Positions 1 to 64,000 of a DNA stretch of 64,000 nucleotides are shown piece after piece. Where the stretch lies: positions 62,001 to 126,000 of the forward strand of contig NZ_KB898042.1 in assembly GCF_000377345.1 (NCBI RefSeq), written 5' to 3'. The DNA is from Thioalkalivibrio sp. ALJ16 (GTDB taxonomy: Bacteria > Pseudomonadota > Gammaproteobacteria > Ectothiorhodospirales > Ectothiorhodospiraceae). The notes below the pieces were generated by a model. That model had not been told where the DNA came from. It did no database searches and saw only the letters and a program-made list of their open reading frames with translations. Position numbers and translations under genes: made by a program. Numbering within the stretch: the first letter of the stretch is position 1; each line of letters opens with the position of its first letter.

Positions 1-2
1 AG

Positions 3-488
3 CATGACGCCCGTTTCCACGCGGCCGGCGAGGCCGTGCGCGACTGGCTGCTGGAGGTCGGCGCCGACGCGGAGGCCCTGCCGGCCCTGATGGGGCTGCC
101 GCAGGAGCAGGCCGGCTCCGCCACGCTGAACGACTATGCCTATGTCGCGCGCGGGCTCTACGACTGGGAAGAGCGCCAGGGCGCGGGCGATTTCGCGCCC
201 GTAGTGGCACTGCTGGAGGTGGTATGGGAGCGTTTCCGTGACGCGGACGGGTTTCGCGCCGAGCCGGAGCCGCCGTTGCCGGGGATGATCTCGCAGCGCT
301 TCCATCCGGCGGTGCATCGCCCGTCGCCGACCACCCTGATCCTGGAGCTGACCGCGGCGCTTGCGGAGGCGGGTGCGGGGCTGGAACAGGTCATGTCGGA
401 CGACGACCTGCGGCCGGGCCGCGCCATCGAATCCAGCCCGGAGCAGCACGCCCGCCTGATCCTCTGGCTCGAACAGCGCAATCGCTGA
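3..488 (+). CDS. C-terminal part of a YyaL/SPATA20-like thioredoxin-domain protein (5' truncated by window)
   Basis: The reading frame is open from the first bases of the window, so the true start lies upstream and only about 161 C-terminal residues are seen. The segment LNDYAYVARGLYDWEERQG resembles the conserved DDYA...GLL.LYE.TGD block of the (alpha/alpha)6 region of YyaL (DUF255, spermatogenesis-associated protein 20-like) proteins, and RPSPTTLILELTAALAE sits where that family has a PS..S....L.RLA helix. The N-terminal thioredoxin-like domain of the family would be outside the window. The family has no firmly established reaction. The gene is followed by an inverted-repeat element and then by suhB on the other strand, so it ends its own transcription unit. 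It could instead be another glycosidase-like toroid protein. Confidence 0.5.
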   Translation, partial: HDARFHAAGEAVRDWLLEVGADAEALPALMGLPQEQAGSATLNDYAYVARGLYDWEERQGAGDFAPVVALLEVVWERFRDADGFRAEPEPPLPGMISQRFHPAVHRPSPTTLILELTAALAEAGAGLEQVMSDDDLRPGRAIESSPEQHARLILWLEQRNR

Positions 489-518
489 CAGCGTTTCGCA
501 CCACGGAGCTTACGGAGA

Positions 519-656
519 AGGTCAAAAGCGGTTAACAGGAAGGCTGGAAGGCAAGAAGAAAATCAATGAAGTAAACGGCGCGAAAAGCAGGTAGAAGCCA
601 ATCAACAAGGCTCCTTCCGATCTTCCCTTCTTCCTGTTAGACGCTTTAGATCTTCC
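519..656. repeat. ~138-bp inverted-repeat element, copy 1 (MITE/REP-like)
   Basis: The two ends are imperfect inverted copies: the left arm reads AGGTCAAAAGCGGTTAACAG and the reverse complement of the right arm reads GATCTAAAGCGTCTAACAG, continuing in both into GGAAG-rich sequence. The same arms, in better condition, bound a second element at 8997-9137. The interior is A-rich and shows no gene. It fills the intergenic space between two convergent genes (3-488 and suhB). Confidence 0.75.
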
Positions 657-663
657 AGGCCGT

Positions 664-1476
664 TCAGGTGTCGGAGCGGGCGGTGGCTTCCTTTTCGGCC
701 TTGTGCAGGCGCTGCAGCATGGCCTTCAGGACCTTGGGGTTGCCGGCGACGACGTCGCCGCGGCGCATCACGTCCGGATTGCCGGCCCAGTCACTGACCA
801 CGCCCCCGGCCTCCTGTACCAGCAGCAGGCCCGCCGCCATGTCCCAGGGCTGCAGGCCCATCTCCCAGAAGCCGTCGAAGCGTCCGCAGGCCACCCAGGC
901 CAGGTCCAGCGCCGCCGAGCCGGGGCGGCGCACGCCGGCGGTGCCCGGTACCAGGTGGCGCAGGCTGCTCAGGTAGCGTTCCATGTCCTGGCCCTCGCGG
1001 AACGGGATGCCGGTGCCGAGCAGGGCACCCCTCAGGTCCTTGCTTTCCGAGACCCGGATGCGACGGCTGTTGAGGAACGCGCCGGCACCACGGGTGGCAG
1101 TGAACAGCTCTTCCTTCAGCGGGTCGTAGACCACGGCCTGTTCCAGCCGACCCTTGTGCTTCAGGGCGATGGAGATGCCGTACTGCGGGATCTCGCGCAG
1201 GTAGTTGGTGGTCCCGTCCAGCGGATCGATGATCCATACGTAGTCATTGTCGGCGCCGCTCTGCTCGCCACCTTCCTCGGCCATGATGGCGTGGTCGGGG
1301 TAGGCCCGGCGCAGGGTCTGGACAATGGTCTGCTCGGCCGCAAGGTCGACATCCGACACCCAGTCGTTGCGGGCCTTCTCGCGGGTATTCATGCGATCCG
1401 GCCGGCCCCAGGCGCGGGTGGTGATGCGTCCGGCCTCGCGGGCCGCCGATACCGCCGTGTTCAGCATGGGGTGCAT
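664..1476 (-). CDS. suhB: inositol-1-monophosphatase family protein SuhB
   Basis: A 270-residue protein of the lithium-sensitive phosphatase family, which hydrolyses inositol monophosphates; in enterobacteria SuhB also joins the rRNA antitermination complex. The metal-binding motif IIDPLDGTTNY and the second signature QPWDMAAG are both present, as is the EEGG element (MAEEGGEQ) that supplies a metal-ligand Glu. The start at 1476 is preceded by AGGAGA seven bases upstream; the frame stays open far upstream, but those extra residues are low-complexity and overlap the divergent trmJ promoter, so they were not included. A second ATG three codons in is possible. The gene is divergent from trmJ, the usual gammaproteobacterial arrangement. 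Confidence 0.95.
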   Translation of the reverse strand: MHPMLNTAVSAAREAGRITTRAWGRPDRMNTREKARNDWVSDVDLAAEQTIVQTLRRAYPDHAIMAEEGGEQSGADNDYVWIIDPLDGTTNYLREIPQYGISIALKHKGRLEQAVVYDPLKEELFTATRGAGAFLNSRRIRVSESKDLRGALLGTGIPFREGQDMERYLSSLRHLVPGTAGVRRPGSAALDLAWVACGRFDGFWEMGLQPWDMAAGLLLVQEAGGVVSDWAGNPDVMRRGDVVAGNPKVLKAMLQRLHKAEKEATARSDT

Positions 1477-1563
1477 GGGGTGTCTCCTGGTGTTCTGGGG
1501 GTGCCGAGCTGAGCGTGCGCACGCCCGCGGGAAGGCCGCGAACAATACACAAGCGGCTCTTTT

Positions 1564-1594
1564 TTGGGAAGTCGCGACCGCCTCCGTGTACAAT
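1564..1594 (+). promoter_or_regulatory. candidate sigma-70 promoter for trmJ
   Basis: TTGGGA (1564-1569) and TACAAT (1589-1594) lie upstream of trmJ in the suhB-trmJ divergent gap. The spacer is 19 bases, longer than ideal, so the -35 assignment is weak; the -10 is good. Confidence 0.4.
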
Positions 1595-1639
1595 TCCGCC
1601 GCATTTCGCGGCGCGCGCCGCCGGCACAGCGAGGAGTGG

Positions 1640-2383
1640 ATGGAACAACGTTTGGCACGCCTGCGGGTGGTCCTGGTGGGGACCACCCATCCCGGCAACA
1701 TCGGTTCCGCCGCTCGGGCAATGAAGGCTATGGGGGTGACGGACCTGGTGCTGGTGGCGCCGGAGAAATTTCCGCATGCCGATGCCACCGCGCTGGCATC
1801 CGGTGCCGATGACCTGCTGGCGGCCGCGCGCGTCGTGGACGATCTGGCGGCGGCGCTGGCGGACTGTGTCTGGGTGGTCGGCACCAGCGCGCGTCTGCGC
1901 ACCCATTCGGTGCCGGTGCTCGGGCCCGATGTGGCTGCGGAGCAGGCATTGACGCACGCGGCCGAGGGCCCGGTCGCGCTGGTGTTCGGTCGCGAGCACA
2001 GCGGGCTGACCAATCACGAACTGGATCACTGCAATGCGTTTGTGCAGATCCCGACGGTCGCGAGCTTCTCTTCGCTCAACCTTGCCAGCAGCGTGCAGGT
2101 GATGACCTACGCCCTGCGCATGGCCGCGCTCGGCGCCGTGTCGCAGGAGGCCTCGACGGTGCCGGAGGCGCAGGAGCCGCGCGACCCTCCGGCCACCCAG
2201 GCGGAACTGGAGGGGTTGTTTGCCCACTTCAAGCAGGCGCTCACCACGATCGATGTGCTTGATCCCGAGAACCCGCGCCACTTGATGCGCCGGTTGCGTC
2301 ACCTGTATCTGCGGGCCGGGCTCAGCACCAGTGAGGTCCGTATGCTGCGCGGTATATTGACGCACACGGAAAGGGGCCGCTGA
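1640..2383 (+). CDS. trmJ: tRNA (cytidine/uridine-2'-O-)-methyltransferase TrmJ
   Basis: A 247-residue SPOUT-class methyltransferase that 2'-O-methylates the wobble-proximal position 32 of tRNAs using S-adenosylmethionine. Visible signatures are the N-terminal LVGTTHPGNIGSAARAMK block, the central LVFGREHSGLTNHEL block of the knotted SAM site, and PTVASFSSLNLASSVQVM, which forms the C-terminal knot. The basic C-terminal extension (RHLMRRLRHLYLRAGLSTSEV) is typical of TrmJ rather than of shorter SpoU proteins. The start at 1640 has GAGGAG just upstream; the open frame extends further but would run through the promoter. It is followed by cysE and the isc genes. Confidence 0.93.
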   Translation: MEQRLARLRVVLVGTTHPGNIGSAARAMKAMGVTDLVLVAPEKFPHADATALASGADDLLAAARVVDDLAAALADCVWVVGTSARLRTHSVPVLGPDVAAEQALTHAAEGPVALVFGREHSGLTNHELDHCNAFVQIPTVASFSSLNLASSVQVMTYALRMAALGAVSQEASTVPEAQEPRDPPATQAELEGLFAHFKQALTTIDVLDPENPRHLMRRLRHLYLRAGLSTSEVRMLRGILTHTERGR

Positions 2384-2439
2384 GGCGATTTGCGGGGCGC
2401 GTGATACCTTAGCGCCAGACTCAGGAATGAGGCCGGACG

Positions 2440-3267
2440 ATGTTTGACAGGATGCGCGAGGACGTACGCTGCGTGTTTGACCGGGACCCGGCGGCGCGCA
2501 ATGCCTTCGAGGTGCTGACTGCGTACCCCGGTCTGCATGCGTTGTGGTATCACCGCATCGCCCACTGGCTATGGACGCATCGCCTGCGCTGGCTGGCGCG
2601 GGTGGTGGGCAACGTCAGCCGCTGGCTGACCGGCATCGAGATCCATCCGGGCGCGACCATCGGGCGGCGGTTCTTTATCGACCATGGCATGGGCGTGGTC
2701 ATCGGCGAGACCGCTGAGGTCGGCGACGACTGCACGATCTACCATCAGGTCACGCTGGGCGGGACCACCTGGGAGGGCGGCAAGCGCCACCCGACCCTGG
2801 GCAACGAGGTCGTGATCGGGGCCGGGGCGAAGCTGCTGGGACCGATCCACATTGGGAACCACGCGCGGATCGGATCCAATGCCGTGGTGCTGAAAGATGT
2901 GCCGGCCGACGCCACGGCAGTCGGGATCCCGGCGCGGGTGATCGGGCCGCGGCCGGAGCCTGACCCCCGTTTTCAGCAGATGGCCGACCGCATGGGTTTC
3001 GATGCCTACGGGCTGTCGCGCGATATGCCGGACCCGGTCGCAAATGCCATCCATCGCATTGTGCAGCGAGTGCATGACCTGGACGAGCGCATGGAGCGGG
3101 CCTGCCAGGCGCTCAAGCGCGCCGGCATCGACCCCGGTGAGGCCCTGGGTGACGACGACTCGGGACCGCTGGAGGCCTGCGATCTGGAGGGGCTGGAGCC
3201 GGACGAATGCGAGCTCCCGGCGGCGGCGAAGTCAGAACAAGAACGTAAACAGCAGGGGAATACTTGA
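2440..3267 (+). CDS. cysE: serine O-acetyltransferase
   Basis: A 275-residue left-handed beta-helix acetyltransferase that converts L-serine and acetyl-CoA to O-acetylserine, the carbon skeleton for cysteine. Hexapeptide repeats run through [20 protein letters not shown] and [19 protein letters not shown]; the [12 protein letters not shown] segment carries the catalytic His and [17 protein letters not shown] forms the active-site loop. It is of the short EpsC-type, with an additional C-terminal helical tail of about 80 acidic residues that looks non-conserved. Its position immediately before iscR links cysteine supply to IscS, which consumes cysteine. The stop codon overlaps the likely iscR promoter. 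Confidence 0.93.
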
Positions 3268-3293
3268 TCGTTTTTGTCGGGTATTGCTAAGCT
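3264..3293 (+). promoter_or_regulatory. candidate iscR operon promoter
   Basis: TTGATC (3264-3269) and an extended -10-like TGC-TAAGCT (3285-3293) precede iscR. The spacing of 18 bases is acceptable. In known relatives this promoter is repressed by holo-IscR; a type-1 site is not clear enough by eye to mark. Confidence 0.35.
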
Positions 3294-3325
3294 TGTTTGC
3301 AAATGACCGACAAGCGCACTCAACT

Positions 3326-3838
3326 ATGAAATTGACGACCAAAGGCCGCTACGCCGTGACCGCGATGCTGGACGTGGCAATGCATACCCGCAACGGGCCG
3401 GTTTCCCTGGCCGAGGTGGCGCGACGCCAGAAGCTGTCGCTGTCCTATCTCGAGCAGCTTTTTTCGAGGCTGCGCCGCAAGGGCCTGGTGAAAAGCAGTC
3501 GCGGCCCGGGCGGGGGTTACGCCCTCAGCGGCGACCCCGAAGGCATCAGTGTCGCCGATATCATCGTGGCGGTGGATGAGCCGGTGGACGTGACCCGCTG
3601 CGGCGGCAAGGCCAACTGCAACTCGGATTCGCGCTGCCTGACGCATGACCTCTGGACCGATCTGAGTGAGCAGGTCTATGACTTCCTCAGCACCCGTTCG
3701 CTGGCGGATGTGCTGCAGCGTCACCACGAACAAATTGAAAAAGACGGTGTGCAGGAGGTCGTGCTGCACGGCGCCTCCCTGCAGGCCGCAACCGAACAAA
3801 GCCATGCGCCCGCGAAGGCGGCCGCCGAAAGGAGCTGA
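3326..3838 (+). CDS. iscR: Fe-S cluster-responsive Rrf2 repressor IscR
   Basis: A 170-residue Rrf2-family regulator that senses [2Fe-2S] status and represses the isc operon. The winged helix-turn-helix is at residues ~1-65 ([18 protein letters not shown], then [19 protein letters not shown]). The cluster ligands are C92, C98, C104 and H107, the same numbering as in the Escherichia coli protein, so cluster sensing should be intact. The start at 3326 is the family-typical [11 protein letters not shown]; the longer open frame upstream belongs to a shadow of cysE. iscS starts six bases after its stop. Confidence 0.96.
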
Positions 3839-3844
3839 GACGCA

Positions 3845-5068
3845 ATGAGTGACCTGAAACTGCCCATCTACCTGGACTACTCCGCGACCACGCCGGTGGA
3901 CGAGCGTGTGGCCGAGAAGATGACGGCCTGCCTGACCAAGGATGGCCTGTTCGGCAACCCGGCCTCACGCAGCCACAGCTTCGGTTGGGGCGCGGAAAAG
4001 GCCGTCGAGAACGCCCGCGAGCAGGTAGCCGCTGCGGTCGGGGCGGACGCCAAGGAGATCGTTTGGACCTCCGGCGCGACCGAGTCCAACAACCTGGCGA
4101 TCAAGGGTGCGGCGCACTTCTACCAGCGCAAGGGCAAGCACATCATCACGGTCAAGACCGAACACAAGGCCGTGCTGGATACCGCGCGCCAGCTGGAGCG
4201 TGAGGGCTACGAAGTCACCTACCTGGGCGTGAAGGACAACGGCCTGGTGGACCTGCAGGAGCTCCAGGACGCGATGCGTGACGACACTATCGTGGTGTCC
4301 GTGATGCACGTAAACAACGAAATTGGCGTGATCCAGGACATCGAGGCGATTGGCAACCTCTGTCGCGAGCGCGGGATCGTGTTCCATGTGGACTCGGCGC
4401 AGTCGGTCGGCAAGGTCGCAATCGATCTGTCCAGCCTCCCGGTGGACCTGATGAGCTTTTCCGCGCACAAGGCCTACGGGCCGAAGGGCATCGGTGCCCT
4501 GTTCGTGCGCCGCAAGCCGCGGGTGCGTATCGAGGCGCAGATGCACGGCGGTGGCCACGAGCGCGGCATGCGCTCCGGCACGCTGGCGACCCATCAGATC
4601 GTCGGCATGGGCGAGGCCTTCCGCATTGCCAGCGCCGAAATGGGCACCGAACTCGAGCGCATCCGTATGCTGCGTGACCGCCTGTGGGCGGGCCTCGACG
4701 GCATGGAAGAGGTCTACCTGAATGGCGACGCCGAACAGCGGGTCGCGCACAACCTGAATGTGTCGTTCAACTTCGTCGAGGGCGAGAGCCTGATCATGGC
4801 GCTGCGTGATATCGCCGTGTCCTCCGGCTCGGCCTGCACCTCGGCGAGCCTGGAGCCGTCCTACGTGCTGCGCGCACTGGGGCGCGACGACGAGCTGGCA
4901 CACAGCTCGATCCGCTTCTCCATCGGTCGTTACACGACCGTGGAGGAGGTCGACCACACGGTCGAGATCGTTCGCGCCGCGGTCGCCAAGCTGCGCGAAC
5001 TCTCCCCGCTGTGGGAGATGTATCAGGACGGCATCGATCTGAGCACCGTCGAGTGGGCGGCCCACTAG
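3845..5068 (+). CDS. iscS: cysteine desulfurase IscS
   Basis: A 407-residue PLP-dependent class-V aminotransferase-fold enzyme that converts cysteine to alanine and transfers the sulfur as a persulfide to IscU and other acceptors. The PLP lysine is K209 in [12 protein letters not shown], and the mobile catalytic cysteine is C331 in [17 protein letters not shown], the group I arrangement. N-terminal [11 protein letters not shown] is the family start. A GGAGC ribosome-binding site lies in the six-base gap after iscR. It is the second gene of the isc operon. Confidence 0.97.
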
Positions 5069-5122
5069 GGCACCGGCTCGGCACTACGAACCCAACGCGT
5101 ACCACGCAACAGGAGAACGGTC

Positions 5123-5533
5123 ATGGCTTACAGTGACAAGGTTCTGGACCACTACGAAAATCCACGCAACGTCGGCAGCTTCGACAAGAACGACGACTCG
5201 GTCGGCACCGGCATGGTCGGCGCCCCGGCCTGCGGCGACGTGATGAAACTGCAGATCAAGGTCAACGACGACGGCGTGATCGAAGACGCCAAGTTCAAGA
5301 CCTACGGCTGTGGCTCCGCCATCGCCTCCAGCTCGCTGCTCACCGAGTGGGTGCGCGGCAAGACCCTGGAAGAGGCGAGCCAGATCAAGAACACCCAGAT
5401 CGCCGAAGAACTGGCTCTGCCGCCGGTGAAGATCCACTGCTCCGTGCTGGCCGAGGACGCGATCAAGGCCGCCATCTCCAACTATCAGGAGCGGCACGGT
5501 CAGGCTGAGCAGGCCGCAAAGAAGACCGCTTGA
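5123..5533 (+). CDS. iscU: Fe-S cluster scaffold protein IscU
   Basis: A 136-residue scaffold on which [2Fe-2S] clusters are assembled before HscA/HscB-driven transfer. The cluster cysteines are C37, C63 and C106 with D39 next to the first, and the HscA-recognition motif LPPVK is at residues 99-103, so both assembly and chaperone docking should work. It has AGGAG upstream and lies 54 bases after iscS. iscA follows within eight bases. Confidence 0.97.
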
Positions 5534-5540
5534 GGTTTCA

Positions 5541-5864
5541 ATGGCGATTACACTGACCGAACCTGCGGCCGAGCGCATCCACAACTACCTCGACAAACGG
5601 GGCAAGGGAGTGGGTGTGCGCCTTGGGGTCAAGACGACCGGCTGCTCGGGCATGGCCTACGTGGTCGAGTTTGCCGACGCGGTCGAGGACGCCGATACGG
5701 TGTTCGAGGATCGCGGCATCAAGCTGATCGTCAACCCGAAATCGCTGGTCTATCTGGACGGGACCGAACTGGACTTCGGCAAGGAAGGCCTGAACGAGGG
5801 GTTCAAGTTCAACAACCCGAACGAGAAGGCCCGGTGCGGCTGCGGTGAAAGCTTCAGCATCTGA
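5541..5864 (+). CDS. iscA: A-type Fe-S carrier IscA
   Basis: A 107-residue HesB/IscA-family carrier that delivers clusters to apo-proteins, chiefly [4Fe-4S] targets. The three conserved cysteines are present: C35 in TTGCSGMAY and C99/C101 in the C-terminal CGCGESF. Its length matches IscA. It is translated from a start eight bases after iscU, and is followed by a strong hairpin with a T-run that may limit expression of the distal chaperone genes. Confidence 0.95.
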
Positions 5865-5879
5865 GTGAGCATCGCGTCC

Positions 5880-5931
5880 GGGGTGGTGTATGGCGGCCGT
5901 TTGCCGGTTGTCGTCCCACCCCTTTTCTTTT
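5880..5931 (+). terminator. terminator/attenuator-like hairpin between iscA and hscB
   Basis: GGGGTGG (5880-5886) pairs with CCACCCC (5916-5922), followed at once by TTTTCTTTT. The loop can form a smaller CGGC/GCCG stem. This has intrinsic-terminator geometry, though the outer loop is long, so partial read-through into hscB is likely. Confidence 0.5.
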
Positions 5932-5971
5932 GTCGCCTGCCCGCCCAGCGGGAAGGCCAAGCGGGAATGTA

Positions 5972-6517
5972 ATGACCGATCCATACGAACAGTTCGATCT
6001 GCCGCTGGCCTTCGAGCTGGACCAGCAGCAGCTCGAAGAGCGCTTCCGGCGCCTGCAGGCAGAGCTGCACCCGGACCGCTTTGTGCGCCAGGGCGATCAG
6101 GCTCGGCGCATGGCGGCGGCGGTGGCGGCCGACGTGAACGAGGCCTATGCGATCCTGGCGGACGACTATCGCCGCGCCCTGCACCTGCTGGAGCGGGCGG
6201 GGATCGGGTTCGATCCGGAACGCGATACCAGCCAGAACATGGCATTCATCGAGGCGCAGATCGAGTGGCGCGAGCGGCTGCAGGAGGCCGAGGCCAGCGG
6301 CGACGCAGAGGCCCTGCAGGCAGCCGGCGAGGAGCTGGAGCAGGCGCGGGTCGAGGCACGAGCGCAGGTGGCCGCGGCGCTGGCCGATCCTGCAGCTCCG
6401 ACGGCCGGAGCCAAGGACCGCGTGCTGGAGCTGCGTTTCTTCGACCGCCTGCTGGACGAACTGAGACGGACCCGACAGAGCCTGGCCCGGCCCGCCGCCA
6501 CAAGAGGAATGGAGTAG
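5972..6517 (+). CDS. hscB: Fe-S biogenesis J-domain co-chaperone HscB
   Basis: A 181-residue Hsc20 protein that escorts IscU to HscA and stimulates its ATPase. The J domain carries the HPD tripeptide at residues 33-35 (LHPDRF), and the C-terminal three-helix bundle that binds IscU is seen in DRVLELRFFDRLLDELRRT. The start chosen gives MTDPYEQFDLP, the family N-terminus; an upstream in-frame start 14 codons earlier would overlap the hairpin region and is less likely. hscA starts four bases after its stop. Confidence 0.94.
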   Translation: MTDPYEQFDLPLAFELDQQQLEERFRRLQAELHPDRFVRQGDQARRMAAAVAADVNEAYAILADDYRRALHLLERAGIGFDPERDTSQNMAFIEAQIEWRERLQEAEASGDAEALQAAGEELEQARVEARAQVAAALADPAAPTAGAKDRVLELRFFDRLLDELRRTRQSLARPAATRGME

Positions 6518-6520
6518 TCG

Positions 6521-8404
6521 ATGGCGTTATTGCAGATCACCGAACCCGGGGCCGAGTCGGCCCCGCACCAGCGCCACCTGGCGGCAGGGATTGACCTCGG
6601 GACCACGCATTCCCTGGTGGCCACCGTGCGCAGCGGCGAGGCCGATACCCTGCCGGACGCGCAGGGCCGGCATATCCTGCCGTCGATCGTTCACTACGGC
6701 GCGGATGCCGTGACCGTCGGCCATGCCGCCGCCGAGCACGCGGCGGATGATCCGCACAACACCATCGCCTCGGTAAAGCGCCTGATCGGCCGCGGGGCAG
6801 CGGATGTGGCTACCCTGTCGGGCGAGCTGCCGTTCCGGCTGAAGACCGGGGACTCGAACGTCCCCCGGATCGAGACCGCGGCCGGGGACAAGACGGCGGT
6901 GGAGGTTTCGGCGGCGATCCTGGATACGCTGCGCGAACGCGCCGAGGCCACTCTGGGGGACAGCCTCGAAGGTGTGGTGATCACGGTGCCGGCGTATTTC
7001 GATGACGCCCAGCGCCAGGCGACGCGCGATGCGGCGCAGCTGGCGGGCCTGAACGTGTTCCGCCTGATCAGCGAGCCGACTGCGGCCGCGGTGGCCTATG
7101 GCCTGGATCAGGGCGAGGAAAGCACGATCGCGGTGTACGACCTCGGCGGCGGAACGTTCGATATCTCCATCCTGCAGCTGCGCAAGGGGGTGTTCGAGGT
7201 GCTGGCTACCGGCGGCGACTCCGCGCTGGGCGGCGACGATATCGACCGCGCAATTGCGGACTGGCTGCTGAACGAGGCCGGCATGGCGGGGGAGAGCGAT
7301 CCTCAGCGCCTGCGGCGGGTGCTGCTGACCGCGCGGCGCGCCAAGGAGGCCCTGACCGACGCCGAGAGCACGCCGGTCGAGGTGCTGCGGGCGGATGGCA
7401 GCACCTGGAATGGCAGCCTGGACCGGGCCACCCTGGTCGAGCTGGCGCGCCCGCTGCTGCAGCGCACGATGGAAGCCTGCGGGCAGGTGCTGGAAGACGC
7501 GGGCCTGGCCAGCGATGCGATCGACGAGGTCGTGCTGGTCGGGGGCTCCACGCGCATGCCGGCGGTACGCGAGGCGGTGGAGCAGTTCTTTGGCCGCGCG
7601 CCGCACGCCGGGATCGATCCCGACCGCGTGGTGGCGATCGGCGCCGCCCAGCAGGCGGACATCCTGGCCGGCAACAAGCCGGATACCGAGCTCCTGCTGC
7701 TGGACGTGATCCCGCTGTCGCTGGGGCTGGAGACGATGGGGGGGCTGGTCGAGTTCATCATCCCCCGCAACACCACGATCCCGGCGACCCGCGCGCAGGA
7801 CTTCACCACCTTCAAGGACGGCCAGACCGCGATGTCGCTGCACGTGGTGCAGGGCGAGCGCGATGTGGTCGATGCCAACCGCTCGCTGGCCCGGTTTACC
7901 CTGTCCGGTATCCCGCCGATGGTGGCCGGGGCGGCGCGCATCCGCGTGACCTTCCAGGTCGATGCCGACGGGCTGCTGAACGTGACCGCCCGCGAGCAGA
8001 CCCAGGGCGTGGAGGCGCATATTGAGGTCAAGCCGAGCTACGGCCTGACCGACAGCGAGATCGAGCAGATGCTGCGCGATTCCGCCTCCTCTGCGCGCGA
8101 GGACATGGAGGCGCGGCGCCTGCGCGAGCAGCAGGTCGAGGCCGACCGCGTGCTCGAGGCGCTGGATGCCGCGCTGGAGACGGACGGTGATCGCTACCTC
8201 GAGCCCGCGGAGCGCCAGACCATCGAGCAGGCGCGCGACACGCTGCGCGCCGAACGCGAGAAGGGCGCCGACCCCGACGCCATCGAGGCCGCGCGCAAGC
8301 GCGTGGAACAGGCCTCCGAGGCCTTTGTCGCACGGCGCATGAATGACAGCATCCGGCGCGCGCTCGCCGGACACAACGTTAGCGAATACGACGCAGGGAA
8401 CTGA
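6521..8404 (+). CDS. hscA: Hsp70-family Fe-S chaperone HscA
   Basis: A 627-residue specialised Hsp70 that binds the LPPVK motif of IscU and uses ATP to promote cluster release. The nucleotide-binding domain shows [26 protein letters not shown] and [13 protein letters not shown]; the substrate domain begins around residue 390 ([14 protein letters not shown]). Its length and the N-terminal extension before GIDLGTT match HscA rather than DnaK. It is coupled to hscB and fdx. Long open frames on the opposite strand are shadows. Confidence 0.96.
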
Positions 8405-8408
8405 AAAC

Positions 8409-8747
8409 ATGCCCCAGGTAATCTTTCTGCCCCACGAGGAAATCTGCCCGGAGGGGGCCTCCATCGAGGCCGAACCGGGCATCAGCATCTGCGATCTCGC
8501 CCTGAAAAACGGGATCGAGATCGAGCATGCCTGCGAGAAGTCCTGCGCCTGCACGACTTGTCACGTCTATGTGCGCGAGGGGCTGGAAAGCCTCGCCGAG
8601 GCGACCGAGGACGAGGAAGACATGCTGGACAAGGCCTGGGGGCTGGAGCCGGATTCCCGACTCTCCTGTCAGGCACTGGTGGCCGACACCGATCTGGTCG
8701 TAGAGCTGCCGAAGTACACTATCAACCAGGTCTCCGAGAACCACTGA
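8409..8747 (+). CDS. fdx: [2Fe-2S] isc-type ferredoxin
   Basis: A 112-residue adrenodoxin-type ferredoxin that supplies electrons for cluster assembly. The cluster ligands C42, C48, C51 and C87 are present in HACEKSCACTTCH and SRLSCQAL, with the extra C46 that is also found in the Escherichia coli protein. The start at 8409 lies four bases after hscA. A longer frame reading into hscA is not needed. Confidence 0.95.
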   Translation: MPQVIFLPHEEICPEGASIEAEPGISICDLALKNGIEIEHACEKSCACTTCHVYVREGLESLAEATEDEEDMLDKAWGLEPDSRLSCQALVADTDLVVELPKYTINQVSENH

Positions 8748-8751
8748 GGGC

Positions 8752-8961
8752 ATGGCGATGAAGTGGACCGATACCCAGGAAATCGCGATCCAGCTGGCGG
8801 ACGAGCACCCGGACGTGGACCCGCGCAACATCAACTTCGTGGACCTGCGCCAGTGGGTCATGGAACTGCCGGAATTCGACGACGACCCCAACCGCTCCGG
8901 CGAGCGCATCCTGGAGGCGATCCAGGCCGCCTGGATGGACGAGGCCGACATCGACGACTGA
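8752..8961 (+). CDS. iscX: Fe-S assembly protein IscX
   Basis: A 69-residue acidic protein (second possible start two codons in) matching IscX/YfhJ, an IscS-binding regulator of cysteine desulfurase activity and possible iron adaptor. The family pattern MKWTDTQEIAIQLADEHPD and the DPxxINFVDL and LPEFDDDP blocks are present. It is the last gene of the isc operon, four bases after fdx, and is followed by the second copy of the inverted-repeat element. Confidence 0.95.
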   Translation: MAMKWTDTQEIAIQLADEHPDVDPRNINFVDLRQWVMELPEFDDDPNRSGERILEAIQAAWMDEADIDD

Positions 8962-8996
8962 CGACGAGCCAAGCCTGGTTTCGCATCAGCGCCCTA

Positions 8997-9137
8997 AAGG
9001 TCAAGAGCGGTTCACAGGAAGGTTTGAAGACAGGAAGAATTCAACTGAGGTCCGCCCCGGCAAGAACCACCCGATGGCCACACATCATGATTCCTTCCAG
9101 TCTTCCCATCTTCCTGTGAACCGCTTTTGATCTTCGG
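8997..9137. repeat. ~141-bp inverted-repeat element, copy 2 (MITE/REP-like)
   Basis: The left arm (AAGGTCAAGAGCGGTTCACAG) and the reverse complement of the right arm (AAGATCAAAAGCGGTTCACAG) agree over roughly 40 bases with few mismatches, continuing into GGAAG-rich sequence. The arms also match those at 519-656. The 60-base interior differs between copies and no gene is seen in it. Confidence 0.8.
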
Positions 9138-9176
9138 AACGACGCTGGCGGTGCACTAAGGTCTTGGCGCGGTCGA

Positions 9177-9205
9177 TTGCCGTGGGCGTGGGAGGTCGAT
9201 AAACT
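9177..9205 (+). promoter_or_regulatory. candidate sigma-70 promoter for ndk
   Basis: TTGCCG (9177-9182) and TAAACT (9200-9205) are separated by exactly 17 bases and lie 122 bases upstream of ndk, giving a leader that contains the palindrome at 9244-9263. Confidence 0.5.
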
Positions 9206-9243
9206 ACGCGACGCACGTTGTGTCCGCGTCGTTTTGCGTTGGG

Positions 9244-9263
9244 AACCCGCCGTACGGCGGGTT
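9244..9263 (+). promoter_or_regulatory. perfect 20-bp palindrome in the ndk leader
   Basis: AACCCGCCGTACGGCGGGTT is self-complementary over all 20 bases. In RNA it would form a strong stem between the candidate promoter and ndk; there is only a weak T-tract after it (CTCGCGTTTG), so it could be an attenuator, an mRNA-stabilising hairpin or a protein-binding site. Confidence 0.45.
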
Positions 9264-9326
9264 CTCGCGTTTGTAGCGGGGCGCGACCATCGCCCGATTC
9301 AATCCAAGTAGCAGGAGAGCCGTCCC

Positions 9327-9758
9327 ATGGCCGTAGAACGCACCCTTTCCATCATCAAGCCCGACGCCGTTGCCAAGAACGCCATCGGCGACATCATCGG
9401 CCGCTTCGAAAAGGCCGGCCTGAAGGTCGTCGGCGCGCGCATGATGCACCTGAGCCGCGAGCAGGCCGAAGGCTTCTACGACGTGCACAAGGAGCGCCCG
9501 TTCTTCAATGACCTGGTCGAGTTCATGATCTCCGGTCCGGTGCTGGTGCAGGTCCTGGAAGGCGAGGGCGCCATTGCCAAGAACCGCGACATCATGGGCG
9601 CGACCAACCCGAAGGAAGCGGCCCCGGGCACCATCCGTGCCGATTTCGCGGTCTCCATCGACGAGAATGCCGTGCACGGTTCCGATGCCCCGGAAACCGC
9701 CGAGCGCGAGATCGCCTTCTTCTTCGGCGACGACGGCGTCTGCCCGCGCACCCGGTAA
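9327..9758 (+). CDS. ndk: nucleoside-diphosphate kinase
   Basis: A 143-residue enzyme that equilibrates nucleoside di- and triphosphates through a phospho-histidine. The catalytic histidine is H117 in [12 protein letters not shown], and the N-terminal [12 protein letters not shown] block is typical. Its length is that of the bacterial tetrameric/hexameric enzyme. AGGAGAG precedes the start. It sits between the isc operon and rlmN, a common gammaproteobacterial neighbourhood. Confidence 0.97.
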
Positions 9759-9875
9759 CACGCGCCGGGTTGCTGCCTGTATGCACTACGGCCCGGGGGC
9801 GAACGTCGCCGGGCCCGTAGGCAGGCATCCCTTCCGCGAAGTACACTAGGGTGTTACAGCCAATTGGTCCCTCTT

Positions 9876-11009
9876 ATGGCACACGCATCCTCCACCCCCC
9901 TGAATTTGCTGGGTTACAGCCACCAACAGCTCGTCGAGCTGCTGGCCGAGTGGGGTGAGCCGCGTTTCCGGGCCACCCAGCTGGTGAAATGGATTCACCA
10001 GCGCGGGGTGACCGATTTCGACCAGATGACCGACATGTCGCGCAAGCTGCGCGAGCGCCTGGCGCGGGAGACCGAGATCCGGGTGCCGGAAATTGGTCTG
10101 GAAAAGGCCTCCGCGGACGGGACTGTCAAGTGGGTGCTGCGCCTGCCGGATGGCAACGCCATCGAGACCGTCTTCATCCCCGAGGGCGGCCGCGGCACGC
10201 TGTGTATCTCCTCCCAGGTGGGCTGCGCACTGGACTGCACCTTCTGCTCCACTGCCCAGCAGGGCTTCAACCGCAATCTGACCAGTGCCGAGATCATCGG
10301 TCAGGTCTGGCTGGCGATGCAGCGCCTGCCGGCCCCCGAGGGGCGCAAGCGGGCGGTCAGCAATGTGGTCCTGATGGGGATGGGCGAGCCGCTGGCGAAC
10401 TTCGATGCGGTCGTGCCGGCCTGCCAGCTGATGACCGATGACAACGCCTATGGCCTGAGTCGGCGCCGGGTGACCCTGTCCACCTCCGGGCTGGTGCCGG
10501 CCCTGGATCGCCTCAGCGAGCACACCGATGTGGCCCTGGCGGTCAGCCTGCACGCGCCGAACGATGCCCTGCGCGATCGTCTGGTGCCGATCAATCGCAA
10601 GTATCCGATCGCCGAACTGCTGGCGAGCTGCCGCCGCTACGTCGAGGCGACGGATGCCCACAGTGGTGTGACCTTCGAGTACGTGCTTCTGGCGGGGATC
10701 AACGATCAGCCGCAGCATGCCAACGAACTGGCGGGGCTGCTGCGCGGCATCCCCGGCAAGATCAACCTGATCCCGTTCAATCCGTTTCCGGGGGCGCCTT
10801 TCGACCGGCCGCGGGAAGAGGATGTGCTGGCGTTCGAGCGGCGCCTGCAGAAGGCGGGATACGTCACCACCGTGCGCCGGACCCGGGGCGACGATATCGA
10901 TGCCGCCTGCGGGCAGTTGGTGGGGCAGGTAGAGGATCGCACCAACCGCGGCATGCGCATGTTCCGGCTGCATGCCGAATTGCCACAGACGGACCGGAGG
11001 GCTTCATGA
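9876..11009 (+). CDS. rlmN: dual-specificity 23S rRNA/tRNA adenine-C2 methyltransferase RlmN
   Basis: A 377-residue radical-SAM enzyme that methylates C2 of A2503 in 23S rRNA and A37 of some tRNAs. The radical-SAM cluster cysteines are C117, C121 and C124 (GCALDCTFC), and C345 near the C-terminus (DAACGQL) is the methyl-carrying cysteine. [15 protein letters not shown] and SLHAPND are further family blocks. The ATG at 9876 was preferred over a TTG four codons upstream. Its stop overlaps the start of the pilW-like gene. Confidence 0.95.
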
Positions 11010-11776
11010 CCGTACGCGCGGGCTATCGAGTGGCTGGAGTGCTGGCCCTGGCGCTGCTTGTCGGCGGGTGCGCCGCGACCGCCGACCGGCCGGTTTCGGG
11101 CGACCGCCAGGAGGCGGCCGAGGTGCATGCCGAGCTGGGCATCGGCTACCTGCGCGAGGGCGAGTTCGAGCAGGCGGAACGTAACCTGCGCCGCGCGCTC
11201 GACTACGACCCGGGCTATGCCCTGGCTAACATCGGCATGGCCGCGGTCATGGAGCGCAAGGGCGACACCACGGCGGCGGAGGATCACTACCGCAGCGCGC
11301 TGCGCCGCGACCCGGGCAACCCCTTTGCCCAGACCAACTTGGGGGCGCTGCTGTGTGGGCGCGGCGACTTCGACGAGGCACAGGAGCTGTTCGCCAAGGC
11401 CATCGCCAATCCGGATTACGATCGCCGCGACATCGCCTACATGAATTCGGGGGTCTGCCACTTCGATGCGGGTGACCGCGAGGAGGCGGAACGCCAGCTG
11501 CGGCGTGCCCTGGAGCTGGATCCGCAGTATCCGCGGGCCCTGCTGGAGATGGCCCGGCTGACCTACGACGATGGCCGTCCGATGCAGACGCGCGCCTTCC
11601 TCCAGCGTCTGGACGGGCAGGGTGTGCAAAACGCCGAGACCCTGCTGCTCTGCTACCAGGCGGAGACGGCCCTGGGCAACAGCCGTTCGGCCAACGCCTG
11701 TGCCGACCGTCTCAACCGCCAGTTCCCGGACAGTCCGGAGCTGGAAGAACTGCGTCGGCTGGAGCGTGAAGGGTGA
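11006..11776 (+). CDS. pilW: type IV pilus pilotin lipoprotein PilW/PilF-like (TPR)
   Basis: A 256-residue lipoprotein with a signal peptide ending in a lipobox ([10 protein letters not shown]). It is built of tetratricopeptide repeats, for example [36 protein letters not shown] and [16 protein letters not shown]. PilF/PilW is the outer-membrane pilotin that assists PilQ secretin assembly in type IV pilus systems. The four-base overlap with rlmN and the following four-base overlap with rodZ indicate one operon, the standard gene order. No other pilus gene is in the window, so the role rests on family and context. Confidence 0.85.
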
Positions 11777-12891
11777 GCGAGCCCAGGGACAAGGAACCGG
11801 GGCTCGGGCGCGTCGATGAGGTCGATGACTCTGTTACCCACGTGGAATCCCTGCGCCCGGAAACGGCGGATCCCGAGCCCTCGTTTTCGGCCGCCAGCGG
11901 CCTGACCAGCCGCGATCAGCCCGCCGCATCCGCGCCCGAGCAGGGTTCCGGCGAGGGCGAACCGGGTGCGAGCCTCCGCCGCGCGCGCGAGGCGGCCGGG
12001 CTCGACACCGCGAGCCTGGCACGGCGTATCCACCTCGGCCGTGGGACCCTGGAAGACCTCGAGGCGAACCGGTTCCAGCACATGCCGCCGGCCTACGTAC
12101 GGGGCTACCTGCGTTCCTGTGCGCGCGAGCTGGGTGTGAACGCGGACCCCTGGATCGCGGCCTTTGAACAACACGGACTGATGGAGCCCGAACTCCGGGC
12201 GGTGGCGACGCCCTCGGCGCGCGGTCGCCAGCGGCGGCGCGGGCGCGGGATCTACTGGCTCGCGCTCCTGCTGGTGCTGGGCCTGCTGGGCCTGGGCGTG
12301 TATGCATGGACTGAGCGTGGCGACAGCCTGGGCCTGCCGGCACTGAATCTGGGCGACACCCGCGAGGCCCCGCGCAGCGAGCCCGGAGACGAGGCGCCTG
12401 CGGACACGGTGTCTTCCGAAACCGAGACGCCGGCCGCAGCGCCGGAAGCCGCGGCCGAGCCCGAGGCGCCCAGTGAGCAGGAGGCTGAGGCCAGCACCGA
12501 CACGGTGCCCGCGGACGCCCGCGTGGCCGCCGAGGCTCTGGCCGAGCCGGTGGCGCCGCCGCAGCCCGAGCCTGCGGAACCCGCCCGGGTCGCACCGGAA
12601 CCGGTCGAGGCTCCGGCCCCGGCAGACACGGCTGCGCACCCCGGTACCGGTGCGACGCTGGTGCTCGAGTTCAGCGAGACCTCCTGGGTGGAGGTGCGCG
12701 ATGCCGCGGACGAAGTCGTCCTGACCGGCGTGCTGAGCCAGGGCGATCGCGAGGAACTGCGTCTGGAACTGCCCGCACGGGTCGTGCTGGGCAATGCCGC
12801 CGGGGTCTCCCTGAATCTGGACGGCGAGGCGTTCGATCTCGAGCCGCACGTCAGGAGCGACCGTACCGCACGCTTTGATCTGGAACGCTGA
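11773..12891 (+). CDS. rodZ: cytoskeletal morphogenesis protein RodZ
   Basis: A 372-residue bitopic membrane protein from a GTG start. A helix-turn-helix of the HTH_25 type (residues ~65-130, GASLRRAREAAGLDTASLAR and PPAYVRGYLRSCARELGV) links to a single membrane segment (IYWLALLLVLGLLGLGVYAW), then a long Ala/Pro/Glu-rich periplasmic linker and a C-terminal DUF4115 beta domain (LVLEFSETSWVEVRDA). RodZ connects MreB to the elongasome. The N-terminal ~60 acidic residues before the HTH are longer than usual. A TGAGCCC/GGGCTCA hairpin overlaps its stop codon (12889-12906). Confidence 0.9.
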   Translation: MSEPRDKEPGLGRVDEVDDSVTHVESLRPETADPEPSFSAASGLTSRDQPAASAPEQGSGEGEPGASLRRAREAAGLDTASLARRIHLGRGTLEDLEANRFQHMPPAYVRGYLRSCARELGVNADPWIAAFEQHGLMEPELRAVATPSARGRQRRRGRGIYWLALLLVLGLLGLGVYAWTERGDSLGLPALNLGDTREAPRSEPGDEAPADTVSSETETPAAAPEAAAEPEAPSEQEAEASTDTVPADARVAAEALAEPVAPPQPEPAEPARVAPEPVEAPAPADTAAHPGTGATLVLEFSETSWVEVRDAADEVVLTGVLSQGDREELRLELPARVVLGNAAGVSLNLDGEAFDLEPHVRSDRTARFDLER

Positions 12892-12936
12892 GCCCCCGAG
12901 GGCTCATCAGCGTCACGCAACGAACCAAAAGGCAAC

Positions 12937-14208
12937 ATGAAAGCGATCAAGTCGATTCGCGGGATGCATGACATCCTGCCCGAGTCCATCCACGTCTGGC
13001 AGCACCTGGAGGCCACCCTGCGGGAGGTCGTTGAGGGCTACGGCTATCACGAGATCCGCATGCCCGTGGTCGAGGCGACCGAGCTGTTCAAGCGCTCGAT
13101 CGGGGATGTGACCGATATCGTCGAGAAAGAGATGTACACCTTCGAAGATCGCAACGGCGACAGTCTCAGCCTGCGCCCGGAGGGGACCGCCAGCTGCGTG
13201 CGCGCCGGGATCCAGCACGGCCTGCTGCACAACCAGGTGCAGCGGCTCTGGTATCTGGGGCCGATGTTTCGCCACGAACGCCCGCAGAAGGGGCGCTACC
13301 GCCAGTTTCATCAGGTGGGGGTGGAGGTGTTCGGGCTTCCGGGGCCGGACGTGGATGCCGAGATGCTGGCGATGACCGCGCGCCTCTGGCGCATGCTGGG
13401 CCTGGACAACGTACGCCTGGAACTGAATACGCTGGGTACGCCGGATAGCCGCCAGCGTTACCGCGAGCATCTGATTGCCTATTTCGAGGGCCATCGCGAG
13501 GCCCTCGACGAGGAGGCGCAGCGACGGCTGTACGAGAACCCGATGCGCATCCTCGACAGCAAGCACCCGGAGACGCGCGCGGTGGTGGCGCAGGCACCCA
13601 GCCTGATGGACCACCTCGATGCGGAGTCCCGGGCCCACTTCGACGGGCTCTGTGCGCAGCTGGAACAGCTCGGGATCCCGTTCGAGCACAATCCGCGTCT
13701 GGTGCGCGGGCTCGACTATTACACCCATACCGTGTTCGAGTGGATCACCGACGACCTCGGGGCCCAGGGCACGGTATGTGCCGGCGGTCGCTACGACGGG
13801 CTGGTGGAGCAGCTCGGGGGACGTGGCACCCCGGCGATCGGGATGGCCATGGGGCTGGAGCGGCTGGTCGCCCTGCTGGAGGGGGCCGCCGTGGCCCCGG
13901 CCGCCAGCGGACCGGACGCCTACCTGATCGTGGGCGGCGACGAACTCGTGGCGGATGCCCTGCAGCTGGCGGAACAACTGCGCGACGCGCTACCGGGACT
14001 GAGCCTGGTCCAGCACTGCGGTGGCGGCAGCTTCAAGTCGCAGATGAAGCGGGCCGACCGTCTGGGTGCCCGCTACGCGCTGGTGCTCGGCTCGGACGAG
14101 CAGGCGGCGGGCACCGTAACCGTCAAGCCGTTAAGATCGCAGGGCGGCGAGCAGGAGGCGGTTGCGCGTGCCGCCCTGGCTGATTACATGCGCACGGCCC
14201 TGCAGTAG
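12937..14208 (+). CDS. hisS: histidyl-tRNA synthetase
   Basis: A 423-residue class II aminoacyl-tRNA synthetase that charges tRNA-His. Motif 1 is around residues 30-60, motif 2 is [21 protein letters not shown]-like (residues ~105-125), the histidine loop is [15 protein letters not shown] and motif 3 is [11 protein letters not shown]-like ([15 protein letters not shown]). The C-terminal anticodon domain follows. The family start [14 protein letters not shown] is at the ATG chosen. It is followed closely by yfgM. Confidence 0.96.
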
Positions 14209-14241
14209 CCCGCGCGCGACGTACAACCGACAGAGAAAAGC

Positions 14242-14856
14242 ATGAGCTACCTCACCGACGAAGAGAAAGCGGAACGCATCAAGCAGTGGTGGGCCGATAA
14301 TGGTCTGGCCATTGTCGCGGGTCTGGTACTGGGGATTGGCGGCCTGTTCGGCTGGAACTGGTGGAGCGACCGCGAGGAGACCCGCGCCCAGGTGGCATCG
14401 GAGATGTACCAGGCCCTGCAGTCCGCCGGTCAGGTCGGCCAGACCGAGCGCGCCGCCGAGCTGGCGGACGCCCTGATCGAACAGGGCCGCGGGACCCCGT
14501 ACCGGTCGCTGGCCTGGATCTACCGCGCCGATGTCGCGCTGGCCCAGGATGATCGCGAGGCGGCGATTCGCGCGCTGGAGTCGGCGCGCGACAGCGCGCC
14601 CGATCGCGGCTACCGCGAGGTGTTCAGCCTGCGGCTGGCGCGCCAGCTGATCCTGGCCGAACGGCTGGATGCGGCCGAGGACGTGCTCAAGGCGATCCGC
14701 GGGGATGCCTTTGACGGTCTGCGGCTGGAGCTGGAAGGCGACCTGGCGCGCGCCCGCGGTGACCGCGACCTGGCGCGCGAGCGCTATGGCGCCGCGCTGG
14801 ATGCCGGGCACCGTCCGGAGTATTTGCAGCTGAAATACGAAGAGCTCTCGGTCTGA
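14242..14856 (+). CDS. yfgM: YfgM-family membrane-anchored TPR-like protein
   Basis: A 204-residue protein with a cytoplasmic N-terminal helix (YLTDEEKAERIKQWWADNG), one membrane segment (LAIVAGLVLGIGGLFGWNWW) and a helical periplasmic domain. This is the architecture of YfgM (DUF2133), an ancillary SecYEG/PpiD partner in the periplasmic chaperone network. Its place between hisS and bamB is the conserved one. Confidence 0.88.
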   Translation: MSYLTDEEKAERIKQWWADNGLAIVAGLVLGIGGLFGWNWWSDREETRAQVASEMYQALQSAGQVGQTERAAELADALIEQGRGTPYRSLAWIYRADVALAQDDREAAIRALESARDSAPDRGYREVFSLRLARQLILAERLDAAEDVLKAIRGDAFDGLRLELEGDLARARGDRDLARERYGAALDAGHRPEYLQLKYEELSV

Positions 14857-15022
14857 CCGCCGCGTGCGTGCGCTCGCGTTGTCAGCCCGGGATCGGATGC
14901 TCGCCGCCGCCCGCACGTCGCTGCGCCTGCAGGCGCGACCCCGGCGCGGGCGTGTACAGTAATCCGTGTTGCCTTAATCCGCGTTTTCCCAGCCAGACTT
15001 TTCCCGGAGGATTCGTCGCCCG

Positions 15023-16213
15023 ATGCCAGTGCCTTCCCTAACGAGTTCGGTCGTGCGCCTGCTGCTTGCCAGCGCGCTGATCCTGTCCCTGAGCGCCTGC
15101 GGTCTGTGGCAGCGCGATACCACCGAGCCCCCGGCCGACCTGCCGGAATTCGAGGCCGAAGGGCAAGCGGAGCGGCTGTGGTCGCGCTCTGTCGGCAGCG
15201 GCGGCGAGCGCTTCCTGTGGCAGATGTACCCGGGCATCGGCGAGGACCTGGTGGTAGTCAGTGATGCCGCCGGGCGCGTGACGGGTCTCAACCCGGAGAG
15301 CGGCAGCCAGCGCTGGCAGACCCGTCTGGACAACGCCCGGATCTCGGCGGGCGTGGGTATCGGCGAGGAGATCGCCGTGGTGGGTACGCTGGACGGCCAT
15401 GCCATCGGGGTGGATCTGGCAGGCGATGGAGAACGCTGGCGCGCCACGCTTTCCAGCGAGGTGCTGGCGGTGTCCGACGTCGCCGGCGGTCTGGTGGTGG
15501 TACGTACCAACGACGGTCGCATCCATGCGCTGGATGCCGAATCCGGCGCAACCCAGTGGACCGCGCTGCGCACCACGCCGTCGCTGAGCCTGCGCGGCGC
15601 GCAGCGCCCGCAGATCACCTCCGGACGGGTACTGGCCGGCTTCGACAATGGTCGCCTGCTGATGCTGGGGCTCAACCGTGGCAACGTGCTGTGGGAGACC
15701 ACCCTGGGCATTTCCAGCGGCCGCACCGAGGTCGAGCGCATGGTGGACATCGACGGGCACATCCCCCTGTACCGCGGCGCGGCGATTGCCGCGACCTACC
15801 AGGGGCGCCTGGCGGCACTGGACCTGAACTCCGGCGAGATCTTCTGGGCACGTGACTTCTCCTCCTATCAGGGGGCGGACGTGGACACCGGGTCCGATGT
15901 GCTGGTGGTGACCGATGCCGAGAGTCACGTGTGGGGCCTGGACCCGCGCAGTGGTGGTGACCTGTGGCAGACGGATGCCCTGCGTCTGCGCGGCGTAACC
16001 GCGCCGGTGGTGGTCGGTTCGCATGCGATTGTCGGTGACTATCAGGGCTACCTGCACTGGCTGGATCTCGAGGACGGCCGCATCGTGGCGCGCATCCGCG
16101 CGAGTTCCGGCGCCGTGGTTACCCGGCCCGTGCTGGTTAACGGCACGCTCTACGTGGTAACCGACAACGGCCAGCTGACCGCGGTGAAATCGGGACTCGG
16201 AGGCGACGAGTGA
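15023..16213 (+). CDS. bamB: outer-membrane assembly lipoprotein BamB
   Basis: A 396-residue lipoprotein with a signal peptide and lipobox ([12 protein letters not shown]), followed by an eight-bladed beta-propeller made of PQQ-type repeats such as [21 protein letters not shown] and [20 protein letters not shown]. BamB is the accessory subunit that bridges BamA and incoming outer-membrane proteins. It is preceded by 166 bases without a gene after yfgM and is followed by der, as in other gammaproteobacteria. Confidence 0.94.
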
Positions 16214-16241
16214 GCGACCGGCTGGTGGGCGAGATCGACGC

Positions 16242-17732
16242 ATGATCCCCGTCATCGCACTGGTGGGCCGCCCGAACGTCGGCAAATCCACCCTGTTCAA
16301 TCAGCTGACGCGAACGCGCGATGCCCTGGTGGCGGATGTCGCCGGTCTGACCCGCGACCGCCAGTACGGCGTCGGCAAGGTAGGGGGCTTCCCCTACCTG
16401 GTGGTGGATACCGGTGGTCTGTCCGGCGAGGGTGCGGAGATGGACCGGGCCATGGCCGAACAGACCCAGCGCGCGGTGGCGGAGGCCGACCATGTGCTGT
16501 TTCTGGTGGATGCCCGTGACGGCCTCACCCCGCAGGACCAGGTGATTGCGGACCAGCTGCGCAGTGCCGGCGTCCGCGCGCGTCTGGTGGTCAACAAGAC
16601 CGACGGGCTCGACGCCGACTCGGTCAGCGCCGAGTTCTATGCGCTGGGGCTGGGGCAGGTGACGGCGATTGCCGCCGCCCACGGGCGCGGCGTGCAGGGT
16701 CTGATGCAGGCCGTGCGCAAGGATGTGGCCGCTGCACGGCGGATTGCCGAGGCGGAGGCCGGGACCGAGGACGCCGAAACCGAGGGCACAGGGGCTGGCA
16801 GCGGCACCGGGGCGGCCAGTGACGGCCTCGACGAGGCCTCGCAGCAGGCTGCGCTCGACGACTGGCCCGGTATCCGCGTGGCGATCGTCGGGCGTCCGAA
16901 CGTCGGCAAGTCCACGCTGGTCAATCGCATCCTCGGTGACGAGCGGGTGGTGGCCACCGATGTGGCCGGCACCACGCGCGACAGCATCTTCGTGCCCTTT
17001 GAGCGCGACGGGGTGGACTACACCCTGATTGATACCGCTGGGGTGCGGCGCCGCGCCCGGGTCCACGAGGTGATCGAGAAGTTCAGTGTCATCAAGACCC
17101 TGCAGGCGATCGAGGCCGCACACGTGGTGATCCTGGTGGTGGATGCGCAGGCCGGCCTGTCCGACCAGGACGCCCACCTGCTGGGTATGGTGATCGAGGC
17201 GGGCCGCGCCCTGGTGCTGGCGGTGAACAAGTGGGACGGGATGCAGGAGCATGCCCGCGAGCGCATCCGCGACGAGCTGGACCGGCGCCTGGGCTTTGTC
17301 GACTTCGCCCGCATGCGGCTGATCTCCGCGCTGCACGGGACCAATGTCGGGCACCTGCTGGATGACGTGCGCGAGGCGCATGCCAGTGCCTTCCGCAAGG
17401 TCTCCACGCCCGAACTCACGCGGCTGCTGGAGGCCGCGGTAGCGGAACATGCCCCGCCCATGGTCAGCGGCCGCCGGATCAAGCTGCGCTATGCCCATCA
17501 GGGTGGCCAGAACCCGCCGGTGATCGTGCTGCACGGCAACCAGACCGATGCGCTCCCGGGTAGCTACAAGCGCTATCTGGAGAACTTCTTCCGCAAGCAC
17601 CTGAAGCTGGTGGGCACCCCGCTGCGGCTGGAATTCCGCTCCAGCCGCAACCCCTACGCCGGGCGCCGGAACAAGCTCACCCCGCGCCAGCAGCAAAAAC
17701 GCAAGCGGCTGATGCGGCACGTCCGTCGCTGA
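16242..17732 (+). CDS. der: ribosome-assembly GTPase Der (EngA)
   Basis: A 496-residue GTPase with two tandem G domains, needed for 50S subunit maturation. The first P-loop is [14 protein letters not shown] (residue ~8), the second [14 protein letters not shown] (residue ~215), each followed by G3 (DTGG, DTAG) and NKxD (NKTD, NKWD) motifs. The C-terminal KH-like domain ends in a basic tail ([20 protein letters not shown]). An acidic, Gly/Thr-rich linker of about 40 residues separates the G domains, somewhat longer than usual. Confidence 0.96.
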
Positions 17733-17746
17733 CGCCGTTCCCGGGC

Positions 17747-18934
17747 GTGGCGCGCACCTCCCCCGAAGAGCCCGTGAGCGGCCCGGCACTGTCGGCCTTC
17801 GCCGAGGTGGTGGAGCCGTTCCGGGTCATGGATATTCTCGCGCGGGCCCAGGCGGCCGAGCGCGCCGGTGCCGATATCATCCATCTGGAAGTAGGGGAGC
17901 CGGACTTCCCGACGCCCCCGGAGGTGATCGCCGCAGGGCACGCCGCGCTGGCGAACGGGGACACGCGCTACACGCCCGCCCATGGCACTCAGGCCCTGCG
18001 CGAGGCCCTGGCGGCCGATTATCGCGCCCGCCACGGGGCCGCGGTTGATCCCGAGCGTATCGTGATCACCGCGGGGGCCTCCGCGGCCATCCTTCTGGCA
18101 CTGGCGGCGGGGGTGAACCCGGGCGAGGAGGTGCTGCTGCCGGACCCCGGGTATGCCTGCAATCGCCAGTTCGTGGCCGCCCGCGGGGCCCGGCCTGTCG
18201 CGGTTCCGGTACGCGCGGAAGAGGGCTTTCAGCCGACCGCCGAGGCCATTGCCGCGGCCTGGGGTGCGAATACGCGCGCGGTGCTGCTGGCATCGCCCGC
18301 GAATCCGACCGGAACCTGCCTGTCGCGTACGCGGCTGGCTGCCATCGTGGAGGTGGTGCGGGCCCGTGGCGGGCTGGTGATCATGGACGAGATCTACGCC
18401 CAGATCGTGTTCGAGGACCCGGAGCCCAGCGCCGCCGCCGATTTCCCCGACGTTGTGGTGATCAACTCGTTTTCCAAGTATTTCGCCATGACCGGCTGGC
18501 GGCTGGGCTGGATGGTTGTGCCCGCGGCCTGGGTCGAGTCGGTGCGGCGGCTGGCGCAGAACCTGTTCGTGGCCCCGGCCACGATGGCCCAGACCGCGGC
18601 CCTGGCGGCCTTCGGGCAGGAGACTGAGGCCCTGCTGCAGGCTCGGGTGCGGGAGCTGCGCCAGCGTCGCGACCTGTTGCTGGAGGCCCTGCCAGGACTG
18701 GGCCTGAAGGTACAGGCGCACCCGCAGGGGGCGTTTTACCTGTACGCCGACTGTACCGCGCATGGACCGGACTCCGAGGCCCTGTGCGCCCGCATCCTGG
18801 ACCGCGCGGGGGTGGCGCTGACGCCGGGGACGGATTTCAGCCCCTCGTGTGGGCGCGACTACCTGCGCATTGCCTATACTCAGTCGCAGGACCGCCTGCG
18901 CGAGGCCGTGGAGCGCCTGGCCCGGGTGCTGTAG
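17747..18934 (+). CDS. PLP-dependent class I/II aminotransferase (AspC/AlaC-like)
   Basis: A 395-residue fold-type I aminotransferase from a GTG start 14 bases after der, so probably cotranscribed. The PLP lysine lies in INSFSKYFAMTGWRLGW, the ASPANPTGTCLS loop carries the conserved Asn, and DEIYAQIVFED supplies the PLP-pyridine Asp and Tyr. LEVGEPDFPTPPEV is the subfamily N-terminal block seen in Ialpha/Igamma aspartate and alanine aminotransferases. The amino donor cannot be fixed from sequence. Confidence 0.85.
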   Translation: MARTSPEEPVSGPALSAFAEVVEPFRVMDILARAQAAERAGADIIHLEVGEPDFPTPPEVIAAGHAALANGDTRYTPAHGTQALREALAADYRARHGAAVDPERIVITAGASAAILLALAAGVNPGEEVLLPDPGYACNRQFVAARGARPVAVPVRAEEGFQPTAEAIAAAWGANTRAVLLASPANPTGTCLSRTRLAAIVEVVRARGGLVIMDEIYAQIVFEDPEPSAAADFPDVVVINSFSKYFAMTGWRLGWMVVPAAWVESVRRLAQNLFVAPATMAQTAALAAFGQETEALLQARVRELRQRRDLLLEALPGLGLKVQAHPQGAFYLYADCTAHGPDSEALCARILDRAGVALTPGTDFSPSCGRDYLRIAYTQSQDRLREAVERLARVL

Positions 18935-18961
18935 GGCGCCCGCCCGGCACGCCGGCAGGGC

Positions 18962-20335
18962 TCAAAACACCCCAACGAGCTGCAGCAGCAGAAGCCCCAG
19001 TGCGCCGGGTGCGGCGTAGCGCAGCAGGAAGCGCCAGAGCCGGAAGCCGGCAGGGGCGAGGGCGAGTTCCTCGCGGCTGATGCGGGCCGGCACGACCCAG
19101 CCGACGAAGGTCGCGATCAGCAGCCCGCCTACTGGCAGCAGCAGGTTGATCGCGGTGTGTTCGAACGCGTGGTAGAGCGTCGGCAGCTCGCGCCCGGCCA
19201 GGGTGATGTCCAGACGCGTCCAGGCGGCACCGGAGAACGAAAACACCGTTGCCAGACTCAGCAGCCAGATGGCGCCGCCGCAGACCAGCGCGGCCAGCAT
19301 CCGCGAGGTGTGCAGGCGTTCGTGGAACAGGTGCACAAAGGCCTGGACACTGGTCATGACGGAACTGAATGCCGCCAGGCTCAGGGTGGCGAAGAACAGG
19401 GTGGTCAGCATGACCCCGGCGGGCGCCGCGGCCAGGGCCAGCGGCAGGGTCTGGAACATCAGCCCCGGGCCCTCGGCCGGGTCCATGTCGAAGCCGAACA
19501 CGACCGGGAAGATCGCCAGACCGGCGATCAGCGCCACAGCGGTGTCCGCCAGTGCGACCCCGATCGCGGTGCGCGCGATCGAGGTCTCCTGCGGCAGGTA
19601 GGCGCCGAACATCATCAGCACGCCCGCGGCCAGGGTCATGGTGAAGAAGGCATGGCCGACCGCGATCAGGACGCCCTGAGCGGTGAGGGCGGAGAAGTCG
19701 GGGCGGAACATGAAGTCCACGGCGCGGGCGGCATCGCCGATCCACAGCCCGCTGACCACGGCCAGGAGCAGCAGTACCAGCAGCAGCGGCATCAGCAGGT
19801 GCAGCCAGCGCTCCAGTCCCCGGCGCAGCCCCAGGGCCACGATTGCGAAGGCGAGAACGACGACCAGGGTGCTCCAGGCAAGCATCTCGCCGGGTGACCC
19901 GGTGAGACCCGCGAACAGCGCGGCCACCGTGTCGCCGCCGGCCCCGGCAAAGGCGCCACTGGCCGCCTTCTGCACATAGGCGAAGGCCCAGCCGGTGATC
20001 ACCACGTAGAAGCCGAGGATCAGGAAGGCGGCGAGCAGACCGAGCCAGCCGACTAGCTGCCACAGGTCATGGGCCCCGCTTTCCCGGGCGACGGCCCGCG
20101 CCGCATAGCCGGGCGAGCGGCGCCCGTGCCGGCCGATCATCACCTCGGCCATCATGATCGGGATGCCGATCAGCGCGATGCAGCTCAGATACACCGCCAG
20201 AAAGGCGCCGCCGCCGTTCTGTCCGAGGATGTAGGGAAACTTCCAGACGTTGCCAAGGCCCACGGCGGAGGCCGTGGCAGCCAGAAAGAAGGCATAGGCA
20301 TGGCTCCAGCGCTGGGCCGTTGCGGCGATGTGCAT
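18962..20335 (-). CDS. sodium-dependent transporter of the neurotransmitter:sodium symporter (SNF) family
   Basis: A 457-residue membrane protein with about 11-12 hydrophobic helices. The first helices show AVGLGNVWKFPYILGQNGGG, the sodium/substrate-binding signature of LeuT-like transporters, and the GIPIMMAEVMIGRHGR loop. It should import an amino acid or amine with Na+. It lies 22 bases downstream of pgm on the same strand and may be cotranscribed. The substrate is not predictable. Several long open frames on the other strand are shadows. Confidence 0.9.
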   Translation of the reverse strand: MHIAATAQRWSHAYAFFLAATASAVGLGNVWKFPYILGQNGGGAFLAVYLSCIALIGIPIMMAEVMIGRHGRRSPGYAARAVARESGAHDLWQLVGWLGLLAAFLILGFYVVITGWAFAYVQKAASGAFAGAGGDTVAALFAGLTGSPGEMLAWSTLVVVLAFAIVALGLRRGLERWLHLLMPLLLVLLLLAVVSGLWIGDAARAVDFMFRPDFSALTAQGVLIAVGHAFFTMTLAAGVLMMFGAYLPQETSIARTAIGVALADTAVALIAGLAIFPVVFGFDMDPAEGPGLMFQTLPLALAAAPAGVMLTTLFFATLSLAAFSSVMTSVQAFVHLFHERLHTSRMLAALVCGGAIWLLSLATVFSFSGAAWTRLDITLAGRELPTLYHAFEHTAINLLLPVGGLLIATFVGWVVPARISREELALAPAGFRLWRFLLRYAAPGALGLLLLQLVGVF

Positions 20336-20357
20336 GGCGCTGGGGGCGTGGCTCCGG

Positions 20358-21995
20358 TCAGGTGATGACGTCGGGCTTCTGGCGGCGGGTGAGGCCAGGG
20401 ATGTCGCCCAGTCGCACAGCGGCGTCGATCAGTGGCCGCAGCAGGACCTGGGGATCGGCATCGAGGTGATCGGGGTGGGTCTCGTGCTGCTCGATATACA
20501 GGCGCAGGGTGGCCCCCTCGGTGCCGGTGCCGGACAGCCGGAACACGATGCGGGCCCCGCCCTCGAACAGCACGCGCAGGCCCTGGTGTTCGGTCAGGCT
20601 GTCGTCGACCGGATCGCGGTAGGCAAAGTCGTCGGCCGCCGCCACCCGCATGCCCGCGAGGGACTGGCCGGGGAGGACCGAGAGCTGGTCACGGATGCGG
20701 GCCATGACCTGTTCCGCGCGTTCGCTTTCCACTTCTTCGTAGTCATGCCGCGTGTAGTAGTGGCGGCCGTACTGGCGCCAGTGGTCGCGCACGATTTCCT
20801 CCACCGACTGGCGGCGCGCGGCCAGCAGGTCGAGCCAGAACAGCACGGCCCAGAGACCGTCCTTTTCCCGCACGTGGTCGGAGCTGGTGCCGAAGCTTTC
20901 CTCCCCGCACAGGCGGATGCGGCCGTCGTCCAGCAGGTTGCCGAAGAACTTCCAGCCGGTGGGTGTCTCGTAGCAGGGGATGCCCATGGCCCGTGCGACG
21001 GCATCCACGGCCTGGCTGGTGGGCATGCTGCGGGCCACGCCCTTCAGCCCGTCGGCGAAGGCCGGGATCAGGTGTGCGTTTGCGGCCATCACCGCGAGGC
21101 TGTCCGAGGGCGTCACGAAGAAGTGGCGGCCCAGGATCATGTTGCGGTCGCCGTCGCCATCGGAGGCGGCGCCGAAATCAGGGGCATTGCGTCCGAACAG
21201 GGCCTCGCGCAGTTCGCGCGCATGCGACAGGTTCGGGTCCGGGTGGCGGCCGCCGAAGTCGGCCAGCGGTTCCGCGCGCAGGATGATCTCGGGGGAGGCG
21301 CCCAGCCGCTTCACCAGGATCTCCTCGGCGTAAGGGCCGGTGACCGCGTGCATGGCATCAAAGCGCATGTCGAAGTGGTCGGAACGCAGCAGCTCGCCAA
21401 TACGCTCGAAGTTGAACAGCGTGGCCATGGCATCGGCATAGGGCACCACCGGGTCCAGGATCTCCACCTGCATCTCGCCCAGTTTCTGGGTGTGGAGGTG
21501 GTCAATGTCCACGTGTTCCGCCCCGTTGACGATACGGTAGTGGCTCAGGGCGGTGCTGCGTGCGTGGATGGCATCGGTCACCGCCGGGGTGGCCGGGCCG
21601 CCATTGGCGGTGTTCAGCTTTACGCCGAAGTCGCCCTCCGGGCCCCCGGGGTTGTGCGAGGCGGAGAGGATCAGCGCGCCGGTGGCGCCGCGGCTGCGGA
21701 TCAGATGGGAAGCGGCCGGCGTAGACAGCAGCCCGCCGAGGCCCACGGCGACCTTCTGCGCACCGTTCGCTGCCGCCATGCGCAGGATGACCTGGATGGC
21801 CTCGCGGTTGTGGAAGCGGCCATCCCCGCCCAGCAGCAGTTCGCCCTCGAGCAGCTCCGGGCAGGCATCGAAGATGCTCTGAATGAAGTTCTCGAGATAG
21901 TGCGGCTGGCGGAACTGCCGGACGCGCTTGCGCAGCCCCGAGGTGCCGGGTTTCTGGTCGGGGAAGGGGCGAGTCGTGACGACGCTGATATCCAT
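20358..21995 (-). CDS. pgm: alpha-D-glucose phosphate-specific phosphoglucomutase
   Basis: A 545-residue phosphohexomutase that interconverts glucose-1-phosphate and glucose-6-phosphate. The catalytic phosphoserine loop is ILSASHNPGGP, the metal loop ASDGDGDRNMI, the sugar-specificity loop CGEESFGTSSDHVREKDG and the phosphate-binding loop RLSGTGTEGATLRLY. These are the signatures of the PgmA/eukaryotic-type enzyme, not of the bifunctional AlgC type. Glucose-1-phosphate from this enzyme would feed UDP-glucose and, through Ugd (46025-47191), UDP-glucuronate for the polysaccharide locus. It is divergent from the DUF1249 gene. Confidence 0.95.
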   Translation of the reverse strand: MDISVVTTRPFPDQKPGTSGLRKRVRQFRQPHYLENFIQSIFDACPELLEGELLLGGDGRFHNREAIQVILRMAAANGAQKVAVGLGGLLSTPAASHLIRSRGATGALILSASHNPGGPEGDFGVKLNTANGGPATPAVTDAIHARSTALSHYRIVNGAEHVDIDHLHTQKLGEMQVEILDPVVPYADAMATLFNFERIGELLRSDHFDMRFDAMHAVTGPYAEEILVKRLGASPEIILRAEPLADFGGRHPDPNLSHARELREALFGRNAPDFGAASDGDGDRNMILGRHFFVTPSDSLAVMAANAHLIPAFADGLKGVARSMPTSQAVDAVARAMGIPCYETPTGWKFFGNLLDDGRIRLCGEESFGTSSDHVREKDGLWAVLFWLDLLAARRQSVEEIVRDHWRQYGRHYYTRHDYEEVESERAEQVMARIRDQLSVLPGQSLAGMRVAAADDFAYRDPVDDSLTEHQGLRVLFEGGARIVFRLSGTGTEGATLRLYIEQHETHPDHLDADPQVLLRPLIDAAVRLGDIPGLTRRQKPDVIT

Positions 21996-22108
21996 GGGCC
22001 GAGCATCCTTGTTGTTCCGTTCGACGTTACCAAAAAGCCCCCGGGGTGTCCCGCCTTCCGGTGCTGGTGCTCGCGGCGGGGCGTGCGCGGGCTGTTAGAC
22101 TGCGCGAC

Positions 22109-22591
22109 ATGCTGCTGGAACGCCGTAACCCCGCTCACCTCGACCCCCGGCCCGCGAGCTTCGCGGCGTTGATGGAGATGTACGAGGATAACTACCTTGC
22201 GCTGCGGCGCCTGTGCCCGGAGCCGGCGGGGCTGCCGCCGCGCTCGGTGTCGCGGGTGGCGGGGGCGCTGGACCTGCACCTGGAGGTGCTGGAGCGCACG
22301 CGTTACACCACGACCCTGCACCTGACCTATCACTTCGATCACCAGGGCGAGCAGCGCCGGCAGCCGGACATGCGGGTGCGCATGTTCCACGATGCGCACC
22401 AGGCCGAGGTGCTGGAGCTGCACTGCCGCCGCATCGGGGAGGACCTGGCGGCGGAGATGCGTACCGGGCACCCGGGTCTGCTGTGTCGCTGGCGCCACAA
22501 CCGCTTCCTCTACAAGTGGCTGCGTTACTGCCTGCGCCAGGGCCACCGATTTCGCGCGGATGCCGGCCCGGAGGTGGTTGCCCTGGACTGA
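22109..22591 (+). CDS. DUF1249 (YqiB-like) protein
   Basis: A 160-residue cytoplasmic protein of the DUF1249 family, of unknown function. The start at 22109 gives MLLERRNPAHLDPRPASFAA; the family has a similar YVPDL..FM.LYE.NY.rL..L pattern, seen here as SFAALMEMYEDNYLALRRL. The C-terminal WRHNRFLYKWLRYCLRQGHRF block is also family-like. The frame is open a further 21 codons upstream, but those residues look like leader. The gene is divergent from pgm. Confidence 0.75.
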   Translation: MLLERRNPAHLDPRPASFAALMEMYEDNYLALRRLCPEPAGLPPRSVSRVAGALDLHLEVLERTRYTTTLHLTYHFDHQGEQRRQPDMRVRMFHDAHQAEVLELHCRRIGEDLAAEMRTGHPGLLCRWRHNRFLYKWLRYCLRQGHRFRADAGPEVVALD

Positions 22592-22642
22592 TCGGGGCGA
22601 TCCCGGCCGCCGGCCCCGGCAGCCGCGGCGGGCGCGACGGTT

Positions 22643-24784
22643 CTACTGGCAGGTGGCCGTTGCGGCCACCAGATCGCCGTTGGTCAGCAGGGCATGCAGG
22701 GGCGCCGGCGGGCTGAACAGGAAACCCTGCATCATCGGACACTCCAGGCGCTGCAGGTAGTCGCGGTGGGCCTCGGTCTCCACGCCCTCGGCCACAATGT
22801 TCATTTGCAGGCCGCGCGCCATGGAGATGATGGCATTGACGATGCAGGCCTCGTCCTCCTGGCAGATCGTGTGGGTAAAGCTGCGGTCGATCTTGAGCGT
22901 GTGGATCGGCAGCTTCTGCAGGTAGCTGAGCGACGAGTAGCCGGTGCCGAAGTCGTCCACTGCGATCTGCACGCCGGCGGCGCACAGGCGGTTCAGCTTG
23001 TGCACCGTGTCCACGGTGTCGCTCATCAGCAGGTTCTCGGTGATCTCGACCTCCAGGAGATCGGGCGGGAACCCGGTTTCTCCCAGGATCCCGAGGAAAT
23101 CCTCCACGAAGTCGTCGCGTTCGACCAGCACCGGTGAGAGGTTGATCGCCAGGCGCAGCTCTGGGCGGCCCTCGCGGTTGTGATGAAGGATCTCGCGGAT
23201 CGCGGTGCGCAGGGTCAGACGGTCCAGCTCCACGATCAGGCGGGTCTCCTCGGCGATGGCGATGAATTCCGCCGGTCCCAGCAGGCCGAGTCGGGGGTGA
23301 TCCCAGCGCACCAGGGCCTCGACGCCGACCATCAGCCCGCTGTGGGTGTCGATCTGGGGTTGATAGAGGATGTGAAACTCGTCGCGGTCCAGGGCGCGGC
23401 GCATGTCCTGTTCCAGTTGCAGGCGCTGCGGCGGGTGTCCGCCCATCTCCGGGCTGTACAGGCGCACGCCGGTGCGGCCGGTGCTCTTCTCGCGGTACAT
23501 CGCGATGTCGGCGTTCTTGATCAGGGCCTCGAGGTTGTCGCCCGCATCGGGGTAGATGGCAATGCCGATGCTGGCCCCGACGAACAGCTCGTGTTCGCCG
23601 ATCTCGAACGGGGCCTGCAGGCTCTCCAGGATCTTGTCGGCCACATGCACTGCCGCGTCGTTGTCGGCAAGCCCGGGGATCAGCAGGGTGAATTCGTCGC
23701 CACCGAAGCGCGACAGGGTGTCGCCCTTGCGGATGCAGTCCTGCAGGCGCTGCGCCACGCCCTGGAGCAGCCGGTCGCCCACGGTGTGTCCCAGGGAGTC
23801 GTTGATGACCTTGAAGCGGTTGAGGTCGATGAACAGCACGGCCAGGCGGGTACCGGATCGCTGCGCGTGGGAAATGGCGACATCCACGCGATCGCGGAAC
23901 AGCGCGCGGTTGGGCAGTCGCGTCAGCAGGTCATGGTAGGCCTGGAAGTTGATGAAGGCCTCGGATTCCTTGCGGTCGGTGATGTCCCGCGCGGTGCCGT
24001 AGGTCAGGGCCTCATGGCCGCCGTGGTCGTGTGTCTCCCCGGCGCCGGCCGGCCATACCGCGACCTCGAAGAAGCGCCGGGTGCGCGAGTGGCGGGCGGG
24101 CCGCAGGGCCAGTTCCACCGAACGCAGGTGGGTCTGGCGGTTGCGCGCCTGGTCGAAGAAATACTCCGCCTTGTCGCGTTCGTCGGCCTCGACCAGATCC
24201 AGCACCGAGGTCTCCAGCAGGTCCTGGCGTGAATACCCGAGCAGCTCGTGGACCCGCGAATTCACGAAGCGAAAGCGCTTGTCGGCGTCCAGGATGAAGA
24301 CGATATCCGGCGAGTTGTTCACGATCACCCGGTGCAGACGCTCGGACTGTTCCAGACGCGCGCGCATCGCGCGGTTGGTGTCTTCCAGCACCTTGCGCTG
24401 CAGGGCGTTGCGCACGGTGGCCATCAGTTCGGCCGGTTCGTAGGGCTTTTTCAGGTAGTCGTGGGCACCTTCGCGCAGGGCACCGGCGACATCTTCAACC
24501 GTGCTGTTGCCGCTGACGACCACGGTGAGCGTCTCCAGGTCCGCCGCGCGCATGAAGCGCAGCACGTCGACCCCGCCGAGACCGGGCATGCTCAGGTCCA
24601 GCAGCAGCAGGTCGAAGGACTCCTGGCGCAGGGCCTCGATGGCGGCGCCGCCACCGTTGGCGGTATGTACGGGATAGCCCTCGAGGCTGAGCAGCTGCCG
24701 CAGGCTTTCCAGCAGCCCGGGGTCGTCGTCGGCAATCAGGATGCGTACGGACTTCGGATCAGGGGTCGCGTCGCGTTCGGTCAT
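22643..24784 (-). CDS. response regulator with PAS, GGDEF and EAL domains (c-di-GMP turnover)
   Basis: A 713-residue composite regulator. A receiver domain (residues ~12-125) has the acidic pocket DDD at 19-21, phospho-acceptor D63 (LLLLDLSMPG) and the KKP lysine. A PAS domain (~145-270) follows, then GGDEF (RFGGDEFTLLI, intact active site) and EAL (EALVRWDHP, DDFGTGYSSLSYL, EGVET, intact metal ligands). Both cyclase and phosphodiesterase sites look competent, so the net activity is uncertain. It lies 27 bases downstream of the HDOD/histidine kinase gene and is very likely its partner. Confidence 0.92.
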   Translation of the reverse strand: MTERDATPDPKSVRILIADDDPGLLESLRQLLSLEGYPVHTANGGGAAIEALRQESFDLLLLDLSMPGLGGVDVLRFMRAADLETLTVVVSGNSTVEDVAGALREGAHDYLKKPYEPAELMATVRNALQRKVLEDTNRAMRARLEQSERLHRVIVNNSPDIVFILDADKRFRFVNSRVHELLGYSRQDLLETSVLDLVEADERDKAEYFFDQARNRQTHLRSVELALRPARHSRTRRFFEVAVWPAGAGETHDHGGHEALTYGTARDITDRKESEAFINFQAYHDLLTRLPNRALFRDRVDVAISHAQRSGTRLAVLFIDLNRFKVINDSLGHTVGDRLLQGVAQRLQDCIRKGDTLSRFGGDEFTLLIPGLADNDAAVHVADKILESLQAPFEIGEHELFVGASIGIAIYPDAGDNLEALIKNADIAMYREKSTGRTGVRLYSPEMGGHPPQRLQLEQDMRRALDRDEFHILYQPQIDTHSGLMVGVEALVRWDHPRLGLLGPAEFIAIAEETRLIVELDRLTLRTAIREILHHNREGRPELRLAINLSPVLVERDDFVEDFLGILGETGFPPDLLEVEITENLLMSDTVDTVHKLNRLCAAGVQIAVDDFGTGYSSLSYLQKLPIHTLKIDRSFTHTICQEDEACIVNAIISMARGLQMNIVAEGVETEAHRDYLQRLECPMMQGFLFSPPAPLHALLTNGDLVAATATCQ

Positions 24785-24811
24785 CGTGGCCTCGGGGTCA
24801 ATGGGGCATGG

Positions 24812-26941
24812 TCATGTCCGCATCGTCCCTGATGAGGCGCTGCCCGTGCCTGCCGGCGGCAGGGGCAGGGCAAGGTCAAAGCGCGTCCCGGCGCTTGTGC
24901 TGGTGAAGGCAAGCCCCGCCCCGATCTCCTCGGTCAGGCGCTTGACGATACTGAGCCCGAGACCGGAGTGGCCGCTGCCCTTGGTCGATGCGACCGGCGC
25001 GAAGGCCGCGGCCTGGATCTCGGGCGGCAGGCCCGGCCCGCGGTCGGCCACCGAAAGCGGCACCACCCGGCGCCCGCTGACCGTGGTCGGGGCGCGCGTG
25101 GCAATGGTGATCTCGCCACCGGAGGGCTGCGCCTCCGCGGCGTTCTTCAGCAGGTTGGTCAGGATCTGGCGCAGGTGGTCGGCCGGCACTGTCAGGGGCG
25201 GGTCCGCCGGGGTCAGATCGAGATGGAGGCGGATATTGCGGGTCCGGCACAGCGAGCCGTCGACGATGTCCGCGATCTGGCGCACCAGGCCGTTCAGCGA
25301 GGCCGGACCGTTGTCGTCGGCGGGTACGGCGTCCGGGTCCCGCAGTCGCAGCAGAATGCGGCCGACGCGATCGATCTCGTCCTTGATCAGACCCAGTTCG
25401 TGCCGGGCCTCGTGCTCCTCGCCCAGCTTGCGGTGCAGCACGCCGAGATAGTTCTGGATGATGCTGAGGGGGTTGCCGGCCTCGTGTACCGTCTCGCGGA
25501 TGCGCTGCATGTCCTCGCTCGGGGCGGCGGGGGGTGGCGCAGCGCGGGCGAGTGCTCGGGCGATCTCGCGGGCAAGCGAGCGGATGAAGTCGCTGCGGGC
25601 CTCCAGGGTCTCGGCCTCGTGCTGGCTCAGGCCCAGGATCAGCACCCCGGCGGGCTGGTCACCATCGGCCAGCAGGGGATAGCTCCACAGCCGTTCGGCC
25701 TCGCACAGGCGGAACAGCTGCTGATCGATGACCGGGAGTCCGGCGGCATTGTCCTCTTCGTGGCGCAGGATTTCGCGGTCCAGCAGGGTGTCCGTGACCA
25801 GGCTGCGCCCGGGCAGCAGGGGCAGTGTGAAATCGGGCGTTTCCTCGTCCTCTACCCAGGCACTGACCGACTGCTGGTCGGCGTCCATCAGGAACAGCAG
25901 CGACTGGCTGATCCCGAGGGTCAGATACAGGGCGCGCCGCGCCGCTAGGCAGCGTTCCTGCAGACTGGCGGCGCGCGCCATCTCGGCGTTGATCCGTTCC
26001 AGCTCGGTCAGGTCGCGCACCCGCATGCCGAGGGCCCGCTCGGCCGCGCGGTCGGAGGCCTCCGGACCGGACTCGGCCGCGGCTGCGCTGGGCGCCAGTT
26101 CAATCTCCAGCGCGCCGGCCACGCGACGCACATCCTCGTCGGCGCGGTTACGTAGCTCGCGCGCCAGGCCTTCGTTCAGCCCGAATAGCGTATCCGCCGC
26201 GGCCAGGGCCGCCTCGTTACACTCGGGTTCGGCGGCTGCGGACAGCGTGGCGGGCAGGCAGACGAGGGCGTGGGCGAGGTTCACCAGCTTGACCAGGTGA
26301 TGGGCATCGCGCACCCGCTCGGCCGGTTCCAGGTGATAGCGCACGGCGTCCGCCAGGAACCGGCCCAGCCCCCAGGCCTCCAGGCAGTCTCCCCCCAGCT
26401 CGCCATAGTGACGGCCGTAGGTCTCGCGTTCAGTCGCGATCAGGTGCGGGTCGTCCGTGGCCGTTTGCAGGATCGGCCAGTAGTGCCCCTCGTCCTCCGC
26501 GAGCCGCACCAGACGACCGACATCGATCAGCAGTCCGGCGAGGTAGGCCTCCTCGGGACGCGGGTAGCGGGTGAGTGTCGCCAGGGCCTGTGCCAGTCCG
26601 GCGCAGGTCAGGGAGCGGCGCCAGACGATGCGGACATACGCGCGATGCCGCATGCCGAACGCACCGAACAGCTGCTGGATGGCCGCCGTCAGCGCGAGGC
26701 TGCGGACGGTATCCAGACCGAGGCTGAACAGGGCACGGTCGATGGTGCGACAGGGCGATCCGCGGAAATAGAAAGGGGAATTGGCGGCCTGCAGCAGGCG
26801 GCTGGACATGCCGGCATCCTGCAGGATCGCGCGCGCCAGGGACTGGAAATCGGCCTCGTCGGCCTGGGTGGCATCGAGCACGGCGCTCAGGGCCTGGGGC
26901 AGGCTGGGCAGACCCTCCGTTGCCGTGTTGACCCTCGCCAT
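24812..26941 (-). CDS. HDOD-domain hybrid sensor with GAF-like region and histidine kinase
   Basis: A 709-residue signalling protein. An HDOD domain fills residues ~1-220 (LPSLPQALSAVLDA, ILQDAGMSSRLLQAANSPFY, EEAYLAGLLIDVGRL), a GAF-like sensor region follows (~330-465), then a kinase core with phospho-acceptor H486 in RETVHEAGNPLSIIQNYL, an N box (LLKNAAEAQPSG), G1 (VADRGPGLPP) and G2 (GSGHSGLGLSIVK). No membrane segment is seen, so sensing is cytoplasmic. The start at 26941 has GGGGAG upstream; a longer open frame would run into the divergent regulatory region. It precedes the GGDEF/EAL response regulator on the same strand. Confidence 0.88.
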   Translation of the reverse strand: MARVNTATEGLPSLPQALSAVLDATQADEADFQSLARAILQDAGMSSRLLQAANSPFYFRGSPCRTIDRALFSLGLDTVRSLALTAAIQQLFGAFGMRHRAYVRIVWRRSLTCAGLAQALATLTRYPRPEEAYLAGLLIDVGRLVRLAEDEGHYWPILQTATDDPHLIATERETYGRHYGELGGDCLEAWGLGRFLADAVRYHLEPAERVRDAHHLVKLVNLAHALVCLPATLSAAAEPECNEAALAAADTLFGLNEGLARELRNRADEDVRRVAGALEIELAPSAAAAESGPEASDRAAERALGMRVRDLTELERINAEMARAASLQERCLAARRALYLTLGISQSLLFLMDADQQSVSAWVEDEETPDFTLPLLPGRSLVTDTLLDREILRHEEDNAAGLPVIDQQLFRLCEAERLWSYPLLADGDQPAGVLILGLSQHEAETLEARSDFIRSLAREIARALARAAPPPAAPSEDMQRIRETVHEAGNPLSIIQNYLGVLHRKLGEEHEARHELGLIKDEIDRVGRILLRLRDPDAVPADDNGPASLNGLVRQIADIVDGSLCRTRNIRLHLDLTPADPPLTVPADHLRQILTNLLKNAAEAQPSGGEITIATRAPTTVSGRRVVPLSVADRGPGLPPEIQAAAFAPVASTKGSGHSGLGLSIVKRLTEEIGAGLAFTSTSAGTRFDLALPLPPAGTGSASSGTMRT

Positions 26942-27052
26942 TGCACTCCCCGGTGGTGATGCGGGCGGCCCGTCGTCCTCACGGACCGATGTCCGGGCAC
27001 GGCGCGCCAAACAGGTTTGGTCGCGGGCGCCGGCCCGGTACGGATACCCGAC

Positions 27053-27058
27053 TATAAT
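27053..27058 (+). promoter_or_regulatory. perfect TATAAT -10 hexamer upstream of the MinD-like gene
   Basis: TATAAT lies 116 bases upstream of the chosen MinD-like start in the gap divergent from the kinase gene. No convincing -35 is visible at 16-19 bases, so the promoter call is tentative. Confidence 0.3.
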
Positions 27059-27173
27059 GGGCGGTCTTGCCGGGTGCCAGCAAATGGGGTAGACCCGGCG
27101 TGAGTTCGTCGTCATTCTTTAGGTTGATGTTGCCAGGCTGCCAATGCCGATGAATGCGAAGCAGGGAGTCCTG

Positions 27174-28565
27174 ATGCCGGATCGGATTGCCCCAGCGGAA
27201 GCCCCCTCCGCCGGCCGCGCACGGCCGCGCGTGCTCACCGTCGCCAGCGGCAAGGGCGGGGTGGGCAAATCGAGCATCGCGGTGAACCTCGGGATTACGC
27301 TGGCGCGGCGCGGCCGGCGTGTGTGCATCCTGGATGGGGATACCGGGCTGGCCAACGTCAATATCCTGCTGGGGCTGCGTCCGGCGCGGGGGCTGGCCGA
27401 GGTGCTCGCAGGCGAATGCGGGATCGAGGAGGTGCTGCTGGAGGGACCGCACGGGTTGCGGATCATCCCCGGGGCCAGCGGCCTGCGCGAGTATGCCGAG
27501 CTGTCACCCGCGCAACAGCGGCGCCTGGTGGACGAGCTGGCCCGTATCGAGCCCGATTTCGATGACCTGCTGCTGGATACCGCCGCCGGTATCGGCGCGA
27601 CCACCCTGGATTTCCTCGCCGCCGGTCACCAGGTCCTGCTGGTGCTGACCCCGGAGCCGACCTCGCTGACGGATGCCTTCTCCCTGCTCAAGCTGGCCCT
27701 GCGCCAGCAGGCCCTGGAGGTGCGGGTGATCGTCAACATGGTGGCGGACGTGGCCGAGGCGCGCAGTGTGTTCCAGCGTTTCGCCAATGCCGCGGAAAAG
27801 TACCTGCACACGCGGGTCGAGTTCTTTGGTTTTATCCAGCGCGACGAGAGCCTGCGCTCCGCGGTTACGCTGCAGCATCCGGTGGCACTGTTCGCGGAGG
27901 ATGACCCGTCGGCGCGGCCGTTCCAGCGCCTGGCCGATGCGCTGGAAGAGGATGTGCCGGCGCCGGATGCGATGCCGCTGAGCCGCTTCTGGGGCGCGCA
28001 TCTCGCCCCGGAGGCCGAGCCGCCGCCCGCATCGTCGGCTCCCGGGGCTGAGCCAGAGTCCGGGGCGGCGGCCGATCCTGCCCCCGAGGGGGCCCCGGCC
28101 GCGGCCGCCGATCCGGCCATTAGCGTGGTGGTGGATGCGGAGCCGTCCGATGTGCCCGATGCGCCCAATGCGCCCAATGCGCCCAATGCGCTCGATGCAC
28201 TGCACCAGGCCTTCGAGCGCAGCCTGCGCGAAGCCAGTCCCGAATCCCTGGGGGCCGCACTCGATGAACTGCAGGCCCGCTACCGCGCCCTGGCCGCGGC
28301 GCCTGATCGCGTCGAGCGCCAGTCGCGCGTGGATACGCCCGATCCCCGATCGGCCCGCGTGGAGTCGGCGCCTGCCGCGACCCCGCCACCCGATTTCGGC
28401 TGGCGCGCCGCTGCTGCGGAGTCCGCGCCAGTCACCGGGTCGGGCCGTCTGCCGGGCTATGACCACGAGCGTTTCGGCTGCCAGGATGCGCTGGCGGAAC
28501 GTCTGCGCCAGCGGACGGACGCGGACCTGGATCTCGCGGCATTCCTGCGCCGACTATCGGACTGA
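27174..28565 (+). CDS. orphan MinD/FlhG-like P-loop ATPase with Ala/Pro-rich C-terminal extension
   Basis: A 463-residue protein. The ParA/MinD ATPase domain occupies residues ~20-265: deviant Walker A TVASGKGGVGKSSIAVN, switch LDGDTGLANVN, and DDLLLDTAAGIG. The GLANVNILLGL pattern is FlhG-like. Unlike FlhG of normal size (~290 residues) it has about 190 further residues, mostly Ala/Pro/Glu-rich and including a 9-bp tandem repeat, ending in a short conserved-looking helix (DALAERLRQRTDADLDLAAFLRRL). No flagellar, min or chemosensory genes are near. The start at 27174 has GGGAG six bases upstream; an ATG ten codons earlier is the alternative. Confidence 0.8.
   Translation: MPDRIAPAEAPSAGRARPRVLTVASGKGGVGKSSIAVNLGITLARRGRRVCILDGDTGLANVNILLGLRPARGLAEVLAGECGIEEVLLEGPHGLRIIPGASGLREYAELSPAQQRRLVDELARIEPDFDDLLLDTAAGIGATTLDFLAAGHQVLLVLTPEPTSLTDAFSLLKLALRQQALEVRVIVNMVADVAEARSVFQRFANAAEKYLHTRVEFFGFIQRDESLRSAVTLQHPVALFAEDDPSARPFQRLADALEEDVPAPDAMPLSRFWGAHLAPEAEPPPASSAPGAEPESGAAADPAPEGAPAAAADPAISVVVDAEPSDVPDAPNAPNAPNALDALHQAFERSLREASPESLGAALDELQARYRALAAAPDRVERQSRVDTPDPRSARVESAPAATPPPDFGWRAAAAESAPVTGSGRLPGYDHERFGCQDALAERLRQRTDADLDLAAFLRRLSD
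28152..28196 (+). repeat. five-unit 9-bp tandem repeat inside the MinD-like gene
   Basis: Units read GTGCCCGAT, three identical GCGCCCAAT, then GCGCTCGAT. They encode VPD-APN-APN-APN-ALD in frame, so copy-number change would alter linker length without frameshift. Confidence 0.85.
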
Positions 28566-28614
28566 ATAGCTCCAGTCCACGCCACCCCGTGGACAACCTA
28601 TTGAGAGATCAGAC

Positions 28615-28791
28615 CTAGCGAGGCCCGAGCAGGAGCCAGGCGATCAGGCCCAGCAGGGGCAGGAACAGCAGGATCAGGATCCACAGCAGTTTCACCACCG
28701 GGCCGGCCGGGCTCTGCGCGGTCTTCACGATTGCCCAGATGACGACGAGTAGCCAGATCAGGCCCAGAATGCCGGTCACTTCGATGCCCAT
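28615..28791 (-). CDS. small PLDc_N-domain membrane protein
   Basis: A 58-residue protein with two membrane helices ([15 protein letters not shown] and [22 protein letters not shown]) and the short loop between them. This matches the PLDc_N (phospholipase-D nuclease N-terminal) domain that occurs alone or at the N-terminus of cardiolipin synthases. No catalytic domain is attached. AAGGAG lies seven bases before the ATG. Its function alone is unknown. It is convergent with the MinD-like gene. Confidence 0.75.
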
Positions 28792-28978
28792 GCGAGGCTC
28801 CTTGCAGGTTGTGATGCGGCCGGGACGGTGCCGGCGGGTGGCCCGCTCCGCGGTCCGGTGGTGCGATGCGACATTTCGTAACACGCTTGTGCTGCGGGCG
28901 CCAGCGCGGGTCGCGGCAAAATGTGCCTGCGGCCACAAACCGATACCCTGCGGCGCAAACTGGAACGAGGGGAAACCG

Positions 28979-29437
28979 ATGAAGATCTGGGTGGATGCCG
29001 ATGCCTGTCCCGGCGTGATCAAGGAGATCCTGTTTCGCGCCGCGAAGCGCACCGGGACGCCGATGACCCTCGTCGCCAATCAGCCCATGCGTACGCCGCC
29101 GTCCAAGCTGATTGACTCGATTCAGGTCGGTGCCGGGTTCGACGTCGCCGACAACGAGATTGTCCGGCGTCTCGCGGCGGGCGACCTGGTCATAACGGCC
29201 GATATCCCGTTGGCCGCGGAGGTGATCGAGAAGGGCGGCCAGGCGCTCAATCCGCGCGGCGAGCTCTATACCCGCGACAACATCCGCGAGCGCCTCAGCA
29301 TTCGCGATTTCATGGATACGCTGCGCGGCAGCGGCGTGGACACCGGCGGTCCCGCAGCCCTGGGCCCGCGCGACCGCCAGGCCTTCGGCAATGCCCTCGA
29401 CCGCTGGCTTGCGCAACACGCACCGCGCCCGGGGTGA
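28979..29437 (+). CDS. YaiI/YqxD-family (DUF188) protein
   Basis: A 152-residue protein of the UPF0178/DUF188 family, thought to be NYN/PIN-like in fold. The N-terminal [18 protein letters not shown] block, the [23 protein letters not shown] block and the [17 protein letters not shown] block are all characteristic. The Asp-rich N-terminus suggests metal binding. No reaction is established. GAGGGG precedes the start. Confidence 0.88.
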
Positions 29438-29908
29438 CCGCCAGGCTCGGCAGCGACCGTGGTGCCCTGAGCTCGAAGCCTAAACGCGAAGCTGTCGGAT
29501 CAGCCGCAGGGCCTCGTGCGCGATCCCGATCCAGTCCTCTGTGCCTGCGCAGTCCGGGTGCGGGCGCGTGGATGCGCGTTCGGGCTCAGACGCCGAGGCA
29601 GTCTCGGGGCCCCGCGAGTGCGCGCCGAGGCGGCGGTCCATACGGTGACGGGTGTGCGGTACCGGATTCACGAGCGGCCCCTTTGCGCTGGCAGTGCGTG
29701 GGTGGGTCTTCCCTCGGTAACGGCGAGGCGTGGGTGGACTTGAATCGTGAGGGTGCAGCCCCGCTGCCCGTGCAGGGGGCGTGGCCCGCGGTCCGAGGTG
29801 TTCCCATGGGGCACGGAGACCGGGGTTAATCGGGCGCCCGGGGACGATTCCGGTAGGCTGTAAGGCATCGGTGGCGGCGTTCGCCATAACCACAAAAGGA
29901 GCTTTCAA
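29438..29908. other. 470-bp gap without a confident gene
   Basis: Open frames on both strands are GC-driven and show no domain or hydrophobic pattern. The only hint is a minus-strand frame ending near 29480 whose last residues (EDWIGIAHEALRLIRQLRV) look helical; its upstream part is low-complexity. GTAGGCTGTAAGGCAT near 29862 may contribute to the promoter of the lipoprotein that follows. Confidence 0.5.
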
Positions 29909-30262
29909 GTGGGTAGACGATGGAGCCTGATCGTGGCGGGTACGCTGGCCCTGCTGCTCGCCGGCTGCGGTGGCGAGCGCGTCTCCCCGGTCACGTTGGA
30001 GCAGCTGGCGGCATCCGCGCCCGCCTTCAATGGTGAATTGGTGGAGACCGAAGGCGTGGTGAACCGTTTCGAGGATCCGGAACACTACTGGCTGGAAGAC
30101 GACGCGATCAATCGTGTCGCGGTCACGCCGAAGTCGGCGGTGCGCGCGCATGTGGGCGAGAGCCTCCGGGTGGTCGGGCGCTTCTCCTACCACCCGGAGG
30201 AAGGTCGCCGCATCGAGATCGATCCCGCCGCGACCGCCGCGCTGCGCGCGTCGGCGCGCTGA
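29909..30262 (+). CDS. small lipoprotein with OB-fold (tRNA_anti-like) domain
   Basis: A 117-residue exported lipoprotein: signal peptide with lipobox LALLLAGCGG, then a compact beta-rich domain (NGELVETEGVVNRFEDPEHYWLED, GESLRVVGRFSYHPEEGRRIEID) whose G.LV...G.V......L......V....G..V.V.G pattern fits periplasmic OB-fold proteins. No ligand is known. AAAGGAGC precedes the start. The Rieske ferredoxin gene follows 42 bases later. Confidence 0.65.
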   Translation: MGRRWSLIVAGTLALLLAGCGGERVSPVTLEQLAASAPAFNGELVETEGVVNRFEDPEHYWLEDDAINRVAVTPKSAVRAHVGESLRVVGRFSYHPEEGRRIEIDPAATAALRASAR

Positions 30263-30304
30263 CCGATACGCTGTCATACAAGAACGGAAGGTCTGGATAA
30301 TCGC

Positions 30305-30628
30305 ATGACGGAATGGATTGACGTAGTCCCCGTAGGGGATATCGAGGACGGTGACCATCGCCTGGTGGAAGCGGCGGATACCGAGGTCGCCGTGTTCAAC
30401 CTCGGCGGTGAGTACTTCGCGGTAGAGAACCTCTGCACGCACGAGGATGTGCCCATCGCCGACGGCGAGATCGACGCTGATGACTGCATAACCTGCCCGA
30501 TACACGACGCCCAGTTCTGCCTGCGCACCGGCGCGGTGATGGCTCCGCCAGCGGAGGATCCGCTGACGCGGTTTCCGGTCCGCGTCGAGGGGACGATGAT
30601 CCAGGTCGGCGCGCAGCCGCTGGACTGA
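30305..30628 (+). CDS. Rieske-type [2Fe-2S] ferredoxin
   Basis: A 107-residue protein consisting of one Rieske domain. The cluster ligands are CTH in VENLCTHEDVP and CPIH in CITCPIHDAQF, spaced as in the ferredoxin subunits of non-haem dioxygenases and in stand-alone ferredoxins linked to Fe-S metabolism. No oxygenase genes are nearby, so the partner is unknown. Confidence 0.9.
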   Translation: MTEWIDVVPVGDIEDGDHRLVEAADTEVAVFNLGGEYFAVENLCTHEDVPIADGEIDADDCITCPIHDAQFCLRTGAVMAPPAEDPLTRFPVRVEGTMIQVGAQPLD

Positions 30629-30774
30629 GCACCGCGAGCGCCCGCGCGGGATGCCGCGTGCAGGCCGCCCCTGTACACTATCGTCCAGAAAAACGCGGCC
30701 GGGAATCAGCGTTTACTACAGCCCGCAAGGGATTGAAGCGGGCGGACAATTATCGGCAGGAGGGCCGCACAGCG

Positions 30775-32838
30775 ATGGCAGACAAGGGGCGAACCGAGGG
30801 CGGCGACACAGGACAGGACCTGGCTGTGGTCTGGTCCGGCCTGGCGGGGCTGTCGGAGGCCCAGCGCCAGCAGCTGGCCCGCGGCATCGTGCCGCGCGTC
30901 ACGGATCACCTCGACCGCTGCCTGGAATCGGTGGCGCAGCGATGGCCTGCCCGCGGTGCCGATGCGGACACCAGCGAATGGGCCAACCAGCTGCGCAGCT
31001 ACCAGTTCGTGCTGCGGCGCCAGTTCGAGGAGGCACTGGAGCGCGATTTCCTGTCCGCGACCTATCCACCCGCCTACGACTTTTCCGGCTCGGCCTACGC
31101 GGGCGATGACTCCGGGCTGCAGATACTGGACGACTACCAGTCCACGCGGCGTTCCCTGCGCCACCAGCTCGAGGGCCTGATCCGCGAGCACAATCGCTAC
31201 TCCTACTACGTGTTCGTGCAGGCCGCGCGCGAGGACGACCGCTTCGAGCACCCCGGCTGGGCCCCCTGGTCGCCCCTGAACTGGTACGAGCGCCTGATCG
31301 AGTCGGCCGAGGAACAGTTCGGCCGCACCGACATGACGCTGTCGCTGATGCGGGGCTATGTGCAGTGCCTGGGCAAGACGGCCGCGCCTGCGCTGGCCTT
31401 CGTGGTGGAGACGGTGGAGGCCTGCGGCCTGGTCCGCGAGCCGGTCTCCGAGGCCCCGGACGGCGATCTGAGCCGGGCGCCGGCGCGCCCAAGCTGGGGT
31501 GATACCCGCGCGGACAATGGCGAGCCCGAAGCGCAGACGCCGGCGGATGCTGCGAGCGCGGACCCGGCGCTGCTGGCGGGGCCCGACGGGGCCGCCGCGG
31601 GTGGTGCTGTTGCGGGTGGCGGCGGCCGTGCACGCATGCCGGCGGCCGACGCCGGGCCGGAGGCCTGGCAACGCTGGGCCGCCACAGCCGGCTGGCTGCC
31701 CGGGGATGGCGGGGTGGTACCGGCGGAGTCCGGGGCCGCCCCGGCGGGTGCGCCCAGCCTGGCCGCCGTGATCGAAGGCATCCTCGCCGGGGTGCTGGCC
31801 GAGGTCTCGCAGCAGTTGCTCTGCCACGCCGAATTTCGGGGTCTGATGCAGTCCCTGCCGCCGCTGCTGGCGCGTGCAGTCAGTCGCGATCTCGAATTTT
31901 TCCACGACCCGGCGCATCCGCTGCGCCAGTTTGCGGGGAGCCTGGTCAATACCGGCGTCCGGATCAGTCCCGGTGTGAAAATCGAGGACTCGGAGGCGGT
32001 CAAGCGCTATCTGCTGGCCATGCGTGCGGCGATCCAGCGTCTGGCAAACGAGGCCGATACGATCGACCGGGCCGGTGCCGAGGACCTGTATGCGAGCTGG
32101 GAGGCCGCGCGGGCGGCGGAAGACACGAACTGGTGGGAGGGCGCCCAGGAGCGAGCGGCCCCGATGATGCAGCAGGAGCGGGCCGCGCGGGCCCGGCGCA
32201 GCCTGACCGTCTGCGTGCTGGAAACCGGCGCCGAGCTGCCGGAACGTGCCGCCGAACAGATCGCGGATGCCTGGGAGGACCTGCTGGCGGTGGACGAGGC
32301 CGCGCAGCAGGTACTGGAATCCGAGGTGCAGGAGGTGGCGCGGGCGATCTGCAACCGGGCCACACCGCAGGAGGTCAATCCGCTGGTGCAGCGCATCGTC
32401 GGCACTGCGCGCGAGTTCGGGGCCGACGACGATCGCATCAAGGCCGTGGTTCAGCACCTGGGGCAGGCCCATCTGCAGCGCATCCGCGCCACGGGCAACG
32501 AACCGCGGTTCGATCCGCAGGCGCGCATCCAGGCGCGCCGCACCCTGCGTCTGGAGGACGACGACCGCGACCTGCTGACCGATCTGGACGACCGTTTTGT
32601 CTTCGACGCCAGCCGCATTCGCAGGGGTGACTGGTTCGAGTGTGTGGACAAGGCGAGCGGCGAGTCCTGGCGCGTGGGGCTGGTCTGGCGTGGCGAGGCG
32701 ACGCGGGGCTTCCTGTTCCTGTCGCTGGATCAGGGTCGGTGCCGGCGCCATTCCCTGCAGGGGGTGGCCCAGGAGCTGCGCGAGGGCCGCATGCGCCCCC
32801 TGCCGGTGGACAACCCGCTCGACGCGCTGCTGGGCTGA
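30775..32838 (+). CDS. DUF1631 family protein
   Basis: A 687-residue protein matching DUF1631 across its length: N-terminal helical part (LSEAQRQQLARGIVPRVTDHLDRCLES), a central variable Ala/Gly/Pro-rich linker (~residues 225-320), a conserved core (PLRQFAGSLVNTGVRIS), and a C-terminal beta module (GDWFECVDKASGESWRVGLVW) resembling the PilZ-like end seen in this family. It is cytoplasmic and of unknown function; the family is frequent in gammaproteobacteria with cyclic-di-GMP signalling. The ATG at 30775 follows AGGAGG at a longish distance. Confidence 0.8.
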   Translation: MADKGRTEGGDTGQDLAVVWSGLAGLSEAQRQQLARGIVPRVTDHLDRCLESVAQRWPARGADADTSEWANQLRSYQFVLRRQFEEALERDFLSATYPPAYDFSGSAYAGDDSGLQILDDYQSTRRSLRHQLEGLIREHNRYSYYVFVQAAREDDRFEHPGWAPWSPLNWYERLIESAEEQFGRTDMTLSLMRGYVQCLGKTAAPALAFVVETVEACGLVREPVSEAPDGDLSRAPARPSWGDTRADNGEPEAQTPADAASADPALLAGPDGAAAGGAVAGGGGRARMPAADAGPEAWQRWAATAGWLPGDGGVVPAESGAAPAGAPSLAAVIEGILAGVLAEVSQQLLCHAEFRGLMQSLPPLLARAVSRDLEFFHDPAHPLRQFAGSLVNTGVRISPGVKIEDSEAVKRYLLAMRAAIQRLANEADTIDRAGAEDLYASWEAARAAEDTNWWEGAQERAAPMMQQERAARARRSLTVCVLETGAELPERAAEQIADAWEDLLAVDEAAQQVLESEVQEVARAICNRATPQEVNPLVQRIVGTAREFGADDDRIKAVVQHLGQAHLQRIRATGNEPRFDPQARIQARRTLRLEDDDRDLLTDLDDRFVFDASRIRRGDWFECVDKASGESWRVGLVWRGEATRGFLFLSLDQGRCRRHSLQGVAQELREGRMRPLPVDNPLDALLG

Positions 32839-32911
32839 ACCTGGGCCGCATGGGGTCGAAACGGTGCGCAGTCCCCGTAGCGGGATCCGCCGCGCGCCGT
32901 GGCTGTGCGTA

Positions 32912-33673
32912 TTACCCCGCGGTGCGAGTTCCCCGGGCTGTCAGGCCTCGCTGCCGGCGTACGTGCAGATGGGTGGCGCCGATAACCGCCGCGGGCACCA
33001 GCAGGAGATTGAGCAGCGGCACCATCGCCAGCAGCGTGGTGCCGGCGCCAAAGGCGAGGGTCTCCAGCCGTCGGCCGCGCAGGGTCTGACGCACCGCTGC
33101 AAAACCCAGCCCGTCGTTGGCCAGCGGCGGTTCCTGGAACTCCACTGACAGCACCCAGCTCCCGAAGACGAACCAGGCGATCCCGGAGATCAGGTTGAGC
33201 CCGGGTATGATCGTGATCAGCAGCACCGGGATGAACAGCAGCGCGTAGTAGCCGGTCTTGCGCAGCGCGGTAATGCTGGCGTGGCCCGTCTCGGCGAAGA
33301 AGGATCGCGCCGGCCGCGGCGGCGGGTACCCGAGGTTACAGGCGGTGCGGTAGGCCAGAGGCCCGGAAAACGGGCTGGCGATGATCGCCGCCAGCGCGAC
33401 CGCGGACACGGCGAAGGCCACCAGCAGGGCCAGCGCGAACAGGGGCCACAGCAACCAGGCCAGCCAGTCCCATCCGCTCGGGAGCCAGGCGGTCAGCAGC
33501 GCCTCGAAGCCGAACGCCGCCGCCGTGGCGAGGCCGATCACCACGGCGATGTTGATCAGCAGCGGGATCATGACCAGCCCGCGCAGGGCCGGATCGAACA
33601 CCCGCGAAAGGCCGCGAAACGGCGCGAGAAACGCGAACAGGGGTGTTGCAACCCCGCGCGCAGGCTGCGCCAC
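32912..33673 (-). CDS. cysZ: CysZ-like (EI24 family) membrane protein
   Basis: A 253-residue integral membrane protein with about four to six hydrophobic helices (MIPLLINIAVVIGLATAAAFG, LFALALLVAFAVSAVALAAII, YALLFIPVLLITIIPGLNLI). The SPFSGPLAYR segment and the ISGIAWFVFGSWVLSVEF block are typical of CysZ, a sulfate transporter in enterobacteria. Its start is a GTG. It lies next to DUF3185 on the same strand. Sulfate transport is inferred from family only. Confidence 0.8.
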   Translation of the reverse strand: MAQPARGVATPLFAFLAPFRGLSRVFDPALRGLVMIPLLINIAVVIGLATAAAFGFEALLTAWLPSGWDWLAWLLWPLFALALLVAFAVSAVALAAIIASPFSGPLAYRTACNLGYPPPRPARSFFAETGHASITALRKTGYYALLFIPVLLITIIPGLNLISGIAWFVFGSWVLSVEFQEPPLANDGLGFAAVRQTLRGRRLETLAFGAGTTLLAMVPLLNLLLVPAAVIGATHLHVRRQRGLTARGTRTAG

Positions 33674-33681
33674 CGTCTGCC

Positions 33682-33891
33682 TCAGCGGCGGGCCCCGAAC
33701 AGGGTCAGCACCAGGCCGACGGCCGCCATCACGCCCCCGCCAATCAGATACCAGCGTGTCTCGTCCGTGTAGCTACCCAGGAATTCGCGGTGCAGCTCCT
33801 CGCCCAGGCTTTCGGTGGCGTCATAGCCCATCAACAGCAGGATGATCCCGCCGACCAGCAGGGCAATCCCGAGAATTCGCGTCCAGTGCAT
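33682..33891 (-). CDS. DUF3185 small membrane protein
   Basis: A 69-residue protein with two membrane helices (ILGIALLVGGIILLLMGYDA and LIGGGVMAAVGLVLTLFG) separated by a short hydrophilic loop, matching DUF3185. AAAGGG precedes the ATG. It begins the transcription unit that continues into the cysZ-like gene eight bases later. The function is unknown. Confidence 0.75.
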   Translation of the reverse strand: MHWTRILGIALLVGGIILLLMGYDATESLGEELHREFLGSYTDETRWYLIGGGVMAAVGLVLTLFGARR

Positions 33892-33957
33892 GTTGTGTCC
33901 CTTTGTCGTGGTGTTCCCTTCCGAATGTAACACCGGTCACCGGCACGGAGGCGCCGC

Positions 33958-33987
33958 GGGGGCTTCGCGGCCGAGGCCGCTCCCACA
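33958..33987. repeat. single REP element, class A
   Basis: GGGGCTTCGCGGCCGAGGCCGC then TCCCAC: a GCGGCC/GGCCGC stem with the GGGGCTTCG head and GGGAG foot shared with the REPs at 35790, 42930, 43516 and 45891. It lies between two genes on the minus strand. Confidence 0.8.
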
Positions 33988-34011
33988 AGGGTCTTTCCCC
34001 ATAGGGGCGGG

Positions 34012-35307
34012 TCAGTCCGTGAAGCCGGGCTCCAGGCCGATGCCAATCCGGGCGAGTCGGGCCGCACCGCGGGCGGCGTCGTCGTGCTCGGCCCGGGTCA
34101 CCGGCAGCCCCAGAATCCGGCGGCGGATGCGCGTCCACACGAGGTTCCGGGCGCCGCCACCGAGGGAGACCACGCGTTCCGCAGGCGGGGTACCCAGCTC
34201 GGTCAGGCGCTGGTAGCCGTCGCGCTCGATGCGGGCAATCCCCTCGAGCAGGCCCTGAAGAAAGCGCGTGTCGTCCTCGGGGCGGGGGGTCATGCGCGGC
34301 TTCAGTTCAGGGTCGTTGACCGGGAAGCGCTCGCCGGGGCGGGGCAGGGGCAGGTAGTCCAGCCCGCTGTCGGTTTCCGGGTCGATCGCAGCGCTCAGGC
34401 GCTCCAGGGCGGCATCGTCGAAATACTGGCGCAGCACGGTACCCCCGCTGTTGGAGGCCCCGCCGACCAGCCAGCGCCCCAGCAGACGATGACTGTAGAT
34501 ACCCAGTTTCGGGGCGTAGACCGGTTCCGGCGCGAGCTGCTTGATCACCAGGGTCGAACCCAGGCTGGTGACGCCGGTGCGGTCGTCGTCCACGCCCGTG
34601 GCCAGAAACCCCGCGATGCTGTCCGTCGTGCCCGCCACCACCCGGCAGGCCGGGTTCAGGTGCAGTGATTCCGCCATGGCGGGATCGAGTGGGCCGAGCA
34701 CGGTTCCAGCAGGCACGACCGTCGGCAGCAGGGCCGCATCCGTGCCCAGGATGTCCTGCAGCCAGTCCGGCCAGCCACCCCACAGCGCGTCGTAGCCCAG
34801 TTTCAGGGCGTTGTTTTCGTCCATGCGGTCATAGCGCCCGCGCAGGCGGCCGGCGATCCAGTCCGCCTGGTGCAGCACATGGCGCACCCCGGAAAGGCCC
34901 TCGTGGCGGCGCAGCCAGAGCAGCTTGGCGGCCGAGGAGCTGGGGCTGTGCACGGCCGATTCGGTGGGGGCAACCCCGGCCAGCACCGACTGCATGTCGG
35001 TGGCGCGGGCATCGTTGTACATCAGAGCCGGGTGGGTTGGCCGGCCCTCGTGGTCCACGCGCAGCAGCGTGGCGGAGGTGCCGTCCACCGCGATCGCCGC
35101 CGGTGCCCCGCGCAGCAGGCCGGCGGCCTCGCGCAGCAGTTCGCGCACATGGCTCCACCACTGCATCGGGTCCTGTTCCGCGTGGCTGTCGTCCGCGCCG
35201 CTGGATTCCGGCAGCCCGCGCCGGGCCGTGTGGACATGGCGCCCGTCCGGGTCCAGCAGGGCCAGGCGGATGCCGGAAGTGCCCAGGTCGAGGCCGAGTG
35301 CGTGCAT
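34012..35307 (-). CDS. FGGY-family carbohydrate kinase (D-ribulose/xylulose kinase-like)
   Basis: A 431-residue sugar kinase of the FGGY/hexokinase superfamily. The N-terminal phosphate-1 loop is GLDLGTSGIRLALLD, the AIAVDGTSATLL block holds the catalytic Asp region, the phosphate-2 loop is VAGTTDSIAGFLATG and the adenosine motif VVSLGGGARNLVW. It is shorter than xylulose or glycerol kinases (~490-500), resembling the cyanobacterial/plant D-ribulose kinase type. The substrate cannot be fixed. queF lies ten bases upstream on the same strand. Confidence 0.8.
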   Translation of the reverse strand: MHALGLDLGTSGIRLALLDPDGRHVHTARRGLPESSGADDSHAEQDPMQWWSHVRELLREAAGLLRGAPAAIAVDGTSATLLRVDHEGRPTHPALMYNDARATDMQSVLAGVAPTESAVHSPSSSAAKLLWLRRHEGLSGVRHVLHQADWIAGRLRGRYDRMDENNALKLGYDALWGGWPDWLQDILGTDAALLPTVVPAGTVLGPLDPAMAESLHLNPACRVVAGTTDSIAGFLATGVDDDRTGVTSLGSTLVIKQLAPEPVYAPKLGIYSHRLLGRWLVGGASNSGGTVLRQYFDDAALERLSAAIDPETDSGLDYLPLPRPGERFPVNDPELKPRMTPRPEDDTRFLQGLLEGIARIERDGYQRLTELGTPPAERVVSLGGGARNLVWTRIRRRILGLPVTRAEHDDAARGAARLARIGIGLEPGFTD

Positions 35308-35317
35308 CGCGTCGGCG

Positions 35318-35740
35318 TCAGCGGTTCATGTCCAGCGGGCTGCGGGCCGGGGCGGGCAGCTGAACCGGAGCCGGAGGGTTCCAGCCCGGCTTGCGGTGTT
35401 CCGCCACCACGGTCGTGTAGATCCCTCCGCGCACGTTGAAATACGCGGTCAGACGCATGTAGCGCGGATCGGTCGCGGCCACCAGGTCGGCCAGGATGCG
35501 GTTGGTGATCGCCTCGTGGAAGGCGCCTTCCTCGCGGAACGACCACATGTAGGACTTCAGCGATTTCAGTTCCACACATTTCTGGTCGGCCACGTACTGC
35601 AGGTGCAGCTCGGCGAAGTCCGGCTGGCCGGTGGCGGGACACAGGCAGGTGAACTCCGGAATGCGCATGTAAATCGCGAAGTCGTTTTCCGGTGCCGGGT
35701 TGTCGAAGGTATCCAGGGTCTTGCTCGGCTGGCTGGGCAT
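35318..35740 (-). CDS. queF: NADPH-dependent 7-cyano-7-deazaguanine reductase
   Basis: A 140-residue T-fold enzyme that reduces preQ0 to preQ1 in queuosine synthesis. It is the short, single-domain QueF: catalytic Cys in [15 protein letters not shown], the [20 protein letters not shown] block with the substrate-binding Glu and the NADPH-associated motif. It precedes the sugar kinase gene on the minus strand and is separated from smc by a REP pair. Confidence 0.95.
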
Positions 35741-35789
35741 CTACGTCTCTCGTTATGGAATGAAAGGTCCCGCGCCTGACTGTGCCACC

Positions 35790-35869
35790 GTGGGAGCCTG
35801 CTTGCAGGCGAAGCCCCTGCCCACGCCGGATTTTGGCAGGGGCTTCGCCTGCAAGCAGGCTCCTACGGG
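35790..35869. repeat. inverted pair of class A REPs
   Basis: GTGGGAGCCTGCTTGCAGGCG (35790 on) ending in AAGCCCCTGCC, and the inverted copy GGCAGGGGCTTCGCCTGCA ending near 35869. The two units face each other around a 12-base centre, a BIME-like arrangement between queF and smc, which diverge. Confidence 0.85.
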
Positions 35870-35962
35870 GGCAGGTGTCAGGTGTTTGGGGGCAGGTCAC
35901 GGTCGGGTTGTAAGCGTGTACCATTCTAACCCCGAGATTCCTGACCGCGGATAGCGCCGAAC

Positions 35963-38900
35963 GTGCGACTCGCCCGAATCAAGCTGGCCGGCTTCAAGTC
36001 ATTCGTGGACCCGACCACCCTCGTCCTGCCCGGCAACCGGGTTGGCGTGGTCGGGCCGAACGGCTGTGGCAAGTCCAACACCATCGACGCGGTGCGCTGG
36101 GTGATGGGCGAATCCTCGGCCAAGCATCTGCGCGGCGACTCCAGCGAGGACGTGATCTTCAACGGCTCCTCCAGCCGCAAGCCGGTGGGGCAGGCCTCCA
36201 TCGAGCTCGTCTTCGACAACTCCGACGGCCGTCTGGGCGGCGAGTACAGCGGCTATGGCGAGATCGCCGTCAAACGCGCGCTGACCCGCGACGGCCAGTC
36301 CAAGTACTTCCTCAACGGCCAGCGCGCGCGCAAGCGCGACGTGGTGGACCTGTTCCTCGGTACCGGCCTGGGACCGCGCAGCTACGCCATCATCGAGCAG
36401 GGCATGATCGCGCGGCTGATCGAGGCGCGCCCGGAAGAGCTTCGCGTGTACCTGGAGGAGGCGGCCGGCATCTCCAAGTACAAGGAGCGCCGGCGCGAGA
36501 CCGAGAACCGCGTGCGCCACACCCGCGAGAACCTGGAGCGCCTGGACGACGTGCGCGACGAGGTGGCCAAGCAGGCCGAGCGCCTGAATCGCCAGGCCGC
36601 CACTGCCGAGCGCTACCAGGCCCTGGCCGCCGAGCGGCGGCAAAAGCGCGCCGAGGCCATCCTCCTGCGCCTGCAGGCGCAGGAACGCGAGATGGAGGCC
36701 AGCCGCACCCGCCTGAACGATGCCGAGACAGCCTTGGCCCAGGCCCAGGCCGAGGCACAGAAGGCGCAGACCGGCACCGAGCAGGCGCGCCAGGAGCGCC
36801 TTGAGCTCGAGGCGGCCACCACCCAGGCGCAGAGTGCCTACTACGATCGCGCCGCCGAGGTCTCGCGGCTGGAGCAGTCCATTCGCCATGCCGAGGACGA
36901 ACTGGCGCGCGAACAGGCCGAGCTGCGCCAGCTGGACAGCCGCATCGAGGCCGCCGCCGACGAGCATCAGGCGGTGCAGGCGCGCATCGCTCAGGCCGAG
37001 CAGGAGAGCGCGCAGCGCCAGGAGGCTACCGCCAGCGCCGAGGCCGAACGCGAGCGCCTGGAGGCGGGCGCGGAACAGGGCGAGACCGAATACCAGGCCG
37101 CGCGCGAGGCCCTCACCGAGTGGGAACGCTCGCTGGCGGAACCGCGCCAGAATGCGCAGCTCGCGCGCTCGCGAATGGACAACGCCGAGCACCTGCTCAA
37201 GCGCGTCGCCCAGCGCCGCGAGCGCCTCGAGTCCGAGCGCGCGGCCCTGCCGCAGACCCACCCGGGCACTGAGGCCGATCGCCTGGATACGGAACTGGGC
37301 GGCCTGCGCGAGCGGCTGCAGGTTCTGCAGGGCGATCGCGAACAGCAGCAGAGTGCGCTGACCGAACTGGAACAGGCCCAGCGCGAGGAGCAGGAACGCC
37401 TGCATGCCACCGAACGCGAGGCGCGCGAGGTCGCCGGGCGTCTGGCGGGGCTGGAGCACTTCGCCGGCGAGGACGACCCGCAGGAGACCCGCGCCCGACG
37501 CGACGCCTGGGCGCGTGAACACGGGCTGGACCTGTCGCGGCCGCTGGTGCGGCAGCTGGAGGTCGCCGAGGGCTGGGATACCGCCGTGGAGATGGTCCTG
37601 GGGGCCTGGCTGGAGGCCGCCGTGACCGCCACCCCGGAAGCCGCGCCGGATCTGCCCGACGCCATGCTGCGCCTGGTCGGTACCGACGTGCCGCAGGGCG
37701 CGCAGGCGCCGGCCGGCAGCCTGGCCGCCCGCGTGCAGGGCTCGGCGGTGGTCACCGCCTGGCTGGCTGCAGTGCAGTGCGCGGACGATCTCTCAGCCGC
37801 CCGCGCCCGAGTGGCGACGCTGGCTCCGGGCGAGAGCGTGATCACCCCGGACGGCACCTGGCTGGGGCCGGGCTGGCTGGCCCACCGCACGCTGGAGGGC
37901 GGGGCCAGCGGGGCGGTCGCGCGGGTGCGGCTGGCGCGCGAGCTGCAGGAGCGTCAGGAGGCACTCGCGACCGATGTGAACCGCCTGCAGGCCGCGCTGG
38001 AAGAGCGCAACGAGACCATCACAACCACCCGCGCCCGGCGCGAGGCGCTGGACGGGCAGATCCGCGAGCAGCAGGGCCAGATCGACGACCGCGAGCGCCG
38101 CGTGCAGCGTCTGCGCGACCAGGCCCGGCAGCTCGAGCAGCAGCAGGAACGCATCGACCGCGAGGCCGGCGAGCTGGACGAGGAGGCCGCGCGTGCCCGC
38201 GAGCAGTTCGCGACCGCGGAGGCCGAGCGCAACGAGGCGCTGGCGCGCATCGAGACCCTGGAGGCCGACCGCGCCGCGCTGGAGGCACGCCTAGAGGCCG
38301 CCCGCGCCGCGCAGTCCGAGGCCCGGGATGCGCTGCGCGCGGCGCGCGACGCGGCGAACCAGGCGCGGATGGCCGAGCAGGAGGCGCGCCACCGCCTGGA
38401 GCACGAACACCACGAGCGCGACCGCCTGGAACGCCAGCGCGAGGACGACGCCCAGCGCCGCGAGCGCCTCGCACAGGGGCTGCACGAGCGCCAGGGCCCG
38501 CTGGAGCAGTGGCGCGCCGATCTGCAGACCGCCGCGGAACAACGCCAGGAGGCCGAGGCACGCCTGACCCGGGCGCGCGCCGACCTGGAGGCCTGCGATG
38601 CGCGGCTGCGCGAACTGGCCGGTGCCAGCACCGAGCTGGGCAATCGTGTGGAGGCGCAGCGCTCGACCTGCGAGGAGCTGCGCCTGGACCTGCGCGAACG
38701 CTCGGTGCAGATCGAACAACTGAAGACCCAGCTCCAGGAATCCGGCTTCGACGCCGAGGCCCTTGCGCCCGAGCTACCGGAGGACGCCACCGTCCCGGCC
38801 TGGGAGCAGGCGATCGGCGAACTGGACCGCAAGATCGAAAAGCTGGGGCCGATCAACCTCGCGGCCATCGACGAGGCGCGCAGCCTGGAGGAACGCTCGC

Positions 38901-39457
38901 GCTACCTGGAAGAGCAGCACGCCGACCTGATCGAGGCGCTGGAGACCCTGGAGGCGGCGATGCACCGCATCGACCGCGAGACCCGCGCGCTGTTCAAGCA
39001 GACCTTCGACCAGGTGAATGCCGGGCTGGGGCACAAGTTCCAGCGCCTGTTCGGGGGCGGCGAGGCGCGCCTGGAGATGACCGGGGATGACCTACTGGAT
39101 ACCGGCGTGACCATCATGGCGCGCCCGCCCGGCAAGCGGCTGTCCACTATCCATCTGATGTCCGGAGGTGAGAAGGCGCTCACGGCTTCGGCATTGGTGT
39201 TCGCGATTTTCGAGCTGAATCCGGCGCCCTTCTGCATGCTGGACGAGGTGGACGCCCCGCTGGACGAGGCCAACGTGGGACGGTTCTGTGATCTGCTGCG
39301 CGAGATGTCGGAGCAGATCCAGTTCATCTTCATCACGCACAACAAGGCGACCATGGCCATGGCCGAGCAGCTCATAGGCGTTACCATGCACGAGCCGGGC
39401 GTGTCGCGCCTGGTCAGCGTGGATATCGACGAGGCCGTGGAACTGGCCGAGGCCTGA
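35963..39457 (+). CDS. smc: chromosome segregation ATPase SMC
   Basis: A 1164-residue SMC protein from a GTG start: N-terminal ATPase half with Walker A GPNGCGKSNTID, two long coiled coils (~170-500 and ~660-1000) around a hinge (~residues 510-640), and a C-terminal half with the signature LMSGGEKALTASAL and Walker B FCMLDEVDAPLDEANV. It condenses and segregates the chromosome with ScpA/ScpB, which are not in the window. Gammaproteobacteria outside the Enterobacterales group carry SMC rather than MukB. zipA follows. Confidence 0.97.
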   Translation: MRLARIKLAGFKSFVDPTTLVLPGNRVGVVGPNGCGKSNTIDAVRWVMGESSAKHLRGDSSEDVIFNGSSSRKPVGQASIELVFDNSDGRLGGEYSGYGEIAVKRALTRDGQSKYFLNGQRARKRDVVDLFLGTGLGPRSYAIIEQGMIARLIEARPEELRVYLEEAAGISKYKERRRETENRVRHTRENLERLDDVRDEVAKQAERLNRQAATAERYQALAAERRQKRAEAILLRLQAQEREMEASRTRLNDAETALAQAQAEAQKAQTGTEQARQERLELEAATTQAQSAYYDRAAEVSRLEQSIRHAEDELAREQAELRQLDSRIEAAADEHQAVQARIAQAEQESAQRQEATASAEAERERLEAGAEQGETEYQAAREALTEWERSLAEPRQNAQLARSRMDNAEHLLKRVAQRRERLESERAALPQTHPGTEADRLDTELGGLRERLQVLQGDREQQQSALTELEQAQREEQERLHATEREAREVAGRLAGLEHFAGEDDPQETRARRDAWAREHGLDLSRPLVRQLEVAEGWDTAVEMVLGAWLEAAVTATPEAAPDLPDAMLRLVGTDVPQGAQAPAGSLAARVQGSAVVTAWLAAVQCADDLSAARARVATLAPGESVITPDGTWLGPGWLAHRTLEGGASGAVARVRLARELQERQEALATDVNRLQAALEERNETITTTRARREALDGQIREQQGQIDDRERRVQRLRDQARQLEQQQERIDREAGELDEEAARAREQFATAEAERNEALARIETLEADRAALEARLEAARAAQSEARDALRAARDAANQARMAEQEARHRLEHEHHERDRLERQREDDAQRRERLAQGLHERQGPLEQWRADLQTAAEQRQEAEARLTRARADLEACDARLRELAGASTELGNRVEAQRSTCEELRLDLRERSVQIEQLKTQLQESGFDAEALAPELPEDATVPAWEQAIGELDRKIEKLGPINLAAIDEARSLEERSRYLEEQHADLIEALETLEAAMHRIDRETRALFKQTFDQVNAGLGHKFQRLFGGGEARLEMTGDDLLDTGVTIMARPPGKRLSTIHLMSGGEKALTASALVFAIFELNPAPFCMLDEVDAPLDEANVGRFCDLLREMSEQIQFIFITHNKATMAMAEQLIGVTMHEPGVSRLVSVDIDEAVELAEA

Positions 39458-39578
39458 ATGCCCTCCGGGCATTGCGTGGCCCCGAATGGGCTGCGGCAGT
39501 CTCCGGGGCGGGTATAACGGCTGCTCGGTGTGGTCGGGCAAAATCGCGGCACAACACTGCAATTAAACGAGGTACTGC

Positions 39579-42901
<3,323 letters not shown>

Positions 42902-42929
42902 TCATGGTGGCCTTGGTGGGTATGTTTTT

Positions 42930-43007
42930 GTGGGAGCGGCCTTGGCCGCGAAGCCCCTGCCAAAGTCGGACCCGGGCAGGGGCTTCGCGGGCAAGCCCGC
43001 TCCCACA
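42930..43007. repeat. inverted pair of class A REPs upstream of the RAYT gene
   Basis: GTGGGAGCGGCCTTGGCCGCG then AAGCCCCTGCC, followed 12 bases on by the inverted unit GGCAGGGGCTTCGCGGGCAAG then CCCGCTCCCACA. They flank the transposase gene on its 5' side. Confidence 0.9.
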
Positions 43008-43042
43008 GAACTATGGAGTGCTAACAATCTCGGGAGGTTCGA

Positions 43043-43498
43043 ATGCCACGGAAGGCACGATCCCACCGGCTGCGGCTTGGGCGGGTTAGCGAGCGCGGAA
43101 GGATTTACCTGGTCACGGCGGTTTGCGCCGATCGGTACGCCTGGTTTTCCCAGTTCGAGCATGGGCGCTGTTGCGTCCATGCGCTGCGTGAACTGGAAGG
43201 CGAGGCGGATACACTCTGCTTCGTGGTTATGCCGGACCATCTGCACTGGTTGATGCAGCTCGAAGTTGGATCGCTCTCCCGCGTTGTGCAGAAGGTGAAG
43301 GGTTCGACGACGCGCCGAATCGGGCAGTTGAGTGGTCGACCTTGCCGGGTTTGGCAGCCGGGTTTCCACGATCGCGCTTTGCGCCGGGAAGAGGATCTCC
43401 AGGCCGTGGCTCGTTATGTGGTGGCGAACCCGCTTCGGGCTGGGCTGGTGGGCAATCTCGGTGACTATCCCCTGTGGGATGCGGTCTGGTTGGAGTGA
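43043..43498 (+). CDS. REP-associated tyrosine transposase (RAYT)
   Basis: A 151-residue Y1-type HUH endonuclease of the TnpA_REP family. The HUH motif is VMPDHLHWLMQL and the catalytic tyrosine lies in AVARYVVANPLRAGLV; the N-terminal RGRIYLVTAVCADR block is family-like. Such proteins nick and can mobilise REP sequences in single-stranded form. REP pairs flank the gene on both sides (42930-43007 and 43516-43725), the classical REPtron arrangement, and matching REPs are scattered through the window. GGGAGG precedes the start. Confidence 0.92.
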   Translation: MPRKARSHRLRLGRVSERGRIYLVTAVCADRYAWFSQFEHGRCCVHALRELEGEADTLCFVVMPDHLHWLMQLEVGSLSRVVQKVKGSTTRRIGQLSGRPCRVWQPGFHDRALRREEDLQAVARYVVANPLRAGLVGNLGDYPLWDAVWLE

Positions 43499-43515
43499 GC
43501 GGCTGAATGGACTTT

Positions 43516-43725
43516 GGCAGGGGCTTCGCGGCCAAGGCCGCTCCCACGGTGGACAGAACCCAAGGTGCCGCTGTGGGAGCGGGCTTGCCCGCGAAGCCCC
43601 TGCCAGAGCAGCGAGATGGTCGCGCGTTGGGCCAGCCCCGCATGGGCCGCCTTGGCAGCGAGGCTCCTGCGCGGGGTTGGTTTCCCGGCGCGGGCGGGGG
43701 CTTCGCCTGCAAGCAGGCTCCCACA
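43516..43725. repeat. REP cluster downstream of the RAYT gene
   Basis: Intact units are GGCAGGGGCTTCGCGGCCAAG... (43516-43547), its inverted partner GTGGGAGCGGGCTTGCCCGCG... (43573-43604) and GGGGGCTTCGCCTGCAAGCAG... (43696-43725). A degenerate unit lies between them near 43642-43672. Stems differ between units while heads and feet are constant. Confidence 0.88.
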
Positions 43726-43890
43726 GTGTGTATCACGGAGTCGGGGTGCATTTTTATCAGGGGTTGCTTATGCTCCGCGGGCCGTGACGGATCGCGGTGG
43801 CCCCCGGGTTGGGCGCTTGATGTACTGTATCCGGGTGGTTTTGGTGGACATCGGAGTCGGGCGGCCAATGCGTAAAGGGTGTTGCAGCTC

Positions 43891-45792
43891 ATGCTGAGCC
43901 GGAGCCTGGAAAGGCTGCTCAATCTGCCGCGCTCGCGTAAGCGCTGGCTCATGGTGCTGGCGGATGTCGTGATGCTGCCGCTGGCGCTGTGGTCCGGCTT
44001 CGCCATCCGCCTGGCCGAGCCGTTCCCGCCGATCATGCTGGAGACCTGGTGGCTGTTCCCGCTGGTGGTGCTGGTGGGCATCCCGGTATTCGCAAAATTG
44101 GGCCTTTACCGGGCCGTGATCCGCTTTATGGGGTCGCGGACGATCTGGGCGGTGGCAGCCGGTGTGGCCGTGCTCGCACTCGTGCTGTGGGCGGCGGCGG
44201 CGATCGGTCGTATAGACAGCTTCCCGCGCTCGGTCCCGATCAACTTCGCGATCGTGGCCTTCATCTACGTCGGTGGCAGCCGGTTCCTGGTGCGCACCTG
44301 GTATCGCTCCATCATCGAGGCAGCCGCGGGCGCCGAACCGGTGATCGTGTTCGGGGCCGGCGAGGCCGGTGTGCAGTTGCTGTCCGGGCTCAAGGCCGGA
44401 GGCCGCTTCCGCGTGATCGCGTTCGTGGACGAGGACCGCAGCCTGCAGGGCAGCTCGATCGACGGCATTCCGGTTCACAAGCCGGCCCACCTCGCGCGTC
44501 TGGTCAATCGTTTCCGGGTCGGTCGGGTGCTGCTGGCCATCCCGTCCGCGACGCGCCAGGCGCGCCGCCGCATCCTCGAGCAACTGGAACCGCTGCCGGT
44601 GTACGTGCAGACCGTGCCGTCGATGGAGGCTGTGGTCTCCGGACACGCGAGCCTCGAGCAGCTGGAGGACGTCGACATCGGCGATCTGCTGGGCCGGGAT
44701 CCCGTTCCCCCTGACCCGGAGCTGCTCACCCGCAGCGTGCGCGGTCGGGTGGTGATGGTGACCGGGGCGGGCGGTTCCATCGGGTCGGAGCTTTGCCGTC
44801 GCATCATCCACCTGGAGCCGGCCGCGCTGATCCTGTTCGAGCGCAACGAGTTCGCGCTCTACAGCATCGAGCGCGAGATGCAGGAGGTTGCGGCACAGCT
44901 GGAGCAGTACCCGGCGATCCACGCCGTCCTCGGCTCCGTGGCCAATGCGCGGCGCGTGGCCGCGGTGCTGGAAGAACACGGCGTGCAGACCCTCTATCAC
45001 GCGGCGGCCTACAAGCACGTGCCGATCGTCGAGTCCAACCTGATCGAGGGCGTGCGCAACAACGTCTTTGGCACCGCCGTCCTGGCGGAAGCCGCGCTGA
45101 ACGCGGGCGTGGAACGCTTCATCCTGATCTCCACCGACAAGGCCGTGCGCCCCACCAACGTGATGGGCGCCACCAAGCGCCTGGCCGAGATGGTCCTGCA
45201 GGACCGCGCCCGCGAGCGGTGCTGCACGATCTTCAGCATGGTGCGTTTCGGCAACGTGCTGGGGTCCTCCGGCTCCGTGGTGCCGCTGTTCCACCAGCAG
45301 ATCCGAGATGGCGGGCCGGTCACGGTGACCCACCCGGAGATCACGCGCTATTTCATGTCCATCCCCGAGGCGGCCGAGCTCGTCATCCAGGCCGGTGCCA
45401 TGGCCGAGGGTGGTGAGGTCTATGTGCTGGACATGGGTGAGCCGGTCAGGATCATCGACCTCGCCCGGCGCATGATCCGCCTGCACGGGCGCCAGGTGAA
45501 GGAAGACGGCATGCCCGAGGACGGGGTCGAGATCGTCTTCACCGGCCTGCGCCCAGGCGAGAAGCTCTACGAGGAACTGCTGATCGGCGACAACGTCGAG
45601 CCCACCACGCATACCCGGATCATGCGCGCACGCGAGGACTGCGTCGCGCCACGGGACCTGCAGGCGGCCCTGAATCAGCTCGACCAGGCCGACCGCGAAA
45701 TGGATACCGAGCGCGCCTGCCACACGATCCGGACAGTGGTGCACGAATACGCCCCGGCCGACCACCCGCCGCAAGAACGGTTCGCGGGGTAA
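43891..45792 (+). CDS. CapD/WbpM-type nucleotide-sugar 4,6-dehydratase, membrane-anchored
   Basis: A 633-residue long-chain SDR. Four or so N-terminal membrane helices (MVLADVVMLPLALWSGFAI, FPLVVLVGIPVFAKLGLY, TIWAVAAGVAVLALVLWAA) precede a CoA-binding-like Rossmann region (VIVFGAGEAGVQLL) and the catalytic domain with VTGAGGSIGSELC and AAAYKHVPIVE. The active site shows TNVMGATKR, where Met replaces the usual SDR tyrosine, as in WbpM/FlaA1-type UDP-GlcNAc 4,6-dehydratases. It would make a precursor of deoxy or diamino sugars. An alternative GTG start lies four codons upstream. It heads the polysaccharide region. Confidence 0.88.
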   Translation: MLSRSLERLLNLPRSRKRWLMVLADVVMLPLALWSGFAIRLAEPFPPIMLETWWLFPLVVLVGIPVFAKLGLYRAVIRFMGSRTIWAVAAGVAVLALVLWAAAAIGRIDSFPRSVPINFAIVAFIYVGGSRFLVRTWYRSIIEAAAGAEPVIVFGAGEAGVQLLSGLKAGGRFRVIAFVDEDRSLQGSSIDGIPVHKPAHLARLVNRFRVGRVLLAIPSATRQARRRILEQLEPLPVYVQTVPSMEAVVSGHASLEQLEDVDIGDLLGRDPVPPDPELLTRSVRGRVVMVTGAGGSIGSELCRRIIHLEPAALILFERNEFALYSIEREMQEVAAQLEQYPAIHAVLGSVANARRVAAVLEEHGVQTLYHAAAYKHVPIVESNLIEGVRNNVFGTAVLAEAALNAGVERFILISTDKAVRPTNVMGATKRLAEMVLQDRARERCCTIFSMVRFGNVLGSSGSVVPLFHQQIRDGGPVTVTHPEITRYFMSIPEAAELVIQAGAMAEGGEVYVLDMGEPVRIIDLARRMIRLHGRQVKEDGMPEDGVEIVFTGLRPGEKLYEELLIGDNVEPTTHTRIMRAREDCVAPRDLQAALNQLDQADREMDTERACHTIRTVVHEYAPADHPPQERFAG

Positions 45793-45890
45793 GCAGGCCG
45801 TTAGCCCTTCGTGCCCCCGATCGCATCATTGTCCATGACGCCCCAGTATCCTCGGGCCGTGCATAATCGCGGCCGGTGGGCCAGCCCCCC

Positions 45891-45970
45891 GTAGGAGCCT
45901 GCTCGCAGGCGAAGCCCCTGCCAAAGCCGGACCCTGGCAGGGGCTTCGCCGCCAAGGCGGCTCCTACAGG
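45891..45970. repeat. inverted pair of class A REPs
   Basis: GTAGGAGCCTGCTCGCAGGCG then AAGCCCCTGCC, and the inverted unit GGCAGGGGCTTCGCCGCCAAG then GCGGCTCCTACAGG. They separate the dehydratase gene from ugd. Confidence 0.88.
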
Positions 45971-46024
45971 CCCCGGGCAACCGTAAACGCAGACACACAG
46001 ATTTAGACAGAAAGGAAGCAAGGG

Positions 46025-47191
46025 ATGAAAATCGCAGTCGCCGGAACCGGCTATGTCGGGCTTTCCAACGCCGTCCTGCTCGCGCAGCACCACGAGGTGG
46101 TCGCGCTGGACGTGGTGCCGGAGAAGGTCGAACAGATCAACCGCAGGCAGTCGCCGATCATCGATGCCGAGATCCAGGATTTCCTCGCGAACCGCGAACT
46201 CAACCTCAAGGCGACACTGGACAAGCAAGAGGCCTACGAAGGCGCGGACTTCATCATCATCGCCACGCCCACGGACTACGACCCGCAGACCAACTACTTC
46301 AATACCAGCACCGTCGAATCCGTGATCCGCGACGTGCTGGCGATCAACCCGCACGCCACGATGGTCATCAAGTCTACCGTGCCGGTCGGCTACACGCGCG
46401 AGATCCGCGCGCAGATGGAGACCGACAACATCCTGTTCTCTCCCGAGTTCCTGCGGGAGGGCCGGGCGCTGTACGACAACCTGCACCCGTCGCGGATCAT
46501 CGTGGGCGAGCAGTCCGACCGCGCCGAGACCTTCGCGGGCCTGCTGGCGGAAGGCGCAGTGGACGCGGACATCCCGATCCTCTTCACCAACTCCACCGAG
46601 GCCGAGGCGATCAAGCTGTTTGCCAACACCTACCTGGCCATGCGTGTGGCGTATTTCAACGAGCTGGACAGCTACGCCGAGACTCACGGACTGGAGACCC
46701 GCCAGATCATAGACGGCGTCTGCCTGGACCCTCGTATCGGTAGCCACTACAACAACCCGTCCTTCGGCTACGGCGGCTACTGCCTGCCGAAGGACACCAA
46801 GCAGCTCCTGGCGAACTACGACGAGATCCCCAACAACATCATCGGCGCGATCGTCGACGCCAACCGCACGCGCAAGGACTTCGTGGCCGACGCGGTCATT
46901 CGGCGCAATCCGCAGGTGGTGGGCATCTATCGGCTGGTGATGAAGAGCGGCTCCGACAACTTCCGTGCCTCCGCCATCCAGGGCGTGATGAAGCGCATCA
47001 AGGCCAAGGGTATCGAGGTCGTCGTCTACGAGCCGGAACTCCCGGACGACGACTTCTACCGCTCCCGCGTCATCCGCGACCTCGACGAGTTCAAGCGCAT
47101 CAGCGACGTGATCGTCGCCAACCGCATCACCGACGACATCCGCGACCAGACCGACAAAATCTACACCCGCGACCTCTTCAATAGCGACTGA
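46025..47191 (+). CDS. ugd: UDP-glucose 6-dehydrogenase
   Basis: A 388-residue NAD-dependent enzyme that oxidises UDP-glucose to UDP-glucuronate. The N-terminal Rossmann motif is [32 protein letters not shown] and [16 protein letters not shown] are substrate-binding blocks, and the catalytic Cys lies in [15 protein letters not shown]. The length and sequence style match the short Ugd of enterobacterial K-antigen loci. AAAGGAAGCAAGGG precedes the ATG. Its product would supply uronic acid to the polysaccharide locus further on. Confidence 0.95.
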
Positions 47192-47214
47192 TCAGTTTCC
47201 ACGCCTTCCCTCCC

Positions 47215-47282
47215 TTGTAGGAGGCCAGCCCTCTGGCCGATCGGATGTTGGACAGGCCCATCGGCCAGAGGGCTGGCCTCCT
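47215..47282. repeat. class B REP palindrome (full) after ugd
   Basis: GGAGGCCAGCCCTCTGGCCG and its reverse complement CGGCCAGAGGGCTGGCCTCC enclose a 17-20-base loop, a near-perfect stem of over 20 bp. It may double as the ugd terminator. Related units occur at 48497 and 49213. Its right arm ends at the proposed left boundary of the IS110 element. Confidence 0.85.
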
Positions 47283-47319
47283 TGTGTGTCGTCGCAGACG
47301 GTTCGCTACCATCTGTGGC

Positions 47320-47466
47320 ACTGGGCTCGGGGCAACCCGTTGGCCTCCTGAGGCTTTGAGCCTGATTGGTAGATCGGTCCCCGAGCCCGTTTTCATCTCG
47401 AAGTTTGCACGGTATCCAAGCCCCCCTCCGTGACGGACGGGTGAGGCTGTACGGACAAGGCGAGAG
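47320..47466 (+). ncRNA. candidate IS110 bridge RNA in the transposase leader
   Basis: GGGCTCGGGG (47323-47332) pairs perfectly with CCCCGAGCCC (47379-47388), enclosing a loop that contains TGGCCTCCT (47341-47349), identical to the DNA just left of the element (47274-47282). A second arm, TCTCG (47396-47400) with CGAGA (47461-47465), encloses CACGGTATC (47408-47416), identical to the element's right end (48472-48480), plus a small CCCTCC/GGACGGG hairpin. The order target loop then donor loop, upstream of the transposase, is that of known IS110 bridge RNAs. The right-hand guides could not be recognised by eye. Confidence 0.5.
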
Positions 47467-47472
47467 GACGAG

Positions 47473-48456
47473 ATGGCTCATATTGGCATTGATGTCAGCA
47501 AGAACAAGCTCGACTGCATGTGGGTGCGGGACCTGGAGGCGGGCAAGGTCAAGCCCAAGGTGTTCCCGAACCGCCGGGACCAGTACCCGGAACTACTCCA
47601 CTGGCTCGAGCGCAACACGGGTGAGTCGCCCGAGGCACTACATGTGTACTTGGAGGCCACCGGCATCTATCACGAACCCCTGGCGTACTGGCTGCATGAG
47701 CAGGGCGTGCGGGTCTATGTACTGAACCCGGCCCAAGTGCGCTTCCACGCCCAAGGCATGGGGGTGCGCAACAAGACGGATCGCAAGGACAGCATGATGC
47801 TGGCGCGTTACGGCATCGAACGCGCGCCCGCACCGTGGCAGCCGGAACCCCCGGAGGTGCGGGAACTCAAGCGTCTTCTGGGGCGGCTGGAGGCGCTGGA
47901 GCAGGACATCCGGCGCGAGGAGAACCGGCTGGAGAAGGCGCAGTTCAGTGAGGATGCGCTGGCCCAGGAGTCCATCGGCAACGTGCTGGAGGCCCTGCGC
48001 GAGGAACACCGGCGTCTCCAGCAGCAGATCGACGACCACTTCGACGTTCATGACCACCTGAAGCGGGATCGGGCCCTGCTGGAGAGCATCCCCGGGATCG
48101 GCCGGGTGTTATCGGCCTCGATGACCGCGACGTTGCGCAGCCGGGCGTTCAAGAGTGCCCGTCAGGCGGCGGCGTTCCATGGACTGGTGCCGGTCCAGCA
48201 GGAATCGGGCATCTCGGTCCAGCGGCGACCGCGGCTGGCGAAGGCCGGCTCCAGCCGCCTGCGACGCAAGCTCTATATGGCGGCGGTCACGGCCGCGCAC
48301 CACAATGCCGACGTTCGGGCGCAGTACCAGCGGCTGTTGCGGCGCGGCAAGGCGAAGATGGCGGCAATCGGCGCCGCGATGCGCAAGCTATTGCACATCG
48401 CCTTCGGTGTGCTGAAGTCGCAGCAGCCGTACCAGCCTCGCTGCAGCACCGGTTGA
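47473..48456 (+). CDS. IS110-family transposase (DEDD N-terminal, serine C-terminal)
   Basis: A 327-residue bridge-RNA-type recombinase. The RuvC-like DEDD domain shows GIDVSKNKLDC, YLEATGIYHEPLAYWL and NKTDRKDSMMLARYG; a coiled-coil spacer (LEALEQDIRREENRLEKAQF) leads to the Transposase_20 domain with SIPGIGRVLSASMTA, HGLVPVQQESG and KAGSSRLRRKLYMAA, which holds the catalytic serine. The frame is intact, so the element may be active. It stands alone between ugd and vapBC. Confidence 0.93.
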   Translation: MAHIGIDVSKNKLDCMWVRDLEAGKVKPKVFPNRRDQYPELLHWLERNTGESPEALHVYLEATGIYHEPLAYWLHEQGVRVYVLNPAQVRFHAQGMGVRNKTDRKDSMMLARYGIERAPAPWQPEPPEVRELKRLLGRLEALEQDIRREENRLEKAQFSEDALAQESIGNVLEALREEHRRLQQQIDDHFDVHDHLKRDRALLESIPGIGRVLSASMTATLRSRAFKSARQAAAFHGLVPVQQESGISVQRRPRLAKAGSSRLRRKLYMAAVTAAHHNADVRAQYQRLLRRGKAKMAAIGAAMRKLLHIAFGVLKSQQPYQPRCSTG

Positions 48457-48496
48457 ACCCAGTGACCGAGACACGGTATCTACACGGGGCGATTGC

Positions 48497-48570
48497 TGTA
48501 GGAGCGCAGCCCTCTGCGCGATGGGGCGCTGGGTATAACCCCCAATCGGCCAAGGGGCGAAGGATCGCTC
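48497..48570. repeat. class B REP, right arm eroded
   Basis: CTGTAGGAGCGCAGCCCTCTG then CGCGATGGGG is a complete left half. The expected right arm is only weakly recognisable in CCAATCGGCCAAGGGGCG. It lies just beyond the proposed right end of the IS110 element. Confidence 0.7.
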
Positions 48571-48581
48571 GCTCGTCTACG

Positions 48582-48620
48582 GCATCGATGCTACATTGGT
48601 AAAACGAATTATCGATCGAT
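48582..48620 (+). promoter_or_regulatory. candidate vapBC operator: two palindromes
   Basis: GCATCGATGC (48582-48591) and ATCGATCGAT (48611-48620) are both perfect 10-bp palindromes with a shared ATCGAT core, 29 bases apart and just upstream of the antitoxin gene. Toxin-antitoxin complexes usually autoregulate through such paired sites. Confidence 0.45.
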
Positions 48621-48632
48621 CAAGGTGCTGAA

Positions 48633-48839
48633 ATGGAAGCCCTCACCATCTCTCCTAAATATCAGGTCGTCATCCCCAAGGCGGTACGCGAGGCGCTGCA
48701 TCTTCGTGCCGGCCAGAAGGTCCAGATTGTGGCGTACGACGACCGTATCGAGCTGATTCCCGAACGGCGCATGAGCGAGATGCGGGGGTTTCTCAAGGGC
48801 ATTAACCCCGACATCCCGCGCGACGGAGACCGCGTGTGA
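48633..48839 (+). CDS. vapB: AbrB/MazE-fold antitoxin (VapB type)
   Basis: A 68-residue swapped-hairpin DNA-binding protein: MEALTISPKYQVVIPKAVRE is the classical SpoVT/AbrB start, followed by LHLRAGQKVQIVAYDDRIEL. The C-terminal tail (RRMSEMRGFLKGINPDIPRD) would wrap the toxin. It overlaps vapC by four bases. Two palindromes upstream are candidate operators. Confidence 0.9.
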   Translation: MEALTISPKYQVVIPKAVREALHLRAGQKVQIVAYDDRIELIPERRMSEMRGFLKGINPDIPRDGDRV

Positions 48840-49216
48840 ACGTGGTCGATTCGTCCGCGTGGCTGGAATACTTTGCCGACGGCCCGAACGCCGATGTGTT
48901 TGCAGACGCAATCGAAACCACGGCAGAACTGATCGTGCCCACGCTCAGCCTCTATGAAGTCTTCAAACGGGTGCTCCAACAACGAGGCGAGGCAGCGGCC
49001 CTGCAGGCGGCCGCACTGATGCAGCAGGGCGAACTCGTCGAACTCACGGGGCCTCTGGCCCTGTCCGCTGCCCGTCTCGGCGCCCAACATGGCCTCCCGC
49101 TCGCCGACAGCATCATCTACGCCACCGCGCGCGCCCATCAGGCCGACCTCTGGACCCAGGACGCGGATTTCGACGGGCTTCCAGCTGTTCACTACATCCC
49201 GAAGCCTTCCCCGTAG
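48836..49216 (+). CDS. vapC: PIN-domain ribonuclease toxin (VapC type)
   Basis: A 126-residue PIN-domain protein from a GTG start. The acidic catalytic residues are visible: D in NVVDSSAWLEYF, E in PTLSLYEVFKR, D in GLPLADSIIYATA and D in LWTQDADFDGL. VapC toxins cleave specific tRNA or rRNA. The stop codon TAG lies inside the first four bases of the adjacent class B REP (GTAGGAGG), so the REP supplies the end of the gene. Confidence 0.93.
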   Translation: MNVVDSSAWLEYFADGPNADVFADAIETTAELIVPTLSLYEVFKRVLQQRGEAAALQAAALMQQGELVELTGPLALSAARLGAQHGLPLADSIIYATARAHQADLWTQDADFDGLPAVHYIPKPSP

Positions 49217-49355
49217 GAGGCCAGCCCTCTGCGCGATGGGGCGTTGGTGATGCCAATCGGCCAGAGGGCTGGCCTCCCACTTCTGTGGTGGCTCCGAGAC
49301 CTGTAGGAGCGCAGCCCTGTGCGCGATGGGGTAGTGGGCGATGCCATCGGCCGGC
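49213..49355. repeat. two class B REPs after vapC
   Basis: First unit: GTAGGAGGCCAGCCCTCTG... with right arm CGGCCAGAGGGCTGGCCTCC (49213-49277). Second: CTGTAGGAGCGCAGCCCTGTG... (49301-49355), whose right arm is truncated (CATCGGCCGGCG). From 49356 to 49562 no gene is seen apart from a short low-complexity frame; this stretch presumably holds the promoter of the polysaccharide genes. Confidence 0.82.
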
Positions 49356-49562
49356 GTCGGTTGATTTGGGACTTTGGTGGCACCATTTGCATGAGCCGCG
49401 TCATCGCAGCCTGCTGTATTGCTGGCGATATCCGTGATCGGACCGACAAGATCGGGATTTTCAAGCTGTCGGCTGCCATGAGGGGCGTAGTATCCTTGTC
49501 TCCTTTTCGCATACAGGAACCGAGGCCTCTCGACGATCCTGTCTCCTTGATCCCGGCAGCGG

Positions 49563-51287
49563 TTGAACAGCTTGATTCGCGACATTCTGGACAGCCTGAG
49601 ATGGAATAGCCGCCTGGGAGCCAAGTTTTTCTGGGCCGTCCCAACGGCTACCAGTGGGGTGGTGCTGTTTACTCTGGTATCGCAGCTGTCCATGCTGCTC
49701 GCCTTTTTCCTTCCCCTGAAGGTCATCATCCTGCTGGGCTCGGACGGTATCCCGCGGTATTTCCCGCCGGCCTTCGAGCAGTTTGACCGCGATGCGCTGA
49801 TCGTCTGGCTGAGTATTGCCACCGTCGCGTTCTACGCCCTGTACCTGGTGGCGGAACGGATCGTGGAGTTCGGTGGCGAGCGGGGCTCCCGGGCCCTGCT
49901 CGCGCGCAGCCGCAAGATGGTCCTGTTCGAGAACCAGGACGAGCTCGCCGCCCGCGCGTACAAGCGCCATGCCGAGGTGATTGCGGGAGCTGTGTTCCTG
50001 CTACTGGCCGTGGTGGTTCTGTTCTGGCTGTATCCGGGTGTGGCGTTCCTTGTCTCCGGCTACCTGCTCCTGGTAACTGCGGTGCTCGTGAGCGTGCTTG
50101 CCACGAACACGGGTTTCCGCAACCGTTTTAAGGAGAACCTGAACGCCTGGCTAAGCGTCCTTTCGGGTACGGGTTTCATGCTGGCCTTTGCGTACCTGGT
50201 AATCGATTTCCTGTATCTGGATCCACCGGGGCTGATCCCCGCCATCATCGCGTTGTTGTTGTCGCGCCAGAGCTTTGGGCGGCTGTCGAGTGTGGTCTCG
50301 GGGCTGGTGGGGCAGCACAGCCAGAAGGCCAAGCTGAGCGCGTTGTTCTTCCACTCGACTGCCTTCAGCCCGGAAGAGGACGACAAAAAGGAATCGATCT
50401 GGACGCTGCTGGCGCCAAAAGCCCGACGGGAATGGGTGCCGGACCTGATGTCGGAAATGCTTGGCGAGACTGTGCCCGCCGACATGGATATCCAGTGGTG
50501 GCAGACAGACGTTTCCAATGTGGGTGTCCTGCACTGCGTCGTGCCAGGGCAGCGGAGCCTCTTCATCAAGCTGTTCGCCCCTGGGCGCGCCTCGTACGCC
50601 CAGCACGAAGCGACCTTGCTGGCGGATTCCCCAGAAGGCCTGCCCGGGCTGAAATGGGTCGGCGCCACGCAGGTTCGAGGCTTTCATTGCCACGTGCTGC
50701 AAGCCCCCGAAGATCTGCCGGAACGCCAGGGCGATGCCTCCCAGGGCGTAGAGGAGATTCGCAAAGCCCTGCTCCTGGTGCGTCCGCCGCAGTCCCTGCT
50801 GACTCGTTACCAGCGTTCCCGGCTGATGCTCTGGCAGCGCCTGCACGAAGGCATGCTGGATCGCCTGCAGATCGCCGTAACCGATCCCGCAACACAGACG
50901 AAACTGGATGCGCTTCGCGCCCAGCTGCAAAACTGGCGCGACCAGCTTGCGGCGCTGCCTCCTGCGCTCACAACCGCTGGCATAGGGCCTGGCAACATTG
51001 TGCTGACCCGCTCGGGGCAGGCGTGCCTGATCCACTGGGGGCAATGGGTGATCGAGCCCGCAGGGGCCTCCTGGCCGGGCAAGCCGAAAAGCCTGCAGGC
51101 ACTCGAGGAGATGAGCGACGAGCTCGGCTGCCCGCACTGCGGTTTGACACTCGCGGCATCGAGTTTTGAATTCGAGATGCACTTTGACCGGCAGCGCTAT
51201 ACCCGGGCGCTCAGACTGGTGCCGCGAATCGTCGGGCTGCTGACAGCGGAGCACGAGGCCGCGGTTCTGGAGGTTGAGCCGTCATGA
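49563..51287 (+). CDS. six-TM protein with degenerate APH/choline-kinase-like domain
   Basis: A 574-residue protein not matching a named family to me. Six hydrophobic helices fill residues ~25-260 (LVSQLSMLLAFFLPLKVIILL, WLSIATVAFYALYLVAERIV, ...). The soluble C-terminal half looks like an aminoglycoside-phosphotransferase/choline-kinase fold: SLFIKLF with K336, HEATLL with E349, and GPGNIVL with N478. The catalytic Asp position (HxD) is G473 and the metal Asp (IDW) is H491, so it is probably a pseudokinase. The start is uncertain: TTG at 49563, no ATG nearby, and a stop just upstream at 49548. It overlaps the glycosyltransferase gene by four bases, implying a joint role. Confidence 0.7.
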   Translation: MNSLIRDILDSLRWNSRLGAKFFWAVPTATSGVVLFTLVSQLSMLLAFFLPLKVIILLGSDGIPRYFPPAFEQFDRDALIVWLSIATVAFYALYLVAERIVEFGGERGSRALLARSRKMVLFENQDELAARAYKRHAEVIAGAVFLLLAVVVLFWLYPGVAFLVSGYLLLVTAVLVSVLATNTGFRNRFKENLNAWLSVLSGTGFMLAFAYLVIDFLYLDPPGLIPAIIALLLSRQSFGRLSSVVSGLVGQHSQKAKLSALFFHSTAFSPEEDDKKESIWTLLAPKARREWVPDLMSEMLGETVPADMDIQWWQTDVSNVGVLHCVVPGQRSLFIKLFAPGRASYAQHEATLLADSPEGLPGLKWVGATQVRGFHCHVLQAPEDLPERQGDASQGVEEIRKALLLVRPPQSLLTRYQRSRLMLWQRLHEGMLDRLQIAVTDPATQTKLDALRAQLQNWRDQLAALPPALTTAGIGPGNIVLTRSGQACLIHWGQWVIEPAGASWPGKPKSLQALEEMSDELGCPHCGLTLAASSFEFEMHFDRQRYTRALRLVPRIVGLLTAEHEAAVLEVEPS

Positions 51288-52216
51288 CCGGGGCTCCTGC
51301 CGTGACTGCAACCGACGTGACATGCCAGTGCGAGGGGAAGCAGCCAACCCGCCCGGCTTACTCTGTCATTGTGCCGGTCTATGATCACTGGTCGCTTGTA
51401 CCCGAGCTGCTGGATTGCCTGCGAGCGCAGACCCTGCCGCAAGACGAGTTCGAAGTCATTCTGATCAACAACGGCTTGAAGGCCTTCACGGCGCCCAAAA
51501 CGCTTCCCCGTAACGTTCGTATCCTGCAGTGCGACAGGCGAGGTTCCTACGCAGCCCGAAATGCCGGGGTGTCGGCAGCCGCGGGGGAATGGATGGTATT
51601 CACGGATGCGGACTGCCGTCCTGCGCCCGAGTGGCTCGAATCCATGAGAGACGCAAGCCGAAAAGAGCCCGGAAACGTTCTGCTGGCCGGCCCCGTCGAG
51701 ATGTATGCAGACACTCTTCGCCCCAATGCCTACCAGATCTATGACCTGATTCGCGGCATCCCGCAGGAGCACTACGTGCGCCGCGGGTATGCCGCCACCG
51801 CGAATCTTCTGATTCCACGGCCGGTTCTGGAGGAATTGGGTGGTTTCGACGCCACGCGATTTTCGGGCGGTGATGCTGATCTTTGCCGCCGCGCGGTTGC
51901 CCGCGGGTATCCAATCCGCTTTGTCCCAGAGGCGCTGGTGTACCACCCGGCCCGCGAGTCCTGGGAAGAAGTGGTAGCCAAGGCGCGTCGAATCAAAGGT
52001 GGGCAGATCTTGTGCGGCTCGAGGATCTCGCGTGCGTACTGGGTGTTGCGGACACTGCTGCCGCCGGTACCCCTGTATTACCGGTATACGCTGGCGAGCC
52101 AATACCCCGTCCGGTATCGGCTGGTCAGCCTGGCTGTGCAGTCCCGATTGTGGGGCCACGAACTGATGGAGATGCTGCGTCTGCTGATGCGCCTGTCGCG
52201 CCGTCAGCGGCCATAG
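51284..52216 (+). CDS. family 2 (GT-A) glycosyltransferase
   Basis: A 310-residue glycosyltransferase: N-terminal nucleotide-sugar fold YSVIVPVYDHWSLVPELLDCL, the metal-binding DxD region in WMVFTDADCRPAPEWL, and GGDADLCRRAVARGYPI, the ED/RD acceptor region (here D instead of E). There is no membrane helix. It overlaps the pseudokinase-like gene by four bases and precedes the lyase-like gene by 64, so it belongs to the same operon. Sugar specificity is not predictable. Confidence 0.88.
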   Translation: MTGAPAVTATDVTCQCEGKQPTRPAYSVIVPVYDHWSLVPELLDCLRAQTLPQDEFEVILINNGLKAFTAPKTLPRNVRILQCDRRGSYAARNAGVSAAAGEWMVFTDADCRPAPEWLESMRDASRKEPGNVLLAGPVEMYADTLRPNAYQIYDLIRGIPQEHYVRRGYAATANLLIPRPVLEELGGFDATRFSGGDADLCRRAVARGYPIRFVPEALVYHPARESWEEVVAKARRIKGGQILCGSRISRAYWVLRTLLPPVPLYYRYTLASQYPVRYRLVSLAVQSRLWGHELMEMLRLLMRLSRRQRP

Positions 52217-52280
52217 CGTCCACCCCGCACCGAGTGGGTATATAACCAAAAGTCACAACCGCAAAAGGATTCGCCACACA

Positions 52281-54983
52281 ATGCCGACAGAAGCTCATCC
52301 TTCCGGTCCAGCCGAACAAGGTGGCGGTTTCGTCTCCATCGAGAAGGCGATTCTTCTGGACGTGTGTCTCGGTGTGCCGCTGGGCTATGTCTGGTTTCGG
52401 GTCCCCGCCGCTCACGACGCCGACGCCTCTCTGGTCAAGCCGGATACCTGTCTTTTTCGAGGTGAGCAACTCGCGTTCATGAAAGACCGGTACGAAGCCG
52501 GTGATCCCGAGATCGGCCGGGCAGTGGACAGCCTGTGCGAAAAAGCCGACCAATTGCTGGAGCGTGGCCCCTTCTCGGTGATGAACAAGCAGGGGAGGCC
52601 CGCATCCGGCGACCCACACGACTACTACAGCCTGGCCAAATACTGGTGGCCCAACCCGGATACCCCCGATGGTCTGCCCTTCGTCCGGGAGGACGGGCGG
52701 ATCAACCCGGACTGCTATTCCGACACCTACGATTTCTCCGAGCTTGAGGCATTTGCGGAGGCCGTACTCCCGCTCGCGCTGGCGGCCTTCCTGACCGGCG
52801 ACCGGCGTTATGCGGACCAGGGGGCGCGCTTTCTGCGGGCATGGTGTGTGGATGAGGAAACCCGGCAGAACCCGCACTTCGAGTATGCCCAGGCGGCACC
52901 TGGCGAGAAGGATGGTCGCTGGCAGGGCATCATCGAGGCCCGGCGTCTGATCTACATCACCGAGTCGGCCCGGCTGCTGGAGGCGGCGGGTGGCCTTGCC
53001 GCGGACGACGTGCACCACATCCAGAAATGGTTTTCCGAGCTGCTGCAGTGGATGACGGAAAGCGAGTTCGGAAAGGCCGCCGCCAGCCGCAACAACAACA
53101 TCGCCTTCTGGTACGACCTGCAGCGGATGGTGTACGCCGACTTCTGTGGCAAGGACGACCTGGCGACCGGCATCGCCCGCGATGTCTCCAGCCCGCGCCT
53201 GCAGGCGCAGATGCAAGAGGACGGCAGCCTGCCCGCGGAGCTGGAGCGCGCGTACCCCCAGGACTACGTGGCATTCACGGTCATGGCCATGGCGCTGATC
53301 AGCCGCGTGGGAGAGAAGCACGGGCTCCAGCTATGGGAACCGCACGAGGCCGATGGCCACGGCTTTCGGGTGGCGCACGACTGGCTGCGCCGCGTGACCC
53401 GCAGCCATCACCTGCTGGAGAATCTGTGGCGGCCGGACGGTAACGCGCTGTGTGGCGCGGCGGCCGCGGACGGCGGCCAAACCACGCCGCACTGGGACGG
53501 CGAGCAAATCGCCCGGCTGGAGGATCTGGGCGTTCAGTTGCGATCCCTGGCGCATATCGCCCAGGCGCGCGGTCAGCAACTCGCGACCGAACGCAAACGT
53601 GCGGCCGAACAGACAGACGCGAGTCTTCGCGACATCCGGGAAGCGCACGACCGCGAACGCCAGGGCTTTCAGGCTCAGCTGGACGCGGCCACTGCCACCG
53701 GAAACCGCCATGCCGAACAGGCAGAGGCCCTTGAGCAGCAGCTCGCGGACACCCGCAAGGAGTTGGAACAGCTTCGCGCAGAGCACAAGGCCGCACTGGA
53801 GGAAACCGAAGCCTCCAAGCTGCAGGAACTGCAAGACCTCCAGGACGCGCACGAGAAGGAAAAGCGCTATCTGCAGGCCCAGATCGAGGCCGCCAACACC
53901 ATGTGGGGCCACCATGGCGAACAAGAGTCCGAGCTGAAGCACAAACTCGGCGAGCTGCGCAGCGAGCTCAATGCCAGCCGCAAGGAGTGCGCCGACACTC
54001 GCAAGGCGCTCAAAAACGCCCAGGAACGGCTGGAGGAAGCCCGCACGGAGCATCAGCAGTCCATCGAGGCGGCCGAGGCAGACAAGCAGCGGGAGCTTCG
54101 GGAATACCGGGATGCACACGAACGGGAGAAGCACTACCTGCAGGCCCAGATCGAGGCCGCCAACACGATGTGGGAGCGCAATGCCGAGCAGGAAAACGAG
54201 CTCAAACGGCAACTCCGGGATGCGCGCAAGCAACTGACCGAGCTGCGCAGCCGCCCGCCTGCCCCGGCCGAGCCCGGCCGCCAGGAGCCGGCCGAGGCCG
54301 ATAGCCTGCAACAGGAGCATGAGAGGCAGCTGCAGTACCTGCAGGCGCAGCTGGATACCGCCAACGCGATGTGGGGGTGGTATGCCGCTCGCGCGGGCGA
54401 TGCGGGCCCATCGGCCGATACTGTGGTGGCTTCCTCCACCGTCCACAACGACCCGGCCCCGGCAGGCCAGGGTGACGCGGCAGCGCCCCGGCGTGCGAAG
54501 CCGGCAAGTGCGAAGCAAGACGCCAAGCAAATCGCCAGGGCGAAAAAGGAGCGCCGGGAGCGCGCACGCCACTACCAGGAAATGGTCCGCTATGCGGAAA
54601 AACTGGAAAAGCAGTACACCGCCCTGTTAAGCAGCCGGTCCTGGCGTACGCCCGGTGCGGGCCGGGTGCTCCATCGGCGGCTTAAGGGGCTGGTCGGCGG
54701 ACGTGTGCCCGGGCACAACCAGTGGCCTTCGCGCCCCGGCGCGATGAACTCGGAGTACGCCCGTTTGGGGCGGGACGAGCTCGCCGGGCGGATCGCCGAA
54801 GGCGATATCGAGGCCATCCGTCGCTACGCCCTGGCGCTGGAAAAAAAGATCACCGCCCTGGTGAACTCCACGAGCTGGAAGATCATGGCGCCGGTCCGAA
54901 TAGCCGGCCGGGCCTACCGTCGGGTTATCATGCGCCGGCCAGCCGACCGCACGCGGCTGCCCAAACGACCCAAACGCTTCTGA
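52281..54983 (+). CDS. alginate-lyase-like domain fused to long coiled coil, with glycosyltransferase-tail motifs
   Basis: A 900-residue protein. Residues ~70-390 form an alginate-lyase-type (alpha/alpha)6 toroid beginning with DYYSLAKYWWPNPD (residue 114). The catalytic NNH of the family is replaced by NNN (271-273: RNNNIAFWYD), and the later Arg/Tyr pair survives in ELERAYPQDYVAF, so it is probably inactive or altered. Residues ~405-705 are coiled coil with four related blocks (YLQAQIEAANTMW-type at 463, 530, 619 and 686). The C-terminus carries two copies of a tail motif: LLSSRSWRTPGAGRVLHR and LVNSTSWKIMAPVRIAGRAY. No signal peptide is seen, so it is likely cytoplasmic. Possible scaffold for the glycosyltransferases. 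Confidence 0.78.
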   Translation: MPTEAHPSGPAEQGGGFVSIEKAILLDVCLGVPLGYVWFRVPAAHDADASLVKPDTCLFRGEQLAFMKDRYEAGDPEIGRAVDSLCEKADQLLERGPFSVMNKQGRPASGDPHDYYSLAKYWWPNPDTPDGLPFVREDGRINPDCYSDTYDFSELEAFAEAVLPLALAAFLTGDRRYADQGARFLRAWCVDEETRQNPHFEYAQAAPGEKDGRWQGIIEARRLIYITESARLLEAAGGLAADDVHHIQKWFSELLQWMTESEFGKAAASRNNNIAFWYDLQRMVYADFCGKDDLATGIARDVSSPRLQAQMQEDGSLPAELERAYPQDYVAFTVMAMALISRVGEKHGLQLWEPHEADGHGFRVAHDWLRRVTRSHHLLENLWRPDGNALCGAAAADGGQTTPHWDGEQIARLEDLGVQLRSLAHIAQARGQQLATERKRAAEQTDASLRDIREAHDRERQGFQAQLDAATATGNRHAEQAEALEQQLADTRKELEQLRAEHKAALEETEASKLQELQDLQDAHEKEKRYLQAQIEAANTMWGHHGEQESELKHKLGELRSELNASRKECADTRKALKNAQERLEEARTEHQQSIEAAEADKQRELREYRDAHEREKHYLQAQIEAANTMWERNAEQENELKRQLRDARKQLTELRSRPPAPAEPGRQEPAEADSLQQEHERQLQYLQAQLDTANAMWGWYAARAGDAGPSADTVVASSTVHNDPAPAGQGDAAAPRRAKPASAKQDAKQIARAKKERRERARHYQEMVRYAEKLEKQYTALLSSRSWRTPGAGRVLHRRLKGLVGGRVPGHNQWPSRPGAMNSEYARLGRDELAGRIAEGDIEAIRRYALALEKKITALVNSTSWKIMAPVRIAGRAYRRVIMRRPADRTRLPKRPKRF

Positions 54984-55195
54984 GCTGAGCTGGTTCAATG
55001 ATCGCAACTATGCCTGGCCCCATGGTTTCCGGGGTCATGCCCCGGTACGTGCGGACTACGGGCACGCCGGGCGCCGTGGGGAGACCGGCTTGGCACGATT
55101 TGCATACCTGGTTGCGCAAGTGTTACTGCGTGCCCGTACCCACTGATGAAAGGGTTTTTTACAGCCCCCGAACGGATTGAACGAGCAAAAGAACC
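54984..55195 (+). other. 212-bp gap before the large fusion gene
   Basis: No convincing gene; a 60-codon frame at 54998-55180 has no recognisable features. The 3' part turns AT-rich (GGGTTTTTTACAGCC near 55150) and likely holds regulatory sequence or the leader of the next gene. Confidence 0.5.
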
Positions 55196-58100
55196 ATGGA
55201 CCTGGATAACCTGCCTGACGAACTGAAAACCCTGTACGCCCACCGCTGCCCGGCGGATGCGGAGCGTAAAGCCGCCTACGAGCAATCGGTGCTCAGCAGC
55301 GAGCCGGACACTTTTGTTCTGTACCGCATCATTGGGAACGACCTCTACCCGCGCCATGCCAAGGGCCAGTCGCGCCAGAACGTGCGCTTTATCCTGGAAA
55401 ACGAGCCCGAGCTGGCAGACTGCGAAAAGCGCTGGGTGCTCAACCGCATCTTTGATGCCGGCGAACGCCAGGCGATTATTGAACTGCTGGAGCAGCACGG
55501 CCAGTCGTACCTGGAGATCCCGTTCGAGGCCGCGGCGTTCGCGCAGATCGGGTGGGACTACTCCGCTTATCCGGAACCAGGCTTTCTCAGCTCCGCCGGC
55601 TTTTACGAGTTGGGGCCGTTGCAGCAGGAACGGGTGCTTACCGCGGCCCACCGGGAGAAGAACCTCTACCTGATGAACAACAACGGGGCGCGCAACGCCG
55701 CGCTGGAGGACGGACGCAGCCGCGCCAAATGGGTGCTGCCGTGGGATGGCAACTGTTTCGTTACCCCCTCCGCCTGGGAGGCGATCTGGTCCGCCGTGCG
55801 CGCCGCGCCGTACCTGCCGTATTTCGCCGTGCCCATGCAGCGCATCACGGATAATGCCGAGCTGCTGCGGGACGACTTTACCCCCAGCCCGGTGGAAGAG
55901 CCGCAGCTGCTGTTCCGCCGCGATGCCCGCGAACGCTTTGGCGAAAACCACCCCTACGGTCGGCGCCCCAAGGTGGCACTCTTCTGGCGCCTGGGTATTC
56001 CCGGCAAATGGGACCGCTGGAAGGACGACCCCTGGGAACAGCCACGAGAGGAGTCCTCATCCGACGCCGGTGCCTGGGGCGTGGCTGGCTGGGTGGCGCG
56101 CCTTGCCAGCGGCAAGGCCCATCTCGAGGCCTCGACCACCGAGAGCTTCAAGAACCGCGGGCGCGAGCGGCAAAAGGCCATTCGTGCGGCCATCAACCAT
56201 GTGACGCGGGAAGTCTCTGCGCAGCCCGATCCCATCGGCCTGACCAGCTACCGTTTTGAAGCGATCGAAGCGCTGCGCGCCGAGCACCAGGAGCAGAGCG
56301 AGTCCGGCCCTCGGGCCGGGCTGCTGCAAACGCTGCTGCAGAACGCAGCGGATGCGCTGGAACGCCAGCCGGAATCGCCGGTGGACAAGCCCGAGCCGGG
56401 CCCCTCCGGCGACCTGCAGGACTACTATCACCCCGCGCCCTACTGGTGGCCCAACCCGGACACGAAGGATGGTCTGCCCTATGTAAGGCGGGACGGTGAG
56501 CGCGTGCCCGGTACCCGCATGTACGAGCCGGAGAGCCACCGCTACGACCGCACCCGGCTGCAGCGGCTGTTCGACGACACCACGACCCTGGCCCTGGCCG
56601 CCTTCGTGACCGGAGACCAGGGCTACGCCATCCATGCCGTTCGCTGGCTGGAGCGCTGGTTCATCGACCCGGCCACGCGCATGAACCCGCATCTCACCTA
56701 CGCGCAGGTACGCTGGGGCCACAACAAGAACCGCGGCGCCCAGAGCGGCATCATCGAGATGAAGGATCTGTATTACGCCCTGGATGCGGTGCGTCTGTTG
56801 CACCATATCGGCGCGCTGTCCCGCGACCAACTGGAGCGCCTGCGCGCCTGGTTCCGCGAATACCTCGACTGGCTTCTCACCAGCGAGCAGGGCACAAAGG
56901 AAGCGCAGGCGCGAAACAACCACGGCACCTATTACGACCTGCAGGTGGCCGCGATCGCCGCATTCCTGGATGACCACGATACCCTGTACGCCACGCTGGC
57001 CCGTGCCGAAGAGCGCATCCCGTTGCAGATCTCCCCGACCGGAATCCAGTACGAGGAGATGACCCGCCCCATTACGGCCCACTACTGCTGCTTCACCCTG
57101 CAGGGCTGGCTGAACCTGCTGAACCTGGCCGCCCGTTTCGACGGCAGCTTTGTTGCGCGTGCCGCCGAACCCGACCATCCCTTACGCAAGGCCGTGGAAT
57201 GGCTGCTGGCACACGAAGGCTTTCCGTGGCCTTATCCTCAGATCGACGACTTCGACCATCGGCGTTTCCAGCCCATTAAGCACTTGTTTAAATCCTTTTT
57301 GCATACAACCCAATCCTATGGCGAAAGCATTGATTCGCTGGTGCCCTGCTTTTCGCCGCATGATGGAGTTTCTACCTATTGGCCGCTGGCTATCTCTCTT
57401 GGCGTGCCAGTCGAAGGTGCCAGCCCCCAGACCGACCATGCGCCTTTCGCGTTTATAATCCCTGTTATACCTAAAGCTCGCGCTATGGACTGGGATTCCG
57501 TGGTGGCCAATCTGGATAATACCTTGGCCAGTGTCGTCAACCAGGCGGACTCACGATGGGTCGCTCTTGTCGTTTATCATGATCTTCCTCCATCGCGGTA
57601 CGGGGAGCATCCGAATATTGTCTGGCTTCGGGCTGATTTCCCGCCGCCTCCATCTGTTTCTGAAGGGGTACAAGATAAAAAAAACAAGACCCGTCTCGCG
57701 GGGGGCTGGCTCCGAGATCAAGGATATGACGGGGTTTACGCCTTTTGTCTGGATGCGGACGACTGGGTACACAAGAACCTAGTCGAATGGATTCTGAGGC
57801 ACGACAACTCGTCCGGCTATTATATAAATCGTGGGTATGTTGTCGACTGTAATCGTAACCTGTTGACCGAGAAGAGAGAGAAATTCTACTCCTATTGCGG
57901 CTCTTGTTTCATCCCTTTTGTGCGGGCGTCCGAGCTTCCAAAGGACGCGAATGATAAGAGGGCGCGGTTCTCGCGCCTCTACTCTGGAAAGCACCGCAAT
58001 TACCCCGAACAAGCGAGGTCCTTAGGAAAAAACATCGAAGAAGTAGATTTTCCTGCCGTGGCTTACTTGATTAATCATGGCGAGTCTTTGGAGACCCGGA

Positions 58101-58282
58101 AGCGTGGTGGCGCTCTGGATCGCTCGCCTAAAAGGAAGAGTCTTCAGTTTTCTGTCAATCAGGGGATTCAGGGCATCCTGGAGCAGTTTGGTCAGACTAA
58201 TTCAGCGCAGGCTATTCAAGCTGAAAAAGCATTCAGTTGCATGGGGGGTATACATCAGCTACCTAGTTCAAACGACTTGTAG
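55196..58282 (+). CDS. three-domain fusion: GT-like domain, alginate-lyase-like domain, family 2 glycosyltransferase
   Basis: A 1028-residue protein without signal peptide or membrane helix. Residues ~35-330 form a module shared with the last gene of the window (FVLYRIIGNDLYPRH, LMNNNGARNAAL, WVLPWDGNCFVTPSAW), probably a GT-A-like fold with DGN where DxD is expected. Residues ~409-725 are an alginate-lyase-like toroid with N575-H576 intact (RNNHGTYYDLQ) and R/Y in EMTRPITAHYCCF. Residues ~750-1000 are a glycosyltransferase with FIIPVIPK and AFCLDADDWVHKNL (DAD at ~855-857). Base composition drops sharply near 57270, so the last domain may be a recent graft. The cytoplasmic lyase/transferase union is unusual. 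Confidence 0.82.
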   Translation: MDLDNLPDELKTLYAHRCPADAERKAAYEQSVLSSEPDTFVLYRIIGNDLYPRHAKGQSRQNVRFILENEPELADCEKRWVLNRIFDAGERQAIIELLEQHGQSYLEIPFEAAAFAQIGWDYSAYPEPGFLSSAGFYELGPLQQERVLTAAHREKNLYLMNNNGARNAALEDGRSRAKWVLPWDGNCFVTPSAWEAIWSAVRAAPYLPYFAVPMQRITDNAELLRDDFTPSPVEEPQLLFRRDARERFGENHPYGRRPKVALFWRLGIPGKWDRWKDDPWEQPREESSSDAGAWGVAGWVARLASGKAHLEASTTESFKNRGRERQKAIRAAINHVTREVSAQPDPIGLTSYRFEAIEALRAEHQEQSESGPRAGLLQTLLQNAADALERQPESPVDKPEPGPSGDLQDYYHPAPYWWPNPDTKDGLPYVRRDGERVPGTRMYEPESHRYDRTRLQRLFDDTTTLALAAFVTGDQGYAIHAVRWLERWFIDPATRMNPHLTYAQVRWGHNKNRGAQSGIIEMKDLYYALDAVRLLHHIGALSRDQLERLRAWFREYLDWLLTSEQGTKEAQARNNHGTYYDLQVAAIAAFLDDHDTLYATLARAEERIPLQISPTGIQYEEMTRPITAHYCCFTLQGWLNLLNLAARFDGSFVARAAEPDHPLRKAVEWLLAHEGFPWPYPQIDDFDHRRFQPIKHLFKSFLHTTQSYGESIDSLVPCFSPHDGVSTYWPLAISLGVPVEGASPQTDHAPFAFIIPVIPKARAMDWDSVVANLDNTLASVVNQADSRWVALVVYHDLPPSRYGEHPNIVWLRADFPPPPSVSEGVQDKKNKTRLAGGWLRDQGYDGVYAFCLDADDWVHKNLVEWILRHDNSSGYYINRGYVVDCNRNLLTEKREKFYSYCGSCFIPFVRASELPKDANDKRARFSRLYSGKHRNYPEQARSLGKNIEEVDFPAVAYLINHGESLETRKRGGALDRSPKRKSLQFSVNQGIQGILEQFGQTNSAQAIQAEKAFSCMGGIHQLPSSNDL

Positions 58283-58424
58283 TTAGAGGGTAAAGGGTTG
58301 AAGCAGGGGTGTTGCACAGTGGGTGGTTGCGGTAACGGAGAAGCTTGGCGATTTCCTATGTTCAAATGAGTTTTCGATCGAACGGCTTCGGCTGTCGATT
58401 ATTTAGCAAAAATATGGATAAGCC

Positions 58425-60035
58425 ATGACGAGTCCTGAAACGCTTTTCTACGTAGATTCTCACTCCTGCGATCAGATGCATGAAGTTCTGATTGGGTATT
58501 TTCAGACGCGGAGTCATCTGGTGTTCGGTTCTAAGGGGTTGGAGCAATACCGCACCCAGAGGCCCGGGCATCTTGCGCCTGAGGACGGAGCGTTCGTGGT
58601 TGCCTTGGATCGAGGGGCCAAGTGGGAAATAACAACCGATGTGACGGGACAGGAGCTGCTTTATTTGTACCGCGCTTCAGGTTTCTGGGCGATTTCCAAT
58701 TCTCTGTATTGCTTGGCAACGGAGGTTAGGAGGAAGGGTTGCAAGCTGACACCTCGGATGTCATCCCTTAGTGCGTTTGCTACTAAAGACGGAAACCACT
58801 GGGCTGCACAGCCATTTTCTTTGCGTACGATTTTTAACGAAATAACGCTGTTGCCGTCGACTGCATCCGTTAAGGTTAATCGTGCTACACGATCCTTGAG
58901 CGTCGAATCTCGCTCGCTGTTCGAAGTATTGGAAGGCTTCGAAGACGTATCCTACGAGGACCTCATTGCGGAGTTTGTGAACTCGGCTGTCGCAGAGGTC
59001 CGGGGTCTGGGGGCAGTCCCCGGGCTTGGAATGCGGTGTCAGCTGTCGGGTGGTTATGACTCTCGTATCACATATGGGCTTTTTCTCGCGGCGAACTTGC
59101 CAGCGGATAGCTACGTAGTGGAATCGTCGAAAGGAAAGTGGTCCGATTTTTCGGTGGCGCAGGGGTTGGCGGCCCAGTTTGGTCAGCAGCTCAATGCGGC
59201 TGGCGCCGGGTCGGGAGCTACAGCGGATGCGGATGAGGTGTATGAGTTGTGGAAGATGGGAAGTTTCGGTTCCTATCTGCCGATTTATACGGTTAAGCAT
59301 ATGTCGCCGCGTTTTTCAATAAAAGCCAGGGGCGATCTGTGGACCTCGACAAAGTTTTATAAGGGTTCCAGCTGTGATGTCGTTCGCAGGGTCGAGAAAG
59401 AGCTTGGGGGCGCGAGGGGGGCGGCGGTGGCACAGGACTTTTGGGACGGTATGGCTGATATAGGCCTGGATGCCCATGGCGAATCGTCCATGGTTATGCA
59501 CTACTCGGCATTTCGTTCCCGCTTTCATTGTGGGAGGAGATGGTATAAGAATTTGGGTCACCAAGTGCTGTACGGGCCGTTGGTGTCTAGACATCTTGGC
59601 GCGGCTGCTGTTAAGGCGTCTAGGAGGGGTTGGGACGAGAGGCGACTGTCGATGGACTTGTTGTCAGCTCTTGGTAATGGCCTAGCGGCCTTCCGGTTTG
59701 ACCAAGAAGGCAAGAACTTTAGGGCATCTGAATTAAGGGAGAGCCCGTTTTATGGCGGGATTCAGGTGGCGAGTGGTGAGAAGAAGGTTTATTGGGGCGC
59801 GGGGTCGGGCCAAGAGAGCGGTAGGCGCGGTGGCGGGCTAAGTGAAGCGGGTATGCGGGAGAGGCTGCTGGACGAATATAAGGATGTGATGGATGCGGTA
59901 AAGCGGTCGAAGGTGTTGCCCGAAAACGTTTTTGAGAGGGCTGCGGTGGAAAAGAAAGACGGAGGTTCGCTTTCGCATGGAGCGAGAATGATTACGCTGG
60001 TATTGTTTGCGGCGTTCGCTCTTGGCATTGAGTGA
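58425..60035 (+). CDS. asparagine-synthase-like amidotransferase with degenerate glutaminase half
   Basis: A 536-residue AsnB-superfamily protein. The ATP-pyrophosphatase loop is CQLSGGYDSRITYG (residues ~203-216). The N-terminal ~160 residues keep the layout of a class II glutaminase domain (ITTDVTGQELLYLYRASGFW, IFNEITLLPSTASVKV) but lack the N-terminal catalytic Cys, so free ammonia or another nucleophile would be used. Homologues in O-antigen loci amidate uronic acids; others cyclise lasso peptides or beta-lactams. Next to ugd-derived uronate and lyase-like proteins, amidation of a polysaccharide is the favoured reading. The gene is markedly AT-richer than its neighbours, which suggests transfer. 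Confidence 0.75.
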   Translation: MTSPETLFYVDSHSCDQMHEVLIGYFQTRSHLVFGSKGLEQYRTQRPGHLAPEDGAFVVALDRGAKWEITTDVTGQELLYLYRASGFWAISNSLYCLATEVRRKGCKLTPRMSSLSAFATKDGNHWAAQPFSLRTIFNEITLLPSTASVKVNRATRSLSVESRSLFEVLEGFEDVSYEDLIAEFVNSAVAEVRGLGAVPGLGMRCQLSGGYDSRITYGLFLAANLPADSYVVESSKGKWSDFSVAQGLAAQFGQQLNAAGAGSGATADADEVYELWKMGSFGSYLPIYTVKHMSPRFSIKARGDLWTSTKFYKGSSCDVVRRVEKELGGARGAAVAQDFWDGMADIGLDAHGESSMVMHYSAFRSRFHCGRRWYKNLGHQVLYGPLVSRHLGAAAVKASRRGWDERRLSMDLLSALGNGLAAFRFDQEGKNFRASELRESPFYGGIQVASGEKKVYWGAGSGQESGRRGGGLSEAGMRERLLDEYKDVMDAVKRSKVLPENVFERAAVEKKDGGSLSHGARMITLVLFAAFALGIE

Positions 60036-60342
60036 AGGTGGTGAACGAAGTGCCGTCCCGATGAGTGCTTCGGTTTGTCGTTAAGATGATGGGCTCTACG
60101 TTGGTTGGTAGATTGGCTGCGTTGGTGAATGCGCTCTTTGGCGGGGTGAAACTGCTGCTGGCAAACGGTAAGCAGAAAGGGGGACGGATTTGTTGTTGAT
60201 GGTGGTTAATGAGTGCTGGTGACCAGGGAGCGACTCGACGGCGAGGAGGGTGCGAGTGGTATGGCTTCAGGTGGCGAGGCATGTTGTGCAGCCTGCCGCG
60301 ACCGGAGGGTTGTGTTTGCGGGACGAAGGCCGGGGCAGAGTG
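60036..60342. other. ~300-bp gap without a confident gene
   Basis: Moderately AT-rich sequence with no convincing coding pattern. The frame of the following gene stays open back to 60250, but those 31 residues (VVWLQVARHVVQP...) lack features and precede the signal peptide. It presumably holds leader sequence. Confidence 0.5.
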
Positions 60343-62232
60343 ATGCGTAAGAGGCTGAATCGGGACGCGCTGGGCGGGAGGGGACGGGTAGCCGGCGTGC
60401 GAGGAGGGCGTCGGAGTTATCCAGCAGTATTACTCTTGATCGCTGGAATAGTGAGTAGCCCGGCGGTGGCGGATAGCGAGGCGGTGCTTAAAACGCTGGA
60501 TGACCTGATGGCGGAGGTGGTTGAGCAGGGCCCGGAGGCCGAGCTGGACGGCAAGCCAGTGTTTTCCGGGGGGGACCGTTTCCTGCCGGGCAAGGTGGCC
60601 CTGGGGTTTGGCTGGTTGCTGTGGGCAGACGAGGCTCCGGACGGGGAGGCGTTCGATGCGCGCCTGGCGCAGTATCGAACCCTGCTCGAATGGACGCAGG
60701 ACGAGCCGAATCGGAGCTGGGGCATCTATTATTCGCTGAGCGCGCTGAACCGGCTGCGCCTGGCAGGGGTGCTGGAGGACGCCGTGCCGGCGGACGTGCT
60801 GGAGCAGATGCGCGCCGATCTGGACTGGCGGGGGTTCGTGGATGCGGAAACCTACGAGCTGAAGCGCTACCCGGCGAACTACTACGGGGTGGCGTTCAGC
60901 ATCGCCCGGTTGCGGGCGACACTGGGATGGGACGATCCCGAGCATGCGGATGCGTTGCTGGAACGCATGGTGGAGCACTACTCGGAGCACGCCGGGGATT
61001 CGGGCTTCTCCGACGAGGGGACCGACGGCGAGGGCCGTTTCGATCGCTACAGCGTGCTGCTGGCGGGCGAGATGGCGCAGCGCTTTCGCGAGACGGGTAC
61101 ACCCCTGGACGAGCGGGTACGGCACTGGCTGGAGCGTTCGGCCGGGTTTGTGCTGCAGAACCTGAATGCGGGGGGGCACGGGTTCCAGTTCGGCCGCAGT
61201 GTGGGGCCCTACGGCGATACGGCGTTTCTCGAGGTGCTGTCGGCGGCGGCGTATTACGGGTTGCTGGATGAAACCGAAGAGGTGATGGCCTACGCGTTTT
61301 CGCAACGGGTTTTGCGGAAGTATCGGGATTTCTGGTGCGACGAGGGGATGGGCTCGGTCAACCTGTGGGAGCATGGGCGGGATACCGATGGGTATCGGGG
61401 GAAGCACCGAATCCTGGGCGAGAATCTGAGCCTGAGCCATCACCTGCTGTATACCGGCGAGATCTGGCGTGATCTGGGGTACGAAGGCCCGGGTGTGTCC
61501 GACGAGGAATTTCACCGCTGGCTGGAGGCGCTGCCGCGTCACTCCCTGACACGCTTCAGCGATGGGGAATGGGCGCGCCTGAACCTGACGGTCCGGGACG
61601 GGCTGGACCGTTTCGGGCTGTGGCTGTCCAACGGCGGGCCGTATCACGATACCAACCCGTATTCGCCGGTACCGGTGGCATGGGATGTGGTGCAGACGGC
61701 ACCCGGGGAGACCTGGCCGCAGCTGGTGCCGCGCCTGCATCTGAGCGACGGCGAGGAGCTGGCGCCGCTGGTGTTCATGCAGGATGCGGACTTCGCCGCT
61801 GACGGCGACAAGGGCGTGCTGCGCTGGGAGCACCCGGTGATGAATCGTATCGGCACCTCCCGGCCGGAGGCGGACGAGCGGGCCGGTGTGTCGGTGGAGT
61901 ATCGCTTCTCGCCGGGCACGATCGAGCGTCACGATGTATTCGAACTGGCCGAACCCGGAGAGATGGATTCCATCGAGGTGCAGTTCGCCTCGTTCTCCAC
62001 GGATCCGGTGTTGCGGGATACGCGGGTGGAATTTGCTGAGGGCCGCGTGCGCGGTTTCGAGGTGTTCGGGGTGGATTCCTGCGAGTTGGCCGATGTCTCC
62101 GACGACCCGCGCTACCGGACGCCGCAGGGGCCGAAGACGACCCGGATTCGCTGCGAACGCGCGATCGACGGACCCGACCAGCGCACGGTGGAACTGGGCT
62201 GGCGGCTTTCCTACGAGCCTGCGGATCGATAG
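60343..62232 (+). CDS. secreted probable (alpha/alpha)-toroid polysaccharide-active protein
   Basis: A 629-residue exported protein. A basic stretch, a hydrophobic core (YPAVLLLIAGIVSSPAVA) and a cleavage site after AVA make a signal peptide of ~44 residues, long but plausible. The mature protein has a helical first half (NRSWGIYYSLSALNRLRLAG, FDRYSVLLAGEMAQRF, YGDTAFLEVLSAAAYYGLL) resembling the toroid of lyases and heparinase-like enzymes, then a beta-rich C-terminal domain from ~residue 490. I do not recognise a named family or catalytic motif. It is the only exported protein of the locus and could trim or modify the polymer in the periplasm. An earlier start at 60250 is possible. Confidence 0.7.
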   Translation: MRKRLNRDALGGRGRVAGVRGGRRSYPAVLLLIAGIVSSPAVADSEAVLKTLDDLMAEVVEQGPEAELDGKPVFSGGDRFLPGKVALGFGWLLWADEAPDGEAFDARLAQYRTLLEWTQDEPNRSWGIYYSLSALNRLRLAGVLEDAVPADVLEQMRADLDWRGFVDAETYELKRYPANYYGVAFSIARLRATLGWDDPEHADALLERMVEHYSEHAGDSGFSDEGTDGEGRFDRYSVLLAGEMAQRFRETGTPLDERVRHWLERSAGFVLQNLNAGGHGFQFGRSVGPYGDTAFLEVLSAAAYYGLLDETEEVMAYAFSQRVLRKYRDFWCDEGMGSVNLWEHGRDTDGYRGKHRILGENLSLSHHLLYTGEIWRDLGYEGPGVSDEEFHRWLEALPRHSLTRFSDGEWARLNLTVRDGLDRFGLWLSNGGPYHDTNPYSPVPVAWDVVQTAPGETWPQLVPRLHLSDGEELAPLVFMQDADFAADGDKGVLRWEHPVMNRIGTSRPEADERAGVSVEYRFSPGTIERHDVFELAEPGEMDSIEVQFASFSTDPVLRDTRVEFAEGRVRGFEVFGVDSCELADVSDDPRYRTPQGPKTTRIRCERAIDGPDQRTVELGWRLSYEPADR

Positions 62233-62334
62233 CCGGGGCGCTCGAGTTTTCACAATGTCTTTTCTGTTTTACTAATGCGCTGGCCGGGCGCGGCGTGGTC
62301 GGCTGCGCGGGGGCGTGGGGTCAAGGTTGGCGGG

Positions 62335-64000
62335 ATGAATTGGCGCAGATCCGTTTCGCGGGCCGCGATGGCGGTCCGGTTTTCGCGTGCGTGGCCGTGG
62401 GTGCGTCCGGTGTATGCGCTGGTGGGTCCGTTTGTGGATCTGAGGTCGCTGGTGTTCGGGTTGCAGGCCGGCGGCGGGCCGGCGGCGTCGGCGATGCCGC
62501 GCGCGCGGGATCGGGGAGCACCGCCGACCTGTGGCGAGTCGGAAGGGGGTGGCCGTGCGGATGCGCGGACAGGCAGCGAGTTCGTGCTGTACCGGATCGT
62601 GGGCAATGACCTCTGGCCCCGGCACCGGGTGGGGCAGTCGCGGGAGAATGTGGCCTGGATCCTGGAGCATGAGCCGGAACTGGCCGGCTGCGAGAAGCGG
62701 TGGGTGGTCAATCGCATCGTGGATCCCGGCGAGGAGGAGGCGATCCTGCGGCTTCTGGAAGGGGCCGGGCAGCCGTATGTGCACATCCCGTTTCGCTGGG
62801 ATGAATACCGGGCGGTTGGCTGGGATGTGTGCGGGGGGCCGCCGGAGTACGCGCCGGGCACGCGGGGCTTTCGCCAGCTTTCGGAGCTGATGCAGGGGCG
62901 GGTGCTGATGCGGCTGTATCGGCACAAGAATAACTATGTGATGAACAACAACGGGGCGCGCAACGCGGCGCTACGGGATGGTCGCGGCCGAGCCGAGTGG
63001 GTGTTGCCCTGGGACGGCAACTGCTTTGTAACGCGCGAGGCCTGGAGCGAGATCGTGGAGGGTGTGCGTGCCCGGCCCGAGCGGCCTTACCACATCGTGC
63101 CGATGGCGCGGATTACCCGAAACGAGGACCTGTTGAACGACGGCTTCCGCCCGGAGGCGCTGGAGGAGCCGCAGGTCGTCTTTCGCCGGGATGCGCAGGA
63201 GAGCTTCGACGAGGCGTTTTGCTATGGCCGCCGGCCGAAGGTCGAGCTGCTGTGGCGGCTGGGCGTGACGGGGCCGTGGGATGACTGGCCACAGGAGCCC
63301 TGGGATCTGGATTTCCCCGCGTTTGCGGCCGAGGCGGGTTGCTATACCGAATGTGGCTGGGTGGCGCGGCTGTTCTCCGGCCGGGCGGACCAGGAAGTTT
63401 CGAAAGGAGACGAGGCCTTTCAGAGCCGCGGGCTTGCGAGGATCGAGGCCGTGGGGGCGATGCTGGAGCGTGTCGACGAGCTTGCCTTTGATGAGGGACG
63501 CGATCGGCTGGCACTGCGCGTGTTCAACGAGGACCGGCTGAGCGATGAAAGCCTGGCGCAGTCACTGCGCGAGCCGCTTCTGGCATACGCGGACGAGGCA
63601 CTCGGGCGCGGGCCGTTCAGTGTGGTCGACAAGACGACACTGCCGCCGAGTGGCGATGTGCATGATTACTGGCATCCGGCGCCTTACTACTGGCCGCATC
63701 CGCTGCGTATTCCGGGCCTGCCCTATGTGATGCGGGACGGCGAGCGGGTCCCGGGGACGCGGTTGTACGAGCCGGAAAGCGATCGTTACGACCGCACGCG
63801 GCTGCAGCGCCTGTTCGACGATGGGCTGGTGCTGGCGATGGCACACCACGCCACAGGAGACAAACGCTACGGCGAGCATGCGGCCAGGCTGGTGCGGCGC
63901 TGGTTCCTGGATGCCGACACGGCGATGCATCCGCACCTGGAATATGCGCAGGTGCGGCGGGGGCACAACCGGAATCGTGGTTCCAGTTCCGGCTTGATCG
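62335..64000 (+). CDS. second GT-like / alginate-lyase-like fusion protein (3' truncated by window)
   Basis: The frame is open from the ATG at 62335 to the last base: 555 codons with no stop. Residues ~80-370 repeat the module of the gene at 55196 (FVLYRIVGNDLWPRHRVGQS, YVMNNNGARNAALRDG, WVLPWDGNCFVTREAW). From residue ~443 an alginate-lyase-like domain begins (DYWHPAPYYWPHPLRIPGLP, RTRLQRLFDDG, HLEYAQVRRGHNRNRG) and is cut before its catalytic NNH. The first ~80 residues are unrelated to the paralogue, basic and hydrophobic in patches (RPVYALVGPFVDLRSLVFGL), perhaps membrane-associating. Whether a third, glycosyltransferase domain follows cannot be seen. Confidence 0.82.
   Translation, partial: MNWRRSVSRAAMAVRFSRAWPWVRPVYALVGPFVDLRSLVFGLQAGGGPAASAMPRARDRGAPPTCGESEGGGRADARTGSEFVLYRIVGNDLWPRHRVGQSRENVAWILEHEPELAGCEKRWVVNRIVDPGEEEAILRLLEGAGQPYVHIPFRWDEYRAVGWDVCGGPPEYAPGTRGFRQLSELMQGRVLMRLYRHKNNYVMNNNGARNAALRDGRGRAEWVLPWDGNCFVTREAWSEIVEGVRARPERPYHIVPMARITRNEDLLNDGFRPEALEEPQVVFRRDAQESFDEAFCYGRRPKVELLWRLGVTGPWDDWPQEPWDLDFPAFAAEAGCYTECGWVARLFSGRADQEVSKGDEAFQSRGLARIEAVGAMLERVDELAFDEGRDRLALRVFNEDRLSDESLAQSLREPLLAYADEALGRGPFSVVDKTTLPPSGDVHDYWHPAPYYWPHPLRIPGLPYVMRDGERVPGTRLYEPESDRYDRTRLQRLFDDGLVLAMAHHATGDKRYGEHAARLVRRWFLDADTAMHPHLEYAQVRRGHNRNRGSSSGLI

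What the first reader, a model, noticed from the sequence alone, without database searches (positions are those of the whole stretch)
47320..47466. IS110 leader looks like a bridge RNA: target-guide match
A perfect 10-bp stem (47323-47332 with 47379-47388) encloses TGGCCTCCT at 47341-47349, which is identical to the nine bases immediately left of the proposed element boundary (47274-47282), ending in CT. IS110 bridge RNAs carry a target-binding loop whose left guide has the same sequence as the left target strand, and CT cores are known in the family. The match is in the right loop, strand and order. A chance 9-mer match is possible because REP arms are GC-rich.
Basis: partly seen in the sequence, partly recalled or inferred. 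Interest (0 to 1): 0.8.

Follow-up and report, generated by a model that had tools for sequence, protein, structure and literature searches.

The report
IS110 bridge RNA guiding REP insertion
A small jumping gene in a Thioalkalivibrio chromosome carries the DNA for a guide RNA whose sequence spells out the repeat it landed in; comparing about 40 relatives confirms the guide, but it is a new member of the already known IS110 bridge-RNA kind.

Summary
47473-48456 encodes an IS110-family recombinase homologous to IS621 (PDB E=1e-55; catalytic DEDD and Ser aligned). Empty orthologous sites in two relatives fix the element at 47283-48481, inserted at a CT core in a GTAG-type REP palindrome arm (GGCCTCCT|AC). 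The leader carries all four bridge-RNA guides: LTG TGGCCTCCT (47341-47349), RTG GTAG (47369-47372), LDG CACGGTATC (47408-47416), RDG ACAAG (47455-47459). Across 34 non-redundant related insertions the seven variable LTG bases match the element's own left flank at 6.26/7, against 2.81/7 with swapped flanks (z=15; maximum of 1000 permutations 3.62). RTG, LDG, RDG and the loop-closing stem also covary. The RE-LE junction of the predicted circle recreates a sigma70-like promoter. Transcription and activity are untested. Bridge RNAs of REP-targeting IS110 elements are published (IS621), so this is a new member of a known kind. The modest extra is a two-part address: a near-constant RTG/core (GTAG, the REP tetranucleotide mark) and a fast-changing LTG that follows each host's REP stem.

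The parts
47219..47282 (.). GTAG-type REP palindrome (TGTAGGAGGCCAGCCCTCTGGCCGAT...ATCGGCCAGAGGGCTGGCCTCCT) that served as target; its last bases form the left target LT, ending in the CT core
   Evidence: Repeated elsewhere in the genome; the 11-mer TGGCCTCCTAC occurs 8 times in the genome and the reversed control 0 times; empty orthologous sites
47281..47282 (+). CT core, left copy
   Evidence: CT is the only overlap between left and right junctions and occurs once in the empty sites
47283..48481 (+). IS110 element, left end to right end including the right CT core (1199 bp)
   Evidence: Empty sites L081 and L082; the same termini TGTGTN...GGTATCT in all relatives
47290..47466 (+). predicted bridge RNA (about 177 nt; the 5' end is inferred from the circle-junction promoter, the 3' end is by analogy with IS621)
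   Evidence: Guides and stems, promoter position; no transcript data
47291..47315 (+). 5' stem-loop of the bridge RNA, with a loop related to (TTA)GCTACC that is conserved in close relatives
   Evidence: Folds in nearly all relatives with changing stem sequence; window fold
47323..47332 (+). 5' arm of the stem closing the target-binding loop
   Evidence: Stem own score 9.54 against swapped 6.38, 0 of 2000 permutations reach it
47341..47349 (+). left target guide (LTG) TGGCCTCCT
   Evidence: Identical to 47274-47282; covariation z=15
47369..47372 (+). right target guide (RTG) GTAG, pairing with CTAC (right flank)
   Evidence: 25 of 25 distinct cases with RTG GTAG and a known flank have CTAC; variants GGAG/CTCC and TCAG/CTGA covary
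47379..47388 (+). 3' arm of the stem closing the target-binding loop
47408..47416 (+). left donor guide (LDG) CACGGTATC, identical to the right end 48472-48480
   Evidence: own 8.20/9 against swapped 7.72/9, 0 of 5000 permutations
47455..47459 (+). right donor guide (RDG) ACAAG, complement of CTTGT at the left junction 47281-47285
   Evidence: Covaries: ATAAG with CTTAT (L074, L094), ACGAG with CTCGT (L097)
47473..48456 (+). IS110-family DEDD/Ser recombinase, 327 aa, with D7, E61, D103, D106, S245
   Evidence: Pfam PF01548+PF02371; IS621 8wt6 E=1.1e-55; NCBIfam IS110 family RNA-guided transposase; residues printed
48453..48481 (+). short right end with the -35-like TTGAAC and the start of the -10 TATCT(T) that is completed across the circle junction
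48480..48483 (+). CT core, right copy, plus AC: the right target CTAC bound by the RTG

Best explanation
This is an IS621-like IS110 insertion sequence. Its left-end leader encodes a bridge RNA with a 5' stem-loop, a target-binding loop (LTG TGGCCTCCT, RTG GTAG) and a donor-binding loop (LDG CACGGTATC, RDG ACAAG). The recombinase excises the element as a circle joined at a CT core. The circle junction recreates a promoter (TTGAAC-18-TATCTT) that transcribes the bridge RNA. Two dimers hold target and donor loops, the RNA pairs with the REP arm TGGCCTCCT|AC and with the RE-LE junction, and the serine-based enzyme exchanges strands next to CT, putting the element between CT and AC of the REP's CCTAC end. 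Shown here by sequence: element ends, target, all four guide matches with covariation, stem covariation, catalytic residues. Inferred from IS621: transcription, circle formation, RNP assembly and the chemistry.
For: Exact observation. Empty sites at the orthologous locus in two relatives. An independent insertion of a 97% identical copy (L062) elsewhere with the same guide and the left flank GGGCTGGCCTCCT. LTG-flank covariation over 34 non-redundant insertions, z=15, single peak at 47341. RTG, LDG and RDG covariation. Closing stem covariation 0/2000. Junction promoter in close relatives. IS621 homology with all catalytic residues. Domain families.
Against: No RNA or activity data. No Rfam model exists to test against. 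The RNA energy z-score alone is only -2.0, and RNAalifold on a plain MAFFT alignment failed to recover the closing stem. The second core base is not paired in the LDG of this and most copies (TATCC against TATCT). A few insertions match their guide poorly (L048, inserted in another copy of its own transposase gene; L096; L053).
Confidence: 0.96

Rival explanations
1. The 9-base match is a coincidence of GC-rich palindrome words; the leader is an ordinary structured 5' UTR or antisense-regulated leader of a transposase gene.
For: REP arms recur in the genome, and structured leaders that regulate expression are known for IS110 relatives (ISPpu9, PMC8450116).
Against: 18/20,000 chance for the first match and 4/20,000 for the LDG match; covariation z=15 across relatives; RTG, LDG and RDG also match and covary.
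Confidence: 0.01
2. The leader word is a remnant of the target: part of a REP was captured in the leader by recombination, so the match reflects shared ancestry of the DNA and not guide function.
For: The guide is identical to a REP arm segment in this window.
Against: The match is confined to 9 nt ending exactly at the core, no REP stem or GTAG half lies beside it, the sequence sits in the same structural position in all relatives, and targets that are not obvious palindromes are matched too (L108/L111 ACAAAGCCT, L094, L097).
Confidence: 0.02
3. It is a bridge RNA but the copy is dead: a fossil whose guide still matches by descent.
For: Single intact copy in this genome.
Against: Intact ORF with all catalytic residues, all four guides intact, a 97% identical copy inserted at an independent REP in another species (L062), and nine full or near-full copies in that genome.
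Confidence: 0.1

Closest known systems
IS621 (E. coli) bridge RNA and recombinase (PMC11208160, PMC11208158)
   Same: Recombinase homology E=1e-55 with the DEDD and Ser residues; bridge RNA in the left end, about 177 nt; 5' stem-loop, then target loop, then donor loop; 9-nt LTG including the CT core; 4-nt RTG; promoter rebuilt across the circle junction; REP target
   Different: Different LTG and hence a different REP family; different stem sequences; LDG does not pair the second core base in most copies; some relatives use longer RTGs with non-CTAC targets
IS110-type seekRNA of ISEc21 (PMC11187229)
   Same: RNA from the non-coding region upstream of tnp, bottom-strand match before top-strand complement
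   Different: Different target; described there as a seekRNA
IS1111 group (ISPa11, IS4321, ISKpn4)
   Same: DEDD transposase, RNA-guided; ISPa11 also targets REPs
   Different: RNA in the right end and long subterminal inverted repeats; here the RNA is in the left end
ISPpu9 / ISPpu10 in REPs of Pseudomonas putida (PMC1525189, PMC8450116)
   Same: IS110-related elements inserted in REPs
   Different: Different sequences; only their REP targeting and leader regulation were read here

Membership tests
IS110 family (IS110 group), bridge-RNA type | DEDD RuvC-like domain plus Tnp domain with conserved Ser | tested here: met
   PF01548 E=4.5e-23, PF02371 E=1.6e-22; D7, E61, D103, D106, S245 aligned with IS621 D11, E60, D102, D105, S241
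IS110 family (IS110 group), bridge-RNA type | Long non-coding left end, short right end | tested here: met
   Left end 190 nt, right end about 25 nt
IS110 family (IS110 group), bridge-RNA type | Scarless insertion at a dinucleotide core | tested here: met
   Empty sites differ from the occupied site only by the element and one CT
IS110 family (IS110 group), bridge-RNA type | Target-binding loop with LTG and RTG matching target, covarying | tested here: met
IS110 family (IS110 group), bridge-RNA type | Donor-binding loop with LDG and RDG matching the RE-LE junction, covarying | tested here: met
   the second core base of the LDG is unpaired in most copies
IS110 family (IS110 group), bridge-RNA type | Promoter rebuilt at the circular RE-LE junction | tested here: met
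   TTGAAC-18-TATCTT in the window element; TTGNNN-17-TATCTT in close relatives; sequence match only
IS110 family (IS110 group), bridge-RNA type | RNA expressed and bound by recombinase; RNA-guided recombination | not testable with these tools
   needs RNA sequencing and a recombination assay
IS1111 group | Long right end carrying the RNA and long subterminal inverted repeats | tested here: not met
   Right end about 25 nt, guides in the left end

The most novel reading that the evidence does not exclude
In this clade the bridge RNA splits its address in two: a near-constant RTG plus core (GTAG) that reads the tetranucleotide marking REPs, and a fast-changing LTG that reads the host-specific REP stem, so the element follows the host's REP families as they change. 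Insertion between CT and AC would break the GTAG mark from its stem and might take that REP away from the host's REP transposase.
Probability: 0.5. Interest if true: 0.45.

Novelty: new member of a known kind. Interest (0 to 1): 0.36.

Why it matters
It adds a well-supported, naturally varying series of bridge RNAs (26 distinct LTG 7-mers in close and distant relatives) with known targets, including three copies in one Alcanivorax genome with three different guides. This makes retargeting of RNA-guided recombinases traceable in nature. It also links the constant half of the target guide to the GTAG mark of REPs, which explains why REPs are favoured targets. The system itself is known.

Tried and rejected
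Rfam at gathering and E-value thresholds: no bridge-RNA family; only chance microRNA-type hits on the REP hairpin. RNAalifold on a MAFFT alignment: did not recover the closing stem because the arms are too diverged for a sequence alignment; replaced by an own-versus-swapped stem test. The TBL apical stem gives only a weak signal (10/2000). A chance 9-mer match and a captured REP remnant were considered and rejected. No structure prediction was run, since IS621 and ISCro4 structures already exist.

Full report
The observation. The sequence is as described. GGGCTCGGGG at 47323-47332 pairs perfectly with CCCCGAGCCC at 47379-47388, and TGGCCTCCT at 47341-47349 inside that stem is identical to 47274-47282.

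The element. The ORF 47473-48456 (327 aa) has the two IS110 domains, PF01548 and PF02371. It matches the solved IS621 recombinase at E=1.1e-55 and ISCro4 at 5.7e-54, and NCBIfam's 'IS110 family RNA-guided transposase' above its cut-off. The residues D7, E61, D103, D106 and S245 align with D11, E60, D102, D105 and S241 of IS621, which are needed for recombination (PMC11208158). The host is a Thioalkalivibrio: the nearest relatives are Thioalkalivibrio records.

The boundaries. Joining 46801-47282 to 48482-49200 and comparing with relatives gives uninterrupted sites next to the same downstream genes: L081 reads CCCATCGGCCAGAGGGCTGGCCTCCTACACGG across the joint, and L082 GGCTGGCCTCCTACAGGG. In L082 the upstream UDP-glucose dehydrogenase-like gene also lies nearby, with further REPs between. 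The element is therefore 47283-48481, with one CT on each side in the occupied site and one CT in the empty site. The target is the arm of a REP palindrome that ends in CCTAC, which is the complement of the GTAGG end of REPs.

The guides. The left target guide is TGGCCTCCT (47341-47349). The right target guide is GTAG (47369-47372), complement of the right flank CTAC. The left donor guide CACGGTATC (47408-47416) is identical to the right end 48472-48480, and occurred in 4 of 20,000 shuffles. The right donor guide ACAAG (47455-47459) is the complement of CTTGT across the left junction. This is the order and polarity described for IS621 (PMC11208160).

Covariation, the decisive test. Relatives from Thioalkalivibrio, Halomonas/Vreelandella, Alcanivorax and other gammaproteobacteria, 31-97% identical in the recombinase, were collected. 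Their leaders, left flanks and right flanks were cut out by the conserved termini and the leaders aligned. With flanks dealt out among elements the mean is 2.81 and the highest of 1000 permutations 3.62. Scanning every 7-mer position of the leader, 47341 gives z=15 and no other position exceeds z=2.1. Eighteen of 35 distinct cases match at 7/7 and 13 at 6/7. Permutation does not correct for relatedness, but the guides and flanks differ widely (26 distinct 7-mers) and change together. Examples are CAGGCTCCT, CGCATCCT, TGCACCCT, CCCATCCT, CCGGCCCCT and CAAAGCCT.

The other guides. Wherever the RTG is GTAG and the right flank is known (25 of 25 distinct cases), the flank is CTAC. Where the RTG differs, the flank differs with it: GGAG with CTCC in L053 (seven bases AGAGGAG) and TCAG with CTGA in L096 (six bases) and L097 (eight bases). 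L108 has an imperfect pair. The LDG follows the right end (ACGG, ATGG, ACAG and GGAG types; own 8.20/9 against 7.72/9, 0 of 5000 permutations). The RDG follows the left end (ATAAG with CTTAT, ACGAG with CTCGT).

Structure. The stem closing the target loop changes sequence from one relative to the next while staying paired: own 9.54 against swapped 6.38, 0 of 2000 permutations. The donor-loop apical stem also exceeds its permutations (0/2000), and the target-loop apical stem does so weakly (10/2000). A 5' hairpin folds in nearly all relatives, with a GCTACC-type loop in the close ones. The single-sequence energy z-score is only -2.0, and an unguided RNAalifold run failed for reasons of alignment.

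Expression. In the predicted circle, the right end, core and left end together form TTGAAC-18-TATCTT in this element and TTGNNN-17-TATCTT in close relatives. In the 40-50% identical clade the best site is TTGACN-17-TATCTT moved seven bases into the left end. This agrees with the published circle-junction promoter of IS621. It puts the start of the RNA near 47290. This is sequence evidence only.

Two copies of the same element. L062 in another Thioalkalivibrio genome is 97% identical in the recombinase, has the same LTG and sits at a different locus with left flank GGGCTGGCCTCCT and right flank CTACGGGG.

What is known and what is added. Bridge RNAs and seekRNAs of IS110 elements, their REP targets, the circle promoter and natural reprogramming are published (PMC11208160, PMC11208158, PMC11187229; REPs as targets PMC1525189). 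This locus is a new member. The extra observation is that RTG plus core is nearly constant (28 of 35 GTAG) while the LTG is near maximal diversity at six positions. GTAG is the tetranucleotide that marks REPs and their REP-associated tyrosine transposases (PMC2817692, PMC3733652). In 29 of 43 cases the left target has an inverted partner upstream, as expected of a palindrome arm. I read this as a two-part address, constant REP mark plus variable stem; it is an inference and was not tested on a wider, tree-corrected sample. I found no paper stating it, in a library that lacks most subscription journals.

Limits. No RNA, circle or activity was measured. Relatedness of the sequences makes permutation counts an upper view of significance. 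Three insertions (L048, L053, L096) match poorly; L048 lies inside another copy of its own transposase gene.

Noticed in passing
window 43043-43498 (+): A 151-aa ORF with a Y1_Tnp match (PF01797), a candidate REP-associated tyrosine transposase, about 4 kb from the REP that the element entered; four Y1_Tnp matches in the genome.
   Followed up: partly
window 48633-49216 (+): A short ORF resembling an AbrB-type antitoxin followed by a PIN-domain ORF, a VapBC-like pair, immediately right of the element and conserved in relatives without the insertion.
   Followed up: partly
L051, L054, L055 (Alcanivorax sp. DG881): Three copies in one genome carry three different LTGs (AGTCGACCT, ATTCGACCT, ATCCGACCT); two of the three match their own flank 9/9, the third 8/9. 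A natural retargeting series inside one genome.
   Followed up: partly
L019, L020, L035, L036: A second IS110 lineage about 32-33% identical in Thioalkalivibrio genomes; L019 and L020 sit in the same REP arm class as the window element, three bases closer to the stem, with an apparent 7-nt RTG GTAGGAG matching CTCCTAC.
   Followed up: partly
window 47408-47417 and relatives: The LDG pairs the C of the CT core but not the T in most copies (TATCC against TATCT), while the most distant copies (L074, L097, L098) have TATCT.
   Followed up: no
L108, L109, L111: Halomonas-family copies at a non-REP-looking target ending GGACAAAGCCT or GGACGAAGCCT, with guide ACAAAGCCT; nature of the target unknown.
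   Followed up: no
L048 (Halomonas beimenensis), L053: The element lies inside, or directly behind, the 5' part of another copy of its own transposase gene; the left flank does not match the guide well, suggesting off-target or tandem insertion.
   Followed up: no

Follow-up and report, generated by a model that had tools for sequence, protein, structure and literature searches.

A nine-base word, CACGGTATC, occurs in the leader of a recombinase gene of Thioalkalivibrio sp. ALJ16 and again just downstream of the gene, which raises the question of whether it is a guide of a bridge RNA, a boundary of a mobile element or a coincidence. The two copies, at 47408-47416 and 48472-48480, are the only ones on either strand of the window (the whole 64,000-nucleotide stretch of DNA analysed here, in whose coordinates all positions are given), and the shorter 8-mer ACGGTATC is found four times (26706, 47409, 48473 and 49744). 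The original prediction correctly placed the first copy in a leader arm between TCTCG (47397-47401) and CGAGA (47461-47465), which pair in the predicted fold, and the second at the right end of a proposed element, and interpreted the word as a left donor guide. It also held that two independent nine-base matches strengthen the bridge RNA model. This was borne out through relatives, although the words themselves are not strong proof: 282 of 19,574 random 24-mers from the window (∼1%) share at least 9 nt with the 190-nt leader, as do 165 of 20,000 shuffles of the right end. The nine-base match taken alone is therefore modest evidence, and it is the relatives that make it strong.

The gene encodes a recombinase of the IS621 type

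The 327-residue product matches Pfam families PF01548 (4.5e-23) and PF02371 (1.6e-22), and both an N-terminal DEDD RuvC domain and a C-terminal Tnp domain with a catalytic serine are present. Residues D7, E61, D103, D106 and S245 align with D11, E60, D102, D105 and S241, the catalytic residues of IS621 (PMC11208158). Among proteins of solved structure, only IS621 (8wt6, E 1.1e-55) and ISCro4 (9t56, E 5.7e-54) were found at E values up to 0.001; the similarity to IS621 is only distant, and the likeness to ISCro4 is one of related recombinases. The gene is preceded by a long structured left end of 190 nt and followed by a short right end of 25 nt. Directly downstream of the element lies a pair of genes for a MazE-like antitoxin and a PIN-domain protein (48633-49216). 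Elsewhere in the same genome there are two partial recombinase matches, L049 (G000:C22) and G000:C2:342379-342795 (35% identity, residues 173-314), which are possibly remnants of another IS110 element.

Copies and empty sites define the ends of the element

The genome holds one full copy of the element, and same-genus genomes hold 12 more. Similarity among these 13 Thioalkalivibrio copies starts at CCTTGTGT and ends after ACGGTATCTAC, while the flanks differ; comparison of ends in other copies, a check suggested with the original prediction, thus yielded identical ends throughout. A scan of GTDB species gave 23 element loci, 15 of which were added (from Halomonas, Vreelandella, Alcanivorax, a Gammaproteobacteria MAG, an Ectothiorhodospiraceae MAG and a degraded T. 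versutus copy), the other eight being three copies already taken and five fragments. The added loci share their ends with the Thioalkalivibrio copies, and the resulting close-copy set comprises 28 full or nearly full copies. In the Halomonas copy L080, which is apparently nested within another copy, the coding match is longer (1,251 bp) and the left flank contains Ns. L121, known through its 8-mer only, is the same place as L046. No similar DNA was found in the E. coli collection.

Empty sites were sought by comparing the joined flanks of three insertions with 30 same-genus genomes each. Genome G025 provided an empty site for insertion L053a (244/244 bases without a gap, 95%) and G021 one for L053b (233 bases without a gap, 90%). 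For the insertion in the window, G025 reads GGCTGGCCTCCTACACGG across the junction on the mazE-like side, and the ugd side is covered by other genomes and diverged; orthologous empty sites of this insertion are diverged (76-83%) and repeat-rich. The same-genus empty sites close exactly on one CT. Since the left flank and the right end have only this CT in common, this dinucleotide is the core, and the element spans 47283-48481, as originally predicted to the base (Table 1). Copy alignment and empty sites agree that insertion is scarless at the dinucleotide core, with no target duplication beyond CT, and these ends fit the cut directly after CT described for IS621 (PMC11208158). In an alternative reading, the CACGGTATC pair marks the element boundaries, as the original prediction itself had considered, or is a transposition direct repeat, and the DNA left of 47408 belongs to the host. 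This would explain why identical 9-mers flank the recombinase gene, but it is rejected as vanishingly improbable because copies at unrelated sites remain homologous from 47408 leftward to about 47280 (∼125 bp further upstream, to CCTTGTGT, in 13/13 Thioalkalivibrio copies) and because the empty sites close at CT 47281-47282/48480-48481.

Table 1. Features of the element and its insertion site, in window coordinates
Feature	Position	Strand	Basis
REP-like palindrome; its right arm, ending TGGCCTCCT, forms the left half of the target	47219-47282	.	Sequence; unoccupied copies elsewhere in own genome
CT core, left copy	47281-47282	.	Sole ambiguity between empty and occupied sites
IS110-group (IS621-like) insertion sequence, 1,199 bp with one CT core	47283-48481	+	Ends common to 13 Thioalkalivibrio copies; same-genus empty sites
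Left end, 190 nt, with predicted bridge RNA (5′ stem-loop, target-binding loop, donor-binding loop)	47283-47472	+	Fold and covariation
Left target guide TGGCCTCCT, identical to target 47274-47282	47341-47349	+	18 distinct pairs
Right target guide GTAG, complementary to CTAC 48480-48483	47369-47372	+	Copies; sequence changes with target in L080, L128, L133
Left donor guide ACGGTATC (CACGGTATC minus first C)	47409-47416	+	Copies and wider relatives
Right donor guide ACAAG, complementary to CTTGT 47281-47285	47455-47459	+	Copy comparison; ATAAG/CTTAT in L119 (by eye)
DEDD/Ser bridge recombinase, 327 aa	47473-48456	+	Pfam PF01548 and PF02371; IS621 8wt6 E 1.1e-55; catalytic residues
Putative -35 TTGAAC of promoter formed only in circle; -10 TATCTT is 48477-48481 joined to 47283	48453-48458	+	Inferred
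Subterminal inverted repeat arm GACAC; other arm is GTGTC 47286-47290, with 10 bp between them in circle	48470-48474	.	Sequence comparison
Left donor, right-end copy of ACGGTATC	48473-48480	+	Sequence and copy alignment
CT core, right copy; target goes on as AC at 48482	48480-48481	.	Copy alignment and empty sites

The shared word is an eight-base donor guide

In 26 of the 28 close copies, an 8-nt word is common to the leader and the right end, including L079, which has ATGGTATC at both places. The match is broken in L081, whose leader reads ACGATATC, and in the decayed L083, whose leader reads ACGGGATC. The ninth base, the first C, matches in the window copy only; in its sister L051, the leader base is A and the right-end base C. 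Therefore, the guide is 8 nt rather than 9, and the original prediction was right about its identity as a donor guide but one base too generous about its length. The donor word barely varies in the close copies, where covariation rests mainly on L079.

We examined wider relatives, comprising 33 elements that are mostly 28-51% identical to the window protein; three of four G281 loci were left out as the same element, and 32 elements were usable (L141 is without a leader). A longest-common-word test split own from swapped pairs only partly, so a position-restricted test was used instead. In 15 of the 32 elements, the N7C(T) word of the right end recurs in the 150 nt preceding the gene of that same element, with seven different words represented, whereas 44 of 992 swapped pairs match beyond a shared donor word (90/992 with any match). 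Where the word differs in these more distant elements, it does so in the leader and at the right end alike. The strict pattern gave no cognate donor word in 17/32 elements, no donor guides were identified for L113-L117, and L118 (G044) yielded no assignable ends. This copying of an element's own word, across seven words, is the strongest support for the donor-guide finding. It also makes it highly unlikely that an IS110 element merely contains the nine-base match by chance and that the word is not a guide, even though that reading draws on the ∼1% background of random 24-mers and on a ninth base private to the window copy.

The donor-binding loop matches both the right and the left element ends, the right donor guide being only 5 nt and nearly invariant. 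In the description that defined bridge RNAs, target guides occupy the first loop and donor guides the second, and every pairing takes in bases of the core (PMC11208160). The order of guides claimed in the original prediction holds.

Target guides follow the REP sequences that are invaded

The left target guide was compared with the left flank in 26 of 28 copies, leaving out L060 and L061, which lack this flank at a contig edge. The 18 distinct pairs agree at 131 of 162 positions, a total that none of 20,000 shuffles reached (mean 76.3, maximum 107). The farthest (ninth) base matches at chance level, and the match is poor in L075 (3/9) and L083 (5/9). On the right, GTAG faces CTAC in all close copies except L080, which has CTCCTC in both right guide and target, and the decayed L083. 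Past GTAG, the right guide matches weakly, at 13/26 and 12/26 for the next two bases versus 9.7 and 7.7 expected. By eye, two further elements, L128 (G291) and L133 (G233), have a right guide without GTAG; their leaders read GGGTCAG and their right flanks CTGACCCC, which indicates that the right guide also follows the target.

Three Thioalkalivibrio subgroups have the guides GGCCTCCT, CGCATCCT and CAGGCTCCT, and each is found in a different REP type with these ends. Similarly, the leaders of Alcanivorax copies L078 and L082 differ at 4/182 positions, two of them in the guide, and the targets differ to match. IS110 elements that target REP sequences have long been described (PMC1525189), as have GTAG-tagged REPs in Thioalkalivibrio (PMC3733652); near-identical elements with guides retargeted between REP families are modestly unusual. 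In the genome carrying the window, TGGCCTCCTAC occurs eight times (0 in the reversed control), once at 47217-47227 as the intact other arm of the invaded REP, and so free target sites remain. In a second IS110 lineage of the same genus (L113 and L116, in G011 and G004), the CT used appears by eye to be the first one in the same REP end (GGGCTGGC-CT-CCTAC), not the second, and the right guide is longer, with GTAGGAG opposite CTCCTAC.

The left end is predicted to encode a structured RNA

The leader of the window copy (47288-47472) folds with a z-score of -2.98, and 0/200 shuffles were as stable. Single-sequence folds of 19 distinct leaders show, by eye, a 5′ stem-loop and then two further arms, several of the folds being weak by z-score (e.g. 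-0.3 in L083 and -0.6 in L053_6007). In the same 19 leaders, the stem of the target loop is paired in 96.4% of cells, and 10 of its 14 pairs have changed on both sides. Its covariation score of 0.505 was reached by 0/500 shuffles, with slid versions scoring at most 0.170. RNAalifold did not recover the 5′ stem-loop from the whole leader alignment because the alignment shifts there. An Rfam search found no bridge-RNA family; sub-threshold miRNA and sRNA matches lay on the REP palindrome and were treated as chance.

A junction promoter in the circle has been described for IS621 (PMC11208160). The junction predicted here would carry TTGAAC and TATCTT 18 nt apart, and in most relatives the -35 matches at 3/6 positions. 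Subterminal inverted repeats flank this junction; they are 5 bp in the window copy and 4-8 bp across the 28 copies, with variants such as GCAAGAC/GTCTTGC, GAGAGAC/GTCTCTC and GGAGAGAT/ATCTCTCC. An element's own arms match at 6.5/8 positions on average and swapped arms at 5.3, so the arm match is partly simple conservation.

A bridge RNA model and its relation to known systems

Together, the region 47283-48481 is almost certainly an IS110-group insertion sequence of the IS621 type. The ends, core, empty sites, guide/target and guide/donor correspondence, RNA stem covariation and catalytic residues are observed at this locus and in its relatives. By analogy with IS621, the excised element would form a circle joining its right and left ends as ...CACGGTATCT-TGTGTGTCG..., and the promoter created at this junction would transcribe the left end as bridge RNA. 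In the presumed RNA-protein complex, the first loop would pair with the REP end through its left guide TGGCCTCCT and its right guide GTAG, which faces CTAC; the second loop would pair with the joined ends of the element itself through the left donor guide ACGGTATC and the right donor guide ACAAG. The recombinase would then cleave the two DNAs after their CT core, strands would be exchanged by it, and the circle would enter the REP with no target duplication except CT.

Present activity is likewise expected by analogy with IS621. It is somewhat doubtful, but a reading of real weight, that the bridge RNA pairs as described while the window copy is an immobile fossil, which is compatible with the same anatomy. 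As there is a single full copy in the genome, there is no direct sign of recent movement; against this, the reading frame is open, the catalytic residues are present, guides and ends are intact and close relatives are multi-copy in genome G029.

The IS621-type element proposed here resembles IS621 of E. coli in its domains, catalytic residues, CT core, left-end two-loop bridge RNA and REP target, and differs in targeting other REP families. The IS621 donor word ends in TATCT, as does the donor here. By their description, the IS110-family elements ISPpu9, ISPpu10 and ISPa11 also insert into REP sequences (PMC1525189). Subterminal repeats of 5-8 bp are modestly unusual for the IS110 group, where absent or 2-3 bp repeats are reported as a descriptive trend, not a strict rule (PMC11208160). 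The IS1111 group and seekRNA elements share the DEDD recombinase family and a guide RNA; IS1111 usually has 11-13 bp repeats with extensions of 7 and 3 bp, the rest having absent or short imperfect repeats (PMC11187229). The arms here lie 10 bp apart in the predicted circle, the sum of those extensions (PMC11187229). Unlike in IS1111, where the RNA lies downstream of the gene, the RNA region here is upstream, the right end is 25 nt and the repeats are 5 bp (at most 8 in relatives). A literature search by title found no publication on this particular element.

More tentatively, and as a possibility only, the lineage may keep its right guide on CTAC (the GTAG-type REP tag) and change mainly its left guide, such that near-identical sisters colonise different REP families. 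Stepwise retargeting would then be a natural process that can be seen inside one genome, as with L078 and L082 of Alcanivorax. Its 5-8 bp repeats with 10-bp spacing may make the lineage an intermediate between the end designs of IS110 and IS1111. In itself, the element is an ordinary, very well supported representative of a class discovered only recently. With it, Thioalkalivibrio contributes a natural bridge-RNA system with clear boundaries, for which ends, empty sites and several guide/target variants are known. The sister copies with different guides provide a natural record of target change in such elements, and the changed right target guides of L080, L128 and L133 are further natural guide sets.
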